From contig DASZRO010000087.1 of NCBI GenBank assembly GCA_035550055.1, positions 1-59,558 on the forward strand: 59,558 nt of DNA, given 5' to 3'. Below are positions 1 to 59,558 of this stretch, in pieces. The DNA comes from Mycobacteriales bacterium (GTDB lineage Bacteria; Actinomycetota; Actinomycetes; JAFAQI01). Numbering within the stretch: position 1 is the first letter of the stretch; each line of letters begins with the position of its first letter. The notes beneath the pieces were generated by a model. That model was not told the origin of the DNA and searched no databases. It was given only the letters and a program-made list of their open reading frames with translations. Made by a program: the position numbers and the translations under genes.

Positions 1-59
1 CTGCAGCCGGCGAGGGCGGCGGCCACTAGCGAGCCCGCGAGCACGCCGGCCGCTCTCAC
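1..59 (-). CDS. Lipoprotein, N-terminal fragment (runs off left edge)
   Basis: Only the first 19 codons lie in the window. They begin with GTG at 59 and read MRAAGVLAGSLVAAALAGC, a classic lipoprotein signal: one arginine, a hydrophobic stretch, then the lipobox LAGC with the cysteine that would be lipidated. The GTG overlaps the TGA of the upstream acetyltransferase gene in a 4-bp GTGA junction, so translation is probably coupled. The function cannot be told because the mature protein is outside the window. Confidence 0.6.
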   Translation of the reverse strand, partial: MRAAGVLAGSLVAAALAGC

Positions 60-538
60 CCGAGCTCTTTGCGGAACCAGTGGGTTGCTTCGGCGTTGTC
101 GTTGTACGCCGGCACCTCCTGCCACCCGGCCGCCCGGTAGAGGGCAAGCGCCGACGTCAACGTCGCGTTCGTGTCGAGTACGCCGACCGAAGCGCCCAGC
201 TCGACCGCAGCCGCCTCGAGCGCCTCCAGCAACGCCCACCCGGCACCGCGGCCGCGTAACGCGGGGCTGAGGTACATCCGCTTGACCTCCGCCGTCGACG
301 GGTCGAGCAGGCGAACCGACCCGCAGCCGACCGCCGATCCGCGCTCGTCACGTACGACGAGGAACCGGCCGTTCGGCGCCACGAAGTCGGCCTCCGACAC
401 CGCGCCGCCGCGGCTGGCGTCGTACCCGAACGCCTTCTGGACCTCCGCGAGGTAGGCCGCGACCAGCTCCCTGGCCTCCTCCGAGCCGGCATCCGCGGGC
501 TCGATCACCAACCCCTGGCGATCCTCCGGTGTGCTCAC
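56..538 (-). CDS. GNAT-family N-acetyltransferase
   Basis: A 160-residue protein of the GCN5-related acetyltransferase fold, which transfers acetyl from acetyl-CoA to an amine; the substrate is unknown. The acetyl-CoA pyrophosphate-binding loop is visible as RGRGAG followed by LLEALE (about residues 100-110), after the beta-strand pair FLVVRDE and VGCGSVRLL. A C-terminal ALYRAAGWQEVPAYN stretch is typical of the family. I chose GTG at 538 because it lies 10 nt after the dapD stop; a longer reading frame to 667 would overlap dapD by more than 100 bp and its extra residues are low-complexity arginine/serine. It sits between dapD and a lipoprotein gene and overlaps the latter by 4 bp, so the three are probably one transcript. 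Confidence 0.85.
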   Translation of the reverse strand: MSTPEDRQGLVIEPADAGSEEARELVAAYLAEVQKAFGYDASRGGAVSEADFVAPNGRFLVVRDERGSAVGCGSVRLLDPSTAEVKRMYLSPALRGRGAGWALLEALEAAAVELGASVGVLDTNATLTSALALYRAAGWQEVPAYNDNAEATHWFRKELG

Positions 539-548
539 GGCGTCACGC

Positions 549-1475
549 CTACTGCGCGTGGAGCGCCGCGTTGAGACCACCCCACGAACCGGTCCGCGGC
601 CTCGCCTCGAGGGCACCCGTGACGGTGTTGGTCCAGAACTGCATCCCGCTGATCCCGGCGAGCTCACGAGCGGCGACCACCTCGCCGTCGGGCAGCGTCA
701 CCTTCGATCCCGCGGTGACGTAGCAACCCGCGGCAACCACGCAGTCGTCGCCGAGCGGGATCCCGATGCCGGAGTTCGCTCCGAGCAGGCACCGCTCGCC
801 GAGGGACACGACGATCTGGCCGCCGCCGGACAGCGTGCCCTGGATGGAGGCTCCGCCTCCGATGTCGGTGCCGTCGCCAACCACGACTCCCGCGGAGATC
901 CGCCCCTCGACCATCGAGGTGCCGAGGGTGCCGGCATTGAAGTTCACGAACCCCTCGTGCATGACCGTCGTGCCCGGCGCGAGGTGAGCGCCGAGCCGGA
1001 CCCGGTCCGCGTCGGCGATCCGCACCCCGCTCGGTACGACGTAGTCGGTCATCCGCGGGAACTTGTCGACGCCGTACACCTCCAGACGCACCCCCGCGCC
1101 GCGCGCCCGCGCCCGCACCGCGTCGACCTCGTCGGCACCGATCGGGCCGAGTGAGGTCCAGGCGACGTTGACGAGCAGTCCGAAGATGCCGTCGAGGTTG
1201 GCCTCATGCGGCCGGATCACCCGATGCGAGAGCAGCTGCAGCCGAAGATAGGCGTCGGCTGCATCCGCCGGCGGGTCGGCGAGCGAGGAGACCACGACCT
1301 CGACCGGCTCGACCTTGACCGAGCGGATCTCATCGACGCTCGGTCGCAGCGCCTCGCCCGGCTCCGCGGGCGTCGACCCGAGGACGGGCACGGGGAACCA
1401 CGCCTCGAGCACCCGCCCGGACCCGTCGTAGGTCGCCAACCCCCGCCCGGACGCCGCATCCTCACGAAACCCCAC
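549..1475 (-). CDS. dapD: 2,3,4,5-tetrahydropyridine-2,6-dicarboxylate N-succinyltransferase
   Basis: DapD succinylates tetrahydrodipicolinate in the diaminopimelate/lysine pathway, which supplies peptidoglycan cross-links. The 308-residue protein has the actinobacterial form of the enzyme: an N-terminal domain, then a left-handed parallel beta-helix of hexapeptide repeats, including GVRIADADRVRLGAHLAPG, HEGFVNFNAGTLG and GDGTDIGGGAS, followed by a C-terminal tail. I placed the start at GTG 1475 because TAGGGT (1488-1483) lies exactly 7 nt upstream, the leaderless arrangement repeated across this window; GTG 1484 would overlap that -10 element. It is divergent from dapE, the enzyme two steps later in the same pathway, with only 63 bp between the starts. 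Confidence 0.95.
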   Translation of the reverse strand: MGFREDAASGRGLATYDGSGRVLEAWFPVPVLGSTPAEPGEALRPSVDEIRSVKVEPVEVVVSSLADPPADAADAYLRLQLLSHRVIRPHEANLDGIFGLLVNVAWTSLGPIGADEVDAVRARARGAGVRLEVYGVDKFPRMTDYVVPSGVRIADADRVRLGAHLAPGTTVMHEGFVNFNAGTLGTSMVEGRISAGVVVGDGTDIGGGASIQGTLSGGGQIVVSLGERCLLGANSGIGIPLGDDCVVAAGCYVTAGSKVTLPDGEVVAARELAGISGMQFWTNTVTGALEARPRTGSWGGLNAALHAQ

Positions 1476-1482
1476 GCCGCTC

Positions 1483-1531
1483 ACCCTACGAGGTCACACA
1501 AAGCGGAAATACCGGCCGCCACCCGTAGCGT
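1483..1531. promoter_or_regulatory. Back-to-back leaderless promoters of dapD and dapE
   Basis: Two -10 elements face away from each other: TAGGGT on the minus strand (1488-1483), 7 nt before the dapD GTG at 1475, and TAGCGT on the plus strand (1526-1531), 7 nt before the dapE GTG at 1539. No ribosome binding site precedes either start. The shared 63-bp gap means that their upstream promoter regions overlap. Confidence 0.6.
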
Positions 1532-1538
1532 GTACGCC

Positions 1539-2597
1539 GTGATCGACCCGAATCTGTCCGGCGAGGCGCTCACTGCGTCCCTCGTCGACATCCCGTCGCC
1601 CTCCGGCGGCGAGACCAGGCTGGCCGACGAAGTCGAGTCGATCCTGCGCGGCGCGACGCACCTGCACGTCGAGCGCGACGGCGATGCCCTGATGGCCCGG
1701 ACCGAGCTCGGCCGCTCGCAGCGCGTCGTCATCGCCGGTCACCTCGACACGGTGCCGGTGGCGGACAACCTGCCGAGCCGCCGCGACGGCGACAAGCTCT
1801 ACGGCTGCGGTACGTCGGACATGAAGGCCGGCATCGCGGTGATGCTGCGGCTGGCCACCTCCGTCGAGCAGCCGCGCCACGACGTGACGTGGCTGTTCTA
1901 CGACAACGAGGAGACCGACGCCGCCCACAACGGGCTCGGCCGGGTGTCGCAGAACAACCCGGACTGGCTCGCCGCCGACCTGGCGCTGCTCATGGAGCCG
2001 ACGTCCAACCGGGTCGAGGCGGGCTGCCAGGGCACGCTGCGCGTCCTGGTCGTGGTCACCGGCCGCCGCGCCCACTCCGCGCGGTCGTGGCTGGGCGAGA
2101 ACGCCATCCACGGCGCCGCCGAGGTGCTCGCCCGGCTGTCGGCGTACGAGCCGCGGCGAGTCGAGATCGACGGCTGCGAGTACCGCGAGGGGCTCAACGC
2201 GGTCCGCATCGAAGGCGGCGTGTCGGGCAACGTCGTGCCGGACCGCTGCACGATCGCGGTCAACTTCCGGTTCGCCCCCGACCGCAGCGAGGCTGACGCG
2301 CTCGCCCACGTGCAGGAGGTGCTCGCCCCGTTCGAGTGCGTATTGACCGACTCCGCGCCCGCCGCACCACCACGGCTCGGCGAACCCTCCGCTCGCGACT
2401 TCCTCGACGCGGTCGACGGCGAGCCGCAGGCGAAGCTGGGCTGGACCGACGTGGCCCGCTTCGCCGCGCTCGGCATCCCGGCGCTCAACTTCGGGCCGGG
2501 CGACCCGAACCTCGCCCACACCCGCGAGGAGTACGTCGAGGTCCCCCTCATCGCCGAGTGCGAACGGACGTTGCGCCGCTACCTCAGCGGCGAGTGA
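1539..2597 (+). CDS. dapE: Succinyl-diaminopimelate desuccinylase
   Basis: DapE removes succinate from N-succinyl-LL-diaminopimelate using two zinc ions. The 352-residue protein belongs to the M20 peptidase family. Metal ligands are visible in GHLDTVPVADN (about residues 68-78), in GTSDMKAGIAV, and in DNEETDAA, which carries the catalytic glutamate pair; a later dimerization domain is inserted, and the final histidine ligand lies in NLAHTREEYV. The start GTG 1539 is taken because TAGCGT lies 7 nt upstream; GTG 1530 is in frame but would overlap the -10 element. The gene is divergent from dapD and 46 bp upstream of a LOG-family gene, an order seen in many actinobacteria. Confidence 0.95.
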   Translation: MIDPNLSGEALTASLVDIPSPSGGETRLADEVESILRGATHLHVERDGDALMARTELGRSQRVVIAGHLDTVPVADNLPSRRDGDKLYGCGTSDMKAGIAVMLRLATSVEQPRHDVTWLFYDNEETDAAHNGLGRVSQNNPDWLAADLALLMEPTSNRVEAGCQGTLRVLVVVTGRRAHSARSWLGENAIHGAAEVLARLSAYEPRRVEIDGCEYREGLNAVRIEGGVSGNVVPDRCTIAVNFRFAPDRSEADALAHVQEVLAPFECVLTDSAPAAPPRLGEPSARDFLDAVDGEPQAKLGWTDVARFAALGIPALNFGPGDPNLAHTREEYVEVPLIAECERTLRRYLSGE

Positions 2598-2631
2598 CGG
2601 TCCGCCGCCGCGCGACGGGTCCTCGTCCACG

Positions 2632-2637
2632 TAAGGT
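2632..2637 (+). promoter_or_regulatory. -10 element of leaderless LOG-family gene
   Basis: TAAGGT, 6 nt upstream of the GTG at 2644 and without an intervening ribosome binding site. Confidence 0.55.
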
Positions 2638-2643
2638 CCGATC

Positions 2644-3444
2644 GTGACCTCAGTCGACCCAGAGCGCCTGCCCGACGCCCAGCCGGTGCTCGGCGGCGCC
2701 ACCCCGGAGAAGCAACGCGGGCCGATCCGGCTGCGGCGGGGCCAGGTGCAGTCCACCACCACCGACCAGCGGCTGCTCGACACCCGCGGCCCGTCGGACT
2801 GGGTGCACACCGACCCGTGGCGGGTGCTGCGGATCCAGTCGGAGTTCGTCGAAGGATTCGGTCTGCTCGCCGAGGTGCCCCGCGCGGTGAGCGTGTTCGG
2901 CTCAGCTCGGACCAAGCCGGACTCCCCCGAGTACGCCGCAGGCGTGCAGCTCGGCGCCGCTCTCGCGCGCGCTGGCTGGGCGGTCATCACCGGTGGCGGT
3001 CCCGGCGTCATGGAGTCGGTGAACAAGGGCGCCAGTGACGCGGGCGGGGTCTCGATCGGGCTGGGCATCGAGCTGCCGTTCGAGCAGAGCCTCAACGAGT
3101 GGGTCGACGTCGGGGTCAACTTCCGCTACTTCTTCGTACGCAAGACGATGTTCGTCAAGTACGCCCAGGCGTTCGTCGTGCTGCCGGGCGGCTTCGGCAC
3201 GATGGACGAGCTGTTCGAGGCGCTGACCCTCGTGCAGACCCGCAAGGTGACCTCGTTCCCGGTCATCCTCTACGGCTCGGCTTACTGGGGCGGGCTGCTC
3301 GACTGGCTGCGCTCGACGATGCTCGCCCACGGGATGATCAACGAGGCCGACCTCGACCTGATCCAGGTCAGCGACGACGTCGACGAGATCGTCGCCATCA
3401 TCGACCAGAGCCAGGCGGGCCACCCGGACGTCCCGAAAGCCTGA
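2644..3444 (+). CDS. LOG-family protein (TIGR00730, Rossmann fold)
   Basis: A 266-residue member of the LOG/lysine-decarboxylase-like family. Characterized relatives hydrolyse nucleoside 5'-monophosphates such as cytokinin ribotides to the free base and ribose 5-phosphate. The two signature motifs are present: GGGPGVMESVNKGA (about residues 118-131) and PGGFGTMDELFEALTLVQT (about 181-199). A roughly 70-residue N-terminal extension rich in Pro/Arg (about residues 1-50) precedes the fold, as in mycobacterial Rv1205-type proteins. The gene sits directly downstream of dapE, a common actinobacterial arrangement, but no link to lysine synthesis is established. The true substrate is unknown. Confidence 0.85.
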   Translation: MTSVDPERLPDAQPVLGGATPEKQRGPIRLRRGQVQSTTTDQRLLDTRGPSDWVHTDPWRVLRIQSEFVEGFGLLAEVPRAVSVFGSARTKPDSPEYAAGVQLGAALARAGWAVITGGGPGVMESVNKGASDAGGVSIGLGIELPFEQSLNEWVDVGVNFRYFFVRKTMFVKYAQAFVVLPGGFGTMDELFEALTLVQTRKVTSFPVILYGSAYWGGLLDWLRSTMLAHGMINEADLDLIQVSDDVDEIVAIIDQSQAGHPDVPKA

Positions 3445-3449
3445 CCGGC

Positions 3450-4838
3450 GTGACCAGACGAGTCCTGGCGAGCGGGCTGCTCGTCGCCGCGCTGCTCGCC
3501 GGTGGCTCGGCAGCGACGAGCGCCGCGGGCGCCCGCGCCGGATCGCCGATGAAACACTGCGCGCTGCCGGCGGCCGGCCAGCAGGTGGGCAGCGCGACGC
3601 CGGCCCAGGAGGACCTGCGCGCCGCCGACGTCGCCGACGCGATCAACTACGCCGACACGCATCTGCGCGCGAGCGTTCAGATCTTCCGCAACAACTGCCG
3701 GGTCGCGGCGGGCCTGCTCGACTCGGTCACCGACAACGCGGCGTACGAGGTCTTCAGCTCGACGAAGAGCGTGATCTCGATCCTGACCGGCATCGCCTAC
3801 GACCACAACGAGCTGAAGCTGTCCGACCACATCGGCAAGTACCTGCCGCACGGTCCCGGCTGGGGTGACACGGCACACCGCGCCATCACCATCCGGGACC
3901 TGTTGACCGAGACCGCCGGACTTCGTGAGTCGATCCTCACCGAGTTCGCCTCGACCGGCACCGACCCCGACGTCGCCCAGGAGGCGCTGGCTCAGCCGCT
4001 GGTGCACCGACCCGGAAGGTTCTTCGAGTACACCCAACGGGTGCCGGACCTGCTGGCGTACGTCGTCCAGCGCGCGGTCGGCGAAGACCTCCAGAAATAC
4101 GCCCAGCAACACCTGTTCGGGCCGATCGGCATCCCGCTCGACAGCTACTTCTGGCTACGCGACCGGTCGGGCAACACCTACGGCTACGCGAACCTGTTCA
4201 TCCCGCCGACGCAGTTCGCGAAGCTCGGCCTGCTCATGGTCGACGACGGCGCCTGGCGCGGTCATCGCGTGTTGTCCAAGCGCTACATCCGGATGCTGAG
4301 CACGCCCACCCCGACCAACCGCTGCTACGGCTTGCTGTTCTGGGTCAACGCCGGGCGCTGGTGCACCAGCGCCAACATCCCGAGCGCGCAGACGGTTCAC
4401 CACCGGATGATCCCGGCCGCACCGCGCGACCTCTTCGCGATGGTCGGCGCCTTGCAGCAGAACAACTTCATCATCCCGTCCCTGCACATGACGGTGACCT
4501 GGACCGGCGCGTTCGGCGACACGACTCTGAACCTGCCCGGCGTCCTCAGCGCCTCGCCCGGCGGCTCCGACCTCTACGACAACTTCTTCCGGTTGCTGAT
4601 GCGCGGCGTCACCGATCAGCACATCCGAGATCCCGGCCCGTACCGCTCACCCCCGCAGGACTACGACATCGACCCCGTCAACTTCATCAGCCCCGCCGTG
4701 CTCGCGACCGACCTCGTCACGAACCCGCAGTGCAACGTGCTGGTGTGTCACGGCACGTTCCCCGCCAAGGGATGGGGTGAGGACGGCCAGGAGATCGCCC
4801 GGTACGTCGGCGGTCTGCTAGAACCGAAGCTGTCGTAG
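3450..4838 (+). CDS. Secreted beta-lactamase-family serine hydrolase
   Basis: A 462-residue exported protein of the penicillin-binding/class C beta-lactamase fold (Pfam Beta-lactamase type), a family of esterases, peptidases and D-aminopeptidases. A signal peptide is visible at residues 1-29 (MTRRVLASGLLVAALLAGG, then AxA sites). The nucleophile motif SxxK is S103-S-T-K106, in a conserved setting (FSSTKSV, then LLTETAGL further on, resembling LLTHTSGL). The second motif position is EYTQ near residue 197. Six or more cysteines (residues 37 and 83, and late pairs such as QCNVLVC) suggest disulfides outside the cell. GTG 3450 begins 5 nt after the LOG stop, implying co-transcription. I cannot tell whether it acts on peptidoglycan, on an ester or on a drug. 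Confidence 0.75.
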   Translation: MTRRVLASGLLVAALLAGGSAATSAAGARAGSPMKHCALPAAGQQVGSATPAQEDLRAADVADAINYADTHLRASVQIFRNNCRVAAGLLDSVTDNAAYEVFSSTKSVISILTGIAYDHNELKLSDHIGKYLPHGPGWGDTAHRAITIRDLLTETAGLRESILTEFASTGTDPDVAQEALAQPLVHRPGRFFEYTQRVPDLLAYVVQRAVGEDLQKYAQQHLFGPIGIPLDSYFWLRDRSGNTYGYANLFIPPTQFAKLGLLMVDDGAWRGHRVLSKRYIRMLSTPTPTNRCYGLLFWVNAGRWCTSANIPSAQTVHHRMIPAAPRDLFAMVGALQQNNFIIPSLHMTVTWTGAFGDTTLNLPGVLSASPGGSDLYDNFFRLLMRGVTDQHIRDPGPYRSPPQDYDIDPVNFISPAVLATDLVTNPQCNVLVCHGTFPAKGWGEDGQEIARYVGGLLEPKLS

Positions 4839-4842
4839 TCCT

Positions 4843-6276
4843 TCAGCCTCGGCGGGGCGTCATCCCCAACGCGGTGATCGCAGCGAGCAGGTCGAGGCCC
4901 GCGATCGTCCACCAGGCGTGCTGGAAGCCGTGATGGAGCGCGCCATAGCCAACCGGTGAGCCGAGGACGGCGACGAACACGCTGACTCCGAGCACCAGTC
5001 CGATCTGCCGCGACATCGACACCACTGCCGAACCGGTCGCCGACCGCGCTGCCGGGAGGTCGGCGGTCGCCGCACTCATGATCGTCGGGAACGCGAAGCC
5101 GACTCCGGCTCCGCCGACCAACCAGCCGGGAAGCATGTCGGCGGCGTACGACGGGCTCGCCCCGACCGCCACCGAGACCATCAGCGTCCCGACGCCGAAC
5201 AGCGCGCAGCCGAGCGCGGCGAGGCGCCCCGGCGCGACGCCGCGCGACGCCAGCCGCTGCGCCACCGCGGTGAACAGCGGCACCATCAGCGGACCGGGCG
5301 CGACGGCGAGGCCGGTGCGAATCGCCGAGTAGTGCCAACCCTCCTGCAGCCAGAGCACGATCGCGAGCAGCCCGGCACCGAAGGCGGCGTTGAACACGAC
5401 CGCGGTGACGTTGGACCAGGCGAACGACGGCACTCGCAGCAGCGAGAGCTCGATCACCGGCAGGTCGTGGCTGCCGGAGCGGCGCCAGAAGATCGTGATC
5501 GCGGATGCCGCGACGACGAAGGCAGCGACGACCCCCGGCGAACCCCACCCCCAGTCCGGACCTTTCACCAGGCCCAGAGCAAACGAGCCGACGCCGACCA
5601 CGATGAACACTGCACCCAGCAGGTCGGGGATGCGCTCGACCGACAGGTCGTGCGAGTCACTGAGGACGCGGTAGCCGGCGATGAGCGCTGCGACCCCGAT
5701 CGGGATGTTCACCAGGAAGACCCAGCGCCAGTCGAGCTGCACCAGCAAGCCGCCCACGACCGGCCCGAACGCGGCGGCGAGGGCACCGATCGCCGCCCAG
5801 ATCCGGACCGCCTTGACCTTGCGATCTGCGGGGGTGGCGGCGAGCAACAGGCCGAGGCTGGTGGGAGTCAGCGCGGCGGCGCCGACCGCCTGCAACCCGC
5901 GGAAGGCCACCAGCGACCACAGCCCGGGGCTGGCGGCGCACGCCGCACTCGCGGCGGTGAACAGACCGAGGCCGGCGAGGAAGCCGGTGCGACGACCGTA
6001 GCGATCGGCGAGGCGTCCGAGCGGCACCAGCAGGGCGGCGTACAGCACCGCGTAGCCGTTGAGAATCCAGCTGAGGTTGCCCAGCGACTGGCCGTCGAAG
6101 TCGCGGCCGATGTCGGCGAACGCGACGTTGACGATGAACAGGTCGAGGCTCGCCATGAACGACGCGGTCGACAACACGATCAGCACCGACCGGTAGCGCG
6201 TCGCTGCAGCGGTGACTGCAGCACCGCTCGCCGGCGCTGTCGTGCCGGTGGCGGCAGCAATCGATGTCGTCGACAT
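4843..6276 (-). CDS. MFS transporter, DHA2 (EmrB/QacA-like) family
   Basis: A 477-residue integral membrane protein with about 14 hydrophobic segments, typical of proton-driven multidrug exporters of the DHA2 family. Motif A is visible as PLGRLADRYGRRTGF after helix 2, and the family signature SLDLFIVNVAFADI lies in helix 1. The start ATG 6276 has a GAGGG ribosome binding site 6 nt upstream. The gene is convergent with the secreted hydrolase gene (4 bp apart) and divergent from an HxlR-type regulator, with two operator-like repeats in the 108-bp gap. This is the usual layout of a pump controlled by its own repressor; the substrate is unknown. Confidence 0.9.
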   Translation of the reverse strand: MSTTSIAAATGTTAPASGAAVTAAATRYRSVLIVLSTASFMASLDLFIVNVAFADIGRDFDGQSLGNLSWILNGYAVLYAALLVPLGRLADRYGRRTGFLAGLGLFTAASAACAASPGLWSLVAFRGLQAVGAAALTPTSLGLLLAATPADRKVKAVRIWAAIGALAAAFGPVVGGLLVQLDWRWVFLVNIPIGVAALIAGYRVLSDSHDLSVERIPDLLGAVFIVVGVGSFALGLVKGPDWGWGSPGVVAAFVVAASAITIFWRRSGSHDLPVIELSLLRVPSFAWSNVTAVVFNAAFGAGLLAIVLWLQEGWHYSAIRTGLAVAPGPLMVPLFTAVAQRLASRGVAPGRLAALGCALFGVGTLMVSVAVGASPSYAADMLPGWLVGGAGVGFAFPTIMSAATADLPAARSATGSAVVSMSRQIGLVLGVSVFVAVLGSPVGYGALHHGFQHAWWTIAGLDLLAAITALGMTPRRG

Positions 6277-6306
6277 GTGACCCTCGCAAAAGGTGATGGC
6301 AGGTGG

Positions 6307-6321
6307 GTTTGGATTTCCAAC
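6307..6321. promoter_or_regulatory. Operator-like site 1 between MFS pump and HxlR regulator
   Basis: GTTTGGATTTCCAAC, an imperfect palindrome with half-sites GTTTG and CCAAC separated by 5 bp. The same half-sites and spacing recur at 6349-6363; the two sites start 42 bp apart, about four helical turns. It lies 31 bp before the pump start codon, over the expected pump promoter. Confidence 0.5.
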
Positions 6322-6348
6322 CGAATGGTGGGCACGCTAGCCGACCGA

Positions 6349-6363
6349 GTTTGATTTGCCAAC
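6349..6363. promoter_or_regulatory. Operator-like site 2 overlapping the HxlR -35
   Basis: GTTTGATTTGCCAAC, identical to site 1 in both half-sites. It covers a possible -35 TTGATT (6351-6356), 16 bp upstream of the -10 GACAAT (6373-6378) of the regulator gene. Binding here would repress the regulator itself. Confidence 0.5.
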
Positions 6364-6384
6364 CCTCTGTGCGACAATCCCTTA

Positions 6385-6864
6385 GTGAGCCGCACCGCAA
6401 CCGCCCGCTCGGGATCCGACCACCCAGGAATCGAGGCATCCCCGCGCCGAGAGTGTTCGGTGGCCGCCGCGCTCGACGTGATCGGCGAGAAGTGGTCCTT
6501 GCTGGTTGTCCGTGAGCTGCTGTTCGGCGTCGACACGTTCAACGAGATCGCCGCCCGGACCGGCGCGCCTCGCGACATCCTGACCGCGCGCCTGCGCCGG
6601 TTGGAAGAGCTCGGCGTGATCGAGCGCCACGCCTACTCCGAGCGGCCGCTGCGCCACCGGTACGCACTCACCGCCAAAGGCCGGGACCTGCGGCCGGTGA
6701 TGATGACGCTGAAGCACTGGGGTGACACCCACGTGATGGGCACGGTCATGCCGCCGGTGTACGAGCACAGCTGCGGCGCGGTGTTCGAACCGCAAATCGA
6801 GTGCGCCGCCTGCGAGCAGACCGTTCAGCCCCGATCGCTGACCAGGACCGACGTCCACCCCTAG
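6385..6864 (+). CDS. HxlR-family winged-helix transcriptional regulator
   Basis: A 159-residue DNA-binding protein. The HxlR domain spans about residues 25-115: CSVAAALDVIGEKWSLLVVRELL, then the recognition helix in DILTARLRRLEELGVIERHAY, then the wing RPLRHRYALTAKG. After the domain there is a cysteine cluster (HSCGA, then CAACEQT) that may bind zinc or sense thiol stress. The GTG start at 6385 follows GACAAT by 6 nt, so the message is probably leaderless. It is divergent from the DHA2 pump gene and one of two matching palindromes overlaps its own promoter, so it likely represses both genes until an inducer is present. Confidence 0.88.
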   Translation: MSRTATARSGSDHPGIEASPRRECSVAAALDVIGEKWSLLVVRELLFGVDTFNEIAARTGAPRDILTARLRRLEELGVIERHAYSERPLRHRYALTAKGRDLRPVMMTLKHWGDTHVMGTVMPPVYEHSCGAVFEPQIECAACEQTVQPRSLTRTDVHP

Positions 6865-6876
6865 CGAGCGCCGCGC

Positions 6877-6888
6877 GTGATAGATCAC
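6877..6888. promoter_or_regulatory. Short palindrome upstream of acyl-CoA synthetase
   Basis: GTGATAGATCAC has perfect 5-bp arms with a 2-bp centre and ends 4 nt before the GTG start at 6893, where it would overlap the -10 region. It may be an operator. It resembles CRP-type arms, but the spacer is too short for a CRP site. Confidence 0.3.
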
Positions 6889-6892
6889 ATAG

Positions 6893-8317
6893 GTGGCGCT
6901 CGACCTTCGTACCGTCGCTGACGACCTGCTGCTGCGCGACCCGGATCGTGCGGCGATCGTCGATCCCGACCTCACCTGGACCTATGCCGAGCTCGCGGCC
7001 GCCGTTCGGCACGCGGCAGCGCGGCTGCGCGCGGCGGGCGTCGAGGTCGGCGGCTTGGTCTACGTCATTGCCAACCCGGGACGGCTGGCGTTGGCCGCGA
7101 CCTACGCCGCGATGCGTCTGGGCGCGACCCCGGCGCTGCTGAACCCTCGGCTGACCGCCGCGGAGGTCGCCGAGCTGGTCGGGCTGGCCGGCGCTGGAGC
7201 AGCGGCGGTCGTCCAGTCCGGCTACACCGACCGCGTCACCGGCCTCGACCTGCCGCTGGTGACCGAGGAACTGCTCGACCCGTTCACCGGCGACGACTCG
7301 CCGGCGACGGCGCAGGGAAAGAACGGGTTGCTGCTGTTCACCAGCGGTACGACGGGTCTGCCGAAACCGGTGCCGGTCCCGGCCGCGACGCTGACCGCGC
7401 GGCTCGCGGCGTACGTCGACCCGCCCGCTGCGCAGGTCCGGCTGCTCTGCGTGCCCACCCATCACGTCGGCGGGCTGATCGGAGCGATGGTGTGCCTGAG
7501 CGGCGGGCACACCGTCGTCGTCCAGCCACGCTTCGACGCCGGCGAATGGTTGCGGCTCGTCGAGACCCACCGGGTCGAGCTGACGTTCATGGTGCCGACC
7601 ATGCTGGCGCGGGTCGCCGACCACCCCGACTTCCCGACCGCGGACCTGTCGAGCCTGCGGATGGTGACCTTCGGCGCCAGCCCGATGCCCGCCGACCTGC
7701 TGCGCCGGCTGACCGAGGCGATGCCACAGACCGGCTTCGTCAACACCTTCGGTCAGACCGAGACCCTCGGCGGGATCACCGCCAGCACCCCGGAGGACAG
7801 CCGCCATCCCGTGCATCGCGAGTCGGTGGGACGTCTCGTCCCCGGCGTGGTGGTGAAGGTGGTCGATCCGGCGACCGACCGCGAGGTTCCGGCCGGGGAG
7901 GTCGGGGAGCTGCTCGTGCAGTCGGACCAGAACGTCGAGGACGGCTGGCTGCGCACCGGAGACCTGGTACGCCTCGACGCCGACGGCTACCTCTACCCGC
8001 ACGGCCGGCTCGCCGACACGATCAACCGCGGCGGGGAGAAGTTCGGACCGGCCGAGGTCGAGGCCGCGATCCGCTCGCACCCGGCGGTCGTCGACGCTGC
8101 GGTCGCCGGCGTACCCGACCCGGAGATGAACGAAAGGGTCGGCGCGATCGTGGTGACAGGTGAGCCGCTCGACACAGGCGCCCTCCAGCAGTGGTGCGCT
8201 GAGCGGATCGCTAAGTACAAGACGCCGGAGCTCGTCGTGTTCGCTGACGAAGTGCCGTTGACCGACATGGGCAAGGTCGACCGCTTGGCGGTCGTCCGCA
8301 TCGTGACTGGGGGCTGA
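6893..8317 (+). CDS. AMP-forming acyl-CoA synthetase (ANL superfamily)
   Basis: A 474-residue enzyme that would activate a carboxylic acid with ATP to an acyl-adenylate and then load it on CoA. The phosphate-binding loop LLLFTSGTTGLPKP is at residues 146-159, the adenine/acyl motif TFGQTE near 285, the hinge aspartate in WLRTGDL near 355, and the catalytic lysine in DMGKVDR near 464. At 474 residues it is shorter than long-chain enzymes (about 550), closer to 2-succinylbenzoate- or short aromatic-acid-type ligases, so the substrate is open. It is followed after 1 nt by an unknown gene and then by a convergent P450 gene. Confidence 0.88.
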   Translation: MALDLRTVADDLLLRDPDRAAIVDPDLTWTYAELAAAVRHAAARLRAAGVEVGGLVYVIANPGRLALAATYAAMRLGATPALLNPRLTAAEVAELVGLAGAGAAAVVQSGYTDRVTGLDLPLVTEELLDPFTGDDSPATAQGKNGLLLFTSGTTGLPKPVPVPAATLTARLAAYVDPPAAQVRLLCVPTHHVGGLIGAMVCLSGGHTVVVQPRFDAGEWLRLVETHRVELTFMVPTMLARVADHPDFPTADLSSLRMVTFGASPMPADLLRRLTEAMPQTGFVNTFGQTETLGGITASTPEDSRHPVHRESVGRLVPGVVVKVVDPATDREVPAGEVGELLVQSDQNVEDGWLRTGDLVRLDADGYLYPHGRLADTINRGGEKFGPAEVEAAIRSHPAVVDAAVAGVPDPEMNERVGAIVVTGEPLDTGALQQWCAERIAKYKTPELVVFADEVPLTDMGKVDRLAVVRIVTGG

Positions 8318-8318
8318 G

Positions 8319-9020
8319 GTGCTGTACGTCCACGAGGTGCACGAGGTGAGGGGACGGTCGGAGGAGGAGTTCGAGGCGAAGCTCCGCGACGAGTGGATGC
8401 CCATGCTCGCGACGGGCGACGACGCGCGGCTGCTCTGGTACCTGCACTGGATCCACGGGACCGGCCCGGCGTACCACGTCGTCACCGTCACCGCAGTGCG
8501 CGACGGCGCCGCATGGCAGCGACTGGCCCAGCGACTGCAGACCGGTGACCTGCGCGACTGGCAGACCGACCTCGACGCGATGCGCCACGGCGTGTCCTCG
8601 ACCATCATGCTGCCGGTGCCGTGGTCCCCGTTGCAGGACGTCGACTTCGCCACGGTCCCCACGACGCCACAGGACCACGACCCGGTCGTGTACATGGAGG
8701 ACACCGGCTGGCCGCACGCCTCGCTGGTCGACTACACCAGCTTCTGGGGCACCGGTTACTACGAGCCGATGGAGAAGCGCCCGAAGGACTCGCGCCTGCT
8801 CGACATCGAGCTGTGCTTCCAGCCGGCGTACGGCGCCGGCCGGCGCAAGGAGGCGGTCCTCTGGCAGCGCGTCCTCGACAACAACCTGCTGCTCAACCTG
8901 CTCACCAAGGACACGCCTGCCGAGCTCAAGCAGCCGGGGATGTTCATGCACGAGGCCCTGAACTACCGCGACACCTGGCGCAGCCGGCTGCTGCGTACCT
9001 CCCGCTGGTCTCCCCGCTGA
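8319..9020 (+). CDS. Uncharacterized protein, possible dimeric alpha/beta-barrel type
   Basis: A 233-residue protein that I do not recognise. It is soluble (no signal peptide, no membrane segment) and rich in Trp, Tyr and Asp. The N-terminal stretch, a strand LYVHEVHEVRG followed by a helix EEEFEAKLRDEWMPML and a strand with paired His/Tyr (YLHWIHG, YHVVTVTAV), resembles ferredoxin-like dimeric barrels of the NIPSNAP/EthD type, and the second half may repeat this pattern. GTG 8319 begins 1 nt after the stop of the acyl-CoA synthetase, so it is co-transcribed with it and may act on the same substrate. Its stop abuts the stop of the convergent P450 gene. Confidence 0.6.
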   Translation: MLYVHEVHEVRGRSEEEFEAKLRDEWMPMLATGDDARLLWYLHWIHGTGPAYHVVTVTAVRDGAAWQRLAQRLQTGDLRDWQTDLDAMRHGVSSTIMLPVPWSPLQDVDFATVPTTPQDHDPVVYMEDTGWPHASLVDYTSFWGTGYYEPMEKRPKDSRLLDIELCFQPAYGAGRRKEAVLWQRVLDNNLLLNLLTKDTPAELKQPGMFMHEALNYRDTWRSRLLRTSRWSPR

Positions 9021-10331
9021 TCACGCGTTGAGGTCGACCAGCAGCGACTCGTAGCCGCGCAGCGCCTGAAGGTCGCGCCGGCGACCTGAGCCGGGCACGA
9101 CCTGCAGATCCGGGAATCGTTCGAAGAGCAGTCGCAGACCGACCCGGCCTTCCATGCGGGCCAGGTTCGCGCCGAGGCAGTAGTGCACGCCGGCGCTGAG
9201 CGCGAGATGGTCGCGCGCGTTCGGCCGCTCGAGGTCGAACTCCGCCGGGTTGTCGAAGACGGCCGGGTCGCGGTTCGCGCCGCCCAGGAAGCACAACAAG
9301 GTCGTGCCGCGCGAGATCGGATACCCGTCGACCTCGGTGTCGATGATCGCGACCCGGCCGGTGATCTGCACCGGGCTCTCCAGCCGCAGCAGCTCGTCGG
9401 GCACCTGCTCCCACAGCGCCGGGTCGGCCGCGAGCCGCTGACGTGACTTCGCCGACGCGGCCAGGACCGCGACCCCGCTGCCGAGCAGGTTCACCGTCGT
9501 CTCGAAGCCCGCGCCGAGCAGCAGCAGCGCCGTCGCACGAAGCTCCAGGTCGGTGAGCCGGTCCTCGGGTTCGGCATTGACGAGCTGGCTGAGGATGTCC
9601 TCGCCAGGCTTGCGCCGCAGGTTCTCGAAGTGCTGGTTGAACCACCCGTTCATTGCCCGCAGTGCACGGTTGATCGCGGTGTAGTCGCGGTGCGTGACGC
9701 CGAAGTCGAGGACCGGCGCGGCAGCATGACCCCACGCCAGGAACTGGTCGCGCATGTCGGCGGGTACGCCGAGGATCTCGGCGATCACCGCGACCGGCAG
9801 CAGGTTGGCGTAGTCCGCGACGACGTCGACGCGGTCACGTCCCTGCAGCCCGTCGAGCAGCTCGACCGCGCGCTCCTCGACCCGGTCGGCGACCTGCTGC
9901 AGCGCACGCGGGGTGAACGGTTTCGACACCATCCGGCGGTAGCGGGTGTGAGTGGGCGGGTCGACCGCCAGCAACGACGGCGCGTCGATGACGCTGGCCA
10001 GCTCCGGGTCGGCCGCGCTGAACAGCCACTGGACGAGCCTCGGCGTACCACTCGCGTCGTTGAGCGCGACGCTGAACGCGTTGCTGTCCCGCAGCGCACC
10101 CGACACGATGCCGTAGTCAGCGGTCGCGTTGACCAGTGGCGCCTTGATCACCCGGCCACCGCGGCGGATCTCGTCGAGCAGCGGATACGGATCCTCGCGC
10201 GCCCCGGGCTCGAACAGCAGCCTGCTGACCGGGTCGCCGCGACGCGCCTGGATCTTGAGCACGGTCCGAGCGAGCCGGTGCAGCGCGAACCACCGCACCT
10301 GCTCCCGCGCCGCCACACCCACCCGGCTCAC
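9021..10331 (-). CDS. Cytochrome P450
   Basis: A 436-residue soluble class I-type P450 monooxygenase, which needs a ferredoxin and reductase encoded elsewhere. The I-helix oxygen-activation motif is LLLGAGFETTVN, the ExxR pair of the K-helix lies in ELLR, and the heme loop LSAGVHYCLGANLAR carries the thiolate ligand C385. One change from the usual loop is a Leu-Ser where most P450s have a Phe-Gly. GTG 10331 is preceded by TAGGCT at 6 nt, so the mRNA is probably leaderless. A 76-bp hairpin lies directly upstream. The convergent acyl-CoA synthetase pair suggests lipid or aromatic-acid metabolism, which is only an inference. Confidence 0.93.
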   Translation of the reverse strand: MSRVGVAAREQVRWFALHRLARTVLKIQARRGDPVSRLLFEPGAREDPYPLLDEIRRGGRVIKAPLVNATADYGIVSGALRDSNAFSVALNDASGTPRLVQWLFSAADPELASVIDAPSLLAVDPPTHTRYRRMVSKPFTPRALQQVADRVEERAVELLDGLQGRDRVDVVADYANLLPVAVIAEILGVPADMRDQFLAWGHAAAPVLDFGVTHRDYTAINRALRAMNGWFNQHFENLRRKPGEDILSQLVNAEPEDRLTDLELRATALLLLGAGFETTVNLLGSGVAVLAASAKSRQRLAADPALWEQVPDELLRLESPVQITGRVAIIDTEVDGYPISRGTTLLCFLGGANRDPAVFDNPAEFDLERPNARDHLALSAGVHYCLGANLARMEGRVGLRLLFERFPDLQVVPGSGRRRDLQALRGYESLLVDLNA

Positions 10332-10337
10332 ACCCAG

Positions 10338-10343
10338 AGCCTA
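10338..10343 (-). promoter_or_regulatory. -10 element of leaderless P450 gene
   Basis: TAGGCT on the minus strand, 6 nt upstream of the GTG at 10331. The long hairpin 10348-10423 begins 5 bp further upstream and occupies the -35 region. Confidence 0.55.
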
Positions 10344-10347
10344 AGCA

Positions 10348-10423
10348 CCCCTGCGTCGAGCCCAACGTTGTTGGTCTTTCACTACCCGTTGAAAGACCAA
10401 AAAGGTTGGGCTCGGCGCAGGGG
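10348..10423. repeat. Long hairpin repeat, family A, copy 1
   Basis: Two 34-bp arms (10348-10381 and 10390-10423) pair with three mismatches around an 8-nt loop. The inner arm contains GAGCCCAACGTTGTTGG followed by TCTTTCA, shared with copy 2 at 58702-58761. It lies in the divergent gap between the P450 and DinB-like genes. Confidence 0.85.
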
Positions 10424-10442
10424 GGTGTGGTTGCGTGGCGCG

Positions 10443-10967
10443 GTGTCGATAGCTCCGGATGGCAAGGACTGGACCTGGGTGCTCCGCGAGCGGTGCCCGG
10501 AGTGCGGCTTCGAGTCGTGGGCCTTCCCGCGCGAGGAGATCGCGGCCATGGTCCGGGCGAACGCCGCGCGATGGCGCGACGTACTCGCCCGTCCCGGCGT
10601 ACGTGCCCGCCCCGACCCCTCGACCTGGTCACCGCTCGAGTACGCCTGCCACGTCCGCGACGTCTATCGCAAGTACGACGAGCGCGTGCACCTCATGCTC
10701 GACAGCGACGATCCGCTGTTCGCGAACTGGGACCAGGACGTCACGGCGATCGAGGACCGCTACGACGAGCAGGACCCCGCCGCCGTCGCGGCAGCCCTGA
10801 CCGAGGCGGGCGACGCGGTGGCGAGCACTTTCGACGGCGTCGTGGGCGGCGACTGGGATCGCCCGGGCCGACGCAGCGACGGGGCGAGCTTCACCGTCGA
10901 GTCGCTGGCCCGCTACTTCGCCCACGACTGGGTTCATCACATCTGGGACGTCAACCGCGCCACGTGA
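10443..10967 (+). CDS. DinB-family metal-binding protein
   Basis: A 174-residue protein of the DinB/mycothiol-S-transferase four-helix fold. An N-terminal segment with CPECGFE (about residues 17-23) precedes helices with likely metal-ligand histidines in ACHVRDVYRKY (about residue 70) and in the C-terminal FAHDWVHHIWDV. Close relatives are common in actinomycetes and are thought to be thiol-dependent transferases or detoxification enzymes, but this subgroup is uncharacterized. I chose GTG 10443 because the family begins close to the SIAPDGKDWTW stretch; GTG 10422 is in frame but lies inside the hairpin repeat. Confidence 0.7.
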   Translation: MSIAPDGKDWTWVLRERCPECGFESWAFPREEIAAMVRANAARWRDVLARPGVRARPDPSTWSPLEYACHVRDVYRKYDERVHLMLDSDDPLFANWDQDVTAIEDRYDEQDPAAVAAALTEAGDAVASTFDGVVGGDWDRPGRRSDGASFTVESLARYFAHDWVHHIWDVNRAT

Positions 10968-11035
10968 AGGCGCCCGGCCCGCGACATTGCGTCATGATCG
11001 TTTCGATCGGCATCCGCGGGTGAGGAGGCTTCGGG

Positions 11036-12175
11036 ATGAGCAAGCTCACCGTGCTCGTGCTGGGCGCCGGATTCGGCGGGCTCGAAGTCGCCGCTCGACT
11101 CTCGGAGGCGGCGCCCGGCGAGGTCGACGTGACCCTCATCGACCGCAACGACTCGTTCGTCTTCGGTTACTCGAAGCTCGACGTGATGTTCGGCGTCACG
11201 TCGCAGACCTGGCGGACGCGCTATCGCGACCTGGCCCGTCCGTCGGTGACCTTTCGGCAGGAGACGGTCACGGCGATCGAACCCCGCACCAGGACGGTCA
11301 CGACCGAGACCGGCAGCTACACCGCCGACGCGCTGGTGGTGGCACTCGGAGCAGACCTCGACGTCGCCGCCACCCCCGGGCTGACCGATCGCGACGAGTT
11401 CTACTCCGTCGCCGGCGCGGAACGCTTCGCCGCCCGGATCAGCGCCTTCGAGCGGGGCCATGCGGTGATCGCGGTCGCCGGTACGCCGTACAAGTGCCCG
11501 CCGGCGCCGTGCGAGGCCGCGCTGATGCTCGACCACACGCTGCGGCTACGCGGCCGTCGCGACGACACCCGGATCACCGTCGTCAGCCCGCTGCCCAAGC
11601 CGGTGCCGCCGTCCGAGGCCACCTCCGAGGCGCTGCTGGACGCCTTCACCGAACGCGGCATCACCTTCCGCCCCTCGACCCGGATGACCGAGGTCGTCGG
11701 CGATCGTGGCCTGATCCGGCTGGATGACGGCGACACCATCTCCTACGACCTGCTGCTCGCCGTACCTCGGCACCGGGCTCCTACCGCGGTGGCCGGCCTG
11801 CCGGCAGGGACGGACGGCTGGGTGCACGTCGATCCCTACACCTTGCAGACCGGCATCCCCGACGTGTGGGCGATCGGCGACTGCGCGGACGCGCCGGTCC
11901 CGCGGGCGGGCGTCTACGCCGAGCGCGCTGCCGGCGTGGTCGCCGAGCAGATCCTCGCCAAGCTCGACGGCCGCGACGTCGCGCCGTACGACGGCTACGG
12001 CTCTTGCTACATCGACTTCGGCGGCGGCCGGGTGGCCCGGGTCGAGGTCACCTTCATGACCGACGAAGGAGTCCAAGGCGGCCCGTTCGCCGAACCCTCG
12101 CTGGCGATCGGCCGGGAGAAGGAAAGCGCCGGACCGGCCCGGATCGCGCGCTGGTTCGGACCGGCGGCGGGCTGA
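11036..12175 (+). CDS. FAD/NAD(P)-dependent oxidoreductase, SQR/FCSD-like
   Basis: A 379-residue flavoprotein of the two-dinucleotide-binding-domain family that includes sulfide:quinone reductase, flavocytochrome c sulfide dehydrogenase and type II NADH dehydrogenase. The FAD-binding GAGFGG is at residues 9-14, and the second FAD motif AIGDCADAPVPRAGVYAER lies near residue 280. A KCPPAPC motif (about residues 162-168) matches the position where sulfide:quinone reductases have a redox cysteine. There is no obvious C-terminal membrane helix. The ATG has a strong GAGGAGG site 8 nt upstream. The acceptor and donor are unknown. Confidence 0.75.
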   Translation: MSKLTVLVLGAGFGGLEVAARLSEAAPGEVDVTLIDRNDSFVFGYSKLDVMFGVTSQTWRTRYRDLARPSVTFRQETVTAIEPRTRTVTTETGSYTADALVVALGADLDVAATPGLTDRDEFYSVAGAERFAARISAFERGHAVIAVAGTPYKCPPAPCEAALMLDHTLRLRGRRDDTRITVVSPLPKPVPPSEATSEALLDAFTERGITFRPSTRMTEVVGDRGLIRLDDGDTISYDLLLAVPRHRAPTAVAGLPAGTDGWVHVDPYTLQTGIPDVWAIGDCADAPVPRAGVYAERAAGVVAEQILAKLDGRDVAPYDGYGSCYIDFGGGRVARVEVTFMTDEGVQGGPFAEPSLAIGREKESAGPARIARWFGPAAG

Positions 12176-12179
12176 CCAC

Positions 12180-13316
12180 TCAGCGCAGCGGGCGGCTGGC
12201 CCCCCAGTACTCCCGGTTGAGATAGGAGCCGCGCAGCCGCATCACGTCGACCCGAGCGCCGGTGTACGGCGACTGGATCACCCGGCCGTCCCCGGCGTAG
12301 ATCGCGACGTGATGGATGCCGGACCGCTTCCGGTTGTAGGAGAAGTAGACGAGATCGCCGGGTCGCAGCGCACGTCGCGGCACGGATCTGCCCACCAGTG
12401 ACTGGTCGGCGGCGTCGCGCGGCAGCCGGATTCCGAGCATCGAGTACACGGTGGACGCCAGACCGGAGCAGTCGAAGCCCCATGAGGTCATGCCGGCCCA
12501 CAGGTAAGGCAACCCGAGGAAGCGCCGCGCCTGGGCGACGACCTGCCGGCCGGACGGGCGCAGCGCGGCTGTGTCGGGGGCGTGGATGCTGACCGCCGAA
12601 CGAGGCAGACTGCCGGCTCGCAGCGGACCTGCGGCGGCAACGACCACGCGGCTGCCTGAGACCTGGATGACCGGAAGGGTCGTCGCGTAGCTCAGCGCCA
12701 CGGTGCGCAGATGCCCGCCGGCCGTGCCGCGCAGCTGCGCCCGCCGGGCGGTGACGGTCGCCTCGCGGCGCCACGCCCCCCAGTCGGCCGGTTCCGCCGC
12801 GAGCTGCCGGCTGGCGATCCAGCCGACGATGCCGGTGGGGTAGCGACCGCCCGTCTGGTCGGGGATCCGGATCCGGCTGAGTGTCCCGCGTCGGGCGAGT
12901 ACGACGACCTGCTCGCCGTACCTCACCTGGGTCGCCAGGCGCTGGTAGAGGTGGCTGCGCTGGAAGAAGCTCATGCCGTGCAGCCAGTCGAGCAGGTGCG
13001 CGGGCGATTGCATCGCCGGCCGGTCGACCGGCTTCACCCGATGCGGGCCGGCCCACACCTCCGCGGCAGACACGGCGACGATTGCATTCCGAGCCGGCCG
13101 CGGTGCGGCGGCGGCGCCCGACGCGGTGGCGGCGGAGTCGAGCAGCTCGGTCAGCGCCCGAGTACCGATGGAGGCAGCGCTGGCCGCCGCGACGGACGGG
13201 CCCGCGCCGGGAAGGGTGACGGCGGCGAGCAGACCCCCGGCGACCGCAAGACCGGCTACGGCGAGCAGCGCTCGCGGCCGGGCGTCGGAGCAGGGAATGA
13301 ATCGGGGTGGACGCAA
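12180..13316 (-). CDS. Secreted NlpC/P60-family cell-wall hydrolase
   Basis: A 378-residue exported cysteine peptidase expected to cut gamma-D-glutamyl-diaminopimelate bonds in peptidoglycan. A signal/anchor helix lies at about residues 15-45 (LLAVAGLAVAGG onward). The middle (about 80-230) resembles SH3-type domains (VSAAEVWAGPH, then GIVGWIASRQL). The NlpC/P60 domain is at about 255-378, with catalytic C283 in GFDCSGL and H336 in GIHHVAIY; the third polar residue would follow in the next strand. TTG 13316 is chosen because GGAGG lies 9 nt upstream and the next in-frame start would remove the signal sequence. It is convergent with the flavoprotein gene. Confidence 0.88.
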   Translation of the reverse strand: MRPPRFIPCSDARPRALLAVAGLAVAGGLLAAVTLPGAGPSVAAASAASIGTRALTELLDSAATASGAAAAPRPARNAIVAVSAAEVWAGPHRVKPVDRPAMQSPAHLLDWLHGMSFFQRSHLYQRLATQVRYGEQVVVLARRGTLSRIRIPDQTGGRYPTGIVGWIASRQLAAEPADWGAWRREATVTARRAQLRGTAGGHLRTVALSYATTLPVIQVSGSRVVVAAAGPLRAGSLPRSAVSIHAPDTAALRPSGRQVVAQARRFLGLPYLWAGMTSWGFDCSGLASTVYSMLGIRLPRDAADQSLVGRSVPRRALRPGDLVYFSYNRKRSGIHHVAIYAGDGRVIQSPYTGARVDVMRLRGSYLNREYWGASRPLR

Positions 13317-13384
13317 GGTCGTCGGCCTCCATGTGTCGTGCTGGGCGGCACGGATGGCGCAGGACCCCTAGGCATCGACACGTT

Positions 13385-13414
13385 CCGGCAGACCCTGAAG
13401 GCGTCAGGGTCCGG
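13385..13414 (-). terminator. Hairpin downstream of the phosphodiesterase gene
   Basis: Arms GACCCTGA and TCAGGGTC (13391-13411) pair perfectly around a 5-nt loop and extend outward with CCG/CGG. It begins 4 bp after the phosphodiesterase stop. There is no U-tract, as usual for actinobacterial terminators. Confidence 0.45.
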
Positions 13415-13417
13415 CAG

Positions 13418-14866
13418 TCACTCCCCGAGGTAAAGGAAGCCGTAGGCCTCGTCGCGGAACGGGATCCCGGCCTCGGTGAGCGCGGCGTCCCAGTCGCCTC
13501 GGCAGTCGGGATCGGCGCCCTCGGAACCGTGGTCTGACGTCAGAAGGAACGTCGTGGCCTCGTACATCCCCATCCGGTCGAGATGGTCGAGGAAGACGCC
13601 GAGCCGGGCATCGGCGTCGCGCATCGCCGCATGCGCGACCGCCGAGTGCGGGCCGCCCTCGTGATGCCCGGTGTCGGTGAGCAGGACGTTCCACCAGGTC
13701 AGCTGCGGCGCCTCCGACGGCGACGGCCACAGGTCCAGCAGCTGCGTCAGCCCAACCGCGTCGACCGACGACGACCACGCGTAGCCCTTGATGCCCACGA
13801 AGTCCTCCGTCGTGTGCGGGTCGGTCGTGGGATCGGGCAGCAGCGAGTCCATGTCCGAGGCGCCGCCGGAGGAGCCGGACTCCCGGATCAGCCGGAACGT
13901 CGAGTACGTCGCTCCCGAGTCGGCCGGCTCGTTGATGCACGCCGTCGGCCCCGGCACCCGGTCGAAGGCGGTGCGTACGCCGGGGGCGAGCCACTCCGAC
14001 CAGCGGTGCCAGGTACGCGCATCGTTCGTCAGCCGCTGCACCGCCTCGCTGCGGTCGTAGTAGGCGTTGTTGACGATGCCGTGCCGACCCGGGCCGACGC
14101 CGGTGAGCGCACACGTGTGGTTGACCAGCGTCACGCTCGGGAACTCCGCGATCGCGCCACCGGCGAACGCGCAGCCCCGTTCCAGCAGCCGGGCGACGGC
14201 GGGCAGCTCCCCCGCCGCGGCCAACGCGTACAACGAGTTCGAGTTGCAGCCGTCCCACAGCAGCCCGACCACGGGGCCGGGGTGCGGGACGAGGACGTCG
14301 ACGAGCGCCTGCCCGTCCATGTCGCCCAGCTCGGCGAGCGGCACTCCGGCCAACCAGGCAAGCGTCGGCGCGACGTCGGGCACCCGCGCCGCCAGCGGGA
14401 GCACGCCCCGTGCGGTCACCGCGGGACCCGACAGGATCAGCGGCGCTCGGGACTGCACCACGTTGAGCGACCCGTGCTCGCCGCGGTGCCCACCCCGCTC
14501 GGGCCAGAAGTGACGGCCGGTGTGGACCACGGCGATGTCCGGAGCCGCCGGCGCGCTGAACAGTGACGCCAGCCGCTCGCCCGCCCAGGGGTAGGAGTTG
14601 CGGTCGTTGGCCGGGGACGGGTCGGCGAGCTCGTCGACCAACGTGGCGAACGCGAGCGGGTCCTGCGAGGCGATCGGGTTGCGGCCGTGGAGCACCTCAG
14701 CGGCTGAGTCCGGCTCGCGGCGCGAGAGGCGAGCGGCGCCGGTCGCGTTGGCCACCACGATGGAGTCGCCATCGGCGTACCCGATGAGGTCGACGACGGC
14801 TGACAGCGAGCTGTCGCAGAGCACGTCGACCGCGGCGTCGCGGAGCACCGCCGCGGAATCCGTCAC
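13418..14866 (-). CDS. Alkaline-phosphatase-superfamily phosphodiesterase, apparently circularly permuted
   Basis: A 482-residue protein related to nucleotide pyrophosphatases/type I phosphodiesterases. Residues about 215-482 hold what is normally the N-terminal lobe: the first metal site in LLWDGCNSN, the nucleophile region FPSVTLVNHTCALTG with GPGRHGIVNN, the metal pair TDTGHHEGG and the SDHG motif near the end. Residues about 1-205 look like the usual C-terminal lobe: HRGEHGSLN, APLILSGPAV and VPDVAPTLAWLAGVP normally follow SDHG. The order is therefore swapped. I use GTG 14866; ATG 14899 is in frame but lies inside an inverted repeat. There is no signal peptide, so the protein is probably cytoplasmic. 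The substrate is unknown. Confidence 0.7.
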   Translation of the reverse strand: MTDSAAVLRDAAVDVLCDSSLSAVVDLIGYADGDSIVVANATGAARLSRREPDSAAEVLHGRNPIASQDPLAFATLVDELADPSPANDRNSYPWAGERLASLFSAPAAPDIAVVHTGRHFWPERGGHRGEHGSLNVVQSRAPLILSGPAVTARGVLPLAARVPDVAPTLAWLAGVPLAELGDMDGQALVDVLVPHPGPVVGLLWDGCNSNSLYALAAAGELPAVARLLERGCAFAGGAIAEFPSVTLVNHTCALTGVGPGRHGIVNNAYYDRSEAVQRLTNDARTWHRWSEWLAPGVRTAFDRVPGPTACINEPADSGATYSTFRLIRESGSSGGASDMDSLLPDPTTDPHTTEDFVGIKGYAWSSSVDAVGLTQLLDLWPSPSEAPQLTWWNVLLTDTGHHEGGPHSAVAHAAMRDADARLGVFLDHLDRMGMYEATTFLLTSDHGSEGADPDCRGDWDAALTEAGIPFRDEAYGFLYLGE

Positions 14867-14882
14867 TCGCCCAGTAAAACGG

Positions 14883-14935
14883 AAGAGCGGATGTGCCATG
14901 CGCCCGCTATGGGCTCGGATGGCACATCCGCTCTT
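14883..14935. repeat. Hairpin repeat, family B, locus 1
   Basis: Two perfect 17-bp arms (14883-14899 and 14919-14935), AAGAGCGGATGTGCCAT and its complement, separated by 19 nt. The right-hand copy contains the full family core GGATGGCACATCCGCTC. It lies between two genes read on the minus strand (the small basic protein and the phosphodiesterase). Confidence 0.85.
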
Positions 14936-14953
14936 GGGGCAGGTTCCGTGGAC

Positions 14954-15115
14954 CTACCCGACCGAGAGCATCTGTACGGCGCGACGGGCCGACTCGGCCC
15001 GGCGCTGGCGGCGCTTGAGCACCGCCAGCCGTCGTACCAGCTCCCGATGCCGACGCTGCTCGTTCTCCCGCGACTGGTCGCGGGCTACCGACTCGTACAG
15101 CAAGGGGTGAAACAT
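14954..15115 (-). CDS. Small basic helical protein downstream of whiB7
   Basis: A 53-residue protein, about one third Arg/Lys, predicted as a single long amphipathic helix: MFHPLLYESVARDQSRENEQ at the start, then repeated ExxRR patterns, ending QMLSVG. No signal peptide or membrane segment. The ATG at 15115 has AAGGAG 7 nt upstream, a strong site. An upstream in-frame ATG at 15160 overlaps the whiB7 stop (ATGA) and would add 15 residues, so translation coupled to whiB7 is also possible. It lies 41 bp downstream of whiB7 on the same strand. Similar short basic proteins are scattered in actinobacteria, but I know of no function. It may be a nucleic-acid-binding or ribosome-associated peptide (guess). 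Confidence 0.6.
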   Translation of the reverse strand: MFHPLLYESVARDQSRENEQRRHRELVRRLAVLKRRQRRAESARRAVQMLSVG

Positions 15116-15156
15116 CGTGGAACTCCTTCGAAGCCGGGTGGCGGCGTAGGAGCCGT

Positions 15157-15417
15157 TCATGCGGCGACCCACACCTCGTCCTTGCGGGGGCGTCCCCGCG
15201 GTCGCTTGCGCGCCACGATCGCGCCCTGGACGACCAGCTGGCCGCCCCACACGCCCCATGGCTCGCGTCGCTCGAGCGCCTCGCTCAGGCAGGACAGCCG
15301 AAGCGGGCAGTCCAGACAGAGCGCCTTCGCGCGCTCGACGTCAGCCGGTGACTCGGCGAAGAAGAGATCCGGGTCAACCAGGTGACATGGCAGTGCGCAT
15401 TCGGTGGTCTGCGCCAT
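15157..15417 (-). CDS. whiB7: WhiB7-type Fe-S transcriptional regulator
   Basis: WhiB7 (WblC in streptomycetes) binds the housekeeping sigma factor and activates antibiotic-resistance and redox genes. The 86-residue protein has the four iron-sulfur ligands C11, C34, C37 and C43, the sigma-binding loop EPWGVWGG (52-59) and a C-terminal AT-hook KRPRGRPRK (71-79), which is diagnostic of WhiB7 rather than other WhiB proteins. ATG 15417 has a GGAG close upstream and a GGAGGAGG further out. The position next to tesB, uvrD2 and mrx1 is the standard actinobacterial one. A 350-nt leader with an upstream ORF and a terminator precedes it, so expression is probably controlled by attenuation when ribosomes stall. 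Confidence 0.96.
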   Translation of the reverse strand: MAQTTECALPCHLVDPDLFFAESPADVERAKALCLDCPLRLSCLSEALERREPWGVWGGQLVVQGAIVARKRPRGRPRKDEVWVAA

Positions 15418-15475
15418 CTCCTGCCCACCTCCTCCATCTCGTTGTGCCGTTTCGGACAAATCGCGGTGTTTTCGG

Positions 15476-15512
15476 CAAAACAAAAGCCGCGGACCCTTTC
15501 GGGTGCCGCGGC
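15476..15512 (-). terminator. Intrinsic terminator in the whiB7 leader (attenuator)
   Basis: On the minus strand GCCGCGGCACCC, loop GAAA, then GGGTCCGCGGC, with one bulged base, followed directly by TTTTGTTTTG. It is the only hairpin with a clear U-tract in the window. It lies 28 nt after the stop of the upstream ORF and about 60 nt before the whiB7 start, the geometry of a transcription attenuator. Confidence 0.85.
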
Positions 15513-15539
15513 TCCTGAACGCCGGTCTGTCGAACTCCG

Positions 15540-15716
15540 TCAGACCGGATCCCAGAAGCCTGGGGCACCTGCTGCGCCCTTGTTTCGCTTCGACCACATG
15601 GCTGCGGCCGCGAGCGTCGTCGTGCCAAGCGCGCACGTCGATGCCGGCGATACCCACGAAGCCACCTGAACCGGGGCAGCATGGAGGGCCGACATCGCGA
15701 TCACGTTGCTGATCAT
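15540..15716 (-). CDS. Upstream ORF (leader peptide) of whiB7
   Basis: A 58-codon ORF between the whiB7 promoter and its attenuator. ATG 15716 is preceded by GGAGGAGG at 8 nt, one of the strongest ribosome binding sites here, and the frame ends in TGA at 15540. The peptide starts MISNVIAMSALHAAPVQVAS, has a hydrophobic middle (LGTTTLAAAAMW) and ends KNKG-like basic then GFWDPV. Known whiB7 leaders in mycobacteria and streptomycetes carry upstream ORFs whose stalled translation by ribosome-targeting drugs prevents termination. This one is longer than the short mycobacterial example I recall. A drug-dependent stall inside it would expose or sequester the terminator arms. Confidence 0.7.
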   Translation of the reverse strand: MISNVIAMSALHAAPVQVASWVSPASTCALGTTTLAAAAMWSKRNKGAAGAPGFWDPV

Positions 15717-15771
15717 CGTGGCCACCTCCTCCGGTTCCGGGCGCGGCCTTCGGCCGACGCCAACTGAACGC

Positions 15772-15810
15772 ACCATACGGGTCGGTCCAGACCGGTGCAA
15801 AGCATTTATT
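15772..15810 (-). promoter_or_regulatory. whiB7 promoter with AT-rich WhiB7 box
   Basis: On the minus strand: AT-rich AATAAATGCT (15810-15801) directly before the -35 TTGCAC (15800-15795), a 17-bp spacer, then the -10 TATGGT (15777-15772). WhiB7 is known to act on promoters with an AT-rich stretch just upstream of the -35, contacted by its AT-hook, so autoregulation is expected. The start of transcription would be near 15765. Confidence 0.75.
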
Positions 15811-15828
15811 GCGGACTTGATCAGAAAG

Positions 15829-16701
15829 TTATTTCTTCTCGCCGACGACGCGCAGCAGACCTTCCTGGACCATCGACACGACGTGGCGGCCGTCCCGCGT
15901 GAACAGCCGGCCGATTCCCAGCCCGCGCCCTCCGGACAAGCTCGGCGAGGACTGGTCGTAGAGCAGCCAGTCGTCGGCGCGAAACGGGCGGTGGAACCAC
16001 ATCGCGTGGTCCAGGCTGGCGACCATGATCTCGCGGTCGTCGTCCCAGGTCATCCCGCCGGCGAGCAGCGCCGAGTCCAGCAACGTGAGGTCGCTGGCGT
16101 AGGTGACCGCACAGACATGGATCAGCGGGTCGTCCGGCATCTCGCCGCTGGCCTTCAGCCACACCTGCTGGGTGTGGCGGTTCGCGGTGTCGCCTTCGGG
16201 CAGCCACGGCGGGTCGCTGACCCACCGGAGGTCGACCGGCCGCGGCCGGTCCCAGTTCGGCATCGGCGGGAAGCCCTGAGCGATGCGGCGCTCGGAGATC
16301 GTCGGGACCGTCTCGGGGTCAGGCGCCGCGGGCATCGGGAGGTAGGTGTCGACGCCGGGTTCTTCCACCTGGAACGACGCCGACAGGTGAAAGATCGGCT
16401 TGCCGTGCTGGACGGCGACCACCCGTCGCGTGGTGAACGAGCGGCCGTCCCGGATCCGGTCGACCTGGTAGATGATCGGGATCGTCGGGTCGCCGGGGCG
16501 CAGGAAGTAGGCGTGCAGCGAGTGCACGTGGCGATCGTCGGGAACCGTCCGGCCCGCGGCGACGAGCGCCTGTCCGGCCACCTGGCCGCCGAAGACCCGC
16601 TGCACGGTCTCGTCGGGGCTCAGCCCCCGGAAGATGTTCACCTCGAGCTGCTCGAGATCGAGAATGGTCAGCAGCGCAGGAAGCGGCGCGGCCTCGGTCA
16701 C
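15829..16701 (-). CDS. tesB: Acyl-CoA thioesterase II
   Basis: A 290-residue double-hotdog thioesterase that hydrolyses acyl-CoA to free acid and CoA. The first hotdog (about 20-115) has the family start RVFGGQVAGQALVAAGRTV and HSLHAYFLRPGDP; the second (about 170-285) has CAVTYASDLTLLDSALL with the catalytic Asp, SLDHAMWFHRPF, and GRGLGIGRLFTRDGRHV with the glutamine/threonine region. GTG 16701 is preceded by TAAGTT at 7 nt, so it is probably leaderless. The gene lies between uvrD2 and whiB7 on the same strand, its stop 18 bp before the whiB7 promoter. Confidence 0.95.
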   Translation of the reverse strand: MTEAAPLPALLTILDLEQLEVNIFRGLSPDETVQRVFGGQVAGQALVAAGRTVPDDRHVHSLHAYFLRPGDPTIPIIYQVDRIRDGRSFTTRRVVAVQHGKPIFHLSASFQVEEPGVDTYLPMPAAPDPETVPTISERRIAQGFPPMPNWDRPRPVDLRWVSDPPWLPEGDTANRHTQQVWLKASGEMPDDPLIHVCAVTYASDLTLLDSALLAGGMTWDDDREIMVASLDHAMWFHRPFRADDWLLYDQSSPSLSGGRGLGIGRLFTRDGRHVVSMVQEGLLRVVGEKK

Positions 16702-16708
16702 ACCGGCG

Positions 16709-16714
16709 AACTTA
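16709..16714 (-). promoter_or_regulatory. -10 element of leaderless tesB
   Basis: TAAGTT on the minus strand, 7 nt upstream of GTG 16701; it sits within 10 bp of a family B repeat. Confidence 0.5.
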
Positions 16715-16720
16715 GCGCGA

Positions 16721-16741
16721 GAGCGGAGGTGCCATCCGCTC
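16721..16741. repeat. Hairpin repeat, family B, locus 2
   Basis: GAGCGGA and TCCGCTC arms around a GGTGCCA centre; the inner bases deviate from the family core by one position. It overlaps the TGA stop of uvrD2 and fills most of the tandem gap to tesB. Confidence 0.75.
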
Positions 16742-18689
16742 AGGTGCGGAGTGCGGCGAGGACCTCGTCGCCGTACAGCTCCAGCTTCTTCGGACCGACA
16801 CCCGGTACGGCGGCGAGCTCGTCGCGATCACCCGGCACCCGCTGCGCGATCGCGAGCAGCGTCTTGTTGTCGAAGACGATGAAGGCCGGGACCCCGTCGT
16901 CCTGGGCCCGCCGAAGCCGCCACTCGCGCAGCCGCGCGAACACCGGGTCGTCGGGCAGCACCGCCTTCGGCGAACGGGCCCGCTCGTCCGGCGCCGATGG
17001 CGGGCGGACCGCGTCGAGAAACCGGGAGGGCTTGCGCGAACGTCGGCCACCCGGCGCGCGGGCCAGCGCCCAGGAGAGGTTCAGGTGCCGTCGGGCACGG
17101 GTGACCCCGACGTAGAGCAGCCGGCGCTCCTCCGCGATCTGCTCGGCCGTCGACGCGTGGATGATCGGCAGTGTGCCGTCGACCAGGCCGACCAGGAACA
17201 CCGCGTCCCACTCCAGGCCCTTCGCGGCATGCAGCGAGGCAAGGGTCACCCCGTCCACCGGCGGCGCGTGCTGCGCGTCCTGTCGCGCGACCAGCTCGCC
17301 CACGAAAGCCGACAGGTCTGCGGCAGGGTCCGCGGCGGCGAGCTCTTCGGCCAGGCCGACGATCGCGCGAAGCGACTCCCACGCGTCGCGCGCGGCACCC
17401 GCCCCGCTCGGCGGCGTGTCGCGATACCCCATCGCGGTGAGCACGTCGGCCACGATCGACGGCAGCGACTCACCCGACGTCTGCGACTCCGGCCGCGCGG
17501 CTCCCCGCAGCCGGGTCATCGCCTCGCGTACTTCCCGCCGCTCGAAGAACCGCTGCCCGCCGCGGACGACGTACGGGATGCCTGCGTCGGCGAGCGCCGC
17601 CTCGTAGACCTCCGACTGCGCGTTCACCCGAAACAGCACCGCTTGCTCGCGCAGCGGCACCCCGGCCTCGCGCAGCGCGGCGATCCGGGAGGCAACGGCG
17701 GCCGCTTCGGCAGGCTCGTCGTCGTAGGAGGCAAAAGCCGGCTCCGGGCCGTCGCCGGCCTGAGCCCGCAGCCGCGACTCCGGCTCGATCCGGTTGGCCA
17801 GCGTGACGACCTGGTTGGTCGAGCGGTAGTCGCGAACCAGCCGCACCACGCTCGCCGCGGGAAAGCGCCGCCCGAACTCGCGCAGGTAGTGCGGTGAGGC
17901 GCCCGTGAAGGAGTAGATCGTCTGGTTGGGATCACCGACGACGCAGAGGTCGTCGCGGTCGCCCAGCCACGCGTCGAGCAGCCGCTGCTGCAACGGGTTG
18001 ACGTCCTGGTACTCGTCGACGGTGAAGTGCCGGTAGCGCTCGCGGACCTCGTCGGAGATCGATCTGCTGTTCTCGATCGCGGCGGCCATCAGCAGCAGCA
18101 GGTCCTCGAAGTCGATCTGGTCGCGGTCAGCGTTGACCTTCTCGTACGCCGCGAACACCCGCTGCACGTCCTCGAAGGGGAACGGCGGCTCGCGGTGAGC
18201 CGCCCGGGCGCGGACTGCGTAGTCGGCCGGCTCCACCAGCGCCGCCTTCGCCCACTCGACCTCGCTCGCCAGGTCACGCTGTCCCGCCACGGGGACGGCG
18301 AGCTTGCATGCCGCCGCAGCTGCCCGAATCGACGGCAGCTTGCTCTCGATCAGCGTCGGACGCGCCCCCGACGAGATCCGCGGCCAGAAGTAGGTGAGCT
18401 GGCGCAGCGCGGCCGAGTGGAAGGTGCGCGCCTGTACGCCGTCGGCACCGAGCCCGCGCAGCCGCGACCGCAGCTCCCCCGCGGCGCGGGTCGTGAACGT
18501 CACGGCGAGCACATGACTGGGCGCGATCTGCCCGTCGATCACCTGGTAGGCGATCCGGTGCGTGACCGCGCGAGTCTTGCCCGTGCCGGCACCGGCGAGG
18601 ATGCAGACCGGTCCGCGCGGCGCCGTCACCGCCTGCCGCTGCTCCTCGTCGAGGCCGCTGAGCACCCGATCCAGCACATCCGCGGCCAC
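16740..18689 (-). CDS. uvrD2: ATP-dependent DNA helicase UvrD2
   Basis: A 649-residue superfamily 1 3'-to-5' helicase. Walker A is AGAGTGKT (residues 32-39), Walker B/motif II FTVDEYQDVN, motif III VVGDPNQTIYSFTGA, motif V VTLASLHAAKGLEWDAVFLVG and motif VI YVGVTRARRHL. The C-terminal HRDC domain (about 575-649, ending GVGPKKLELYGDEVLAAL) is the hallmark of mycobacterial UvrD2 and separates it from UvrD1. UvrD2 is essential in mycobacteria and acts in repair and replication-associated unwinding. It lies divergent from mrx1 and upstream of tesB-whiB7, the conserved order. Confidence 0.95.
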   Translation of the reverse strand: MAADVLDRVLSGLDEEQRQAVTAPRGPVCILAGAGTGKTRAVTHRIAYQVIDGQIAPSHVLAVTFTTRAAGELRSRLRGLGADGVQARTFHSAALRQLTYFWPRISSGARPTLIESKLPSIRAAAAACKLAVPVAGQRDLASEVEWAKAALVEPADYAVRARAAHREPPFPFEDVQRVFAAYEKVNADRDQIDFEDLLLLMAAAIENSRSISDEVRERYRHFTVDEYQDVNPLQQRLLDAWLGDRDDLCVVGDPNQTIYSFTGASPHYLREFGRRFPAASVVRLVRDYRSTNQVVTLANRIEPESRLRAQAGDGPEPAFASYDDEPAEAAAVASRIAALREAGVPLREQAVLFRVNAQSEVYEAALADAGIPYVVRGGQRFFERREVREAMTRLRGAARPESQTSGESLPSIVADVLTAMGYRDTPPSGAGAARDAWESLRAIVGLAEELAAADPAADLSAFVGELVARQDAQHAPPVDGVTLASLHAAKGLEWDAVFLVGLVDGTLPIIHASTAEQIAEERRLLYVGVTRARRHLNLSWALARAPGGRRSRKPSRFLDAVRPPSAPDERARSPKAVLPDDPVFARLREWRLRRAQDDGVPAFIVFDNKTLLAIAQRVPGDRDELAAVPGVGPKKLELYGDEVLAALRT

Positions 18690-18796
18690 CAGCTAATCCA
18701 ACCAGCAGCCACGGACAGCGAGCCGGGGCCGACGGGAAGGATTCATCGCGTGCGCGCGTTCCAGCCAGTGCCACCGATCGAGACTGGGAGCATGTG

Positions 18797-19042
18797 ATGA
18801 GCGGCCGGCTGACGATGTACACCACGAGCTGGTGCGGCTACTGCGTGCGCCTCAAGAAGGGGCTCGAGCGCGAAGGCATCGACTTCGACGAGGTCAACAT
18901 CGAGACCGACCCCGAAGCTGAGGCGTTCGTCGTCGCGGCCAACAACGGCAACGCGACAGTGCCGACGCTGAAGCTCCCGAACGGTGAGGTCATGACGAAC
19001 CCGCCACTCCCCACGCTGCTCGCCGCCCTCGGCGCCGGCTGA
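18797..19042 (+). CDS. mrx1: Mycoredoxin (glutaredoxin-like)
   Basis: An 81-residue thioredoxin-fold reductase with the active site CGYC (residues 16-19, in YTTSWCGYCVRL). Mycoredoxin-1 reduces mixed disulfides between proteins and mycothiol, coupled to mycothiol disulfide reductase. The conserved cis-proline region TVPTLKLPNG lies at about 54-63. I use ATG 18797 because GGGAG lies 6 nt upstream; GTG 18794 precedes it directly. It is divergent from uvrD2 and near nudC, as in mycobacteria (Rv3198A). Its presence implies that the organism makes mycothiol. Confidence 0.93.
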   Translation: MSGRLTMYTTSWCGYCVRLKKGLEREGIDFDEVNIETDPEAEAFVVAANNGNATVPTLKLPNGEVMTNPPLPTLLAALGAG

Positions 19043-19066
19043 GCCGTCGGCGCGGGACGCGCCTGT

Positions 19067-19072
19067 TAGGTT
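19067..19072 (+). promoter_or_regulatory. -10 element of leaderless TIGR03084-type gene
   Basis: TAGGTT, 7 nt upstream of GTG 19080. Confidence 0.55.
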
Positions 19073-19079
19073 GCCGACC

Positions 19080-19877
19080 GTGGCCGACATCGCCGGGATG
19101 CTCGCGGATCTGCGAGCCGAGTCCGACGACCTCGACGCGGTGATCAGCAGCGCCGACCCGTCGGCGCTATCGCGGCCCACGCCTGCAGAGGGCTGGTCGG
19201 CAGCGGACAGCCTCGGCCATCTCTGGTTCTTCGACCGGGAGGGCAGGCGAGCCCTCGAGTCGCCTGCCGAGTTCGGCGCTAAGCTCGACGCGCTGTTCGC
19301 CGATCCAGACGGGTTCATCGCGGCTCATCTGGCGTCGATCCGTTCCCTCGGCGACGCCCTCGTACCGTCCTGGCAGGACGAGCGCCGCAAGATCATCGAC
19401 GCTCTCGCAGCCATCGACCCCGCCAGCCGGGTGCCGTGGTACGGACCGTCGATGTCGCCGATGTCGTTCGGTACGGCGCGGCTGATGGAGACCTGGGCAC
19501 ACGGTCAAGACATCGCCGATGCGCTCGGCGTGACCCGTACGCCGACCGACCGGCTGCGCCACATCGCGCATCTGGGAGTCAGCACCCGCGCCTTCTCCTA
19601 TGCCGTTCGCGGCCAGCAGGCGCCCGACGTCCCGGTGTTCGTCTGCCTGACCGCGCCCAGCGGCGCCGAATGGACCTGGGGCGACCCGGACGCGCCCGAC
19701 TCGGTGCGCGGGCCCGCGTTGGACTTCTGCCTGCGGGTCACCCAGCGGCGGCTGGTCGACGACCTCGGCCTCGAGGTGACCGGCGCTGCGGCACGGGAGT
19801 GGATGACGATCGCCCAGGCGTTCGCCGGCGGTCCGACCCTCACCGACGCGAGCCGGCGCGGCCTCACCGCCCGCTAG
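19080..19877 (+). CDS. TIGR03084-type mycothiol-dependent (DinB-like) protein
   Basis: A 265-residue protein of the maleylpyruvate-isomerase-type N-terminal fold, TIGR03084 subgroup. The helical bundle starts VADIAGMLADLRAESDDLDA; likely metal ligands are the histidines in DSLGHLWFFDREG (about residue 46) and in METWAHGQDIADALG (about 141-148). A C-terminal domain of about 85 residues follows. Relatives bind a divalent metal and use mycothiol, in keeping with the neighbouring mycoredoxin gene, but the substrate is unknown. GTG 19080 is chosen because TAGGTT lies 7 nt upstream; TTG 19071 overlaps that element. It lies 37 bp after mrx1, on the same strand, and is convergent with an MFS gene. 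Confidence 0.8.
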   Translation: MADIAGMLADLRAESDDLDAVISSADPSALSRPTPAEGWSAADSLGHLWFFDREGRRALESPAEFGAKLDALFADPDGFIAAHLASIRSLGDALVPSWQDERRKIIDALAAIDPASRVPWYGPSMSPMSFGTARLMETWAHGQDIADALGVTRTPTDRLRHIAHLGVSTRAFSYAVRGQQAPDVPVFVCLTAPSGAEWTWGDPDAPDSVRGPALDFCLRVTQRRLVDDLGLEVTGAAAREWMTIAQAFAGGPTLTDASRRGLTAR

Positions 19878-19889
19878 CCGGTGTTGTGG

Positions 19890-21356
19890 TCAGCCGGTGG
19901 CGGCGGCGAGCTCGGCGTCAGCCTGGCGCTGCTGCGCCCGCTTGCTCGGCCGCTTCACCATCGTCGGAGCCGCGTCTTCGTCGCTGACCGTGAAGAACGC
20001 GAACACCGCGGCGCACAGCGCCAACGCCGCTGACACGACGAAGGCCGCGTGGAAGGCGCGCAGGTTGGCGTGCGGATGCCCGTGGACGAGGCGCGTGACG
20101 CCGACTGCGGAGATCACGGTGGTGAGGATGGCAACGCCGAGAGCGCTTCCGACCTGTCGCGCCGTGTTGAACAGCGTCGACCCGCGGCCGGTCGAGGCCT
20201 GGCTGATCGTCGCGAACGCTGCCGCCTGCACCGGGGTGAAGACATGCGCGATGGACAGCCCGAGCAGGAACATCAGGCCGCGCACCAGCCACAGACTCGT
20301 CCCGAACCCGATGAAGGTCATGCACAGCGCCAGTACGGCGACACCGGTCAGCCCGGCGGCGATCAGCCGGCGCGGGCCGACCTCGGGGTAGAGGCGGGTC
20401 GAGATCTGCGCGCCGATCATCACACCGATGGCCTCGGGGAAGGTGCTCAACCCGGCGTTCAGCGCGGACAGGCCGAGGCCGACCTGGAAGAACAACGCCA
20501 CGACGTACAGCGTGCCGAGAAACGCAGCCATGCCGATGAACAGCACGATCGTCGAGGACCGGAACAGTCGGTTGCCGATCAGGTGCAGGTCGATCATCGG
20601 GTGCGCGTGAGCGAGCTCGTAGCGCACCAGCAACGCGAGCAGTACGACGCCCGCGACGGCCAGGCCGAGGATCGTCGGCGAGCCCCAGCCGCGTGAGGGC
20701 CCTTCCGACAGCGCGTACATCAGCGCGGGCAGGCCCGTGCCGGCCAGCAGGAAGCCACCGATGTCGAACCGGCCGGCGTCGGGCTGGCGGTGCTCGTGGA
20801 GGAACAGGATGCCGAACACCAGCGCAGCGATGCCGATGGGCAGGTTGACGAAGAACACCCACCGCCACGACACATCGGTGACCAGCAAGCCGCCCAGGAC
20901 CGGGCCGATGGCCGGCGCGAACGCCGTCGGGACGATCAGGATCCGCGAAGCACGCACCCGCTCGGCGGGCGGGAACGTCCGGTACAGCAGCGCCATCCCG
21001 GTCGGGGTGAGCATCCCTCCACCGACGCCCTGGAGGATCCGGAACACCACGAGCTGGGTGAGGTTCTGCGACAACCCGCACAGCGCAGACGCGCCGGTGA
21101 AGATGACGATGGCGGTCAGCAGCATCCGCTTCATGCCGAAGCGGTCGCCCAGCCATCCCGAGGCGGGGATGAAGACGGCGAGGCTGACCAGGAAGCCGAC
21201 GACGACGCTGTCGATGTGAGCCGGGCTGACGTCGAAGTCGTGGGCGAGCTGCGGCAACGCGACGTTGACGATGGTGATGTCCATGATCGCCATGAACATC
21301 GCTGACACGAAGACCACGCTGACCGCGATCTTGGGATTGATGCGGTCTGCAAGCAC
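19890..21356 (-). CDS. MFS transporter, DHA2 (EmrB-like) family
   Basis: A 488-residue membrane protein with about 14 hydrophobic segments. Helix 1 carries MDITIVNVALPQLA, the family signature. Motif A is GWLGDRFGMKRMLL, and the motif C region is LQGVGGGMLTPTGMALLYRTF in helix 5. A short basic tail (KRPSKRAQQRQ) ends the protein. It is a proton-driven exporter of unknown drug or lipid substrate. It shares little with the pump at 4843-6276 beyond the family and has no adjacent regulator. The gene follows nudC on the minus strand with a family B repeat in the 41-bp gap. Confidence 0.9.
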   Translation of the reverse strand: MLADRINPKIAVSVVFVSAMFMAIMDITIVNVALPQLAHDFDVSPAHIDSVVVGFLVSLAVFIPASGWLGDRFGMKRMLLTAIVIFTGASALCGLSQNLTQLVVFRILQGVGGGMLTPTGMALLYRTFPPAERVRASRILIVPTAFAPAIGPVLGGLLVTDVSWRWVFFVNLPIGIAALVFGILFLHEHRQPDAGRFDIGGFLLAGTGLPALMYALSEGPSRGWGSPTILGLAVAGVVLLALLVRYELAHAHPMIDLHLIGNRLFRSSTIVLFIGMAAFLGTLYVVALFFQVGLGLSALNAGLSTFPEAIGVMIGAQISTRLYPEVGPRRLIAAGLTGVAVLALCMTFIGFGTSLWLVRGLMFLLGLSIAHVFTPVQAAAFATISQASTGRGSTLFNTARQVGSALGVAILTTVISAVGVTRLVHGHPHANLRAFHAAFVVSAALALCAAVFAFFTVSDEDAAPTMVKRPSKRAQQRQADAELAAATG

Positions 21357-21397
21357 GTCCTAAGCAAACACCGCCGAGGCAACGGAGATTCCCGCGG

Positions 21398-22276
21398 CTA
21401 TGCGCATGTGCCATCCGCTCGTTCGAGCCAGCCGGTGATCAGCCAGTGGGCGATCGATGACGCCGGCGGCAGCGTGTCGACCTCGCGCTGCAACGCGGCC
21501 CGGTCGAACCACCGCACGTCCTCGAGCTCGTGGTCGCGATCCGCGACGTCGCCGCCGACGACCCGCGCCTCGTACCCCAACATCAACGACTGCGGGAACG
21601 GCCAGGGCTGGCTGGCGCGATAGACGACCCGGTCGATGAGCACCCCGGTTTCCTCGCGGACCTCGCGGTGCACCGCCTGCTCGGCCGACTCCCCCGACTC
21701 GACGAAACCGGCGATCGTCGAGTACCGACCTGCGGGCCAGGACGGCTGACGGCCCAGCAGCACCCGGTCGGCGCCGTCGTGCAGCAGCACGATCACCGCC
21801 GGGTCGGTTCGCGGGAAGTGCTGGGAGCCGTCCGCGACGCAGCGGCGCGACCACCCGGCCTGGATCACCTCGGTCGGCTCGCCGCAGCGAGGGCAACGCG
21901 GATGTGTCGCGTGCCAGTTGCCGAGCGCGATGAGCGTGACGAGCAGCCCGGCGTCGAGGTCGCTGAGCGCCGCGCCCATCATTCGCAGGTCGAGCAGCCG
22001 GCCACCGAGCACCCGCGGCGGATCACCGATCGTGCCCCAGTAGGCGACGCCGTCCTCGCCGACGCCGAGCAGCAGCCGCTCACCGTCACCCTGCCAGCCG
22101 GCGGCGTCGACGAAGTGCAAGGCCGGCGGGCCGTCCTCGAGGGCGGTGGCGCGTCCGGCCTCGTCGACCACCAGCAGCTTTCCGCTCTCCCACGCCGACG
22201 CGAGCCACGCTGCGTCTTCGCGATGCAGCGCGGCTCGATCGACGGCGGTGCGTGACAACGACGGGATGGTCTCCAC
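21398..22276 (-). CDS. nudC: NADH pyrophosphatase / NAD-RNA decapping enzyme (NUDIX)
   Basis: A 292-residue NudC protein that cleaves NAD(H) to NMN and AMP and can remove NAD caps from RNA. It has a beta-rich N-terminal domain (1-115), a zinc-ribbon remnant starting CPRCGEP (about 128), and the NUDIX box GFVESGESAEQAVHREVREE followed by TG (about 192-213), then the NudC-specific QPWPFPQSLML. The second zinc pair is incomplete: only RRC remains. The last residues, ADGTCA, are encoded by a family B repeat. GTG 22276 has TAGGTT 6 nt upstream, so it is probably leaderless. Confidence 0.93.
   Translation of the reverse strand: METIPSLSRTAVDRAALHREDAAWLASAWESGKLLVVDEAGRATALEDGPPALHFVDAAGWQGDGERLLLGVGEDGVAYWGTIGDPPRVLGGRLLDLRMMGAALSDLDAGLLVTLIALGNWHATHPRCPRCGEPTEVIQAGWSRRCVADGSQHFPRTDPAVIVLLHDGADRVLLGRQPSWPAGRYSTIAGFVESGESAEQAVHREVREETGVLIDRVVYRASQPWPFPQSLMLGYEARVVGGDVADRDHELEDVRWFDRAALQREVDTLPPASSIAHWLITGWLERADGTCA
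21404..21420. repeat. Hairpin repeat, family B, locus 3
   Basis: GCATGTGCCATCCGCTC, the family core on the minus strand. It overlaps the final codons of nudC and lies 6 bp inside its stop, in the tandem junction nudC - MFS. Confidence 0.7.
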
Positions 22277-22282
22277 CCCGCC

Positions 22283-22288
22283 AACCTA
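22283..22288 (-). promoter_or_regulatory. -10 element of leaderless nudC
   Basis: TAGGTT on the minus strand, 6 nt upstream of GTG 22276. Confidence 0.55.
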
Positions 22289-22291
22289 GAG

Positions 22292-23065
22292 CTAGTGCGA
22301 GGCGCGAGTTGGCCGGTCCTTCGTCACGCCGGCGACCACGAACTGGTGGCGAGCCGAGGTCCAGCGCCAGGTGATGACGTAGTTCGTGCCGGCCGCGCAG
22401 TTCGGTGTGCAGTTGTTGGACACCGAGATGAACCGACCGGCGGCGACGTGTCCGTACGGCTGCGAGGTGCCCGGATAGGCGCAGCTGAGTGCCTTGTGGT
22501 TGGGGCACTTCGCGAAATGCGCGGGCAGCCAGGTGCCGTTGGCGTCGTACATCACGCCGCCGAAGTAGCTCACGTCGCCGCCGATCGTGCGCACTGCGAC
22601 CGACGCGTGGCCGGGGATCACCTCACCGCCGTCCGAGAGCCGGGTGACGAACCGACCGGGGCCGTACTTCGTGACCGGCGCACCGTCGGGATGCCAGGCG
22701 CCGCCGGCGTAGCGGACGACGACGATGGCCTGCTTGGTGGCGTAGGCCCCGACGTAGGCCGAGCGGTCCGCGATCGGACCGGCGACATGCTTGCCGTCGT
22801 GGGCGGCGGCGTAGCGGGTCAGCGACGCCGCGGACGGCGCGGCCGCGGTGTGGACGCTCTGCGACCCGTTGGCGGGGACGACGACCACGGCAACCGTGAC
22901 CGCGGCCGCCGCGACGGCGACCAGTCCGCCGCCGACGGAGATTCGAAACCTACGAAGCTTCACTGCGCGCTCCCGGAGTACGTCGAGGGGTGGGCCAACA
23001 GGGTCGAGAGGCGCGACAGCGCGCTCCAGTCGTTCACGAATCTCCTTCTCGGTCATCTCATTCAT
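22292..23065 (-). CDS. Membrane-anchored protein paired with sigma factor (possible anti-sigma)
   Basis: A 257-residue bitopic protein: a short acidic/basic cytoplasmic N-terminus of about 40 residues (NEMTEKEIRERLERAVAPL), one transmembrane helix (about 41-63, GGLVAVAAAAVTVAVVVV) and an extracytoplasmic domain of about 190 residues with Cys pairs (KCPNHKALSC and NNCTPNC). The start overlaps the sigma-factor stop by 8 bp, so the two are translationally coupled. That topology and coupling fit an anti-sigma factor or a partner for a SigE-family sigma factor, although I see no zinc-anti-sigma motif. The outer domain is unrecognised. Confidence 0.6.
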   Translation of the reverse strand: MNEMTEKEIRERLERAVAPLDPVGPPLDVLRERAVKLRRFRISVGGGLVAVAAAAVTVAVVVVPANGSQSVHTAAAPSAASLTRYAAAHDGKHVAGPIADRSAYVGAYATKQAIVVVRYAGGAWHPDGAPVTKYGPGRFVTRLSDGGEVIPGHASVAVRTIGGDVSYFGGVMYDANGTWLPAHFAKCPNHKALSCAYPGTSQPYGHVAAGRFISVSNNCTPNCAAGTNYVITWRWTSARHQFVVAGVTKDRPTRASH

Positions 23066-23606
23066 CGGTGGTCACCTTCAACTCAGCAGCGAGCCGCTCG
23101 AGGGCCCGGGAGGTGTAGGACTTCACCGCACCGACGCTCACTCCCATGAGGTCGGCGGTCTGCGCCTCGGTGAGATCCGCGTAGTAGCGAAGCGCCACGG
23201 CCTCCCGCATCCGGCGGGGCAGAGTGCGCAGCGCGACGACGACGTCCGTTCGGTCGACCGCGGCGGTCGCCGCGTCGTCGACGCGCTCACTGCGATGGAC
23301 CAGCGGCGCGTACTTCGTGGCGACGAGCCGGCGTCGCATGGCCGACCGGGCGAGGTTCATCACCGTCGTACGCAGGTAGGCCAGCGACGCCTCGGGGTCG
23401 CGCAGGCGAGTCAGCCGGCCGTTCGCCGCCAGTCGGACGTAGGCCTCCTGGACGACGTCCTCGCACGCCGCGGTCTCGTCGAGCAGCAGGGCGGCCAACC
23501 GCACGAGCCCGCGATAGTGCACGACGTAGAGCGCGGCCAGCGGGTCGCCCCCCGCCGCGTCGCTCACCGCTCCATCGTGCCGCTGTCGCGGCAGCAGCTG
23601 CGTCAT
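23058..23606 (-). CDS. ECF sigma factor, SigE-family (sigma-70 region 2/4)
   Basis: A 182-residue extracytoplasmic-function sigma factor. Region 2 spans about 25-95 (LYVVHYRGLVRLAALLLDE, then DVVQEAYVRL, and SLAYLRTTVMNLARSAMRRR) and region 4 about 115-172 (LRTLPRRMREAVALRYYADL, then helix-turn-helix TEAQTADLMGVSVGAVKSYT). This is the group often annotated as SigE-family in actinomycetes. ATG 23606 lies 30 bp after the adnB stop; GTG for a VSDAAGG start is 13 codons in. It overlaps the downstream membrane-anchored gene by 8 bp. Its regulon is unknown; no candidate promoter of its own type was identified. Confidence 0.85.
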   Translation of the reverse strand: MTQLLPRQRHDGAVSDAAGGDPLAALYVVHYRGLVRLAALLLDETAACEDVVQEAYVRLAANGRLTRLRDPEASLAYLRTTVMNLARSAMRRRLVATKYAPLVHRSERVDDAATAAVDRTDVVVALRTLPRRMREAVALRYYADLTEAQTADLMGVSVGAVKSYTSRALERLAAELKVTTDE

Positions 23607-23636
23607 TCCTGCCTCACGCGGGTCCAGACGCCTGCC

Positions 23637-26600
23637 TCACCCGGAAGGTTGCACGCCCTCCTGGCCGATCAGCGCGGCGAGCTCGGCACGGCTGAGCAGG
23701 CGCTGCGGGCGTACGACGGACATGTCCCGCACGTACAAGAAGCCCGCGGTCACGACGTCCGGGTCGACGCCGGCGAGATCCGCCCACGCCAGCCGGTAGA
23801 TCGACAGCTGCAGCGCGGCCGCGTCGAACTCCGTCCCGGTCGGTTTGGCTCCCGTCTTGTAGTCGATGACGTCGTATCCGCCGTCGTCGCTGCGGTAGAC
23901 CGCGTCGATCCGGCCGCGCAACAGCCGGCCGCCGACCACCATCTCGAAGGGCGCTTCGACCTTCGCCGGGATCCGTTGCGCCCAGCCGCCGACAAGGAAC
24001 TTCTCCTGCAGCTCGGCGAGATCGGCGTCGGACAGGTCGGCATCCTCGGCGCCTGGGAGGTCGTCGGGCTCGAGTAGCGCCGCGGCACCGTAGAGCTGCT
24101 CGACCCACTGGTGGAAACGCGACCCGCGCCGCGCCTGTGCCACCGGTCGAGCCGGCAGCGGGCGCGCCAACGCCGCAGCGAAGGCGTCCTCGTCGCGGGC
24201 GAGCGCCACCACCTGGCTCGTGGTGAGCCTCGCCGGCACTGGGACCTCGACGATCCGGTTGCGCCGGCGACGCGCCTCGTCGAGCAGCAGCGCGGTGTCG
24301 CGCCGCCACTCCTCGCCGATGCCGGCGGAGTCCGCCGCGAGCATCGGCAGCTGCTGCGCGCCCGTGCGTGCCGCGACCACGAGGTCTGCGGCGGCCCGGC
24401 GGCGGGCCGCCTCGTCAGGTTCGGTAAGGACCGGCCACGCGACGTCAGCCACTCCGGCGTCGAGGATCGGGTTCCCGGCGCCATCCTCCGGGTCGTCGCA
24501 CCAGCCGTCGATGACGACCTTCGGTTCGCCGAGCGCCACCACTTCCTTCAGGAACGGCGAGAGCGGACAGGCCTCCTTGCGGGTGCCGCTCCAGCAGTAG
24601 GCCGACAACCAGAGCTCTCGGCGGGCACGGGTGAAGGCGACGTAGGCGAGCCGCCGTTCCTCGTCGGTGGCGTCCGAGCGCCACTCGGCCTTGAACGCCT
24701 CGAAGTCGCTCTTCTCGTAGCCGCCGAGCTCCGGCAGGTCCTCGCGATCGCCGCGGCAGGCGAACGGCAGCACCGCCGCGCCGGTCACCCAGCTCGACCT
24801 CGACCGCGACGTCGGGAACACGCCCTCGACCAGCCCGGGGACGGCGACGATGTCCCACTCCAAGCCCTTGGCGGCATGGATCGTCATCAGCTTGACGGTG
24901 TCGGTGTCCGACACCGCGCCGAGGTCCAGACCGCGCTCGTTGTCGGCGGCGGCGCGCAGGTAGGCGACGAACGCGGCGAGGTCGGCCTCGCCGTCGATCC
25001 CGTTGAACTGCGCCGCGACGTCGAGGAACGCGTGGATGTTCGCGCTGCGGGCCGCCGCCAGGGCGGCGTCGGCGGCTTCGATCTCCACGTCGAGTCCGGT
25101 CGTCGCGATGATCTCGGTGACCAGGTCGACCAGCGGCTGACCGACGAGACGGCGCAGCCGACGGATCTCCGCCGCGAACCGCCCGAGCCGCTCGACCGCC
25201 TCGGCGGACAGGCCGGGGTGCTTGCCCGGCGACTCGATCGCTTCGAGCAAGGAGGGCGCCTCGACCGGATCCGCCGTCGTCGTCGCCTGGGCGAGCACGG
25301 TGTCGACGCCCGCTGCGACCGACGGCTCGTCGGCAACCGCACGGGAGTCCGCCCCAGCGGCAACGTCCGCGTCCTCCACCTCCCCGGACAACCGCAACCG
25401 CGCGAGGTGGCCGGCGCGGCGCCCGATCGCGGCGAGGTCGCGTACCCCGATTCGCCAGCGCGGGCCGGTCAGCAGCCGGACCGCCGCGGCGTTCGACGTC
25501 GCGTCGGCCAGCAGGGTGAGCATGGCGACGATGTCGCTGACCTCCGGCATCGCCAGCAGACCGCCGAGCCCGACGACCTCGACCGGGATGTCACGCGCGG
25601 CGAGCGCCTGGTGCAGCCGCGGGAAGTCGGTACGCCGGCGGCCGAGGACGGCGATCTGTCCCGGCGCCGTGCCGTCAACGATCGCCCCGGCCACCCGATC
25701 GGCCAGCCAGCTCGCCTCGTCGTTGGCGGTGGGCAGCCGCGACACCCGGACCATCCCGCTGTCGGTGAGATCCGGCTTGGCGCGCAGCCACGGCAGGTCG
25801 AGCCAGGACCGCCGCTTGGTGAGCAGCGACGTCTGCAACGGTTCGGCGACGGCGTTCGCGACGTCGAGAATCCGCTCGTGGCAGCGAAAGCTCATCATCA
25901 ACGGCATCGCAGCCGTCGAAGCCGGGTCGGGCGCGAAGTGCTCGGCGAAGCGCGACAGGTTCGACGACGCCGCGCCACGCCAGCCGTAGATCGCCTGGTT
26001 CGGGTCTCCGACCGCGGTCACCGCGTGGCCACCGCCGAACAACGTCGCGAACAGCACGCGTTGCGAGACACCGGTGTCCTGATACTCGTCGAGCACGACC
26101 AGTCGGTATCGGTCGCGTTCGATCGCCGCGACCTCGGGCGCGCGCTCGGCGATTCGGCAAGCGAGCGCGATCTGGTCGCCGAAGTCGATCAGATCCAGCC
26201 GCGCCTTCTCCTCCTGGTAAGCCGTGACGAGGGCCAGGAGCTCGTCGCGGGACAGCGTGCGCTCGGCCATCTCGCGGACCCACGCCAACGTCTTGGGCAG
26301 GCTTGCGACCGCCTCTCGCACCGCCGCGTCATGGCGACGGACGTCCTCCGGGGTGCACAGGTGGTCCGACAGTTCGCCGGCCAGCGCAACGATCAGCTCT
26401 GCGACGTACGACGTGCTCCAGTCCAGGTGCGGGAACGGGCCGGGCGCCCGGCTCGCGACGCGCATCGCGAGCTGCCACTGCACCGCCTCGGTCAGCAGCG
26501 TCGCGCCGGGCTCGCGGCCGATTCGCAGCGCGTGGTCGCGCACGATCTGCGCGGCGTAGGAGTTGTACGTCGCAACCGTCGGCAGCTCTTCGGTGTCATC

Positions 26601-26894
26601 CGCGGACGGTTCGCGCGCGGGCAGTCGGGCGACGCTGTGGCGGACCCGCTCGGCGAGCTCGCCGGCCGCCTTGTTCGTGAACGTGACGCCGAGGATGCGG
26701 TCGGCCGGGACGCCGAACCAGGCGATCGCGTGCACGATCCGCGCCGCCATCACGGTGGTCTTGCCCGACCCGGCGCCGGCGACGACGAGCTGCGGGACGA
26801 GATCGGCAGTGATCACCGCGAGCTGTTCGTCGGTGAAATCCTTGCCGAGCAGCTCGGCGAGGTAGCTGCCATCGGCGGTCGGGACAGTGGTCAC
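23637..26894 (-). CDS. adnB: AdnB subunit of the AdnAB helicase-nuclease
   Basis: A 1085-residue subunit of the heterodimeric AdnAB motor-nuclease that resects double-strand breaks in actinomycetes. The UvrD-like motor has Walker A VAGAGSGKTTV (38-48), motif II VVLDEYQDTG, motif III VGDPNQAIYGWRGA, motif V MTIHAAKGLEWDIVAVPGL and motif VI AYVAFTRARREL. The C-terminal RecB-like nuclease has GSRFHQWVEQLYG, LLRGRIDAVYRS and DVIDYKTGAKP, with the catalytic Asp-Asp-Lys. No Fe-S cysteine set is seen. GTG 26894 overlaps the adnA stop (GTGA), giving a 4-bp coupling; the longer reading frame would overlap adnA by 240 bp. Confidence 0.95.
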   Translation of the reverse strand: MTTVPTADGSYLAELLGKDFTDEQLAVITADLVPQLVVAGAGSGKTTVMAARIVHAIAWFGVPADRILGVTFTNKAAGELAERVRHSVARLPAREPSADDTEELPTVATYNSYAAQIVRDHALRIGREPGATLLTEAVQWQLAMRVASRAPGPFPHLDWSTSYVAELIVALAGELSDHLCTPEDVRRHDAAVREAVASLPKTLAWVREMAERTLSRDELLALVTAYQEEKARLDLIDFGDQIALACRIAERAPEVAAIERDRYRLVVLDEYQDTGVSQRVLFATLFGGGHAVTAVGDPNQAIYGWRGAASSNLSRFAEHFAPDPASTAAMPLMMSFRCHERILDVANAVAEPLQTSLLTKRRSWLDLPWLRAKPDLTDSGMVRVSRLPTANDEASWLADRVAGAIVDGTAPGQIAVLGRRRTDFPRLHQALAARDIPVEVVGLGGLLAMPEVSDIVAMLTLLADATSNAAAVRLLTGPRWRIGVRDLAAIGRRAGHLARLRLSGEVEDADVAAGADSRAVADEPSVAAGVDTVLAQATTTADPVEAPSLLEAIESPGKHPGLSAEAVERLGRFAAEIRRLRRLVGQPLVDLVTEIIATTGLDVEIEAADAALAAARSANIHAFLDVAAQFNGIDGEADLAAFVAYLRAAADNERGLDLGAVSDTDTVKLMTIHAAKGLEWDIVAVPGLVEGVFPTSRSRSSWVTGAAVLPFACRGDREDLPELGGYEKSDFEAFKAEWRSDATDEERRLAYVAFTRARRELWLSAYCWSGTRKEACPLSPFLKEVVALGEPKVVIDGWCDDPEDGAGNPILDAGVADVAWPVLTEPDEAARRRAAADLVVAARTGAQQLPMLAADSAGIGEEWRRDTALLLDEARRRRNRIVEVPVPARLTTSQVVALARDEDAFAAALARPLPARPVAQARRGSRFHQWVEQLYGAAALLEPDDLPGAEDADLSDADLAELQEKFLVGGWAQRIPAKVEAPFEMVVGGRLLRGRIDAVYRSDDGGYDVIDYKTGAKPTGTEFDAAALQLSIYRLAWADLAGVDPDVVTAGFLYVRDMSVVRPQRLLSRAELAALIGQEGVQPSG

Positions 26895-29800
26895 GACATC
26901 ACCTGTGCGCCGTCTTCCCGCGACGGACACGACGTTCGGAACCGGCAGTAGCCGCAGCCGTCGTTGGGCCGGGCCGGGAACGTCTCGTTGCGGATCCCGC
27001 TCGCGATACCCCCGACCAGCTCGTCCACCCAGTCCTCGTCCGGACCCAGCGCGTCCTGACGCTGCACCTTCACCTTGTCGCGCGCACTCTTGCGCAGCTG
27101 GACGAGCTCGGCGCCGCCCGGGGTCGTCGACCACTGGGCGAACGCGCCTTGCCGCGTCACGAGCTGGTAGACCCCGAGCTGGGCGTCGGTCTTCACCCGC
27201 TCGTCGGTGGGCGGGTTGCGGCTGGTCTTCAAGTCGACGACGACGAGCTTGCCCGCACTGTCGAGCTCGATGCGGTCGGCCCGGCCCCGCACCACGACGT
27301 CGTCACTGACCGCGATCTCGAAGGCGACTTCTGCGCTGGCGCACTCACGGTCGTTCGCGGCGTGCCAGGCAAGGAAGCGTTGCAGGGCGTCGCGCGCCTC
27401 TTTGTGGTCTCGCACGGCCTGCCACTTCGCGTCGTACGGCAGCAGATGCCACACCGAGTCGAGCCGCTCGACCAGCACGTCGATGTCGGCGTCGAGCTCG
27501 CCGACCACGACCGCCTCGGCAAGGGCGTGCACGATCGACCCGAACCCCTGGGCCGTGGAGGTGCTCTCGCTGGCGTGCGCCTCGCGGTCCAGGAACCAGG
27601 CGCGCGGACAGCGGTCGAAGGCCGCGACCGCCGACGCCGACAGCGCCACCGGCTGGTCCGGGTCGCGGACCGCGGCGGCACCGGGGGTCCAGTCCGCCAG
27701 CCCCCACCATCGGTCCGGCGACGCGGCGGCGACGAGCGGCTCCCCGTCGTCGTCGGCGGCATCGGCGAGGTCGGCAAGACACGCCGCGGCGACCGCCTGC
27801 AGCTCGGGTTCGATCGCGTCGTCACGCAACGCACGTCGCAGCCGGCCGACCAGGGATGCCGTCGACAGCACGCCCGTGCTCGACGTGATCGACTCGGGCA
27901 GCTCCAGGCCGGTCTCGGTGAGCAACCGCGACGGCCGCTCCGCGAGGTCGTCGGTGCCAGAGGTCGCGGTGAGCACCAGCCGCTGACGAGCGCGGGTGAC
28001 CGCGACGTAGAACAGCCGCCGCTCGTCGGTGAGCAACGCCGCCGTCGTCGGGCCGCCGCCGGGCACCCCCGCGGCTAGCCCATCGGCGTCGAGCAGAGTG
28101 CCGCGACGGCGTACGTCGGGCCAGACGCCCTCCTGCACGCCGGCAACGACGACGAGGTCCCACTCCAGGCCCTTCGAGCGATGGGCGGTCAGCAACCGCA
28201 CGGACCCGAGTGCGCCGGCCTTCTCCTCGAACGGCGCGGCGGGGATCTCCTGCGAGGAGACTTCGTCGAGCAGGCCGTCGACCGTCGCCCGCGGCTGGCT
28301 GTCCTCGAGCCGGTTGGCGAGGTCGAACAGCGAGAGCACCGCGTCGAGGTCGCGGTCCGCCGCTCGGCCTTCCGCGTCCGGCGAAACCGCTGCGTTGGCG
28401 AGCCGATGCGCCCAGTCGGACCCGTCCCACAGCGCCCACAGCACTTCTGCGGGGGTGCCGCCGCCGGCCGCGACCTCCTCAGCAGCACGCAGGATTCGGT
28501 TCAGCCGCAGGGCGGGGGCGGCGATCCAGTCCTCCACCGTCGCGAGCACCCCCGGGTCAGCCACCGCCTCGGCGACGAGCAGGGCGGAGGGCCGTGCCAG
28601 GCCACCTGCCGCCTCGCGGTCGATCTCGCGTAGCCGCCGTCCCAGCGCGCGCAGCTGCGACGGAGACGCCCCCGCCAGCGGTGAGGTGAGCAGCAGTCGC
28701 GCGATCTCGGGAGAGATCGACGCGGGCTCGCGGCCGAGCCGCTTCGCCCGCAGCCGCTCCGCGACCACCTCCAACGCGCGCAGCAGCGGTGCGACCGCCG
28801 GGTCACGGGACAGCGGCAGCTCGTCGGCGGCGACCGACACCGGCACCCCGGCCGCGACGAGCGCGCGGCGTACCGTCGGGATGCTGCGTACGCCGGAGCG
28901 GACGAGCACCGCCATCCGCGACCAGGCGATCCCGTCGAGCAGGTGGCTGCGACGCAGCAAGTCCGCGATGCCCGCGACCTCCGCCGCCACCGAGGAGAAC
29001 AGCCGAATCTGCGGCGGCGGACCGGGCGGACCGGCAGGCTCGAGCCCGCGATGCTCCTCCCGGCGGGGGGTCAGCTCGCCGAGCGGGAGGCGCGCGGCCG
29101 CGGCGCGCGAGAGCGCAACCAGATCCGGGCCCGATCGCCGGCACACCCGCAGGGCGGTGACCGGGGCGGGCGCCCCCGCCGCAGTACGAAAGCGGTCGGG
29201 GAACTCGATGATCCCGCGTACGTCGGCACCCCGGAAGCCGTAGATCGACTGGTCCGGGTCGCCGACCGCGACGAGCAGCCGACCACGACCGGCGAGCAAC
29301 CGGAGCAGCTCCTCCTGCGACGGGTCGGTGTCCTGATACTCGTCGACGTATACCGCGCGGTAGCGGGTGCAGACCTCCGCAGCCGGCCCGCGCAGCAGCC
29401 TGACGGCTCGGTCGACCAGGCCCGCGTAGTCGACCTCGTTGCGCAGCGAGAGCACCTCGAGGTACTCGGCCATGAAGTCGCTGGCGGCGATCCACGACGC
29501 CTGGCCGTGCCGCTCGCCGAGGGCGCGAAGGGCAGACGGGTCGAGACCGCGCTCGCCGGCGCGGTCGAGCAGGTCGCAGACCTCGCGGGCGAACCCGCGC
29601 AACGTGAGCGCCGGCCGAAGCTCGTCGGGCCAGCGGGTACGTCCCTGGCCGGCGGCGTTGCCCGCGAGCAGCTCCCGCACCCGCAGCTCTCGCTCCGCGC
29701 CCGACAGCAGCCGCGGCAGGACGTCACCGGGCGCGACGCCGTAGCCGCGCAGGATCTGCAGGCAGAAGCTGTGGAACGTCGACGCGGACGGCTCGACGAC

Positions 29801-30076
29801 GGTGCGGCCGAGCCGTGCGGCGATCCGGCTGCGCAGCTCCTCTGCGGCCTTGCGGCTGAAGGTGAGCACGAGCACCTCGTCGGGCGCGGCGCCCTGGCGC
29901 ACCCGCTCCACGACCGCCTCGACGAGGGTGGTCGTCTTCCCGGTTCCCGGACCGGCCAACACCAGCAACGGACCGTCGCTGTGGTCGACGACGGTCTGCT
30001 GGGAGGGGTCGAGCTCGGGCGCCGCGACCGGTTCGACCGGTGCGCGCACCAGCCGGTAGGTCGGGCTCGCGTTCAC
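26891..30076 (-). CDS. adnA: AdnA subunit of the AdnAB helicase-nuclease
   Basis: A 1061-residue partner of AdnB. The motor domain has Walker A LAGPGTGKTTT (40-50), DQ-box DPSQQTVV, motif II YVDEYQDTDP, motif III AVGDPDQSIYGFRGAD, motif V LLTAHRSKGLEWDLVVVAG and motif VI FYVAVTRARQRL. The C-terminal nuclease has the first cysteine of an Fe-S cluster in FDRCPRAWFLDREAH, the metal site VRGRADRIEL, VVDLKTSRNPP and the remaining cysteines in CGYCRFRTSCPS. In mycobacteria AdnA carries this cluster. GTG 30076 overlaps the atl stop by 4 bp (GTGA). atl, adnA and adnB form one coupled repair operon. Confidence 0.95.
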   Translation of the reverse strand: MNASPTYRLVRAPVEPVAAPELDPSQQTVVDHSDGPLLVLAGPGTGKTTTLVEAVVERVRQGAAPDEVLVLTFSRKAAEELRSRIAARLGRTVVEPSASTFHSFCLQILRGYGVAPGDVLPRLLSGAERELRVRELLAGNAAGQGRTRWPDELRPALTLRGFAREVCDLLDRAGERGLDPSALRALGERHGQASWIAASDFMAEYLEVLSLRNEVDYAGLVDRAVRLLRGPAAEVCTRYRAVYVDEYQDTDPSQEELLRLLAGRGRLLVAVGDPDQSIYGFRGADVRGIIEFPDRFRTAAGAPAPVTALRVCRRSGPDLVALSRAAAARLPLGELTPRREEHRGLEPAGPPGPPPQIRLFSSVAAEVAGIADLLRRSHLLDGIAWSRMAVLVRSGVRSIPTVRRALVAAGVPVSVAADELPLSRDPAVAPLLRALEVVAERLRAKRLGREPASISPEIARLLLTSPLAGASPSQLRALGRRLREIDREAAGGLARPSALLVAEAVADPGVLATVEDWIAAPALRLNRILRAAEEVAAGGGTPAEVLWALWDGSDWAHRLANAAVSPDAEGRAADRDLDAVLSLFDLANRLEDSQPRATVDGLLDEVSSQEIPAAPFEEKAGALGSVRLLTAHRSKGLEWDLVVVAGVQEGVWPDVRRRGTLLDADGLAAGVPGGGPTTAALLTDERRLFYVAVTRARQRLVLTATSGTDDLAERPSRLLTETGLELPESITSSTGVLSTASLVGRLRRALRDDAIEPELQAVAAACLADLADAADDDGEPLVAAASPDRWWGLADWTPGAAAVRDPDQPVALSASAVAAFDRCPRAWFLDREAHASESTSTAQGFGSIVHALAEAVVVGELDADIDVLVERLDSVWHLLPYDAKWQAVRDHKEARDALQRFLAWHAANDRECASAEVAFEIAVSDDVVVRGRADRIELDSAGKLVVVDLKTSRNPPTDERVKTDAQLGVYQLVTRQGAFAQWSTTPGGAELVQLRKSARDKVKVQRQDALGPDEDWVDELVGGIASGIRNETFPARPNDGCGYCRFRTSCPSREDGAQVMS

Positions 30077-30390
30077 TCCGTAGATCTCAGCACCCGGCTA
30101 CGACGTACCCCGTCCCAGCGGGCGCGGCGCAGGTCGACCCGTTCGCCGTCCATCGGTACGCCGTCGGCACGCAGCAGCGGAACCTGGCGATCTCTGACCT
30201 CGGGCGCACACGACCCGTCGCTGCGCACGACGCGATGCCACGGCACCTCTGCGCCGTAGTGGCGCATCACGACCGCGACGGTCCGGCCGGTGCCCTGCCC
30301 GACGTACTCCGCGACATCGCTGTAGGCCATCACGTGGCCGACCGGGATCGCGTCGACCGCGTCGAGCACCGCGCGCGCGTAAGGCGTCAC
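30073..30390 (-). CDS. Alkyltransferase-like protein (ATL)
   Basis: A 105-residue protein with the DNA-binding domain of O6-alkylguanine alkyltransferases. The active-site cysteine motif PCHRV is replaced by PWHRVV (about 60-65), which defines ATL proteins: they bind and flag O6-alkylguanine for nucleotide excision repair but do not remove the alkyl group. The helix-turn-helix GRTVAVVMRHYGAEVPWH with the arginine finger region is conserved. GTG 30390 has TAGGGT 7 nt upstream, so the mRNA is probably leaderless. The stop overlaps the adnA start, so alkyl-lesion recognition and break resection are made together. Confidence 0.9.
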   Translation of the reverse strand: MTPYARAVLDAVDAIPVGHVMAYSDVAEYVGQGTGRTVAVVMRHYGAEVPWHRVVRSDGSCAPEVRDRQVPLLRADGVPMDGERVDLRRARWDGVRRSRVLRSTE

Positions 30391-30397
30391 GCACCGG

Positions 30398-30417
30398 ACC
30401 CTAGTGACCACTAGCGT
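30398..30417. promoter_or_regulatory. Face-to-back leaderless promoters: atl operon and SDR gene
   Basis: TAGGGT on the minus strand (30403-30398) is 7 nt before the atl GTG 30390; TAGCGT on the plus strand (30412-30417) is 8 nt before the ATG 30426. Only 35 bp separate the two starts, so each -35 region lies inside the opposite gene's first codons or its -10. Confidence 0.6.
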
Positions 30418-30425
30418 CAGGGCCC

Positions 30426-31310
30426 ATGCGCATTCTCGTGATCGGCGGTACCCGGTTCGTCGGGCGCCACATCGCCCAGACCGCACTCGATCGCGGCCAC
30501 GACGTCACGCTGTTCAACCGCGGGCGCAGCGACCCGCAGGCGCTGCCGGCTGCGACCCACCTCGCCGGTGATCGCAACAGCGACCTGTCCGCGCTCGCGG
30601 ATGGCGAGTGGGACGCGACGATCGACGTGAGCGCTTATGTGGCGCGTCAGGTCCGCAGCCTGCTCGATGCGCTCGGCGGGCGGGCCGGACACACCACCTT
30701 CATCTCGACGATCAGCGTCTTCGACGTCGGACGGCTGCCGCGGCGCGGCTTCACCGAAGAGGCACCCCTGCTCGAACCGTCCTGGGCGCAGGACTACGAC
30801 GCTGCGAAGTACGGCGAGCTCAAGGTGGCCTGCGAGCTCGCGGTGGCGGAGGCCGCGACGACGCCGTTGATCATCCGGCCCGGCTTCGTCATCGGACCCG
30901 GCGACAACACCGAACGCTTCACCCACTGGGTGCGCGAGGTCGCGGCGGGGAAGGCGTTCGACGCCCCAGACCCGGACCAGCCGCTGCAGGGAATCGACGC
31001 CCGCGACCTCGCGGCCTTCACCGTGGCGGCCGTCGAGCACGCTACGACGGGGACCTTCGACCTGACCGCGCCGGCTCAGCCGCCGACGTTCTCCCAGGTG
31101 TTCGACACCATCGCGGCGGCACTGGACGTCGGACTTCCCGAGATCACGTGGAGCAAGGCCTCGGCCGCGCTACCGCTCAGCCTGCCGCGAGAAGCCTGGC
31201 CGATGATGCACGCCGACGTCTCGAAGGCGGTCGACGCGGGCCTGACGTGGCGCCCCCTGGCCCAGACGGTTCGCGACCTCGCCGACCACATCGGCCTGCG
31301 TACGGCCTAG
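30426..31310 (+). CDS. NAD-dependent epimerase/dehydratase-like (atypical SDR)
   Basis: A 294-residue Rossmann-fold protein starting MRILVIGGTRFVGRHIAQTA, a nucleotide-binding GGTRFVG at residues 7-13. The sequence follows extended SDRs (GDRNSDLSALADGEWDATIDV, then ISTISVFDVG and DYDAAKYGELKVACE with the catalytic Tyr-Lys pair YxxxK), but the active-site set is atypical. A TIGR-type mNmrA/isoflavone-reductase-like fold is a fair alternative. Likely a nucleotide-sugar or small-molecule reductase. The ATG follows TAGCGT by 8 nt. The stop overlaps the convergent moeZ stop by 4 bp. Confidence 0.8.
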   Translation: MRILVIGGTRFVGRHIAQTALDRGHDVTLFNRGRSDPQALPAATHLAGDRNSDLSALADGEWDATIDVSAYVARQVRSLLDALGGRAGHTTFISTISVFDVGRLPRRGFTEEAPLLEPSWAQDYDAAKYGELKVACELAVAEAATTPLIIRPGFVIGPGDNTERFTHWVREVAAGKAFDAPDPDQPLQGIDARDLAAFTVAAVEHATTGTFDLTAPAQPPTFSQVFDTIAAALDVGLPEITWSKASAALPLSLPREAWPMMHADVSKAVDAGLTWRPLAQTVRDLADHIGLRTA

Positions 31311-32479
31311 TAGAGCGGTTCGTCTCCCAGCACCTGGGTCTGCCAGGCGGTCACCCCGCCCTGCACATGCTTGGCGTCGGAGAAGCCCGCGTCCTTGAGC
31401 AGCGCCAGAGCCTCGGCCGAGCGCACCCCCGACTTGCAGTACAGAACGACCGGCTTGTTCTGCGGCAAATCGGCCAGCTTCGAGGGCAGCTCACCCTTCG
31501 GGATCAGCGTCGCGTCGGGGATGCGCACGATCTCCCACTCCGCAGGCTCCCGCACGTCGACGAGATAGATGTCGTCCCCGCGCTGCTTCATGGCGTTGAG
31601 CTCGCCCGCGGTGATCGTCGACCCGGCCGCAGCTTCGACGGCCTCGTCCGACACGACGCCGCAGAACGCCTCGTAGTCGATGAGCTCGGTGATCGTCGGG
31701 TTCTTGCCGCACAGGGGGCACTCCGGGTCCTTGCGGACCTTCACCGACCGGTAGGTCATCTCGAGCGCGTCGTAGATCATCAACCGGCCGACGATCGGTT
31801 CGCCGATCCCGGTGATGACCTTGATCGCCTCGTTGACCTGGATCGAACCGATCGATGCGCAGAGCACGCCGAGCACGCCACCCTCGGCGCACGACGGGAC
31901 CATGCCGGGCGGCGGCGGCTCCGGGTACAGGCAGCGGTAGCACGGGCCGTGCTCGGACCAGAACACCGACGCCTGGCCGTCGAAGCGGTAGATCGAACCC
32001 CAGACGTAGGGCTTGTTGAGCAGCACACAGGCGTCGTTGACGAGGTAGCGGGTCGCGAAGTTGTCGGTCCCGTCGACGATCAGGTCGTACTCCGCGAAGA
32101 TCCCCATCACGTTGGAGGAGTCCAGCCGCTCCTCGTGCAGGTTGACCTGCACCAGCGGGTTGATCTCGGCGACCGACGCCTTCGCGCTCTGCGCCTTCGA
32201 CCGCCCGACGTCGCTCTGGCCGTGGATCACCTGACGCTGCAGGTTCGACTCGTCGACGACGTCGAAATCGATGATGCCGAGCGTCCCGACGCCGGCGGCA
32301 GCCAGGTACATCAGAGCGGGCGAACCGAGTCCTCCGGCGCCGACACAGAGCACCTTCGCGTTCTTGAGCCGCTTCTGACCGTCCATGGCGACGTCCGGGA
32401 TGATCAGATGCCGCGAATACCGACGTACCTCTTGCGGCGTCAGCTCCGCGGCGGGCGCTACGAGCGGGGGAAGCGGCAC
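31307..32479 (-). CDS. moeZ: Adenylyltransferase/sulfurtransferase MoeZ
   Basis: A 390-residue two-domain protein. The N-terminal E1/ThiF domain (about 15-255) adenylates the C-terminal glycine of sulfur-carrier proteins: VLCVGAGGLGSPALMY binds ATP, with Arg/Asp in GIIDFDVVDESNLQRQ and a zinc site (CYRC and CPLC). The rhodanese domain (about 285-390) has the persulfide cysteine C348 in VVLYCKSGVRS. MoeZ in actinomycetes supplies sulfur for molybdopterin and for cysteine via CysO or thiolated metabolites. GTG 32479 has GAGGTGA 5 nt upstream. It sits in the conserved segment between atl/adnAB and the TetR-DUF3107 pair. Confidence 0.93.
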   Translation of the reverse strand: MPLPPLVAPAAELTPQEVRRYSRHLIIPDVAMDGQKRLKNAKVLCVGAGGLGSPALMYLAAAGVGTLGIIDFDVVDESNLQRQVIHGQSDVGRSKAQSAKASVAEINPLVQVNLHEERLDSSNVMGIFAEYDLIVDGTDNFATRYLVNDACVLLNKPYVWGSIYRFDGQASVFWSEHGPCYRCLYPEPPPPGMVPSCAEGGVLGVLCASIGSIQVNEAIKVITGIGEPIVGRLMIYDALEMTYRSVKVRKDPECPLCGKNPTITELIDYEAFCGVVSDEAVEAAAGSTITAGELNAMKQRGDDIYLVDVREPAEWEIVRIPDATLIPKGELPSKLADLPQNKPVVLYCKSGVRSAEALALLKDAGFSDAKHVQGGVTAWQTQVLGDEPLY

Positions 32480-32593
32480 AACGTCACCTCTGGTCGAGAG
32501 CTGTCAGGCGCAGGCGCCGGTCGGTTACAAGCCTTGCACAGCGGAAAACCCCCGGATCGCACCGGTTGTTCCATCGCCGACCGAGAAGGGCGG

Positions 32594-34048
32594 CTACCAG
32601 GAGAACCAGCGACGGCGACCTTCGGGCGCCTGTTCCTGGGCGTCGTCATGGCCGTCGGAGTGGCCGTAGGCCTGCCACTGTGCTTCCTGGTCGAACGGCT
32701 CGTTCGCCGACCCCGGTGATCCTGCGGCGGCCGGCGCTGCACCAGGCGACGGGCTCCACGCCGGCAGCGGCGGCGGGACCGCGGCGCCCGGCGAGCTCGC
32801 GCTGAAGTCGACGTCCGCGCTGTCTTCGACGTCGTCGGGGTGCTGGTCGTCGTCGGGGTGCGTGTCGTGGTCGGGCGCCGGTTCGTCGTCGGCCGTCTCC
32901 GGCACGGCCGTCAGCGTCGCTGGCGCTGTCGCATCGGTGGTGGCCGGGGCGGGCGCGTCCGCGGACGTGGTCTGCGCCGGGGTCTGCGGCGCGGACGCCT
33001 GTGCGGTGGAGGCCGACACCGCGGCCGCCGGCTCGTCGACCGGGGCGATCGCGGCGACCGAGTCGGCGCGGGCGCGGCCGAGCAGCGTCTGCGCGAGTGC
33101 GACGATCGCGTCGTCGATGTGAGCCTTGATCCGCTCCTCGGCAGCCGCCACCGCCGCGTCGACGTCTGCATCGGAGGCCCCGCCGGAGGTCGCGGCAGCC
33201 GGCGCGGGCGCGGCCTTGGCCAGCTCCTCGACCTGCTCGCGCAGCGCGGCGAGCGCAGCGGTCGGCGAGTCGGCCGCCAGTGTCGCGACCTGACCCCGCA
33301 GCGAGGACAGCTCGCCGGCCAGCGATGCCAACCGGGGTTCGAGGGCAAGGACAGCGCTGTCGTCCCCCGACCCGCTCGACACCGCGAGCGCCGCCTGTGT
33401 GCCGGAGGCGATCGAGTCGAGGCTTGCCTGGGTCCCGGTAGCGAGCGCCTCGACCCGGCCGTGCAGCGCCTGCAGCGAGGCGTTGTGCTCGGTCAGCGAC
33501 TGGCCCAGTCGCTGGGACAACGGGCCGATCATGCCCTCGAGGGCGGCCAGCCGCTCACTGACACCCGAGTCGGGCCTCGCCACCGCCGTCTCGATCGCGC
33601 TCAGCCGTTGCGCCAGCGGCGCGAACGAGCCTTCGATGCCAGTGAGGCGCTGCTGGAGCCCGTTGATGTTGTCCTGAAGTGCCGACACGCGCTCGCCGTA
33701 CGAGGGCAGGGCCTGCATGCCCGTGGTCAGTACGCCGATCGTCTCGGCCTGCGAGCGCACGTGCGCGTCGATCGCGCTGAGGGCACCGCGGGTGTCCGCG
33801 AGCTCCTCACCGCGTTGGGCGACCATCCGCGCCACTCCGTCGAGTCGCTCGGCAAGGAAGCGGACCGCTTCGCGAAGCTCGGCGATCACGCCGTTCGCCA
33901 CCTCGGCGCCCGCGACGCCGGGCTCGGCGCGCATCTCGGCGATCTGCTGGCCGAGCCGCATCACCTGGTTGCGGACATCGGTCAGCGCCGCGGTCGGGTC
34001 AGGCGCGGAAGGCACCGATCCTGGCGCTCCCGACGGGTCCATGCTCAC
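32594..34048 (-). CDS. Coiled-coil protein with acidic Pro/Ala-rich tail
   Basis: A 484-residue protein of unknown function. About residues 20-300 are heptad-like Ala/Leu/Glu-rich helices (LTDVRNQVMRLGQQIAEMRA, then repeated units such as LQQRLTGIEG, PLAQRLSAIETAV, PLSQRLGQSL), suggesting a long coiled coil with tropomyosin or apolipoprotein-like repeats. Residues about 330-460 are low-complexity Pro/Ala/Thr with an Asp/His run (HDTHPDDDQHPDD). It ends in a basic-aromatic RRRWFSW. No signal peptide or helix for the membrane. I use GTG 34048, 6 nt after AAGGAG; ATG 34054 is too close. It replaces the gene found here in mycobacteria (Rv3207c, a secreted DUF3152 protein). Confidence 0.75.
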   Translation of the reverse strand: MSMDPSGAPGSVPSAPDPTAALTDVRNQVMRLGQQIAEMRAEPGVAGAEVANGVIAELREAVRFLAERLDGVARMVAQRGEELADTRGALSAIDAHVRSQAETIGVLTTGMQALPSYGERVSALQDNINGLQQRLTGIEGSFAPLAQRLSAIETAVARPDSGVSERLAALEGMIGPLSQRLGQSLTEHNASLQALHGRVEALATGTQASLDSIASGTQAALAVSSGSGDDSAVLALEPRLASLAGELSSLRGQVATLAADSPTAALAALREQVEELAKAAPAPAAATSGGASDADVDAAVAAAEERIKAHIDDAIVALAQTLLGRARADSVAAIAPVDEPAAAVSASTAQASAPQTPAQTTSADAPAPATTDATAPATLTAVPETADDEPAPDHDTHPDDDQHPDDVEDSADVDFSASSPGAAVPPPLPAWSPSPGAAPAAAGSPGSANEPFDQEAQWQAYGHSDGHDDAQEQAPEGRRRWFSW

Positions 34049-34157
34049 CGACATCTCCTTGATCGATCGCTTGGAATGAGTATCCCCGTTCGAGCGGGTT
34101 CGCGCAGTCTTCGACGCTTCTCCCGGAACGTCGCGTCACGGATCGGCGAACGCTGAG

Positions 34158-34163
34158 TACGCT
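34158..34163 (+). promoter_or_regulatory. Possible -10 element of the TetR gene
   Basis: TACGCT, 9 nt upstream of GTG 34173; the spacing is at the long end of the leaderless series. Confidence 0.4.
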
Positions 34164-34172
34164 TCGGCCACC

Positions 34173-34805
34173 GTGACCGCATCAACCGAGACCGCCGACC
34201 GGGGCCGGCGGCTGCCTCGTTCGGCGCGGCGCAAGCAGCTACTCGGCGCGGCGCAAGAGGTGTTCGTCGCGCACGGGTACCACGCCGCTGCGATGGACGA
34301 CATCGCCGAACGTGCCGGGGTCAGCAAGCCGGTGCTCTACCAGCACTTCCCGAGCAAGCTCGAGCTCTACCTCGCGCTGCTCGACCTGCACGCCGACGCG
34401 CTGGAGCGTCAGGTCCGCAACGCCTTGGAGAGCACGAGCGACAACCACGACCGGGTGTTTCGCTGCGTGGAGGTCTACTTCGACTTCGTCGACGAGCCGG
34501 GCGGTGCCTTCCGGCTGGTGTTCGAGTCCGACCTGCGCAACGAACCCACCGTGCGAGAGCGGGTGGACCGTGCGCTGCAGCGCTCGGTGGAGGCGATCGC
34601 AGACACGATTGCGAGAGACACCGGCCTCAACCGGGAGGATGCGGAGGTCCTGTCCTGCGGGCTTGCTGGGGCGGCGGAGATCAGCGCCCGATGGTGGCTG
34701 GACTCGGAAGGCCGCATCCCCAAGCAGCGGGCGATCGAGCTGATCCAGACGCTGACGTGGCGCGGGATCGGCGGCTACCCGCGTGCCGGGTCGCCGCCGG
34801 CCTGA
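34173..34805 (+). CDS. TetR/AcrR-family transcriptional regulator
   Basis: A 210-residue repressor-type protein. The helix-turn-helix spans about 20-65 (RKQLLGAAQEVFVAHGYHAA, then DDIAERAGVSKPVLYQHFPSKLELYLALL). The all-helical C-terminal domain would bind a ligand; its nature is unknown. It corresponds to mycobacterial Rv3208, next to the DUF3107 gene, a long-conserved pair. The final ten residues (GGYPRAGSPP region) are encoded by the first copy of a 68-bp tandem repeat that fills the downstream gap. GTG 34173 is the start. Confidence 0.9.
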   Translation: MTASTETADRGRRLPRSARRKQLLGAAQEVFVAHGYHAAAMDDIAERAGVSKPVLYQHFPSKLELYLALLDLHADALERQVRNALESTSDNHDRVFRCVEVYFDFVDEPGGAFRLVFESDLRNEPTVRERVDRALQRSVEAIADTIARDTGLNREDAEVLSCGLAGAAEISARWWLDSEGRIPKQRAIELIQTLTWRGIGGYPRAGSPPA

Positions 34806-35112
34806 GGGCCGGTTCACCGTCGGCGTAGCGCCAGATCTGCGGCTACCCGCGAGCCGAGTCACCGCCGGCGCGAGGGCCGGTTCACCGTCGGCGTAGCGCG
34901 AGATCGGCGGCTACCCGCGAGCCGAGGCACCGCCGGCCTGAGGGCCGCTTCACCATCGGCGTAGCGCAAGGTCGGCGGCTACCCGCGAGCCGAGGCACCG
35001 CCGGCGCGAGGGCCGGTTCACCATCGGCGTAGCGCAAGGTCGGCGGTTACCCGCGAGCCGAGTCACCGCCGACGCGAGGGCCGGTTCACCGTCGGCGTAG
35101 CGCGAGTTCGCC
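34773..35112. repeat. 68-bp tandem repeat, five copies
   Basis: Units begin with GGCTACCCGC or a close variant at 34773, 34841, 34909, 34977 and 35045, exactly 68 bp apart. Each contains GAGCCGAG, ACCGCCGGC, GAGGGCCGGTTCACC and GGCGTAGCGC. The first copy holds the last codons and stop of the TetR gene. The array occupies most of the 341-bp gap up to the DUF3107 gene; I see no gene in it. The spacing and lack of unique spacers rule out CRISPR. Confidence 0.95.
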
Positions 35113-35133
35113 CCGGCGTACCGGCCGGTCAAC

Positions 35134-35139
35134 TAGCCT
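35134..35139 (+). promoter_or_regulatory. -10 element of leaderless DUF3107 gene
   Basis: TAGCCT, 7 nt upstream of ATG 35147 and 21 bp after the tandem repeat. Confidence 0.55.
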
Positions 35140-35146
35140 GCCCCGC

Positions 35147-35374
35147 ATGGAGGTTCGCATCGGCATCAAGGGCGCCCCGCGCGAGATCTCGTACGAGAGC
35201 GCGCAGACCGCCGACGAAATCCAGCAGCTGGTCGAGAAGGCCATGCGCAGCGAGGACCCTGCGTTGACCCTCGTCGACGAGAAGGGCCGGCGCGTGATCG
35301 TCGCCATCGACAAGCTGGCCTACGTCGAGATCGCCGAAGGCGATCCGCGCCGCGTCGGCTTCGGCGCCCTCTAA
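35147..35374 (+). CDS. DUF3107 protein (TB9.4-like)
   Basis: A 75-residue protein highly conserved in actinomycetes (mycobacterial TB9.4/Rv3208A). It begins MEVRIGIKGAPREISYESAQ and ends DKLAYVEIAEGDPRRVGFGA, with a central DEKGRRVIVAIDKLAY strand. The pattern suggests a small beta-alpha-beta fold; no function is known. ATG 35147 has TAGCCT 7 nt upstream, so it is probably leaderless. The stop TAA is directly followed by an array of hairpins (family C) that fills the gap to the convergent ferritin-like gene. Confidence 0.92.
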   Translation: MEVRIGIKGAPREISYESAQTADEIQQLVEKAMRSEDPALTLVDEKGRRVIVAIDKLAYVEIAEGDPRRVGFGAL

Positions 35375-35489
35375 CCAGCAACGCTCCGTTGCTGGGCCAT
35401 TCCCCCCAGTAACGCTCCATTGCTGGGCCATTCCCCCAGCGACGCTGCGTTGCTGGGGTGGTAAGCCGGGTGACGCTGCGTTGCTGGGG
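35375..35489. repeat. Hairpin array, family C, locus 1
   Basis: Four hairpins with a period of about 30 bp: CCAGCAACG - GTTGCTGG at 35375-35396, then variants at 35406-35427, 35436-35457 and about 35467-35489. Each has 8-bp arms with a GCTCC or GCTGC loop. The array fills the 115 bp between the stop codons of two convergent genes almost exactly. Confidence 0.9.
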
Positions 35490-36143
35490 TCAGGAGGCCA
35501 GGCCTAGCGACTCCATGCGCTCGGTGTGGCGCTGAGTGAGTCTGGCGAGCATCTCGCCGAGGGCGGCCAGGTCGCCGGCACCGCCGACGATCAGCCGGGT
35601 CAGTGCGTCGCGGTCGACCGCGACCCGCTGCGCCTGGACCAGCGCCTCCCCGACGAGGCGGCGTGCCCACAACGCCAGCCGGCCGGCGACGGCCGGATCC
35701 GCCTCGATCGCCGACCGGACGTGCGCCACCGCGAACTCGGCGTGTCCGGTGTCGTCGAGGACGTCTGCGACCAGCGACTGCGTCTCGTCGTCGGCGAACT
35801 CGGCGATCTCGCGATAGAAGTCGGCCGCGAAGCCGTCGCCGACGTAGGCCTTGACCAGGCTCTCCAGCCAGTCCGACGGCGACGTCGAGTCGTGAAAGGA
35901 GGTCAGCGGCTCGACGAACGGCGCCATCGCCACCGTGGAGTCGACGCCCATCGCGGCGAGTCGCTCGTGCAGCACCTGGTAGTGCTCGAACTCGGCGACC
36001 GCCATCGCGCCGAGCGCCGCCTTGTCCCCCAGGCTGGGCGCGAGCGAGGCATCAGCGGCGAGCCGCTCGAAGGCGGTCAGCTCGGCGAGGGCGAGTACGG
36101 CGAGCAGGTCGACGGCCGCTTGATGGTGATCGGCCTCGCTCAT
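35490..36143 (-). CDS. Ferritin-like helical-bundle protein
   Basis: A 217-residue all-helical protein of the tRNA-(MS[2]IO[6]A)-hydroxylase/ferritin-like fold as seen in mycobacterial Rv3210c. Carboxylate/histidine positions that could hold a diiron site are in AELTAFERLAADA (Glu), AVAEFEHYQVLHERL (Glu, His), DFYREIAEFADDE (Glu) and DTGHAEFAVAHV (His, Glu). It ends QRHTERMESLGLA. Its substrate is unknown. ATG 36143 is taken as the start; GTG 36167 with GAAGG 5 nt upstream is an alternative that adds 8 residues. It lies divergent from rhlE, in the conserved order. Confidence 0.75.
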   Translation of the reverse strand: MSEADHHQAAVDLLAVLALAELTAFERLAADASLAPSLGDKAALGAMAVAEFEHYQVLHERLAAMGVDSTVAMAPFVEPLTSFHDSTSPSDWLESLVKAYVGDGFAADFYREIAEFADDETQSLVADVLDDTGHAEFAVAHVRSAIEADPAVAGRLALWARRLVGEALVQAQRVAVDRDALTRLIVGGAGDLAALGEMLARLTQRHTERMESLGLAS

Positions 36144-36264
36144 CGGGTCAGACCAGTCCACGTGCACCGCCACCTTCGGTTGGCCGAGCAGTTGGCCGAC
36201 GCAGCCGGCCGAGTCGACGGCCAGCCGACGGCGCGGACGCGCCGGCGCCCATGCCGCCCGCCGC

Positions 36265-36299
36265 ACCTTAGCCGCCGCGCCACTACACTTGTGGCTGCA
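36265..36299. promoter_or_regulatory. Divergent promoter region: ferritin-like gene and rhlE
   Basis: TAAGGT on the minus strand (36270-36265) faces the ferritin-like gene; TACACT on the plus strand (36294-36299) faces rhlE. Both would give 5' leaders of about 110-125 nt, unlike the leaderless genes nearby. In the 36144-36429 gap I see a GC-rich stretch able to fold (36349-36381) but no recognisable riboswitch. Confidence 0.4.
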
Positions 36300-36429
36300 A
36301 GATCCGAATCCCCGCACGACCCGTGAAATCCGCGGAGCGCCGTGGTGTGTCGGCCCCCCGCGAACCCGCGGGCGCGGGCCCACCAAGCAAGCAGACGGAC
36401 TCCGCCCGTAGGCAGGAGCCCGTCCCACC

Positions 36430-38010
36430 TTGAAAACCTTTGCCGAGCTTGGGGTTTCCGACGACATCGTCGAGACCCTGGCAAGCCACGACATCACCAC
36501 CCCGTTCCCGATCCAGGCGCTCGCGGTGCCGCTGGCCATCAAGGGCCACGACCTCATCGGGCAGGCCCGCACCGGCACCGGGAAGACCCTCGCCTTCACC
36601 ATCCCGGTGTTGCAGCAGGTCACCCCGAACGCCGAGAGCGGCAAGCCGCAGGCCCTCGTCGTCGTACCCACCCGTGAGCTCGCCAGCCAGGTGGCGCGCG
36701 ACGTCGAGCTCGCCGGCGGCGGGCGCGGCACCCGCGTCCTCGTCATCTACGGCGGCCGCTCCTACGAGCCGCAGCTCGAGGCGTTGCAGCGCGGCGTCGA
36801 CGTCGTCGTCGGTACGCCGGGCCGACTGCTCGACCTCGCCAACCAGCGAGCGCTCGACCTGTCGCAGGTCAAGATCCTGGTGCTCGACGAAGCCGACGAG
36901 ATGCTCGACCTGGGGTTCCTTCCCGACGTCGAGCGGATCGTGTCGCAGCTTCCCGAAGCACGCCAGACGATGCTGTTCTCGGCGACGATGCCCGGACCGG
37001 TCGTCGCTCTCTCGCGCCGCTACCTGCGCCACCCGACCCACGTGCGCGCCGAGTCTCCCGAGGACAGCGCGACCGTACCCACCACCAGCCAGTTCGTCTT
37101 CCGGGCCCACCACCTCGACAAGCCCGAGGTCCTCGCCCGGGTGATGCAGGCGGAAGGTCGCGGCCTGGCGATGGTGTTCACCCGCACGAAGCGCTCGGCC
37201 GACCGGATCGCCGCCGACCTCGCCGAGCGCGGCTTCGCCTCCGCCGCGGTGCACGGCGACCTCGGTCAGGGCGCCCGCGAGCAGGCGTTGCGCGCCTTCC
37301 GCAACGGCAAGATCGACATCCTGGTCGCGACCGACGTCGCCGCGCGCGGCATCGACATCCAGGGCGTCACCCATGTCGTCAACTACGAGTGCCCCGACGA
37401 CGAGAAGACCTACGTCCACCGGATCGGCCGCACCGGCCGCGCCGGTGAGACCGGCACGGCGGTGACCTTCGTCGACTGGGAGGACGGCTACCGCTGGGGC
37501 ATGATCAACAAGGCCCTCGACCTGCCGTTCCCGGAGCCCGAGGAGACCTACTCCACCTCCGACGTGCTCTACGAAGAGCTCGACATCCCGCGTGAGGCGA
37601 CCGGTCGGCTGCCGAAGGCGGCGCGGACCCGCGCCGGCCTCGACGCGGAGGAGATCGAAGACCTCGGCGAAACCGGGCGCCGCCGTCCCGCGCAGGGCAA
37701 CGCCCGCGGCACGGCCGAGCGCCGCTCCGGCGGCGGGTCACGGCGCGGCACGAACGGCGCACCGCACGCCGACGCACCACGTGCCCCGCGGCCGCCGCGG
37801 CAGCGTCAGCGCACTCGGGGCGGTACGGCGGTGACGCCCGGCGACAACGAGCCGGCGCGACCGACACCGCCGGCTGAGAGCGCACCGAGCGCCGAGGGCG
37901 CGCCGCGCAAGCGCCGCCGCCGCCGTTCCCGCGGCGGCAGCGGTCGCCCTGACGGCGCATCAAGCGCGACGACGACCACTCCGACAGAATCGGCGTCGAC
38001 GGACGTCTGA
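36430..38010 (+). CDS. rhlE: DEAD-box ATP-dependent RNA helicase
   Basis: A 526-residue RNA helicase. The Q motif is PFPIQ (26-30), Walker A ARTGTGKT (47-54), motif Ia PTRELA, motif II VLDEADEMLDLGF (DEAD), motif III SAT, and motif VI HRIGRTGRAGETG. About 135 C-terminal residues are basic and low-complexity (RKRRRRRSRGGSGR), a likely RNA-binding tail. The family unwinds RNA and helps ribosome assembly and mRNA decay in the cold. TTG 36430 is used because no other start is near and GGAG lies 11 nt upstream. A leader of about 120 nt precedes it. Confidence 0.93.
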   Translation: MKTFAELGVSDDIVETLASHDITTPFPIQALAVPLAIKGHDLIGQARTGTGKTLAFTIPVLQQVTPNAESGKPQALVVVPTRELASQVARDVELAGGGRGTRVLVIYGGRSYEPQLEALQRGVDVVVGTPGRLLDLANQRALDLSQVKILVLDEADEMLDLGFLPDVERIVSQLPEARQTMLFSATMPGPVVALSRRYLRHPTHVRAESPEDSATVPTTSQFVFRAHHLDKPEVLARVMQAEGRGLAMVFTRTKRSADRIAADLAERGFASAAVHGDLGQGAREQALRAFRNGKIDILVATDVAARGIDIQGVTHVVNYECPDDEKTYVHRIGRTGRAGETGTAVTFVDWEDGYRWGMINKALDLPFPEPEETYSTSDVLYEELDIPREATGRLPKAARTRAGLDAEEIEDLGETGRRRPAQGNARGTAERRSGGGSRRGTNGAPHADAPRAPRPPRQRQRTRGGTAVTPGDNEPARPTPPAESAPSAEGAPRKRRRRRSRGGSGRPDGASSATTTTPTESASTDV

Positions 38011-38049
38011 GAACGTGTCCCGGCAAACAGCGACCCGAGGGGGAGTTTG

Positions 38050-38493
38050 ATGGCGCTGCGGACAGTGGGCCCGCGGCTCACCGGTGAGAGTGTCGAGGAC
38101 CTCGTCGCCTGGGTGACCAACCTCGCCGGATGCCCGACCGTCACCGACACGGTGGTCGCCACCTGCGCGCACCCGTTGCACGCCGACGACCCCGCCGCCT
38201 GGTTCTACGTCGAGGCGGACGCCGAGGCAGGCGTGGCTCGGCTGCGCTGCATCGCCGGCGGGCACGTCCACGAGCTGCTCGACTCCGCCGACCACTGGAC
38301 CTACCCGAAGGCGTGGCAGTGCCCGGCATGCAGCCAGTCCATCGCTGAGGTCGTCTACGGCATCCACACCGAGGACGGCACCGCCCGATGGGTGGTGGTC
38401 GCGGTGCGCTGTGTCGAGTGCGGTGAGGTGATGGGCGTCACCGACGTCGTGGTGCCCGAGGTGCCGCTCGAGGAGCTCAAAGCCCAGCTCTGA
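38050..38493 (+). CDS. Uncharacterized zinc-ribbon-type protein
   Basis: A 147-residue protein that I do not recognise. It contains two Cys pairs, CPACSQ (about 97-100) and CVECGE (about 122-125), consistent with a zinc-ribbon, plus Cys/His in the first half (TCAHPLH, RCIAGGHVH). The acidic tail is EVPLEELKAQ. No membrane segment. ATG 38050 has AGGGGGAG 4 nt upstream. It follows rhlE by 39 bp on the same strand and is convergent with another zinc-ribbon gene. Such pairs around ParA-like genes are common in actinobacteria; the role is unknown. Confidence 0.65.
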   Translation: MALRTVGPRLTGESVEDLVAWVTNLAGCPTVTDTVVATCAHPLHADDPAAWFYVEADAEAGVARLRCIAGGHVHELLDSADHWTYPKAWQCPACSQSIAEVVYGIHTEDGTARWVVVAVRCVECGEVMGVTDVVVPEVPLEELKAQL

Positions 38494-38499
38494 GCGGCG

Positions 38500-38853
38500 T
38501 CAGATCTGCCAGGTGAAGCGCACCCAGCTGGGTCGGTGGCAGGACGGGCACTTCAGGTACGCCGGGTACTCGCGGTCACCGATCCCGATGGCCTTCACCT
38601 CGTCACCGTGCCCGACCCGCAGCGCCAGGTGCAGCGACGGGAAGGTGGCCCGGATCGCCTGGACCGGCCCGAGCACGGTGCGCGCCTGGCAACGCGAGCA
38701 CTCGACGAGCGCCGAACCCACCCCGGGGCGGGCCACGTCGGCCGCGGAGGTGAACAGCGCGCGTTTGCCCTCGGCGTCGACCGCGGCCGGCGGCGCGGCC
38801 GGTGCGGACGCCGCGTGAGGCGTGCGCGGGCGTACCCGGTCGAAGCTGGTCAT
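38500..38853 (-). CDS. Uncharacterized zinc-ribbon protein linked to ParA-like gene
   Basis: A 117-residue protein with two Cys pairs (CSRCQ, about 52-55, and CPSCHR, about 102-105) that probably bind one zinc. The first 45 residues are Ala/Pro-rich and disordered. ATG 38853 overlaps the stop of the ParA-type gene by 4 bp (ATGA), so they are translated together. The pair may act as a small DNA- or protein-binding adaptor for the ATPase, which is a guess. Confidence 0.65.
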   Translation of the reverse strand: MTSFDRVRPRTPHAASAPAAPPAAVDAEGKRALFTSAADVARPGVGSALVECSRCQARTVLGPVQAIRATFPSLHLALRVGHGDEVKAIGIGDREYPAYLKCPSCHRPSWVRFTWQI

Positions 38854-39731
38854 CCGGCCTCCGTCCCGGTCTGCGCCACATCGGCGTACGTCGCGTCATC
38901 ACGTGTCGGGTCGACCTGCGCCGGCTCGCTCGCTGCCGCGTCGAGGTCGATCGTCTTCGCCGGCTCCGGCGGCAGCCCGGCGAGGCGGCGGGCGAGCGCG
39001 CGGTAGGCGTTGGCGCCCGGCGTCGTACGACCCGCGCGCATGATCGTCTTGCCGGCCGCCGGCGCCTCGGCGAACCGCACCGACCGCGGGATCGGCGGCT
39101 CCAGCACGTCGAGGGCGTACCGGCTGGCGATGTCGGCGAGGACGGCACGCGAGTGCAACGTCCGGCCGTCGAAGAGCGTGGGCAGCACTCCCAGCACGGT
39201 CAGCGCCGGGTTGGTGAGCCGCTGCACGTCGTTGACCGTGTCGAGCAGCTGACCGACACCGCGGTGCGACAACGTCTCGCACTGCAGCGGGACGATGACC
39301 GAGTCAGCCGCGGTGAGGGCGTTGATGGTGAGTACGCCGAGGGTCGGCGCGCAGTCGAACAAGACGACGTCGTAGTCGGCGCGCAAATCCTCCAGCGCCA
39401 GCCGAAGCACGTGCTCGCGCCCGGTCCGGGTGAGCAGCTGGGCCTCGCACCCCGCCAGGTCGATCGTCGCCGGCAGCAGGTCAGGCCCTTCGGCGGTGTG
39501 CTGCAGGACCATGCGCGCCGACACCCGGCCGAGCAGCACGTCGTGGATGGACAGCTCGAGGTCTTCGGGATCGAGACCGAGCGAGAAGGTCAGGCAGGCC
39601 TGCGGGTCGAGGTCGACGACCAGCACCCGGCGATCGAGCTCGCACAGGGCGGCGGCGACCGAGGCGACCGTCGTCGTCTTTGCGACACCGCCCTTTTGGT
39701 TGGCGACGGCGTACGTACGGCAGTTCGTCAA
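38850..39731 (-). CDS. ParA/Soj-like chromosome- or plasmid-partition-type ATPase
   Basis: A 293-residue deviant Walker ATPase. The P-loop is NQKGGVAKTTT, with the signature lysine, at about residues 9-19, and motif A' VVLFDCAP plus SVIVPLQCETLSHRGVGQLLDTV follow. It is the orphan actinobacterial ParA near rhlE (mycobacterial Rv3213c), distinct from the main ParA at the origin. No ParB or parS is adjacent. TTG 39731 is taken as the start; TTG 39782 is in frame but lies 1 nt after a TAGCCT -10, so it is unlikely. A C-terminal acidic tail is unique to this protein. Confidence 0.85.
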   Translation of the reverse strand: MTNCRTYAVANQKGGVAKTTTVASVAAALCELDRRVLVVDLDPQACLTFSLGLDPEDLELSIHDVLLGRVSARMVLQHTAEGPDLLPATIDLAGCEAQLLTRTGREHVLRLALEDLRADYDVVLFDCAPTLGVLTINALTAADSVIVPLQCETLSHRGVGQLLDTVNDVQRLTNPALTVLGVLPTLFDGRTLHSRAVLADIASRYALDVLEPPIPRSVRFAEAPAAGKTIMRAGRTTPGANAYRALARRLAGLPPEPAKTIDLDAAASEPAQVDPTRDDATYADVAQTGTEAG

Positions 39732-39783
39732 GGTGTCCTGCCAGTGCTCGTAGGGGGCGACGCACCTGTGCGGAGTGCCCAAC

Positions 39784-39800
39784 AGGCTAGCGGTTAGCCT
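39784..39800. promoter_or_regulatory. Divergent -10 elements: ParA-type gene and hydrolase
   Basis: TAGCCT on the minus strand (39789-39784) serves the ParA-type gene. TAGCCT on the plus strand (39795-39800) is 6 nt before GTG 39807, a leaderless start. Confidence 0.5.
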
Positions 39801-39806
39801 GCCGCG

Positions 39807-40655
39807 GTGAGCGTCCCCAAGCATTTGCAGCCCGATCCGGCGATGTCGCCCGCCCGGGTCCCGGCCGCCTCGGGCGAGCTGGCCGCACTGGTCGCCTCCC
39901 CCGAGCTGGCCGGCGCCACCGGGTCGCGGCGCGGCGTGCTGCTCGTGCCGGGCTACACGGGCAGCAAGGAGGACTTCTGGCACCTGCTGCCGGCACTGGC
40001 GCGCAACGGCCGGCCCGCCACAGCGATCGATCTGCGCGGCCAGTGCGACTCGGGTGGTCCGGAGGAGGTCACGGCGTACACGATCGAGGCCCTGGCCGCC
40101 GACGTCGCCGCGTTGCTCGCGGCCGCTGACGAGCCGCTCCACCTCGTCGGGCACTCCTTCGGTGGCCTGGTGTGCCGGCAGGCGGTCCTGTCGGGCGCCC
40201 CGGTTCGCTCGCTCACCTTGCTCGGCTCGGGCCCCGGTGCGCTCGGCGGGCACCGCGCCGACCTGGTCGAGGTGATGCGGCCGATGCTCGACGAGGGGGG
40301 CGTCGCCCACGTGTGGGACGCCATCGGTGCCTCGGCGACGGCCGGACAACCCGCCGAGGTCGCCGCGTTCATCGAGCACCGGTTCCGCGGCTCGCCGGCG
40401 GCGGCGCTGCTGGGGATGGGCAACGCGCTGGTCAGCGCCGCCGACCGGGTCGACGAGCTCGCCGCAGTCGGCGTACCGATCCTGGTGGCCTGCGGGGAGA
40501 ACGACGACGCCTGGTCGCCGGCGGACCAGCAGCTCATGGCAGCGCGGCTCGGGGCGCCGTTCGTCCCCCTGCCCGGCGCCGGCCACTCGCCGAACGTCGA
40601 CGTGCCGGACCTGGTCGTCGAGACCCTGGAGTCGTTCTGGGAGCCGCTCGACTAG
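39807..40655 (+). CDS. Alpha/beta hydrolase
   Basis: A 282-residue hydrolase. The oxyanion-hole segment is LLVPGYTGSKEDF (about 45-57), the nucleophile serine is in LVGHSFGGLV (about 112-121), the acid is in ACGENDDAW and the histidine in GAGHSPNVD near the C-terminus. No signal peptide. The substrate is not evident; such neighbours of RecB-type nucleases are common in actinobacteria. GTG 39807 is leaderless (TAGCCT at 6 nt). The stop overlaps the convergent nuclease gene by 4 bp. Confidence 0.85.
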   Translation: MSVPKHLQPDPAMSPARVPAASGELAALVASPELAGATGSRRGVLLVPGYTGSKEDFWHLLPALARNGRPATAIDLRGQCDSGGPEEVTAYTIEALAADVAALLAAADEPLHLVGHSFGGLVCRQAVLSGAPVRSLTLLGSGPGALGGHRADLVEVMRPMLDEGGVAHVWDAIGASATAGQPAEVAAFIEHRFRGSPAAALLGMGNALVSAADRVDELAAVGVPILVACGENDDAWSPADQQLMAARLGAPFVPLPGAGHSPNVDVPDLVVETLESFWEPLD

Positions 40656-41533
40656 GCCGAGTCGTCGATGGTCGACACGATCTCCTCGGCGAGGCCGGCC
40701 CACGGCCGGACCGGTTGCGGGGCTGCCTGCTGACCCGCCGCGCAGTGCGCGCGAAAGTCACACCAGCCGCACTGCGGCCCGGGCCGCGACGGGAACAGCT
40801 CCTCCATCGCGTCCCGGTCGTCGCCGGCGGCGGCGGAAGCGGCGTGCACCTCGGCAAGCTCCACCCCGATGTCCTCGACGCGGGCGAGCTGACGGGCCAG
40901 CGACTGCTCCGTGTGCTCCCACACCACCACCTCGCCGCTCGGCAGATGATGCAGCTCGACCCGGTGACACGGCAGCCGCATCGTGCTCGCCGCGGCGGCC
41001 GCATAGATCGCCAGCGCGAGTGAGCCTCGCGCGTCGTCAGTCGTCAGCACGTGACGGCCCGTCTTGTAGTCGACGATCACGAGCTCGTCGCCGCGACGGT
41101 CCAGCCGGTCGATGCGCCCCGACAGGGCGAGGCGGCCCGTCTTCATGGCGACGGTTCGCTCGACGCCGAGCGGCTCGTGCGCCGGATCGAGGGTCTCGAC
41201 GTAGCGCTGCGCCATGTCGGCGGCGCGGTCGCGCCAGGCGGACGCGTGCTCGTCGTCCCGGAAGCCGAGCGGCTCCCACTTGTCGTGGATCAGCCGTCGT
41301 ACCGCTTCGGGCGTGCGCTGCTCGACCGGCAGGCTCCACCACGCGGCGAGGGCGGCGTGCACGGCGGCGCCGACCGAGTTGTGCGCCCATGGGGCGCCCT
41401 TGGCGGGCGTCGGCCGGTCGAGGTAGCTGAACCGGTAACGGCGAGGGCAGTCGAGCCAGCTCGTCAGCCGCGACGGCGTCGCCGAGAACAGCCGCGGCGG
41501 CACCGCGAGGTCCAGCGCCCCCTGCTCGGTCAC
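40652..41533 (-). CDS. RecB-family PD-(D/E)xK exonuclease with Fe-S cysteines
   Basis: A 293-residue standalone nuclease domain as in RecB/AddB. It begins with SATPSRLTSWLDCPRRYRF, the first cysteine, then LSGRIDRLDRRGDELVIVDYKTGR holds the metal/catalytic Asp-Asp-x-Lys, and ends with CGWCDFRAHC, the other three cysteines of a 4Fe-4S cluster. There is no helicase motor. GTG 41533 overlaps the DUF6758 stop by 4 bp (GTGA), so the two form an operon. It likely trims or degrades DNA ends alongside AdnAB. Confidence 0.88.
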   Translation of the reverse strand: MTEQGALDLAVPPRLFSATPSRLTSWLDCPRRYRFSYLDRPTPAKGAPWAHNSVGAAVHAALAAWWSLPVEQRTPEAVRRLIHDKWEPLGFRDDEHASAWRDRAADMAQRYVETLDPAHEPLGVERTVAMKTGRLALSGRIDRLDRRGDELVIVDYKTGRHVLTTDDARGSLALAIYAAAAASTMRLPCHRVELHHLPSGEVVVWEHTEQSLARQLARVEDIGVELAEVHAASAAAGDDRDAMEELFPSRPGPQCGWCDFRAHCAAGQQAAPQPVRPWAGLAEEIVSTIDDSA

Positions 41534-42180
41534 GCCCCCAGTCTGGCGGGCACCTGGGACAGTCGCGGGGAGATCGAGCCGAAACCGACCTCGCGTGCCC
41601 CGGTGCGGTCGCGCAGGTCGGTCAGGTGGATCTCGTCGTACATCAGTACGCCGGCGGTCGCCGGCCACACCAGCATCCACAGCCACGCGGCCTGCGCCTC
41701 ACCGAGGAATCCCGCCCGGTCGGGAGCCAGCGGCACGCTCCACAGCGCGGTCGGGTGGGAGGCCGCGATGACCTTGGCGTCGGCCGCTCCGCGCCCGAAG
41801 CCCTCGCCGGGGTCGGGCTCGCTGAGTCCGGCGTGGCGCGCGCCGAGGCCGACGCCGGGCTCCTCGGCGATCACGAGCAGCTCCGCGGGACCGCCGACCG
41901 GACTCGGGCCCGACATCGCGGTCACAGTGGCGCGGGCGCCCGTGCGCTCGTCGCCGGCGTACGCGAAGCCGCTGCAGACCCAGCCGGGCGGCAGCCCGAA
42001 GGCCAGCCACAGCGGCACGTTGGCGCGCTGCGCCACGTGCTCCATCGCGTCAGGGCCGGTATGGCTCAAGACGGTGTACGGCGCCACCGAACCATGCAGC
42101 GCGCACTGCCAGGCGCTCGACCACAGCCCGGGCGCGCGCACCTCGTCGCCGCAGCGCGGGCAGGTCGGAGCGGGGTGCAC
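41530..42180 (-). CDS. DUF6758-like protein
   Basis: A 216-residue protein typical of actinomycetes. A zinc-ribbon-like CPRCG is near residue 6, with one more Cys (WQCALHG) following, then a beta-rich domain with GVLMYDEIHLTDLRD near the C-terminus. The family is uncharacterized; several members sit next to this nuclease. I place the start at GTG 42180, 10 nt after a GAGGA; a TTG further upstream (VLTISHPGEDRAR) is possible but lies within the divergent NUDIX region. The nuclease start overlaps its stop by 4 bp. Confidence 0.7.
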   Translation of the reverse strand: MHPAPTCPRCGDEVRAPGLWSSAWQCALHGSVAPYTVLSHTGPDAMEHVAQRANVPLWLAFGLPPGWVCSGFAYAGDERTGARATVTAMSGPSPVGGPAELLVIAEEPGVGLGARHAGLSEPDPGEGFGRGAADAKVIAASHPTALWSVPLAPDRAGFLGEAQAAWLWMLVWPATAGVLMYDEIHLTDLRDRTGAREVGFGSISPRLSQVPARLGA

Positions 42181-42223
42181 CCTTGCACGGTCCTCACCGG
42201 GATGGGAGATCGTCAAGACCGTG

Positions 42224-42628
42224 ATGCCCCCGGATCCGGCCGGCCAATCGAGCGAGCCGATCGTGTGCGCCGGCGCCGTGATCCGCGACGACGCCGGCCG
42301 ACTGCTGCTGGTCCGCCGCGCGAACCCGCCGGCGAAGGGCAGCTGGACGCTGCCCGGCGGCCGCGTCGAGGCCGGCGAGACCCCACGGCAGGCGGCGGCG
42401 CGCGAAGTCGCCGAGGAGACCGGCCTGACCGTCACGGTCGGTGATCTGCTCGCGACGGTTCCGGTCCTCGGCTACCGCGTCCACGACTTCGCGGCGACCG
42501 TCGTGTCGGGCAGGCTGCAACCGGCCGACGACGCCGCCGACGCGCGGTGGTTCTCGCTTCGCGAGCTCGGCGCCCTGGACCTGTCCCCCGGCCTGCTCGA
42601 CGCCCTTGCCGACATGGGTGTCGGTTAG
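42224..42628 (+). CDS. NUDIX hydrolase
   Basis: A 134-residue NUDIX enzyme. The box GGRVEAGETPRQAAAREVAE followed by ETGL (about 45-68) binds the metal and pyrophosphate of a nucleoside-diphosphate-linked substrate. Short, single-domain; typical MutT-like sanitizers or coenzyme hydrolases, substrate unknown. The start ATG 42224 is preceded directly by GTG 42221; both are plausible. It is divergent from the DUF6758-like gene and its stop overlaps the mscL stop by 4 bp. Confidence 0.85.
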   Translation: MPPDPAGQSSEPIVCAGAVIRDDAGRLLLVRRANPPAKGSWTLPGGRVEAGETPRQAAAREVAEETGLTVTVGDLLATVPVLGYRVHDFAATVVSGRLQPADDAADARWFSLRELGALDLSPGLLDALADMGVG

Positions 42629-43110
42629 GACGCGCTCGCCGCCGGCAGTACGACGGTGCAGAACGCGCAGCGGGTCGCCTCGGCCGAGATCGAGCTCTTG
42701 CACTCCGGGCACACCTTGGTCGGCGTCGCCGGCGCCGGACTGGGCTTGAACCGCTCCATCAGGACGTTCACCGGCCGGACCACGAAGTAGTAGACGACCA
42801 GCCCGATCAGCACCAGCGAGATGACGGAGTTCAGGAAGTCGCCGTACACGAACTGTGCGCCGCCGAGCGTCCAGTGACGCGTCGCGAAGTCCGACGCCTT
42901 GCCGAGCGGGATGCTGACCAGCGGGGTGATGAAGTCCTTGACCAGCGACTGCACCACCGCGGTGAAGGCAGCGCCGATGACGATGCCGACGGCGAGGTCG
43001 ACGACGTTGCCACGCAGGATGAAGCTGCGGAAACCGTCGAGGTCGAGCCGGCGGGCGCCGGTCCGGACCGCGCCGGTGATCCGGTGCATGGGGGGGTCTT
43101 GTTCGCTCAT
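42625..43110 (-). CDS. mscL: Large-conductance mechanosensitive channel MscL with C-terminal zinc ribbon
   Basis: A 161-residue MscL. TM1 is NVVDLAVGIVIGAAFTAVVQ (about 35-54) and TM2 VISLVLIGLVVYYFVVRPV (about 95-113), the pore-forming helices that open in response to membrane tension. After the usual cytoplasmic helix it has a four-cysteine zinc ribbon (VCPECKSS and RCAFCT) not present in E. coli MscL but seen in several actinobacterial and proteobacterial homologs. The start ATG 43110 is standard. It protects against osmotic downshock. Confidence 0.93.
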   Translation of the reverse strand: MSEQDPPMHRITGAVRTGARRLDLDGFRSFILRGNVVDLAVGIVIGAAFTAVVQSLVKDFITPLVSIPLGKASDFATRHWTLGGAQFVYGDFLNSVISLVLIGLVVYYFVVRPVNVLMERFKPSPAPATPTKVCPECKSSISAEATRCAFCTVVLPAASAS

Positions 43111-43134
43111 GCCCGCAGGCTAACCACCACCGCT

Positions 43135-43896
43135 TCAGGTGATCGTCACGCCGCCGTCGACCGCGATCGTCTGGCCGGTGACGTAGCCCGCGGCGTCGGA
43201 GACCAGCCAGACCAGCGTCGCGGCGAGCTCCTCGGGGTCGCCCTTGCGGCCCATCACGACGCGCGACATGACCGCGTCGAGGTAGCCGGGCTTGTACTGG
43301 TCGCTCATCTCGGAGGTGAAGAAGCCAGGCGCGATGCAGTTGACCCGGATGTCCTTGCGAGGCGTCCACTGCTGGGCGAGGTCGCGGGTCAGGCCGACCA
43401 GCGCCGCCTTGGAAGCGGAGTACGCCGCCTGCGGCAGGCCGGCAGTCGTCAGGCCGAGGATGCTGCCGATGTTGACGATCGAGCCGCCGCGGGTCGACGC
43501 GCGGGCGAACGCCTGCGCCATCCAGTAGCAACCGTTGAGGTTGATGTCGATGACCTCACGGAACTGCTCCGGGGTTTCCTTCGTGCTCGGCACCGCCGTA
43601 CCGACTCCTGCGTTGTTGACGAGGATGTCGACGCCCCCGAGCTCCGCGACCGCCGCCGCAACCAGCGCCTCGCAGTCCTCGGGCTTGGACACATCGGTGG
43701 CGACCGCGACGCATCGCCGCCCGGCGGCTTCGACGAGTGACTTGGTCTCGGCCATCCGCTCGACGCGTCGGGCGCCGATCGCGACGTCCGCGCCGGCCTC
43801 GGCGAGGGCTTTCGCGAATGCGACACCGAGCCCGGATGAGGCTCCCGTGACGATCGCCACCTTGCCAGCCAACGAGAAACGATCGAGCACACCCAT
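43135..43896 (-). CDS. SDR-family oxidoreductase (FabG-like)
   Basis: A 253-residue classical short-chain dehydrogenase. TGASSGLG (16-23) binds NADP(H), NNAGVG is the structural motif, and the catalytic Ser-Tyr-Lys are in NIGSILG and QAAYSASKAA. It ends with GQTIAVDGGVTI, the standard C-terminus. Ketoacyl reductases and sugar or steroid dehydrogenases share this pattern, so the substrate is open. ATG 43896 has TAAGGT 8 nt upstream. It is divergent from the MgtE-N gene. Confidence 0.9.
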   Translation of the reverse strand: MGVLDRFSLAGKVAIVTGASSGLGVAFAKALAEAGADVAIGARRVERMAETKSLVEAAGRRCVAVATDVSKPEDCEALVAAAVAELGGVDILVNNAGVGTAVPSTKETPEQFREVIDINLNGCYWMAQAFARASTRGGSIVNIGSILGLTTAGLPQAAYSASKAALVGLTRDLAQQWTPRKDIRVNCIAPGFFTSEMSDQYKPGYLDAVMSRVVMGRKGDPEELAATLVWLVSDAAGYVTGQTIAVDGGVTIT

Positions 43897-43904
43897 GCGG
43901 CCGA

Positions 43905-43910
43905 ACCTTA
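43905..43910 (-). promoter_or_regulatory. -10 element of leaderless SDR gene
   Basis: TAAGGT on the minus strand, 8 nt upstream of ATG 43896. Confidence 0.5.
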
Positions 43911-43964
43911 GTCAACGGTGTCGGCCAAGCCCGCGACGTCCCCGATCCCCCCCAACTCGAGCGG

Positions 43965-43970
43965 TAACCT
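43965..43970 (+). promoter_or_regulatory. -10 element of leaderless MgtE-N/CBS gene
   Basis: TAACCT, 7 nt upstream of ATG 43978. Confidence 0.55.
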
Positions 43971-43977
43971 CCGGATC

Positions 43978-45246
43978 ATGGCCACGGGTACGACGACGCG
44001 CGTTTTCCTTGCGCGTCTGGCCGACCTGACCGTCCTCGACCCGAAGGCGGACCAGGTCGGCCGCGTCCGTGATGCCGTAGTTGCGCTGCGCGGCACCGCG
44101 GCGCCGCCGCGCGTGCTCGGGCTGGTCGTCGAAGTTCAGCCGCGGCGGCGCGTCTTCGTCCCGATGGGACAGGTGACGAGCATCGACGCCGACGCGGTGA
44201 TCGTGCGAGGCCGGATCAACCTGCGACGGTTCGAGCGCCGGGCCGGCGAGACTCTCGCGATCACCGAGCTGCTCGACCGCAAGGTGACGTTGACCGAGGA
44301 CGGCTCGGCGGTGACCGTCGTCGACGTCGCGATGGAGCAGAGCCGGACCCGCGACTGGTTCCTGACCCGGGTCGCGGTCCGATCGGGCGGGTCGAGCTTC
44401 CGCCGCCGCGGGCCGCTGCGCACGCTGGACTGGGAAGCGGTCACCGGCTTCGCCCAGCACGAGGAGGACCAGGGCGCCGCGAACCTGCTCGCGGCTTTCG
44501 ACCAGCTCTCGGCGCCGGACCTCGCTCACGTCCTTCACGAGCTGTCGGAGAAGCGACGCGGGGAGGTCGTCGCGGCGCTCGACGACGAGCGGCTCGCCGA
44601 CGTACTGGAGGAGCTGCCCGAAGACGACCAGGTCGAGATCCTCGCCAAGCTCGAAGGCGAGCGGGCCGCCGACGTCCTCGAGGCGATGGGGCCGGACGAC
44701 GCGGCCGACCTGCTCGGCGAGCTGCCGTCGGACGAGGCGGAGCGGCTGCTCGGGCTGATGGAGCCCGACGAGGCCGACGACGTACGCCGGCTGCTGACCT
44801 ACGCCGACAACTCGGCCGGCGGGATGATGACCAGCGAGCCGATCATCCTGCCGCCCGACGCCACGGTGGCCGAGGCCCTCGCCCGGGTGCGTGACCCGCA
44901 GATCAGCCCCGCCCTGGCCGCCCAGGTCTACGTCTGCCGGCCGCCGACCGAGACCCCGACCGGCAAGTACGTCGGGACCGCGCACATCCAGCGGCTGCTG
45001 CGCGAGCCGCCCTCGACGCTGGTGTCCGGGGTGGTCGACACCCAGATCGACCCGCTCGGACCGGACTGCCCGCTCCAGGAGGTGACGGCGCACCTCGCGA
45101 CGTACAACCTCGTGGCGATCCCGATCGTCGACGACGCGGACCACCTGCTCGGCGCGGTCACCGTCGACGACGTTCTCGACCACCTGCTGCCCGAGGACTG
45201 GCGCGAGCGGCCGTCGGGCGAGGCCGGGGCGTCCCGTGGCGCGTGA
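43978..45246 (+). CDS. MgtE N-terminal-domain and CBS-domain protein without a channel
   Basis: A 422-residue soluble protein. Residues about 5-75 resemble a PRC-barrel (LARLADLTVLD, then RVLGLVVEVQPRRRVFVP), about 165-285 are the acidic superhelix of the MgtE magnesium sensor (ALDDERLADVLEELPEDDQV, AKLEGERAADVLEAMGPDDA) and about 290-410 hold two CBS motifs (MMTSEPIILPPDATVAEAL, NLVAIPIVDDADHLLGAVTV). The membrane pore domain of MgtE is absent. Such actinobacterial proteins may sense magnesium or nucleotides and control the DUF1003 partner downstream, which overlaps its end by 11 bp. ATG 43978 follows TAACCT by 7 nt. Confidence 0.85.
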   Translation: MATGTTTRVFLARLADLTVLDPKADQVGRVRDAVVALRGTAAPPRVLGLVVEVQPRRRVFVPMGQVTSIDADAVIVRGRINLRRFERRAGETLAITELLDRKVTLTEDGSAVTVVDVAMEQSRTRDWFLTRVAVRSGGSSFRRRGPLRTLDWEAVTGFAQHEEDQGAANLLAAFDQLSAPDLAHVLHELSEKRRGEVVAALDDERLADVLEELPEDDQVEILAKLEGERAADVLEAMGPDDAADLLGELPSDEAERLLGLMEPDEADDVRRLLTYADNSAGGMMTSEPIILPPDATVAEALARVRDPQISPALAAQVYVCRPPTETPTGKYVGTAHIQRLLREPPSTLVSGVVDTQIDPLGPDCPLQEVTAHLATYNLVAIPIVDDADHLLGAVTVDDVLDHLLPEDWRERPSGEAGASRGA

Positions 45247-45751
45247 GAACCGCCGCCAGTCGCGGCTCGACCAGCCGCAGGACACCCGCCGCAGCATCGC
45301 GCTGCCCCGCTACAACGCCGACTCGATGGGCCGGATCTCCGAGCGGGTAGCGCGCTTCCTCGGCACCTGGCGGTTCATCGGCTACATGTCGCTGTTCATC
45401 GGCGTCTGGATCATCTACAACGTCGTCGTACCGACCAGCTGGCGCTTCGACCAGTACAGCAACAAGTTCACCCTCCTCACGCTGCTCCTCTCGCTACAGG
45501 CGTCGTACGCCGCGCCGCTGATCCTGCTTGCGCAGAACCGGCAGGCCGACCGCGACCGGGTGCAGTACGAGGCGGACCGGGCGTTGTCGGAGCGGGCGGT
45601 CAACGACACCGAGTACCTGACCCGGGAGATCGCGGCGATCCGGCTCTCACTCGGCGAGGTCGCGACCCGTGACTACATCCGCGGCGAGCTACAGCGCCTG
45701 CTCGACGAGCTCGCCCCCGACCGCCCCGACCCCGAAGCGGATGGCACATAG
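45236..45751 (+). CDS. DUF1003 membrane protein
   Basis: A 171-residue protein with two transmembrane helices (about 47-66, IGYMSLFIGVWIIYNVVV, and 78-99, LLTLLLSLQASYAAPLILLAQ) and a soluble C-terminal helix region. The DUF1003 signature NRQADRDR follows the second helix. It is linked in actinomycetes with MgtE-N/CBS proteins and may be part of a metal-uptake or stress system, but no function is established. GTG 45236 overlaps the upstream gene by 11 bp. The last residues ADGT and the stop are encoded by a family B repeat. Confidence 0.88.
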   Translation: MARENRRQSRLDQPQDTRRSIALPRYNADSMGRISERVARFLGTWRFIGYMSLFIGVWIIYNVVVPTSWRFDQYSNKFTLLTLLLSLQASYAAPLILLAQNRQADRDRVQYEADRALSERAVNDTEYLTREIAAIRLSLGEVATRDYIRGELQRLLDELAPDRPDPEADGT

Positions 45752-45815
45752 CTACCGCTCTGGCTGAGCGGATGGCACATGCGGATTGCTGTAGGCGTAG
45801 CGAGGTGCCATCCGC
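45735..45815. repeat. Hairpin repeat, family B, locus 4 (three cores)
   Basis: Cores at 45735-45749 (AAGCGGATGGCACAT), 45766-45780 (GAGCGGATGGCACAT) and, inverted, 45802-45815 (GAGGTGCCATCCGC). The first covers the end of the DUF1003 gene. The block fills the tandem gap to mrp and can fold into alternative hairpins. Confidence 0.8.
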
Positions 45816-45822
45816 GCCGACG

Positions 45823-45828
45823 TAACCT
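45823..45828 (+). promoter_or_regulatory. -10 element of mrp
   Basis: TAACCT, 9 nt upstream of ATG 45838, directly after a family B block. Confidence 0.45.
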
Positions 45829-45837
45829 GGGGGCACG

Positions 45838-46977
45838 ATGAGCCAGCCCACTTTGCCGAGCGTCGACGCGGTCACCGCGGCACTGGCGACCGTCCAGGAC
45901 CCTGAGATCCACCGCCCGATCACCGACCTCGGCATGGTCGACGACGTCGCGGTCGCCATCGACGGCACGGTCGAGGTCAAGATCCTGTTGACCACGGCCG
46001 GCTGCCCGCTGCGCGATCGGATCACCAACGACGTCACTGCGGCCGTGTCCAAAGTGCCGGGCGTGACGAGCGTCAAGGTCGCACTCGACGTGATGAGCGA
46101 GGAGCAACGTCAGCAGCTGCGCGCCACCTTGCAGGGCGGCCGCCCGCAGCGCCAGATCAGCTTCGCCCAGGCGGGTTCGCTGACCAAGGTCTACGCGATC
46201 GCCAGCGGCAAGGGCGGCGTCGGCAAGTCGTCGACGACCGCGAACCTCGCCGTAGCGATGGCTGCCGCCGGCCACACCGTCGGCATCGTCGACGCCGACG
46301 TCTACGGACACTCGATGCCGCGCATGTTCGGCATCACCACGCCACCGGCGATCGTCGACGGGATGATCGTCCCGCCCGAGGCGTACGGCGTACGAGTCGT
46401 CTCGCCGGGCATGTTCGTCGAAGGCAACCGCCCGATCGCCTGGCGCGGGCCGATGCTGCACCGCGCGCTCGAGCAGCTGCTCGCCGACGTGTTCTGGGGC
46501 GATCTCGACGTCCTCCTGCTCGACCTGCCGCCGGGGACCGGCGACATCGCGATCTCGACCGCTCAGCTGCTGCCCGGCGCCGAGGTGGTGGTCGTCACCA
46601 CGCCGCAGCTCGCCGCCCACGAGGTGGCCGAGCGTGCCGGCTCGGTCGCGATGCAGACCCGGCAGCGCCTCGCCGGAGTCATCGAGAACATGGCCGGTTT
46701 CCCGTGCCCGCACTGCGGCGAGCTGATGGACGTGTTCGGCTCCGGCGGCGGCCAGGCGGTCGCCGACAGCCTCACGGCGCTGGTCGGCGCGCCCGTGCCG
46801 CTGCTGGGTTCGGTGCCGATCGAGCCCGCGATCCGCGAGGGTGGCGACGTCGGTACGCCGGTCGTGGTCGGGGCGCCGGAGTCGGCTGCCGCGAAGGCGT
46901 TCGTCGCCATCGCCACGGAGCTGGCGGGCAAGAAGCGTGGCCTCGCCGGCCGGATGCTGACGCTCAGCCCCGTCTAG
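45838..46977 (+). CDS. mrp: Mrp/NBP35-family Fe-S cluster carrier ATPase
   Basis: A 379-residue scaffold/carrier of iron-sulfur clusters. The N-terminal MIP18/DUF59 domain (1-95) starts PSVDAVTAALATVQDPEIHR; the deviant P-loop ASGKGGVGKSSTTAN is at 122-136; the cluster-binding CxxC is in FPCPHCGELMDVFG (about 285). Mrp hands clusters to apo-proteins. It stands between the DUF1003 and tatB genes as in mycobacteria (Rv1229c). No ribosome binding site is clear; TAACCT lies 9 nt upstream. Confidence 0.95.
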   Translation: MSQPTLPSVDAVTAALATVQDPEIHRPITDLGMVDDVAVAIDGTVEVKILLTTAGCPLRDRITNDVTAAVSKVPGVTSVKVALDVMSEEQRQQLRATLQGGRPQRQISFAQAGSLTKVYAIASGKGGVGKSSTTANLAVAMAAAGHTVGIVDADVYGHSMPRMFGITTPPAIVDGMIVPPEAYGVRVVSPGMFVEGNRPIAWRGPMLHRALEQLLADVFWGDLDVLLLDLPPGTGDIAISTAQLLPGAEVVVVTTPQLAAHEVAERAGSVAMQTRQRLAGVIENMAGFPCPHCGELMDVFGSGGGQAVADSLTALVGAPVPLLGSVPIEPAIREGGDVGTPVVVGAPESAAAKAFVAIATELAGKKRGLAGRMLTLSPV

Positions 46978-47025
46978 GCAACCCACCGCCACGACCCGTC
47001 GGCGTACCGCTGAGGTCGCCTCAGG

Positions 47026-47352
47026 TCAGGTCGCGTCGTCGTCGTACGGCGGCCGCTCGCCGGCCTGGAGGGCCACGGTCGCGCGGCGTTGCCGGGGCGC
47101 GACCGGGGAGTCGTCGTCGGTGAAGATGTCCTCGACGAAGCGCCGCGGATGCAGACCACGCAGGTCCAAGTCCGCCAGCTCGGGACCGAGCTCGGCCTTC
47201 AGGTCGCTCGCGGCACCGCGCGCCATCGCCCGCAGCTCGCGCAGCATCCGCGCCGCGTCAGACGCCGCCTTCGGCAGCCGATCCGGGCCGAAGATGAGCA
47301 GCCCGAGGATCGCAAGGACGAGGACCTCTTCCCAACCGAGGTTCCCGAGCAC
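47026..47352 (-). CDS. tatB: Sec-independent protein translocase subunit TatB
   Basis: A 108-residue TatB. The N-terminal transmembrane helix (4-22, NLGWEEVLVLAILGLLIFG) is followed by the conserved GPDRLPKAA and an amphipathic helix (ASDAARMLRELRAMARGAAS), then an acidic tail. It forms the receptor for twin-arginine signal peptides with TatC, which is elsewhere. The position between mrp and htrA follows the actinobacterial order (Rv1224). The start is GTG 47352. Confidence 0.93.
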   Translation of the reverse strand: MLGNLGWEEVLVLAILGLLIFGPDRLPKAASDAARMLRELRAMARGAASDLKAELGPELADLDLRGLHPRRFVEDIFTDDDSPVAPRQRRATVALQAGERPPYDDDAT

Positions 47353-47391
47353 GCGTCAAGGCTAGCCCCGCCGCGGGCGGTGTCACGAAGC

Positions 47392-48630
47392 TCAGGTGCT
47401 GCGGCTCGACCCGAGCACGAGGGAGACCTCGTGGCGATGCCCGTCGCGCAGATAGGTCAACGTGATCCGGTCGCCCGGCACCCGGCTGCGGATCGCGACG
47501 ATCAGCTCGTCGGCCGTCGTGATCCGCTCGCCGTTGACCGCGACGATGATGTCCCCCGGCTCCAGCCCGGCCTTCGCCGCGGGGCCACCCGGGGTCACCG
47601 CGTCGGCGTCGGAGCCGGACCCGATCTCGGCGCCGTCCCCGGCGTACGCCGCGTTGAGCTGGACGCCGATGATGGCGTGCGTCGAGTAGCCCCTCGTGAT
47701 GATCTGCTCGGCGATCCGCTTCGCCTCGTTGATCGGGATCGCGAAGCCCAACCCGATGCTGCCGGTCTGCTGGCCGGAGATCCCCTCCGAGGACAGGGAC
47801 GCGATCGCGGAGTTCACCCCGATCACCCGGCCTTCGATGTCCACCAACGGTCCGCCGGAGTTGCCGGGGTTGATCGCGGCGTCCGTCTGGATCGCGTCGA
47901 TCACGTCATCCGGGATGCCCTGCTCCCCGCCCGCCTCGACGGGTCGGTTCAACGCGCTGATGATGCCGCTGGTCACGGTGCCGGCGAGGCCGAGCGGTGA
48001 CCCGACGGCGACCACGGTGTCGCCGACCGCGAGGTCGTCGGAGTTCCCGAGCGCGACCGGTACGAGGTCGCGCACGCCCGTCACCTTGATGATGGCGATG
48101 TCGTCGACGGTGTCGGGATGGCCGACGATCTTCGCCGATACCCGGTCCTTGTCCGGAAGGATCACCGACAGGCTGCCGCCCGCGGCGGCGGCAGCGATCA
48201 CGTGGTTGTTGGTCATGATGAAACCGGCCTTGCTCAACACGATGCCGGAACCGGTGTCGCCGCCGTCGTGTGACTTCACCTGGATCGACACGACGCTGGG
48301 CAGGATGAGCCGGGCCACCGCGGCCACCGAGTCAGTGCCGCCGCTGCTGATGTCCGGCTCGCTGGTCGCACCGAGCGTCACCGTACGCACCGAGCCGTCG
48401 GTGCCGTCGTGGTCGTGGACGACGAGCCCGCCGACTGCGCCTCCGAGCACCGCCGCGACGACGGCGATGAGGGCGGCGACCATGACGCTCACCCCCGCCG
48501 TACGCTCCCGCGGCGGTTTGGCGCCCGGAGCGGGAGCGCCAGTCGGCGGCGGAGACCACCACTGGGCGGGCGGTTGCGCCGGAGGCTGGATGGGCGGCTG
48601 CGGAGGCGGCCAGCCGTCGCGCTCAGTCAT
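47392..48630 (-). CDS. htrA: HtrA-like S1C serine protease
   Basis: A 412-residue membrane-anchored DegP/HtrA protease. A Pro-rich cytoplasmic segment (1-40) is followed by one helix (48-70), the trypsin-like domain with H143, D177 and S258 (TNNHVIA, VDDIAI, GNSGGPL), then a PDZ domain (about 310-405, QLNAAYAG to LRDGHRHEV). It degrades misfolded proteins outside the membrane and handles envelope stress. ATG 48630 is preceded by GACAAT at 7 nt, so it is probably leaderless. In mycobacteria sigE and rseA sit beside it; here they are absent. Confidence 0.93.
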   Translation of the reverse strand: MTERDGWPPPQPPIQPPAQPPAQWWSPPPTGAPAPGAKPPRERTAGVSVMVAALIAVVAAVLGGAVGGLVVHDHDGTDGSVRTVTLGATSEPDISSGGTDSVAAVARLILPSVVSIQVKSHDGGDTGSGIVLSKAGFIMTNNHVIAAAAAGGSLSVILPDKDRVSAKIVGHPDTVDDIAIIKVTGVRDLVPVALGNSDDLAVGDTVVAVGSPLGLAGTVTSGIISALNRPVEAGGEQGIPDDVIDAIQTDAAINPGNSGGPLVDIEGRVIGVNSAIASLSSEGISGQQTGSIGLGFAIPINEAKRIAEQIITRGYSTHAIIGVQLNAAYAGDGAEIGSGSDADAVTPGGPAAKAGLEPGDIIVAVNGERITTADELIVAIRSRVPGDRITLTYLRDGHRHEVSLVLGSSRST

Positions 48631-48637
48631 GCCATCC

Positions 48638-48643
48638 ATTGTC
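48638..48643 (-). promoter_or_regulatory. -10 element of leaderless htrA
   Basis: GACAAT on the minus strand, 7 nt upstream of ATG 48630. The same hexamer precedes the HxlR gene. Confidence 0.5.
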
Positions 48644-48672
48644 AGGTACGCCCGCCGCGGCGCCGACGTGGA

Positions 48673-48678
48673 TACGCT
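48673..48678 (+). promoter_or_regulatory. -10 element of leaderless methyltransferase gene
   Basis: TACGCT, 6 nt upstream of GTG 48685. Confidence 0.5.
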
Positions 48679-48684
48679 GACGCC

Positions 48685-49377
48685 GTGCCCGAACGCAGCG
48701 AGGCCGAGATCGCGCTGGACAACTGGCGTCACGCGGAGGCCTGGCTCGAAGAGGACGACCCGATCGCGGCGGCCCGCCCGAAAGGCAAAGGGCTCGGCGC
48801 CGTACCGATCGGTGCCGGCGGCGGGGCGATGCTGCGCTTCCTGGCCGCCAGCGTCAACGCCCGGGCCATCGTGGAGGTCGGCACCGGTGCAGGCGTGTCC
48901 GGAACGTGGTTGCTGCGCGGCATGGCGCCCGACGGCCTGCTCACCTCGATCGACGCCGAAGCCGAGCACCAGCGCGTCGCGAAGCAGACCTTCCTCGCGG
49001 CCGGCTTCCCGCTGTCACGGTTTCGGCTGATCGCCGGCAACGCCCTCGAGGTGCTGCCCAGGCTCTCCGACGGCGCCTACGACATGTTCTTCGGTGACGC
49101 CGCCAAGGAGGAGTACTCCGCCTATCTCGACGAGGCGATCCGGTTGCTTCGCCCCGGCGGCATCCTGGCTTTCGACAACGCGCTCTGGCACGGGCACGTC
49201 GCCGACGAGAGCAACCGCGACGCCGGAACCGTTGCGGTGCGTGAGCTGCTACGGCGGGTCCGCGACGACGAGCGGCTGGTCCCGGTGCTCGTCCCGAGCG
49301 GCGACGGCCTGCTGATCGCCCAGGTGCGCCCAACGGACCACCCCGCCCCGCCAGACCCAGACCAGCCCACCCAGTAA
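48685..49377 (+). CDS. O-methyltransferase, SAM-dependent
   Basis: A 230-residue class I methyltransferase of the catechol-O-methyltransferase-like family (Rv1220c type). The SAM motif is IVEVGTGAGVSGTWLL (about 61-76), with SIDAEAEHQ (acidic residue binding ribose) and DMFFGDAAKEEY (metal-ligand Asp) following, then FDNALWHGHVAD. It may act on a catechol or phenolic compound; the substrate is unknown. GTG 48685 has TACGCT 6 nt upstream. The last codons and stop (PTQ*) overlap the first hairpin of a family C array. It is divergent from htrA. Confidence 0.88.
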   Translation: MPERSEAEIALDNWRHAEAWLEEDDPIAAARPKGKGLGAVPIGAGGGAMLRFLAASVNARAIVEVGTGAGVSGTWLLRGMAPDGLLTSIDAEAEHQRVAKQTFLAAGFPLSRFRLIAGNALEVLPRLSDGAYDMFFGDAAKEEYSAYLDEAIRLLRPGGILAFDNALWHGHVADESNRDAGTVAVRELLRRVRDDERLVPVLVPSGDGLLIAQVRPTDHPAPPDPDQPTQ

Positions 49378-49486
49378 CGCTCCGTTACCTGGCCTTTCCG
49401 CCCAGCAACGCTGCGTTGCTGGGGGGATTGGCCCAGCAAAGGAGCGTTGGTGGGGGGTAGGCCCAGCAAAGGAGCGTTGCTGGGGA
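49370..49486. repeat. Hairpin array, family C, locus 2
   Basis: Four units of about 30 bp: CCCAGTAACG - CGTTACCTGG at 49370-49392, CCCAGCAACG - CGTTGCTGGGG at 49401-49424, and variants CCCAGCAAAGGAGCGTTG at 49432-49453 and 49461-49485. It begins inside the methyltransferase stop and fills the convergent gap towards glgC. Confidence 0.9.
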
Positions 49487-49508
49487 GGGGTTGGGTAGGT
49501 GGCGGCGG

Positions 49509-50744
49509 TCAGGTCGGGATGGTTTGGCCTTTGCCGACCACCACGATGCCGGTGTCGCTGACGAAGAAGCCGCGCGCCCGGTCCTCGCCGTGGTCGACTC
49601 CGATCGAGACCCCGGGAGGTACGACGACACCTTTGTCGATGATCGCTCGCCGCAACACTGCACCACGACCCACGTCGACGCCGTCGAGCAGCACGCACTC
49701 GTCGACCTCCGAGCCGGTGTGGATGTCGACGCGTGGCGAGAGCACCGACCGGCGTACCCGCGCCCCCGACACCACGCAACCGGGCGAGACCAGCGACTCG
49801 ATGGCGCTGCCGATGCGGCCCGGCTCGTCGTAGACGAACTTCGCCGGCGGCAGCGGCGGCGTGGCGGTGAGAATCGGCCATTGGTAGTTCCACAGGTTGA
49901 ACGCCGGCCGCGCCGACACCAGGTCCATGTGCGCGTCGTGGTAGGTCTCGATGCTTCCCACGTCACGCCAGTAGGCGGCGTCACGCTCCGTGGCACCCGG
50001 GATCACGTTGGAGTCGAAGTCGTAGACGCCGACCTCCCCGGCGTCCACGAGAGCCGGGATCACGTCCCCGCCGAGGTCGTGATTCGACCGCTCGTCGAAG
50101 GCGTCACGCTTCACGGCGTCGACGAGCACCCGCGTGTCGAACACGTAGTTGCCCATCGAGGCGAGCGTCATGTCCGGGTCGTCGGGCAGCCCCGGCGGGT
50201 CGGACGGCTTCTCGAGAAACGCGTCGACCTTGCGCCCGTCCGAGGTCTGGATGATGCCGAACGCCTTCGCCTGCTCCCGCGGCACGCGCAGCCCCGCCAC
50301 GGTCACGCCGGCACCCGACGCGATGTGCGCCTCGACCATCTGGCGGGCGTCCATCCGGTAGACGTGGTCGGCGCCGAACACGACGACGTAGCTCGGCTGC
50401 TCGTCGTAGATCAGGTTCAGCGACTGGTAGATCGCATCCGCCGACCCGGCGAACCACCGGGGACCCAGCCGTTGCTGCGCCGGCACCGGCGTCACATAGG
50501 TGCCGAGCAGCGACGACATCCGCCAGTTCATCGAGATGTGGCGGTTGAGCGAGTGCGACTTGTACTGCGTCAGCACCACGATGCGCAGCAGGTCGGAGTT
50601 GACCAGGTTGGACAGCACCAGGTCGATCAACCGGTAGATTCCGCCGAACGGTACGGCGGGCTTGGCCCGATCCGCGGTCAGCGGCCACAGCCGCTTGCCT
50701 TCACCGCCCGCAAGGACCATGCCGAGCACGCCACGGGCAGCCAC
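49509..50744 (-). CDS. glgC: Glucose-1-phosphate adenylyltransferase
   Basis: A 411-residue ADP-glucose pyrophosphorylase, the committed step to glycogen and to maltose-1-phosphate in actinomycetes. The nucleotidyltransferase start [20 protein letters not shown] with the catalytic Arg/Lys, then [22 protein letters not shown] and the C-terminal beta-helix ([20 protein letters not shown]) are all present. A GTG at 50744 is the start; a GGGAG lies 9 nt upstream. In mycobacteria it is Rv1213; glgA is not beside it here. Confidence 0.95.
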
Positions 50745-50789
50745 AGGATCATTCTCCCAGCATCGACGCCGCGGAAACGCCCAGCCGGC

Positions 50790-52277
50790 CTATGACAGGC
50801 TTTCGAGCCAGCGCAGGAACGTGCGTACGCCGAACCCGGTCGCGCCCTTGGTGACCTCGTGCTCGTCCCCGTCGGCGCGCGCCGGCCCAGCCACGTCGAA
50901 GTGCGCCCACGGCACGGCGCCGTTGCCCCGCCGTACGAACTCGCGCAGGAACAGCGCCGCCGTGATCGACCCGCCGCTGTAGTGCTTGGCGGGCTCGCCG
51001 ATGTTGCGCAGGTCGGCGATCGGGGACTCCAGGCTGTCGCGATAGTCCTCGACCAGCGGCATCGACCACACCCGTTCGCCGGCGCTCTCGGCGGCGCTGA
51101 CGAGCTCGTCACGCAGCCCGTCGGTGGTGGCGTAGCAAGCGGCGTGGCGTTTGCCGAGCCCGAGATAGGCCGCCCCGGTCAGCGTCGCGATGTCCACGAC
51201 CACGTCGGGCGCGAGCTCACGGCTGGCGTAGGCGAGCGCGTCCGCAAGGACCAGCCGGCCCTCGGCGTCGGTGTTGAGCACCTCGCTGGTGGTGCCGCCG
51301 TAGTGGCGGATGACGTCCCCGGGGCGCATCGCGTCCGCGCCGGGAAGGTTCTCGGCCATCGGCACGAGGGCGGTGACCTTCACGCGTACGCCGAGGGCGG
51401 CCAGCGCCGTCATCGTGGCGATGACCGCCGCGCCGCCTGCCATGTCGGTCTTCATCGACGGCATGCCGTCCGGGGGCTTGAGCGACAGCCCACCGCTGTC
51501 GAAGGTGATGCCTTTGCCGACGAGTACGACGTGGCGCGTCGCACCCGGCCGGTCCCAGCTGGCCTCGAACAGCCGCGGCGGGCGCGAGGACCCGCGGCCC
51601 ACCGCGACGACGCCGCCGAATCCCTCCGCGGCCAGCTCGGTCTCAGTGCGGATCCGCACCGCCAGCCCCGCGGCCTCACACAGCTCGCCGGCCCGCTCCG
51701 CGAGCCACTGCGGCGACTTCTGCAGCGACGGCTGGTTCGCCAGGTCGCGCGCCAGGTGCACCGCGGCGACCACCGCGGCCGCCTGCGCGAGCGCGGACTT
51801 GCACTCGGCGGCGTTGTCGACGACGAGCTTCACCCGCCGCAGCGCGGACGGCTTCGCCTCCGCCCCGGCGCGGAACTTGTACGACGCCAGGCCCACGCCC
51901 TCGGCCAGCGCGCGAACCTCCTCGGGGCCGCGGCACGCGGCGATGGTCGTGGCCAGCGACTTCGAACCCGACGCACGGCGGGCGAGAGCCGCGCCGACCC
52001 GCCGCAGCTGCGCCGGCGTACCGTCACCGCAGCCGACGAGCAGTACCTGGTCGACCCCGTCGCGATGCAGCGGGATGGCGACCAGCTCACCCGCTTTGCC
52101 GCTGGCCTGCTCCGCCTTCAGGAACGGGCCGGGATCGACGCCGAGCGCGTCTAGCGCCTCGGCGCCGGCACCCACGTCCGGCAGACCGCGTCGGCGTGGG
52201 ACGGTGGGAAGGGCGAGAACCTGGCCAGCGCCGACCAGCGGCCCGCGAACGGCCGCGATCGACGGAGCCGTCGCCAC
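50790..52277 (-). CDS. pepA: Leucyl aminopeptidase (M17)
   Basis: A 495-residue cytosolic aminopeptidase of the M17 family, a hexamer with two zinc or manganese ions. Active-site segments are VVLVGKGITFDSGGLSLKP (Lys and Asp ligands), SMKTDMAGGAAVI and the signature NTDAEGRLVLADAL. The N-terminal domain is less conserved. It can also take part in glutathione/mycothiol or peptide turnover. The GTG at 52277 overlaps the DUF3117 stop by 1 nt, so the two are co-transcribed. Confidence 0.93.
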   Translation of the reverse strand: MATAPSIAAVRGPLVGAGQVLALPTVPRRRGLPDVGAGAEALDALGVDPGPFLKAEQASGKAGELVAIPLHRDGVDQVLLVGCGDGTPAQLRRVGAALARRASGSKSLATTIAACRGPEEVRALAEGVGLASYKFRAGAEAKPSALRRVKLVVDNAAECKSALAQAAAVVAAVHLARDLANQPSLQKSPQWLAERAGELCEAAGLAVRIRTETELAAEGFGGVVAVGRGSSRPPRLFEASWDRPGATRHVVLVGKGITFDSGGLSLKPPDGMPSMKTDMAGGAAVIATMTALAALGVRVKVTALVPMAENLPGADAMRPGDVIRHYGGTTSEVLNTDAEGRLVLADALAYASRELAPDVVVDIATLTGAAYLGLGKRHAACYATTDGLRDELVSAAESAGERVWSMPLVEDYRDSLESPIADLRNIGEPAKHYSGGSITAALFLREFVRRGNGAVPWAHFDVAGPARADGDEHEVTKGATGFGVRTFLRWLESLS

Positions 52278-52444
52278 TAGGCGACGGCGGACTTCAGCGC
52301 GTCACCGAGTGCCGTGGCCTCGTCGGGCGTCATCGCCACGACGAGGCGGCCACCACCCTCGAGAGGCACGCGCATCAGGATGTCGCGCCCCTCCTTGGTC
52401 ACCTCGAGCGGACCATCGCCCGTCCGCGGCTTCATGGCAGCCAT
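52277..52444 (-). CDS. DUF3117 protein
   Basis: A 55-residue protein too short for many ORF calls, starting MAAMKPRTGDGPLEVTKEGR and ending DEATALGDALKSAVA, with a central IMRVPLEGGGRLVVAMTP. It is one of the most conserved small proteins in actinomycetes (Rv1211) and has no known function. ATG 52444 has GAAGGAG 7 nt upstream. It lies upstream of and overlaps pepA. Confidence 0.93.
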   Translation of the reverse strand: MAAMKPRTGDGPLEVTKEGRDILMRVPLEGGGRLVVAMTPDEATALGDALKSAVA

Positions 52445-52563
52445 GCGCGTGCTCCTTCACTTGTCAGTCTGTGTCCGCTCCGCGAGGGGCGGCAGGACTC
52501 CATTATCGCGGACATCGCAGTCTGGTGCGCCGCGAGTGCGGATTTCGGGCCGCTGCAACGCGA

Positions 52564-52599
52564 ATCGGCCGGGCTCACCGCGAAGTGAACCCGGCCGAT
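52564..52599 (-). terminator. Hairpin terminator of the large Ig-like protein gene
   Basis: 15-bp arms (ATCGGCCGGGCTCAC and GTGAACCCGGCCGAT) with one mismatch around a 6-nt loop, 17 bp after the stop at 52616. No U-tract. The 52445-52615 gap holds this and the DUF3117 upstream region, with no further gene seen. Confidence 0.6.
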
Positions 52600-52615
52600 C
52601 GTGGCGCTGATGGAG

Positions 52616-55600
52616 CTAGCGGACGGTCACTCCGACGACGTTGGTGAATCCGGCGGTGACGCCACCCCGACCGGCCACCCGCGCCTGGAAGCGCAGGCGC
52701 TGACCGGGGTGAGCCCGCAGCGTGCCCGTGACGTTGCCGTGCCCGCCGGTACGCCCACTGCCGATCTTGTGCCGGACGCCGCGACGGAGCTGGTAGAACG
52801 TCACGCCGACGTTGGCCAGGCTCGGGTGGCTGAGCACGACGAGCGACAGGCGGACCCGGTGTGGGCCGAGGACCGTCTGGTTGACGTGCATCCTCGGGTG
52901 CTCCGCGCCGGTGCAGTGCGTCGTGCAGCCGGTCGGGCCGCCGCCGCAGTTGACGGTGCAGCCGCCCGCGCCGAACGTCACGGTCGCCTGGGCCGGGTTG
53001 TTCGTCGTCGGCGCGCCCGCGCTGACGTCGGTGACGGTGACCACGTCGCTGCCCGAGCCGCCGCCGTCGACGTAGGAGATCGCGGCGGTGCCGCCCGATC
53101 CGGTCGTCGCCACACCGGAGGTGTGGTTACGGCCGGCGACCGTGTAGTCGAGGGTCTGGCCCGAGACGCCGGCGCCGAACTGGTCGAGCACCTTGCCGGT
53201 GATGTTGACCGTGCCGCCGTTGGCGACGTTCTGCGTCGCCGGCGTCGCCGTGACGTACGTCGGCTTCGGCGCCTGGAACGTCGCGGAGGCGACTGCCGGA
53301 CCGAGGCCACCGGCCTGCGGGCTGCCGACGGTGGCCTGGACGGTCACCTTGTCACCGGACGCCGGGTTGGTCTCGGAGATCACGAAGATCGCGTTGCCAC
53401 TGGCGTTGGTGATCACGTTGCCGGCCGTCGAGGCGACGCTTGCCGGGCCGCTGACCACCGTGAACTGCACCGGCACGTCGCCCAGCGCAGCTCCACCCGG
53501 GCCCGCGACGTGCGCGGCGAAGATCACCGTCTGCTGGCCGCCGTTGCCGGTCGTGACCGTGCAGTTCGGCACCAGCGAGTTGTCGTCGGTGACCAGCTCG
53601 TCCGGGCAGTTCAGCGTGAGGGTGCTGCCGGCCGGCGGAGCCGTCCCGACCGTCACCTTCGCCGAGACCTGCGGGTCGTTCGAGGCCGGGGCGGTCTCAC
53701 CGGAGCCTTGCGGCGCGAAGAACGTCACCGCGTCGGTGCCGATCGCGCTGCCCGCGGTGAGCGTGCAGGTCGTCGTACCCGACTGGCTGGTCGCCGGGCA
53801 GGCGACCGGCGCCTTTGTGGCGTCCGGGCTGCCCGAGGCGACCACGTAGTCGACCGTCACGCCGGGCAGCGGCGTCGAGTTGGTGTTCTGCGCCAGCACC
53901 GTGAAGGTCGCGGTGCCGCCGGTGACCACACCCTGCGACGTCGGGGTCACGGTGAGGATCTTCACCGCGGTCTGGCCGCCCTTGACCACCGAGAGCGCCT
54001 GCGCGCCGGTGGTCAGGTTGCCCGAGCTCGCCGCCACGTTGACCGTGCCCGCGGTGTTGGAGCTGACCCCGAACAGCAGCTGGCCGGGGTTCGCCGGGTT
54101 CTGGCCCGTCGTACCGGAAAGCACCAGGTTGTCGGTGTAGGTCGGCGGGTCGAGCAGGCCGAGGATCGGGTCGCCACCTTCGGAGGTCTCGTTGTGGGAG
54201 ACGACCGTCAGCGGCGGGGCGCCCGCAACGCCACACGGGGACAGCGACGGGCCGGGCGGCGTCGCACCGATGCCGAGCAGGCCGCCCTGAGCCTGGCCGA
54301 GACCCTGGGTGATCGTGATCGTCACCGGCTCGGACAGCGCCGGGCTGAGGTTGACCGCGTAGACCTGGCAGCCGCCGGTCGCGACCTCAGCCGAGTGCTG
54401 GCCCGGTGCCAGTTGCGGCGTCATGGTGATCGAGGACAGCGTGACGAAGTTCGCCTTGACCACCGCGTTGGGCTCGGTGTTGGCGAACGCCGCCTGCATC
54501 GCGGTCTCGTTGGCGCCGAACTGCTGGAAGTTCGTGTCGTCGTACACCGTGACGGTGTCCAGGCCCGCCGCGCCGTGGTTCGGCACGTTGCAGGTCCAGT
54601 CCGAGGTGCCGCCGTTGAGCGGGGTGCACGGCACCGAGGTGTCGGCGGCGTTGCCGGCGTCCGGGCCGTTGGTCACCGTGAAGCGCACGTGCGGGACCTC
54701 GGTGGCCGGCGCGTTGACGTGCGCGCTGATCGGGGCCGTGCCGCTGACGGCGTAGTTGCCGGAGGCGGGTGTGGCGGTCACCGTCGTACCGAAGGTGATG
54801 TTGATCGTCGTCGACGCCTCGCCCGCGTCCTGCTTCTGGTTGTCGTTGGCGTCGTCGAAGATGTTGAGGGTGTCGGTGCCCGGCGTGCCGCCGTTGGTGA
54901 TCGAGCAGGTCCAGCTCGCCCCGGCGCCGTTGCAGAGCACGGCCGGGCTGGCCGGCGTCATGTCGGGGTCACCGGCAGTCGTGACGGTGTAGTCGATCGA
55001 CGGGGTGTTGCCCACCGGTACGCCGCTGACCGAGACGCTGACCACGGCGGTGCTGCCGGGCGTGTGGGGCGGGTTGGTGTCGGTCGCCGACAGCGACTCG
55101 AAGGCGAAGTTGTTCGACGCCGACGGCTCGGTCGCCTCCGCCGTGCCGTTGTTGTTCAGGTCGTCGAAGACCTCGATGGTCGGGTTGTCGGCGCGACCGC
55201 CGTTGCTGAGCGTGCAGACCGAGGTGCCGGTCGTCGCGGTGGCGGTCGTGCGCTGGAAGGCGGTGCAGCCCGGCGCCGCGCTGTCCTGCCCGGCGAGGAC
55301 GAGCTCCTTGATCACCGGGGTGTGGGCGACGGGGACGCCGGTCAGGCTGACGGTGTAGGAGGTCTGGTTCGGCTGCTGGTTGCCGGCCGGGGCCTGGACG
55401 ATCGTGATCTGCTCGAAGTTGACGTTGAACGTCGCCGCGGCCGGTTCGGTGGTGTCCTTGACTCCCGGCGTACCGCTCGGGTCGGCGTCGTCGAAGATCG
55501 TGACGTGGTCGACCCCGGAGGTCCCGTTGTTGGTGAACGTGCAGCTGTAGACGCCGGTGACGCCGGTCTGCGCACAATTGAAGGTCTGGTTGGCCACGCC

Positions 55601-56125
55601 CGGCGCGTCCGGGTTGCCGGCCTGGATCGAGCCGACGATGTTCGCCGGGTTGTCGGCGGCGGCGCCGGTGACCTGAACGCTGATCGTCGCGGTCTCGCCG
55701 GTGCCGTAGAGGCTCTGCAGCGGCGCGGCGGCGATGGTCTCGAAGCTGACCTCGGCCGGGGCCGACTGGGTCTTGGGGGCGGTCACGTCGGTGACGACGA
55801 CCGTGTCGGTGCCGGCGCCCTTGACGTTCTTGACGGTGCAGGTCCATTGGGTGTGCGTCGCGGACAGCGCGGTGCACGCGGCCTGGGTGAGGCCCTGGTC
55901 AGGACCGTCGGTCACGTTGAGGACGAGGTTCGCGGGCGTGACCGCGACGTCGGTGGTCACGTCGACCGTCGCCGTGGTGCCAACCGCCCAGCGGGGCTGC
56001 GTCGGGGTCGCGGTGATGTTCGCCGCGGCGGCAGCAGGAGCGGCGAGCGGTACGCCGAGCCCGATCAAGCCGGCGGACAGTGCCGCGACCGAACTCAGCC
56101 AACGCACGGAGTGCCTGGTGTGCAT
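52616..56125 (-). CDS. Large secreted Ig-like repeat protein
   Basis: A 1169-residue exported surface protein. A signal peptide (1-35, ending APAAAAA) precedes five Ig-like repeats of about 105 residues (36-128, 129-238, 239-343, 344-446, 447-560). Each has a Cys pair (84/96, 184/195, 287/304, 398/407, 500/512), then a NxG..GxD step and an acidic loop such as IFDDANDNQ or VFDDLNNNG that could bind calcium. Three Big_1-like domains (about 720-1050) follow, then a Cys-rich linker (CTVNCGGGPTGCTTHC) and a C-terminal module of about 85 residues shared with the gene at 58839. No LPxTG motif or membrane anchor. ATG 56125 has GGAGGAG 9 nt upstream. Function unknown; adhesion or a coat are guesses. 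Confidence 0.85.
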   Translation of the reverse strand: MHTRHSVRWLSSVAALSAGLIGLGVPLAAPAAAAANITATPTQPRWAVGTTATVDVTTDVAVTPANLVLNVTDGPDQGLTQAACTALSATHTQWTCTVKNVKGAGTDTVVVTDVTAPKTQSAPAEVSFETIAAAPLQSLYGTGETATISVQVTGAAADNPANIVGSIQAGNPDAPGVANQTFNCAQTGVTGVYSCTFTNNGTSGVDHVTIFDDADPSGTPGVKDTTEPAAATFNVNFEQITIVQAPAGNQQPNQTSYTVSLTGVPVAHTPVIKELVLAGQDSAAPGCTAFQRTTATATTGTSVCTLSNGGRADNPTIEVFDDLNNNGTAEATEPSASNNFAFESLSATDTNPPHTPGSTAVVSVSVSGVPVGNTPSIDYTVTTAGDPDMTPASPAVLCNGAGASWTCSITNGGTPGTDTLNIFDDANDNQKQDAGEASTTINITFGTTVTATPASGNYAVSGTAPISAHVNAPATEVPHVRFTVTNGPDAGNAADTSVPCTPLNGGTSDWTCNVPNHGAAGLDTVTVYDDTNFQQFGANETAMQAAFANTEPNAVVKANFVTLSSITMTPQLAPGQHSAEVATGGCQVYAVNLSPALSEPVTITITQGLGQAQGGLLGIGATPPGPSLSPCGVAGAPPLTVVSHNETSEGGDPILGLLDPPTYTDNLVLSGTTGQNPANPGQLLFGVSSNTAGTVNVAASSGNLTTGAQALSVVKGGQTAVKILTVTPTSQGVVTGGTATFTVLAQNTNSTPLPGVTVDYVVASGSPDATKAPVACPATSQSGTTTCTLTAGSAIGTDAVTFFAPQGSGETAPASNDPQVSAKVTVGTAPPAGSTLTLNCPDELVTDDNSLVPNCTVTTGNGGQQTVIFAAHVAGPGGAALGDVPVQFTVVSGPASVASTAGNVITNASGNAIFVISETNPASGDKVTVQATVGSPQAGGLGPAVASATFQAPKPTYVTATPATQNVANGGTVNITGKVLDQFGAGVSGQTLDYTVAGRNHTSGVATTGSGGTAAISYVDGGGSGSDVVTVTDVSAGAPTTNNPAQATVTFGAGGCTVNCGGGPTGCTTHCTGAEHPRMHVNQTVLGPHRVRLSLVVLSHPSLANVGVTFYQLRRGVRHKIGSGRTGGHGNVTGTLRAHPGQRLRFQARVAGRGGVTAGFTNVVGVTVR

Positions 56126-56195
56126 ATGTCGTGCTCCTCCCGGACTGCCCACAACAGAACAGTGTCCCCGCTACGTTGAACGCTCAGAGCGCAGG

Positions 56196-56226
56196 CCGGT
56201 AGTTGCCCCAGGTCGGGCAATACCGG
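56196..56226 (-). terminator. Hairpin downstream of the second Ig-like gene
   Basis: CCGGTAGTTGCCC pairs with GGGCAATACCGG with one bulge. It lies 66 bp after the stop of the second Ig-like gene and 70 bp before the start of the first. Confidence 0.45.
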
Positions 56227-56251
56227 TCAACACGGGACATCATAGGGGCGC

Positions 56252-56274
56252 ACCTGCCGCTCCGCCCGGCAGGT
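56252..56274 (-). terminator. Hairpin directly after the second Ig-like gene
   Basis: ACCTGCCG and CGGCAGGT arms around a 7-nt loop, 17 bp after the stop. With the previous hairpin it forms a double terminator. Confidence 0.45.
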
Positions 56275-56291
56275 CGGGTGTCCGTTTCGCA

Positions 56292-57713
56292 CTATTTTTT
56301 CGGTCGGTCTACCGCCGGTTCAGGGCCGCTCACCAGGGCCAGCGAGCCCGCCGGCTCCGCTTGCCCGTGGCGTCCGTCGCGGTTGACGTCGTCCCACGCG
56401 CGGATCGTGTCCCTGCCTTTTCGCGAGACCGGGTAGCCGAACAGGGCCACACCTTTCGCGTTGGTGCGGACGATCCCCGACGCCGCGTCGGTGCCGGCCA
56501 CGGCGAAGTGAACGGGCTGGCCAGGCGCCGGCACCCCGCCCGCCCCGGTCACCACCGCCGCGACGAGCTCGATCGCGCCCGCTCGCGCGCCGGGCGCGGC
56601 TTCGACGGTGAGGCTGGTCGGCACGACGGGGGCCGACACCGTGTAGCTCGCCGCCGCGGTGCACGACCCGGCTGGGCACTGCGCGGCCGGGGAGGCGATC
56701 GTGGCGGTCAGCCTGCCGGCGCCGTGCTGGCGGCGGCGGGTCGTGACCGTGACCGTCGCCGTACCGTCCGCCGCGGTGACCGGCTGGGACTCGGTCCCGG
56801 CCGCGAGCGCGCCGGTGTCGCTGACGGCCAGGTCGACCGCGACGCCGCCGACGGGGTTGCCGAAGCCGTCGACCACCCGTACGACAAAGCGGCGCGACCG
56901 GCCGGCGACGATCGATGCGGATGCCGGCGAGACGGTGAGCGCCGCGGCGTCGGCGGGTTCGGGCGGCGCGTAGCCGATCGCGGCGTGGCCGGAGAGCCGG
57001 TCGGCGGTCGCGGTGACCTGCTGCTGACCCGGGGTGGTGGCCGTGACCGCGGCGAAGGCGACGCCGGCCCGGTCGGTGGTGGCCGGATAGCTCGACTCAG
57101 CTGCTGCCTCCGGTTGGCCGACCGGCTCGGCCGGGCCCACCGAGCCGTCCGAGACGGTGAAGACGACGGGCTTTCCGGCCAGCGCCTCGCCGAGGGCGTT
57201 GGTCACCGCGGCGCAGACGACAGTCACGCGCGCCAGCGGGACAGCCGTCACCGGCGTGGCGCCGTCGGTGGAGCACGCGTCGTCGTCGACGGCGAGCCCG
57301 CTGGCATCCATCGACACCTGCTGGGCGTACGCCGGCCCGTCGAGGAAGTCGACCGTGCCGGTCGCGGACTCGTCGTCGCCGGCGTCGATGACGGCCACCG
57401 TGTCACTCGTCGGGCTGCCGGTGCCGCCGCGGTCGCGGTAGCCGATCGTCGCCGTACCGTCCGCGCCGGTCGTGACGTTGCCATGAACGCCGTCGTTGCG
57501 CCCGACGACGACGTAGGAGAGCTGCTGCGCCCCGCCGGCCCCGCCGACCTGCACCGTCAGCGACACCTCGCCGCCCTTCGTGACCGACAGCGCCGCCGGC
57601 GTCACCGTGAGGTCACCGGCCGCGGTCGCCGCATCGGCCTCATCGGCGTGGCTGGGTGTGAGGCTGACGGCGAGCAGGGCGGTCAGTGAGGTGGCAACGA
57701 GTTCGCGGCGCAC
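56292..57713 (-). CDS. Secreted Ig-like (Big_1-type) repeat protein
   Basis: A 473-residue exported protein. The signal peptide (1-28) reads RRELVATSLTALLAVSLTPS, followed by at least four Ig-like units, each with a DGTA or DRAGVA turn (VTTGADGTATIGY, TTDRAGVAFAAV, VTAADGTATVTV, RTNAKGVALFGY), and a last DTIRAWDDVNRDGRHG similar to the acidic loop of the larger protein. It lacks the shared C-terminal module and ends in PKK. GTG 57713 has GGAGGAG 5 nt upstream. It precedes the larger Ig gene on the same strand by 166 bp. Function unknown. Confidence 0.8.
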   Translation of the reverse strand: MRRELVATSLTALLAVSLTPSHADEADAATAAGDLTVTPAALSVTKGGEVSLTVQVGGAGGAQQLSYVVVGRNDGVHGNVTTGADGTATIGYRDRGGTGSPTSDTVAVIDAGDDESATGTVDFLDGPAYAQQVSMDASGLAVDDDACSTDGATPVTAVPLARVTVVCAAVTNALGEALAGKPVVFTVSDGSVGPAEPVGQPEAAAESSYPATTDRAGVAFAAVTATTPGQQQVTATADRLSGHAAIGYAPPEPADAAALTVSPASASIVAGRSRRFVVRVVDGFGNPVGGVAVDLAVSDTGALAAGTESQPVTAADGTATVTVTTRRRQHGAGRLTATIASPAAQCPAGSCTAAASYTVSAPVVPTSLTVEAAPGARAGAIELVAAVVTGAGGVPAPGQPVHFAVAGTDAASGIVRTNAKGVALFGYPVSRKGRDTIRAWDDVNRDGRHGQAEPAGSLALVSGPEPAVDRPKK

Positions 57714-57772
57714 GGTGGCTCCTCCGGTACGGCGGGAAGGAGCGGTGAACGTAGCGGCGCGCGTCAGGAGCG

Positions 57773-57800
57773 CGCCCGGCGCCGTCCACAGCCGGGCGCC
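57773..57800 (-). terminator. Hairpin after the coiled-coil membrane-protein gene
   Basis: GCGCCCGGC and GCCGGGCGC arms around a 10-nt loop, 15 bp after the stop at 57815. Confidence 0.45.
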
Positions 57801-57814
57801 CCGGCACCGGCTAG

Positions 57815-58183
57815 CTAGTGCGCCAGCGCCGCGACGCTGACCACGCCGCCGATCGAGGTGGCCAGCATCCCGAACGTCGCGATGACGACCGCGCGGGTCT
57901 GTCCGGCCATGTCGCGGTGCAGCTCACCGGCGAGCTTGTCGAACCGGCCAGCGAGCTCGGCGAGCCCGGCCCGGGTCTCACCGCGCAGCTCAGCCATCTC
58001 GCCACGCAGCTCTGCCATCTCGCCACGCAGCTCGGCCCGAGCCAGGTCGAGATCGCGCTTCGTCGCCACGTCCGCCCAACCGCCCGGCGGCAGGTGCTCC
58101 ATCAGGGCCTCGCCAACTTCGGCCCCGAACGTCGCGACGAAACGCTCGTGCATCTGATGCCGAAGCGCTTCACTGATCGCCAA
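57815..58183 (-). CDS. Coiled-coil protein with C-terminal membrane helix
   Basis: A 122-residue protein common in actinomycetes, similar in layout to DUF1640/CCDC90 proteins. An N-terminal helical domain (1-40, SEALRHQMHERFVATFGAEV) ends in WADVATKRDLDLA, then a coiled coil (about 45-90) with the 7-residue unit ELRGEMA repeated, encoded by a 21-bp DNA repeat (57984-58040). A C-terminal transmembrane helix (96-116, VVIATFGMLATSIGGVVSVA) follows. The function is unknown. It lies between the Ig-like genes and the divergent lipoprotein gene. Confidence 0.75.
   Translation of the reverse strand: MAISEALRHQMHERFVATFGAEVGEALMEHLPPGGWADVATKRDLDLARAELRGEMAELRGEMAELRGETRAGLAELAGRFDKLAGELHRDMAGQTRAVVIATFGMLATSIGGVVSVAALAH
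57984..58040. repeat. 21-bp coding repeat (ELRGEMA unit)
   Basis: Three near-identical 21-bp units within the coiled-coil gene encode the heptad ELRGEMA; the unit boundary matches the heptad so length changes keep the coil in register. Confidence 0.7.
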
Positions 58184-58270
58184 CTGTGCCTCCCGCGGTC
58201 GCGTCGCGTCCAGTCTCGTCGGCCGGCAGGCTGCTCTAGGCTCGATCGAGCCGTTGTGGAGGAGCCGCAG

Positions 58271-58684
58271 ATGCCCAGCCGCCGTACTTCGCGTGCCGCG
58301 AGCGTGACCGCAGGCCTCTGCCTGGTCGCGGGCGCGGCGGCGTGCTCGGGATCCTCGAGCCCGTCGTCGAACCCGACGACGTTCGCCTCGCCGACCTCAC
58401 CGCCCCCGACCAGCCTGCACGGGCACAAGGCGGGTGGGCCGAACGGGGTCATCACCGCGCCCGCGTCGAACCCGCCGAGCAGCGGCGTACCGGGCGGTTC
58501 GGAGACGTTCCCCCACGTCGACACCCAGACCGATCGGCGCATCCTCGACCACGTGCTGGCGATGCCGGGCGTGGCGCATGCGGCGTACTACCCGCAGTTC
58601 AAGCAGTTCCAGGTGTATTACACGCCGAGTGCCACGAGCGCAGACCGCCAAGCGGTCTACGACTACGTGACCAGCCACAGCTAA
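58271..58684 (+). CDS. Small lipoprotein
   Basis: A 137-residue exported protein. The signal has basic RRTSR, then a hydrophobic stretch ending LVAGAAACSG, with the lipobox cysteine at about residue 24. A Ser/Pro/Thr-rich linker follows (about 25-75), then a C-terminal domain of about 60 residues (DTQTDRRILDHVLAMPGVAH, QFKQFQVYYTPSATSADRQA) that may be a small alpha/beta unit. No function is evident. ATG 58271 has GGAGGAG 6 nt upstream. A perfect 28-bp-arm hairpin follows the stop. Confidence 0.75.
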   Translation: MPSRRTSRAASVTAGLCLVAGAAACSGSSSPSSNPTTFASPTSPPPTSLHGHKAGGPNGVITAPASNPPSSGVPGGSETFPHVDTQTDRRILDHVLAMPGVAHAAYYPQFKQFQVYYTPSATSADRQAVYDYVTSHS

Positions 58685-58701
58685 CCCACCCCACCTCCTC
58701 C

Positions 58702-58761
58702 TCGAGCCCAACGTTGTTGGTCTTTCAGGGCTGCCTGAAAGACCAACAACGTTGGGCTCGA
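58702..58761. repeat. Long hairpin repeat, family A, copy 2
   Basis: Two perfect 28-bp arms (58702-58729, 58734-58761) around a 4-nt loop. The arm contains GAGCCCAACGTTGTTGG and TCTTTCA identical to copy 1, about 48 kb away. It lies in the convergent gap between the lipoprotein gene and the truncated Ig-like gene. Confidence 0.9.
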
Positions 58762-58783
58762 CGTGTGATCTGGGGGTGAAACG

Positions 58784-58819
58784 CCGATGGGGGCGACCCT
58801 TGCGGGCCGCCCCCATCGG
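58784..58819 (-). terminator. Terminator hairpin of the right-edge Ig-like gene
   Basis: Perfect 12-bp arms CCGATGGGGGCG and CGCCCCCATCGG around a 12-nt loop, 20 bp after the stop. It is next to the family A hairpin. Confidence 0.6.
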
Positions 58820-58838
58820 GGTGTTCAGGTGGTGCTTG

Positions 58839-59558
58839 TTACTTGATGCGGTGTCCCACAGCCTGCGAGAACTCCGAGCGGTACTGCGTACCAAGGTTGA
58901 TCACCTTGGCCGCGACCCGCCAGGTCGCTCCCGAGCGCAGACCCGAGAAGGACAGCGAGGCGTTGCCGCGCGGGCCCGTGTGGGTCTGGCCAACCAGGTG
59001 CTTGATGCCGTTACGCAGGCGGTAGATGTTCACCGTGCGAGTGGCACCGAGCGACGGGCTGGTGTGGACGATCACCGTCAGGTGGTGCTTGTGGAACGAC
59101 GTCAGGCTGACCGTCGGGCGCTCCACAGTGGTGTGCTGAGCCGAACCGGTGAAGGTGATGGCCTCCTTGCCGGACGCCAGCTGCGTGCCACCAGGACCGG
59201 TCACCACCATCGAGACGGTGGAGACACCCGGGGAGTTGCAGCTGAACGTGTAGCCAGCGATACCTGAGGTGTTCGTGTTGAGGGTGGCAGGTGCACCACC
59301 GTTACCGGTGATCGCCGCCGGCACACAGCTGGCCTCGTTCGACCCGCTGCGGACCACGGAGATCACACCCACGCCACCGTTGGTGCCGGACGTCGTACCA
59401 GTCGGAGCACCCACGATCGGGTTCTGGAACTGGTCGACCAGCTTGGCCGTCACCGTGACCGCAGTCGAGGTGGCGACCTTGTTGCCCGGCGTCACCGTGA
59501 ACGTCACAACCGGCTGCGCGAGCTGGTTGTAGAAGTTCAGGGTCAGCGTGTCGCTGGC
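58839..59558 (-). CDS. Ig-like repeat protein with shared C-terminal module (5' end outside)
   Basis: The frame is open to the right edge, so only the last 239 residues are seen. The first visible part is ASDTLTLNFYNQLAQPVV, then an Ig-like unit (about 20-140) with Cys in EASCVPAA and TFSCNSPG and a NTSGIAGY turn. The final 85 residues (about 155-239) match the C-terminus of the large Ig-like protein: PSL, YRLRNGIKH (against YQLRRGVRH), a G, a TG..GN step, a late G..R..A+V and a F....G end. A hairpin terminator follows. It is probably a third large exported protein of the same cluster; the full length is not known. Confidence 0.75.
   Translation of the reverse strand, partial: ASDTLTLNFYNQLAQPVVTFTVTPGNKVATSTAVTVTAKLVDQFQNPIVGAPTGTTSGTNGGVGVISVVRSGSNEASCVPAAITGNGGAPATLNTNTSGIAGYTFSCNSPGVSTVSMVVTGPGGTQLASGKEAITFTGSAQHTTVERPTVSLTSFHKHHLTVIVHTSPSLGATRTVNIYRLRNGIKHLVGQTHTGPRGNASLSFSGLRSGATWRVAAKVINLGTQYRSEFSQAVGHRIK

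Follow-up and report, generated by a model that had tools for sequence, protein, structure and literature searches.

A dispersed family of palindromic hairpins in a Mycobacteriales genome is associated with a gene for an AbiEi-like, DUF559/Vsr-like nuclease

Two large hairpins lie in a 59,558-nt stretch of DNA from a Mycobacteriales bacterium (the window). We find that they belong to a family of palindromes, here called family A, and that DUF559 nuclease genes are associated with palindrome families. The hairpins are probably dispersed, non-autonomous REP- or MITE-like palindromes, with an AbiEi-DUF559/Vsr-like nuclease as the enzyme of the family and its putative mobiliser. Family hairpins bracket the nuclease gene here and in relatives, an arrangement suggestive of mobile DNA comparable to REP/RAYT but with an unrelated enzyme; we infer that the hairpins are acted on and spread by the nuclease.

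Both hairpins had been described in an earlier note, and their coordinates, arm lengths and shared arm sequence were borne out. Copy 1 has 34-nt arms (10348–10381 and 10390–10423) with 3 mismatches (91% complementary) around an 8-nt loop, and copy 2 has 28-nt arms (58702–58729 and 58734–58761) that are 100% complementary around a 4-nt loop. The sequence common to the two is CGAGCCCAACGTTGTTGGTCTTTCA. RNA folding gave −64.5 kcal/mol for copy 1 and −56.7 kcal/mol for copy 2, corresponding to z values of −10 and −12 relative to dinucleotide shuffles, none of which (0/200) equalled them. Scored in its own genome, the 64-bp family A core of copy 1 spans 10354–10417 (85.2 bits, E 9e-18) and copy 2 spans 58700–58763 (87.7 bits, E 2e-18), neither being assigned to a strand. 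The copy 1 core, CGTCGAGCCC...GGGCTCGGCG, has its arms at 10354–10381 and 10390–10417, and the stem is lengthened by the chance flanks CCCCTG/CAGGGG (10348–10353/10418–10423).

Copy 1 had been placed over the −35 region of a cytochrome P450 gene. More precisely, it occupies almost the whole divergent gap between the start of that gene (9021–10331, minus strand; PF00067, 4e-29), 22 bp away, and the inferred start, at about 10443, of a DinB_2 family gene (10443–10967, plus strand; PF12867, 9e-8). Copy 2 does lie in a convergent gap. It starts about 15 bp past the stop codon, at 58684, of a small plus-strand gene for a Ser/Pro-rich, lipoprotein-like product (58271–58684; assigned from sequence, the C-terminal part having no Pfam match), and the convergent minus-strand gene (58839–59558), which is cut by the window end, has no Pfam match. 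Another GC-rich hairpin (58781–58822) is found in the same gap; it follows copy 2 by about 17 bp, on the side where the minus-strand gene ends. An Rfam search of the window gave no matches.

The window's genome (G000) is a 3.54-Mb draft in 122 contigs, 98.75% complete. A pattern search for the shared 24-mer with up to 3 mismatches gave 46 matches in this genome and 0 for the reversed control. A covariance model detected 31 clear and complete hairpins and one weak match; in addition there are three half copies where a contig terminates within a perfect family A hairpin (L068, start of C36; L069, end of C62; L070, end of C115). As contigs end within hairpins, the assembly is interrupted at the palindromes and slightly too few copies are counted; the start of C36 and the end of C62 have the same loop and are probably one copy that split the assembly. 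A search with the N4 pattern described below found 55 arms, all of which belong to hairpins or to the three contig-end halves, so solo arms are absent. An exact-pattern search of the named GTDB contigs gave no matches. The total of about 33 copies, together with differences in presence and absence between related genomes in sister families, runs counter to the possibility, foreseen in the earlier note, that just two copies exist and that their presence does not vary. Of the three roles proposed there, the non-autonomous element is the one favoured by the evidence.

The 64-bp core consists of CGYCGAGCCCAAC-N4-TTGGTCTTTCA, a loop of 6–8 nt and then the inverse. In each arm, 13 bp at the outer end and 11 bp at the inner end are almost invariant, while the N4 box in the middle frequently fails to pair and changes on one side without regard to the other; at the third pair, T.G and C.A combinations are found. 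The ends are near-invariant CG.CGAGCCC, with outer ends reading CGYC/GRCG. No covariation above that of shuffles was detected in family A. Given this and the independent variation of the arms, it is the sequence that is conserved, not the pairing, the pattern one would predict for arms recognised by a protein and not for an RNA stem. A structured RNA was rejected by the same test, as compensatory base changes did not exceed those in shuffles.

These data also bear on the proposal that the hairpins are bidirectional transcription terminators whose sequence is common by descent or conversion. The stems are very stable, and many copies are close to the 3′ end of a gene or sit in a convergent gap, as do 11 of the 35 in the window's genome and 12 of 23 hairpins in the second family at C30 described below. 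However, the T-tract is absent at both copy 1 and copy 2, a number of copies, with copy 1 among them, occupy divergent gaps, covariation is lacking, mid-stem breaks are independent between copies, and turnover is high with poor conservation of position. Termination would also leave the tie to one nuclease family unexplained. This role, named in the earlier note, is thus unsupported and we consider it very unlikely. Complementarity of the flanks, as in insertion into terminator hairpins, was hinted at in a few copies of the window's genome (10348, C92, C83; p=0.04 on one of two measures, overall not significant) and was not seen in sister genomes.

A comparison between genomes of the genes adjoining hairpins singled out one gene. 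In the window's genome it adjoins a family A hairpin on C95, and its orthologues in G001 and G003 have family hairpins on both sides; as it is on another contig, it was outside the sight of the earlier note. The product of 290 aa matches DUF559 (PF04480, 32.5 bits against a cut-off of 20.6) and AbiEi (PADLOC AbiEi models, 4e-7 to 8e-9). In an AlphaFold model (pLDDT 90.7), residues 3–186 form an AbiEi-like fold, matching AbiEi 6y8q (Z 11.3), and residues 189–290 resemble Vsr-like nucleases, the top-ranking matches including the homing endonuclease I-Bth0305I (3r3p, Z 11.5) and Vsr (1cw0, Z 10.3), besides DUF559 3hrl (Z 10.9). E192, D229, E240, D242 and H246 are invariant and the nuclease motif is intact in 13/13 aligned homologues; on this basis, residues 189–290 are a predicted PD-(D/E)XK nuclease of the DUF559/Vsr-like type. 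A profile search of the named contigs for the nuclease yielded 13 loci, nearly all in Frankiaceae/Frankiales MAGs, and hence no close cultured relative.

Matching palindromes were present on both sides of 10/10 close homologues that were intact and had both flanks sequenced, usually 14–80 bp from the gene. The two homologues without a palindrome pair are truncated at the N-terminus (C31) or split in frame (G005). In a class-wide sample, the flanks of 9 of 27 DUF559 genes matched at z>5 and those of a further two at z>4, compared with 0/92 and 1/92, respectively, of non-DUF559 control genes; nine control-list entries at z>5 were DUF559 genes themselves and were excluded from the 92. Fisher's test against the controls gave 5e-14 for the close homologues (10/10) and 5e-7 for the class-wide sample (9/27), about two thirds of which showed no bracketing in the flank test. 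On C5 of the window's genome (L064), two family A hairpins (3011–3074 and 3930–3993) stand 0.9 kb apart with no DUF559 gene between them, a possible remnant of a nuclease unit.

Two predictions from the association were borne out. The DUF559 paralogue at C30 of the window's genome has dispersed palindromes like those in its flanks, with 95 arm matches (49 on the plus and 46 on the minus strand; control 1/0) and about 48 hairpins of 79–81 bp. The DUF559 gene of G101, an unrelated complete genome from another family, is accompanied by about 13 dispersed hairpins (24 arm matches, control 0/0), whose arms carry a fixed mismatch, GGGAACAC/GGGAGGAC. In this genome two hairpins (L220/L235, at 1314375 and 1315480), 1.1 kb apart, also flank another gene, whose product has no detected similarity to the DUF559 protein of that genome. 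Long palindromes of other kinds adjoin DUF559 genes that stand alone, on plasmids of alphaproteobacteria and cyanobacteria and in Escherichia coli (ycjD). Strict short hairpins at these loci occur at 2.4 per kb near the gene vs 0.1 per kb elsewhere, with only 5 of the 9 loci passing the strict criterion. Beside the alphaproteobacterial DUF559 genes, CGTC-type REP motifs were not found and other palindromes were present. In E. coli KE47 (L239, ~1310–1580), three CCCTCACCCTAACCCTCTCCC-type repeats follow a DUF559 gene that is probably ycjD. On plasmids of Sphingomonas parapaucimobilis (L209 and L211), DUF559 genes beside GC-rich palindromes look as if inserted into conserved operons, those of sufB-sufC and of the transhydrogenase subunits.

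Four genomes of the same family (G001, G003, G007, G011) carry diverged hairpins of the same layout with arm sequences particular to each, and sister families have GAC/GTC in place of the AAC/GTT of family A. G007 and G011 are ~86% identical and the DUF559 unit is syntenic between them, flanks included. When eight G007 hairpin sites were mapped in G011, the element was absent from five and of the same type at one; the remaining two (L102, L103) have G011 hairpins with different inner arms. Thus, whole elements are commonly gained or lost. The window's genome has one hairpin site in common with the ~20 of G001 (L054/L072), again with different inner arms, and two G101 hairpin sites have no hairpin in relatives. 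Where a site is shared, the inner arms still differ by genome, which suggests that copies convert one another. The turnover shows that elements appear and disappear but does not by itself give the mechanism, and an element missing from an orthologous site may have been lost there or never inserted. Target-site duplications were not seen at the sites compared, where comparators differ by 14% or more, and no clean empty/filled junction or transposition event was found in the genomes compared. In G007 (L092), hairpins at 1414–1476 and 3011–3073 enclose 1.5 kb without DUF559 homology, and the syntenic G011 site (L050) has one hairpin.

Conversion could instead be the main process. The nuclease may be a homing parasite that cuts pre-existing palindromes, with ectopic repair homogenising the copies and spreading the gene from palindrome to palindrome, and with new sites being rare and accidental. 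The closeness of the nuclease domain to the homing endonuclease I-Bth0305I and to Vsr, and the genome-specific inner arms at L102, L103 and L054/L072, are in accordance with this, but the five G007 sites without any palindrome in G011 are not, and we regard it as unlikely, if the strongest of the alternatives. Less probable still is that the hairpins are regulatory or chromosome-organising sites of the host, serving repression, DNA structure or self-marking for defence, where an AbiEi-like DNA-binding factor would serve the cell and nuclease activity would be secondary. AbiEi antitoxins are described as binding inverted repeats in one account (PMC7319586), the arm sequence is kept without covariation, and the orthologous unit stays put in G007 and G011. 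However, hairpin positions are mostly unshared between related genomes, the nuclease motif has been kept intact throughout the aligned homologues, and autoregulation would not need palindromes on both sides of the gene. A protein-binding site, the third role proposed in the earlier note, is plausible as one component of the mechanism, through the AbiEi-like DNA-binding domain.

Least probable of all is that the hairpins are integron attC sites or REP/RAYT elements proper. The attC core has the consensus RYYYAAC/GTTRRRY, which the GCCCAAC/GTTGGGC of family A fits, but the copies are dispersed with no cassette arrays, the sister families differ at the AAC/GTT, and integron integrase (TIGR02249) matches were below the cut-off only, as in control genomes. 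The genomic logic is the same as that of REPtrons (PMC3733652), but Y1_Tnp (PF01797) genes number 0 in this nearly complete genome, whereas control genomes matched as expected. Shared with REP/REPIN-RAYT systems are the dispersed intergenic palindromes in many copies, mostly at gene 3′ ends, the species-specific sequence families, the single dedicated enzyme gene between copies, and the presence in one genome of several families that each have an enzyme to themselves. The enzyme here is an AbiEi-like, DUF559/Vsr-like PD-(D/E)XK nuclease rather than an HUH/Y1 transposase (TnpA-REP), the hairpins are 60–80 bp with arms of 20–28 bp, the genome is without RAYT, and the GTAG tag is absent from family A.

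CGTC-tagged REPs, which lack a dedicated transposase (Di Nocera 2013, PMC3733652), resemble family A in their similar location preferences and in its CGYC/GRCG outer ends. In family A, however, the CGYC is paired with GRCG inside the stem at both ends, where CGTC REPs have their tag unpaired at one end, the stem has 28 pairs vs 8–9 bp, and the CCA tail is absent; Actinobacteria are also outside the five phyla given for CGTC REPs (PMC3733652). These likenesses do not directly show a link between the two. The Vsr/EDxHD homing endonucleases and the DUF559 proteins NGO0050 and Caulobacter VsrA have the same nuclease fold (Z 10–11.5) and acidic/His motif. Vsr, I-Bth0305I, NGO0050 and VsrA have been described in mismatch repair or homing, VsrA, the single DUF559 protein for which a study turned up, being interpreted as a mismatch-repair nuclease in 2026 (PMC12907096), whereas the present protein has an AbiEi-like fusion and bracketing palindromes. 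AbiEi antitoxins share the fold of residues 3–186, but are stand-alone and have no C-terminal nuclease domain. MITEs are likewise short, non-coding and built with long inverted arms, and they too have a related autonomous unit; here no known transposase family is involved, and target-site duplication was undetected against comparators differing by 14% or more.

In the mechanism we propose, the autonomous unit would be the nuclease gene between two family hairpins, about 1.1 kb in all. The AbiEi-like part would recognise the genome-specific arm sequence, and the Vsr-like nuclease would nick or cut the palindrome, perhaps while extruded as a hairpin or cruciform, in which the mismatches (the outer-stem T.G and the 4-nt mid-stem box) would resemble a Vsr substrate. 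Repair or re-insertion could then place copies of the element at new sites between genes or convert existing copies to the current type.

The window contains other palindromes. Clustered 23-bp palindromes, CCCAGCAACGCTNCGTTGCTGGG, with ~30-bp spacing lie at 35374–35457 and 49367–49484 and had no match to any DUF559 flank found in this analysis. A third family at 14883–14935 and 45737–45815 has GCGGATGGCACAT-like arms in common.

Few kinds of repeat are as common in bacterial genomes as palindromic ones, and the families without GTAG are largely without a known enzyme. A conserved nuclease gene between the same palindromes is a candidate enzyme for each such family and makes the question testable. 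A search of the open-access literature found no report linking DUF559 to palindromic repeats. The chances seem evenly balanced that DUF559/Vsr-like nucleases are the dedicated mobilisers of a large unassigned share of bacterial palindromic repeats, a candidate superfamily without known transposase that would range from actinobacterial 60–80-bp hairpins to proteobacterial and cyanobacterial palindromes of the CCCTCACCC/CCCTCTCCCC type. If true, the widespread DUF559 domain, whose function is unknown, would gain a candidate role, and REP/REPIN-like systems would have originated on more than one occasion, from enzymes that are not related.
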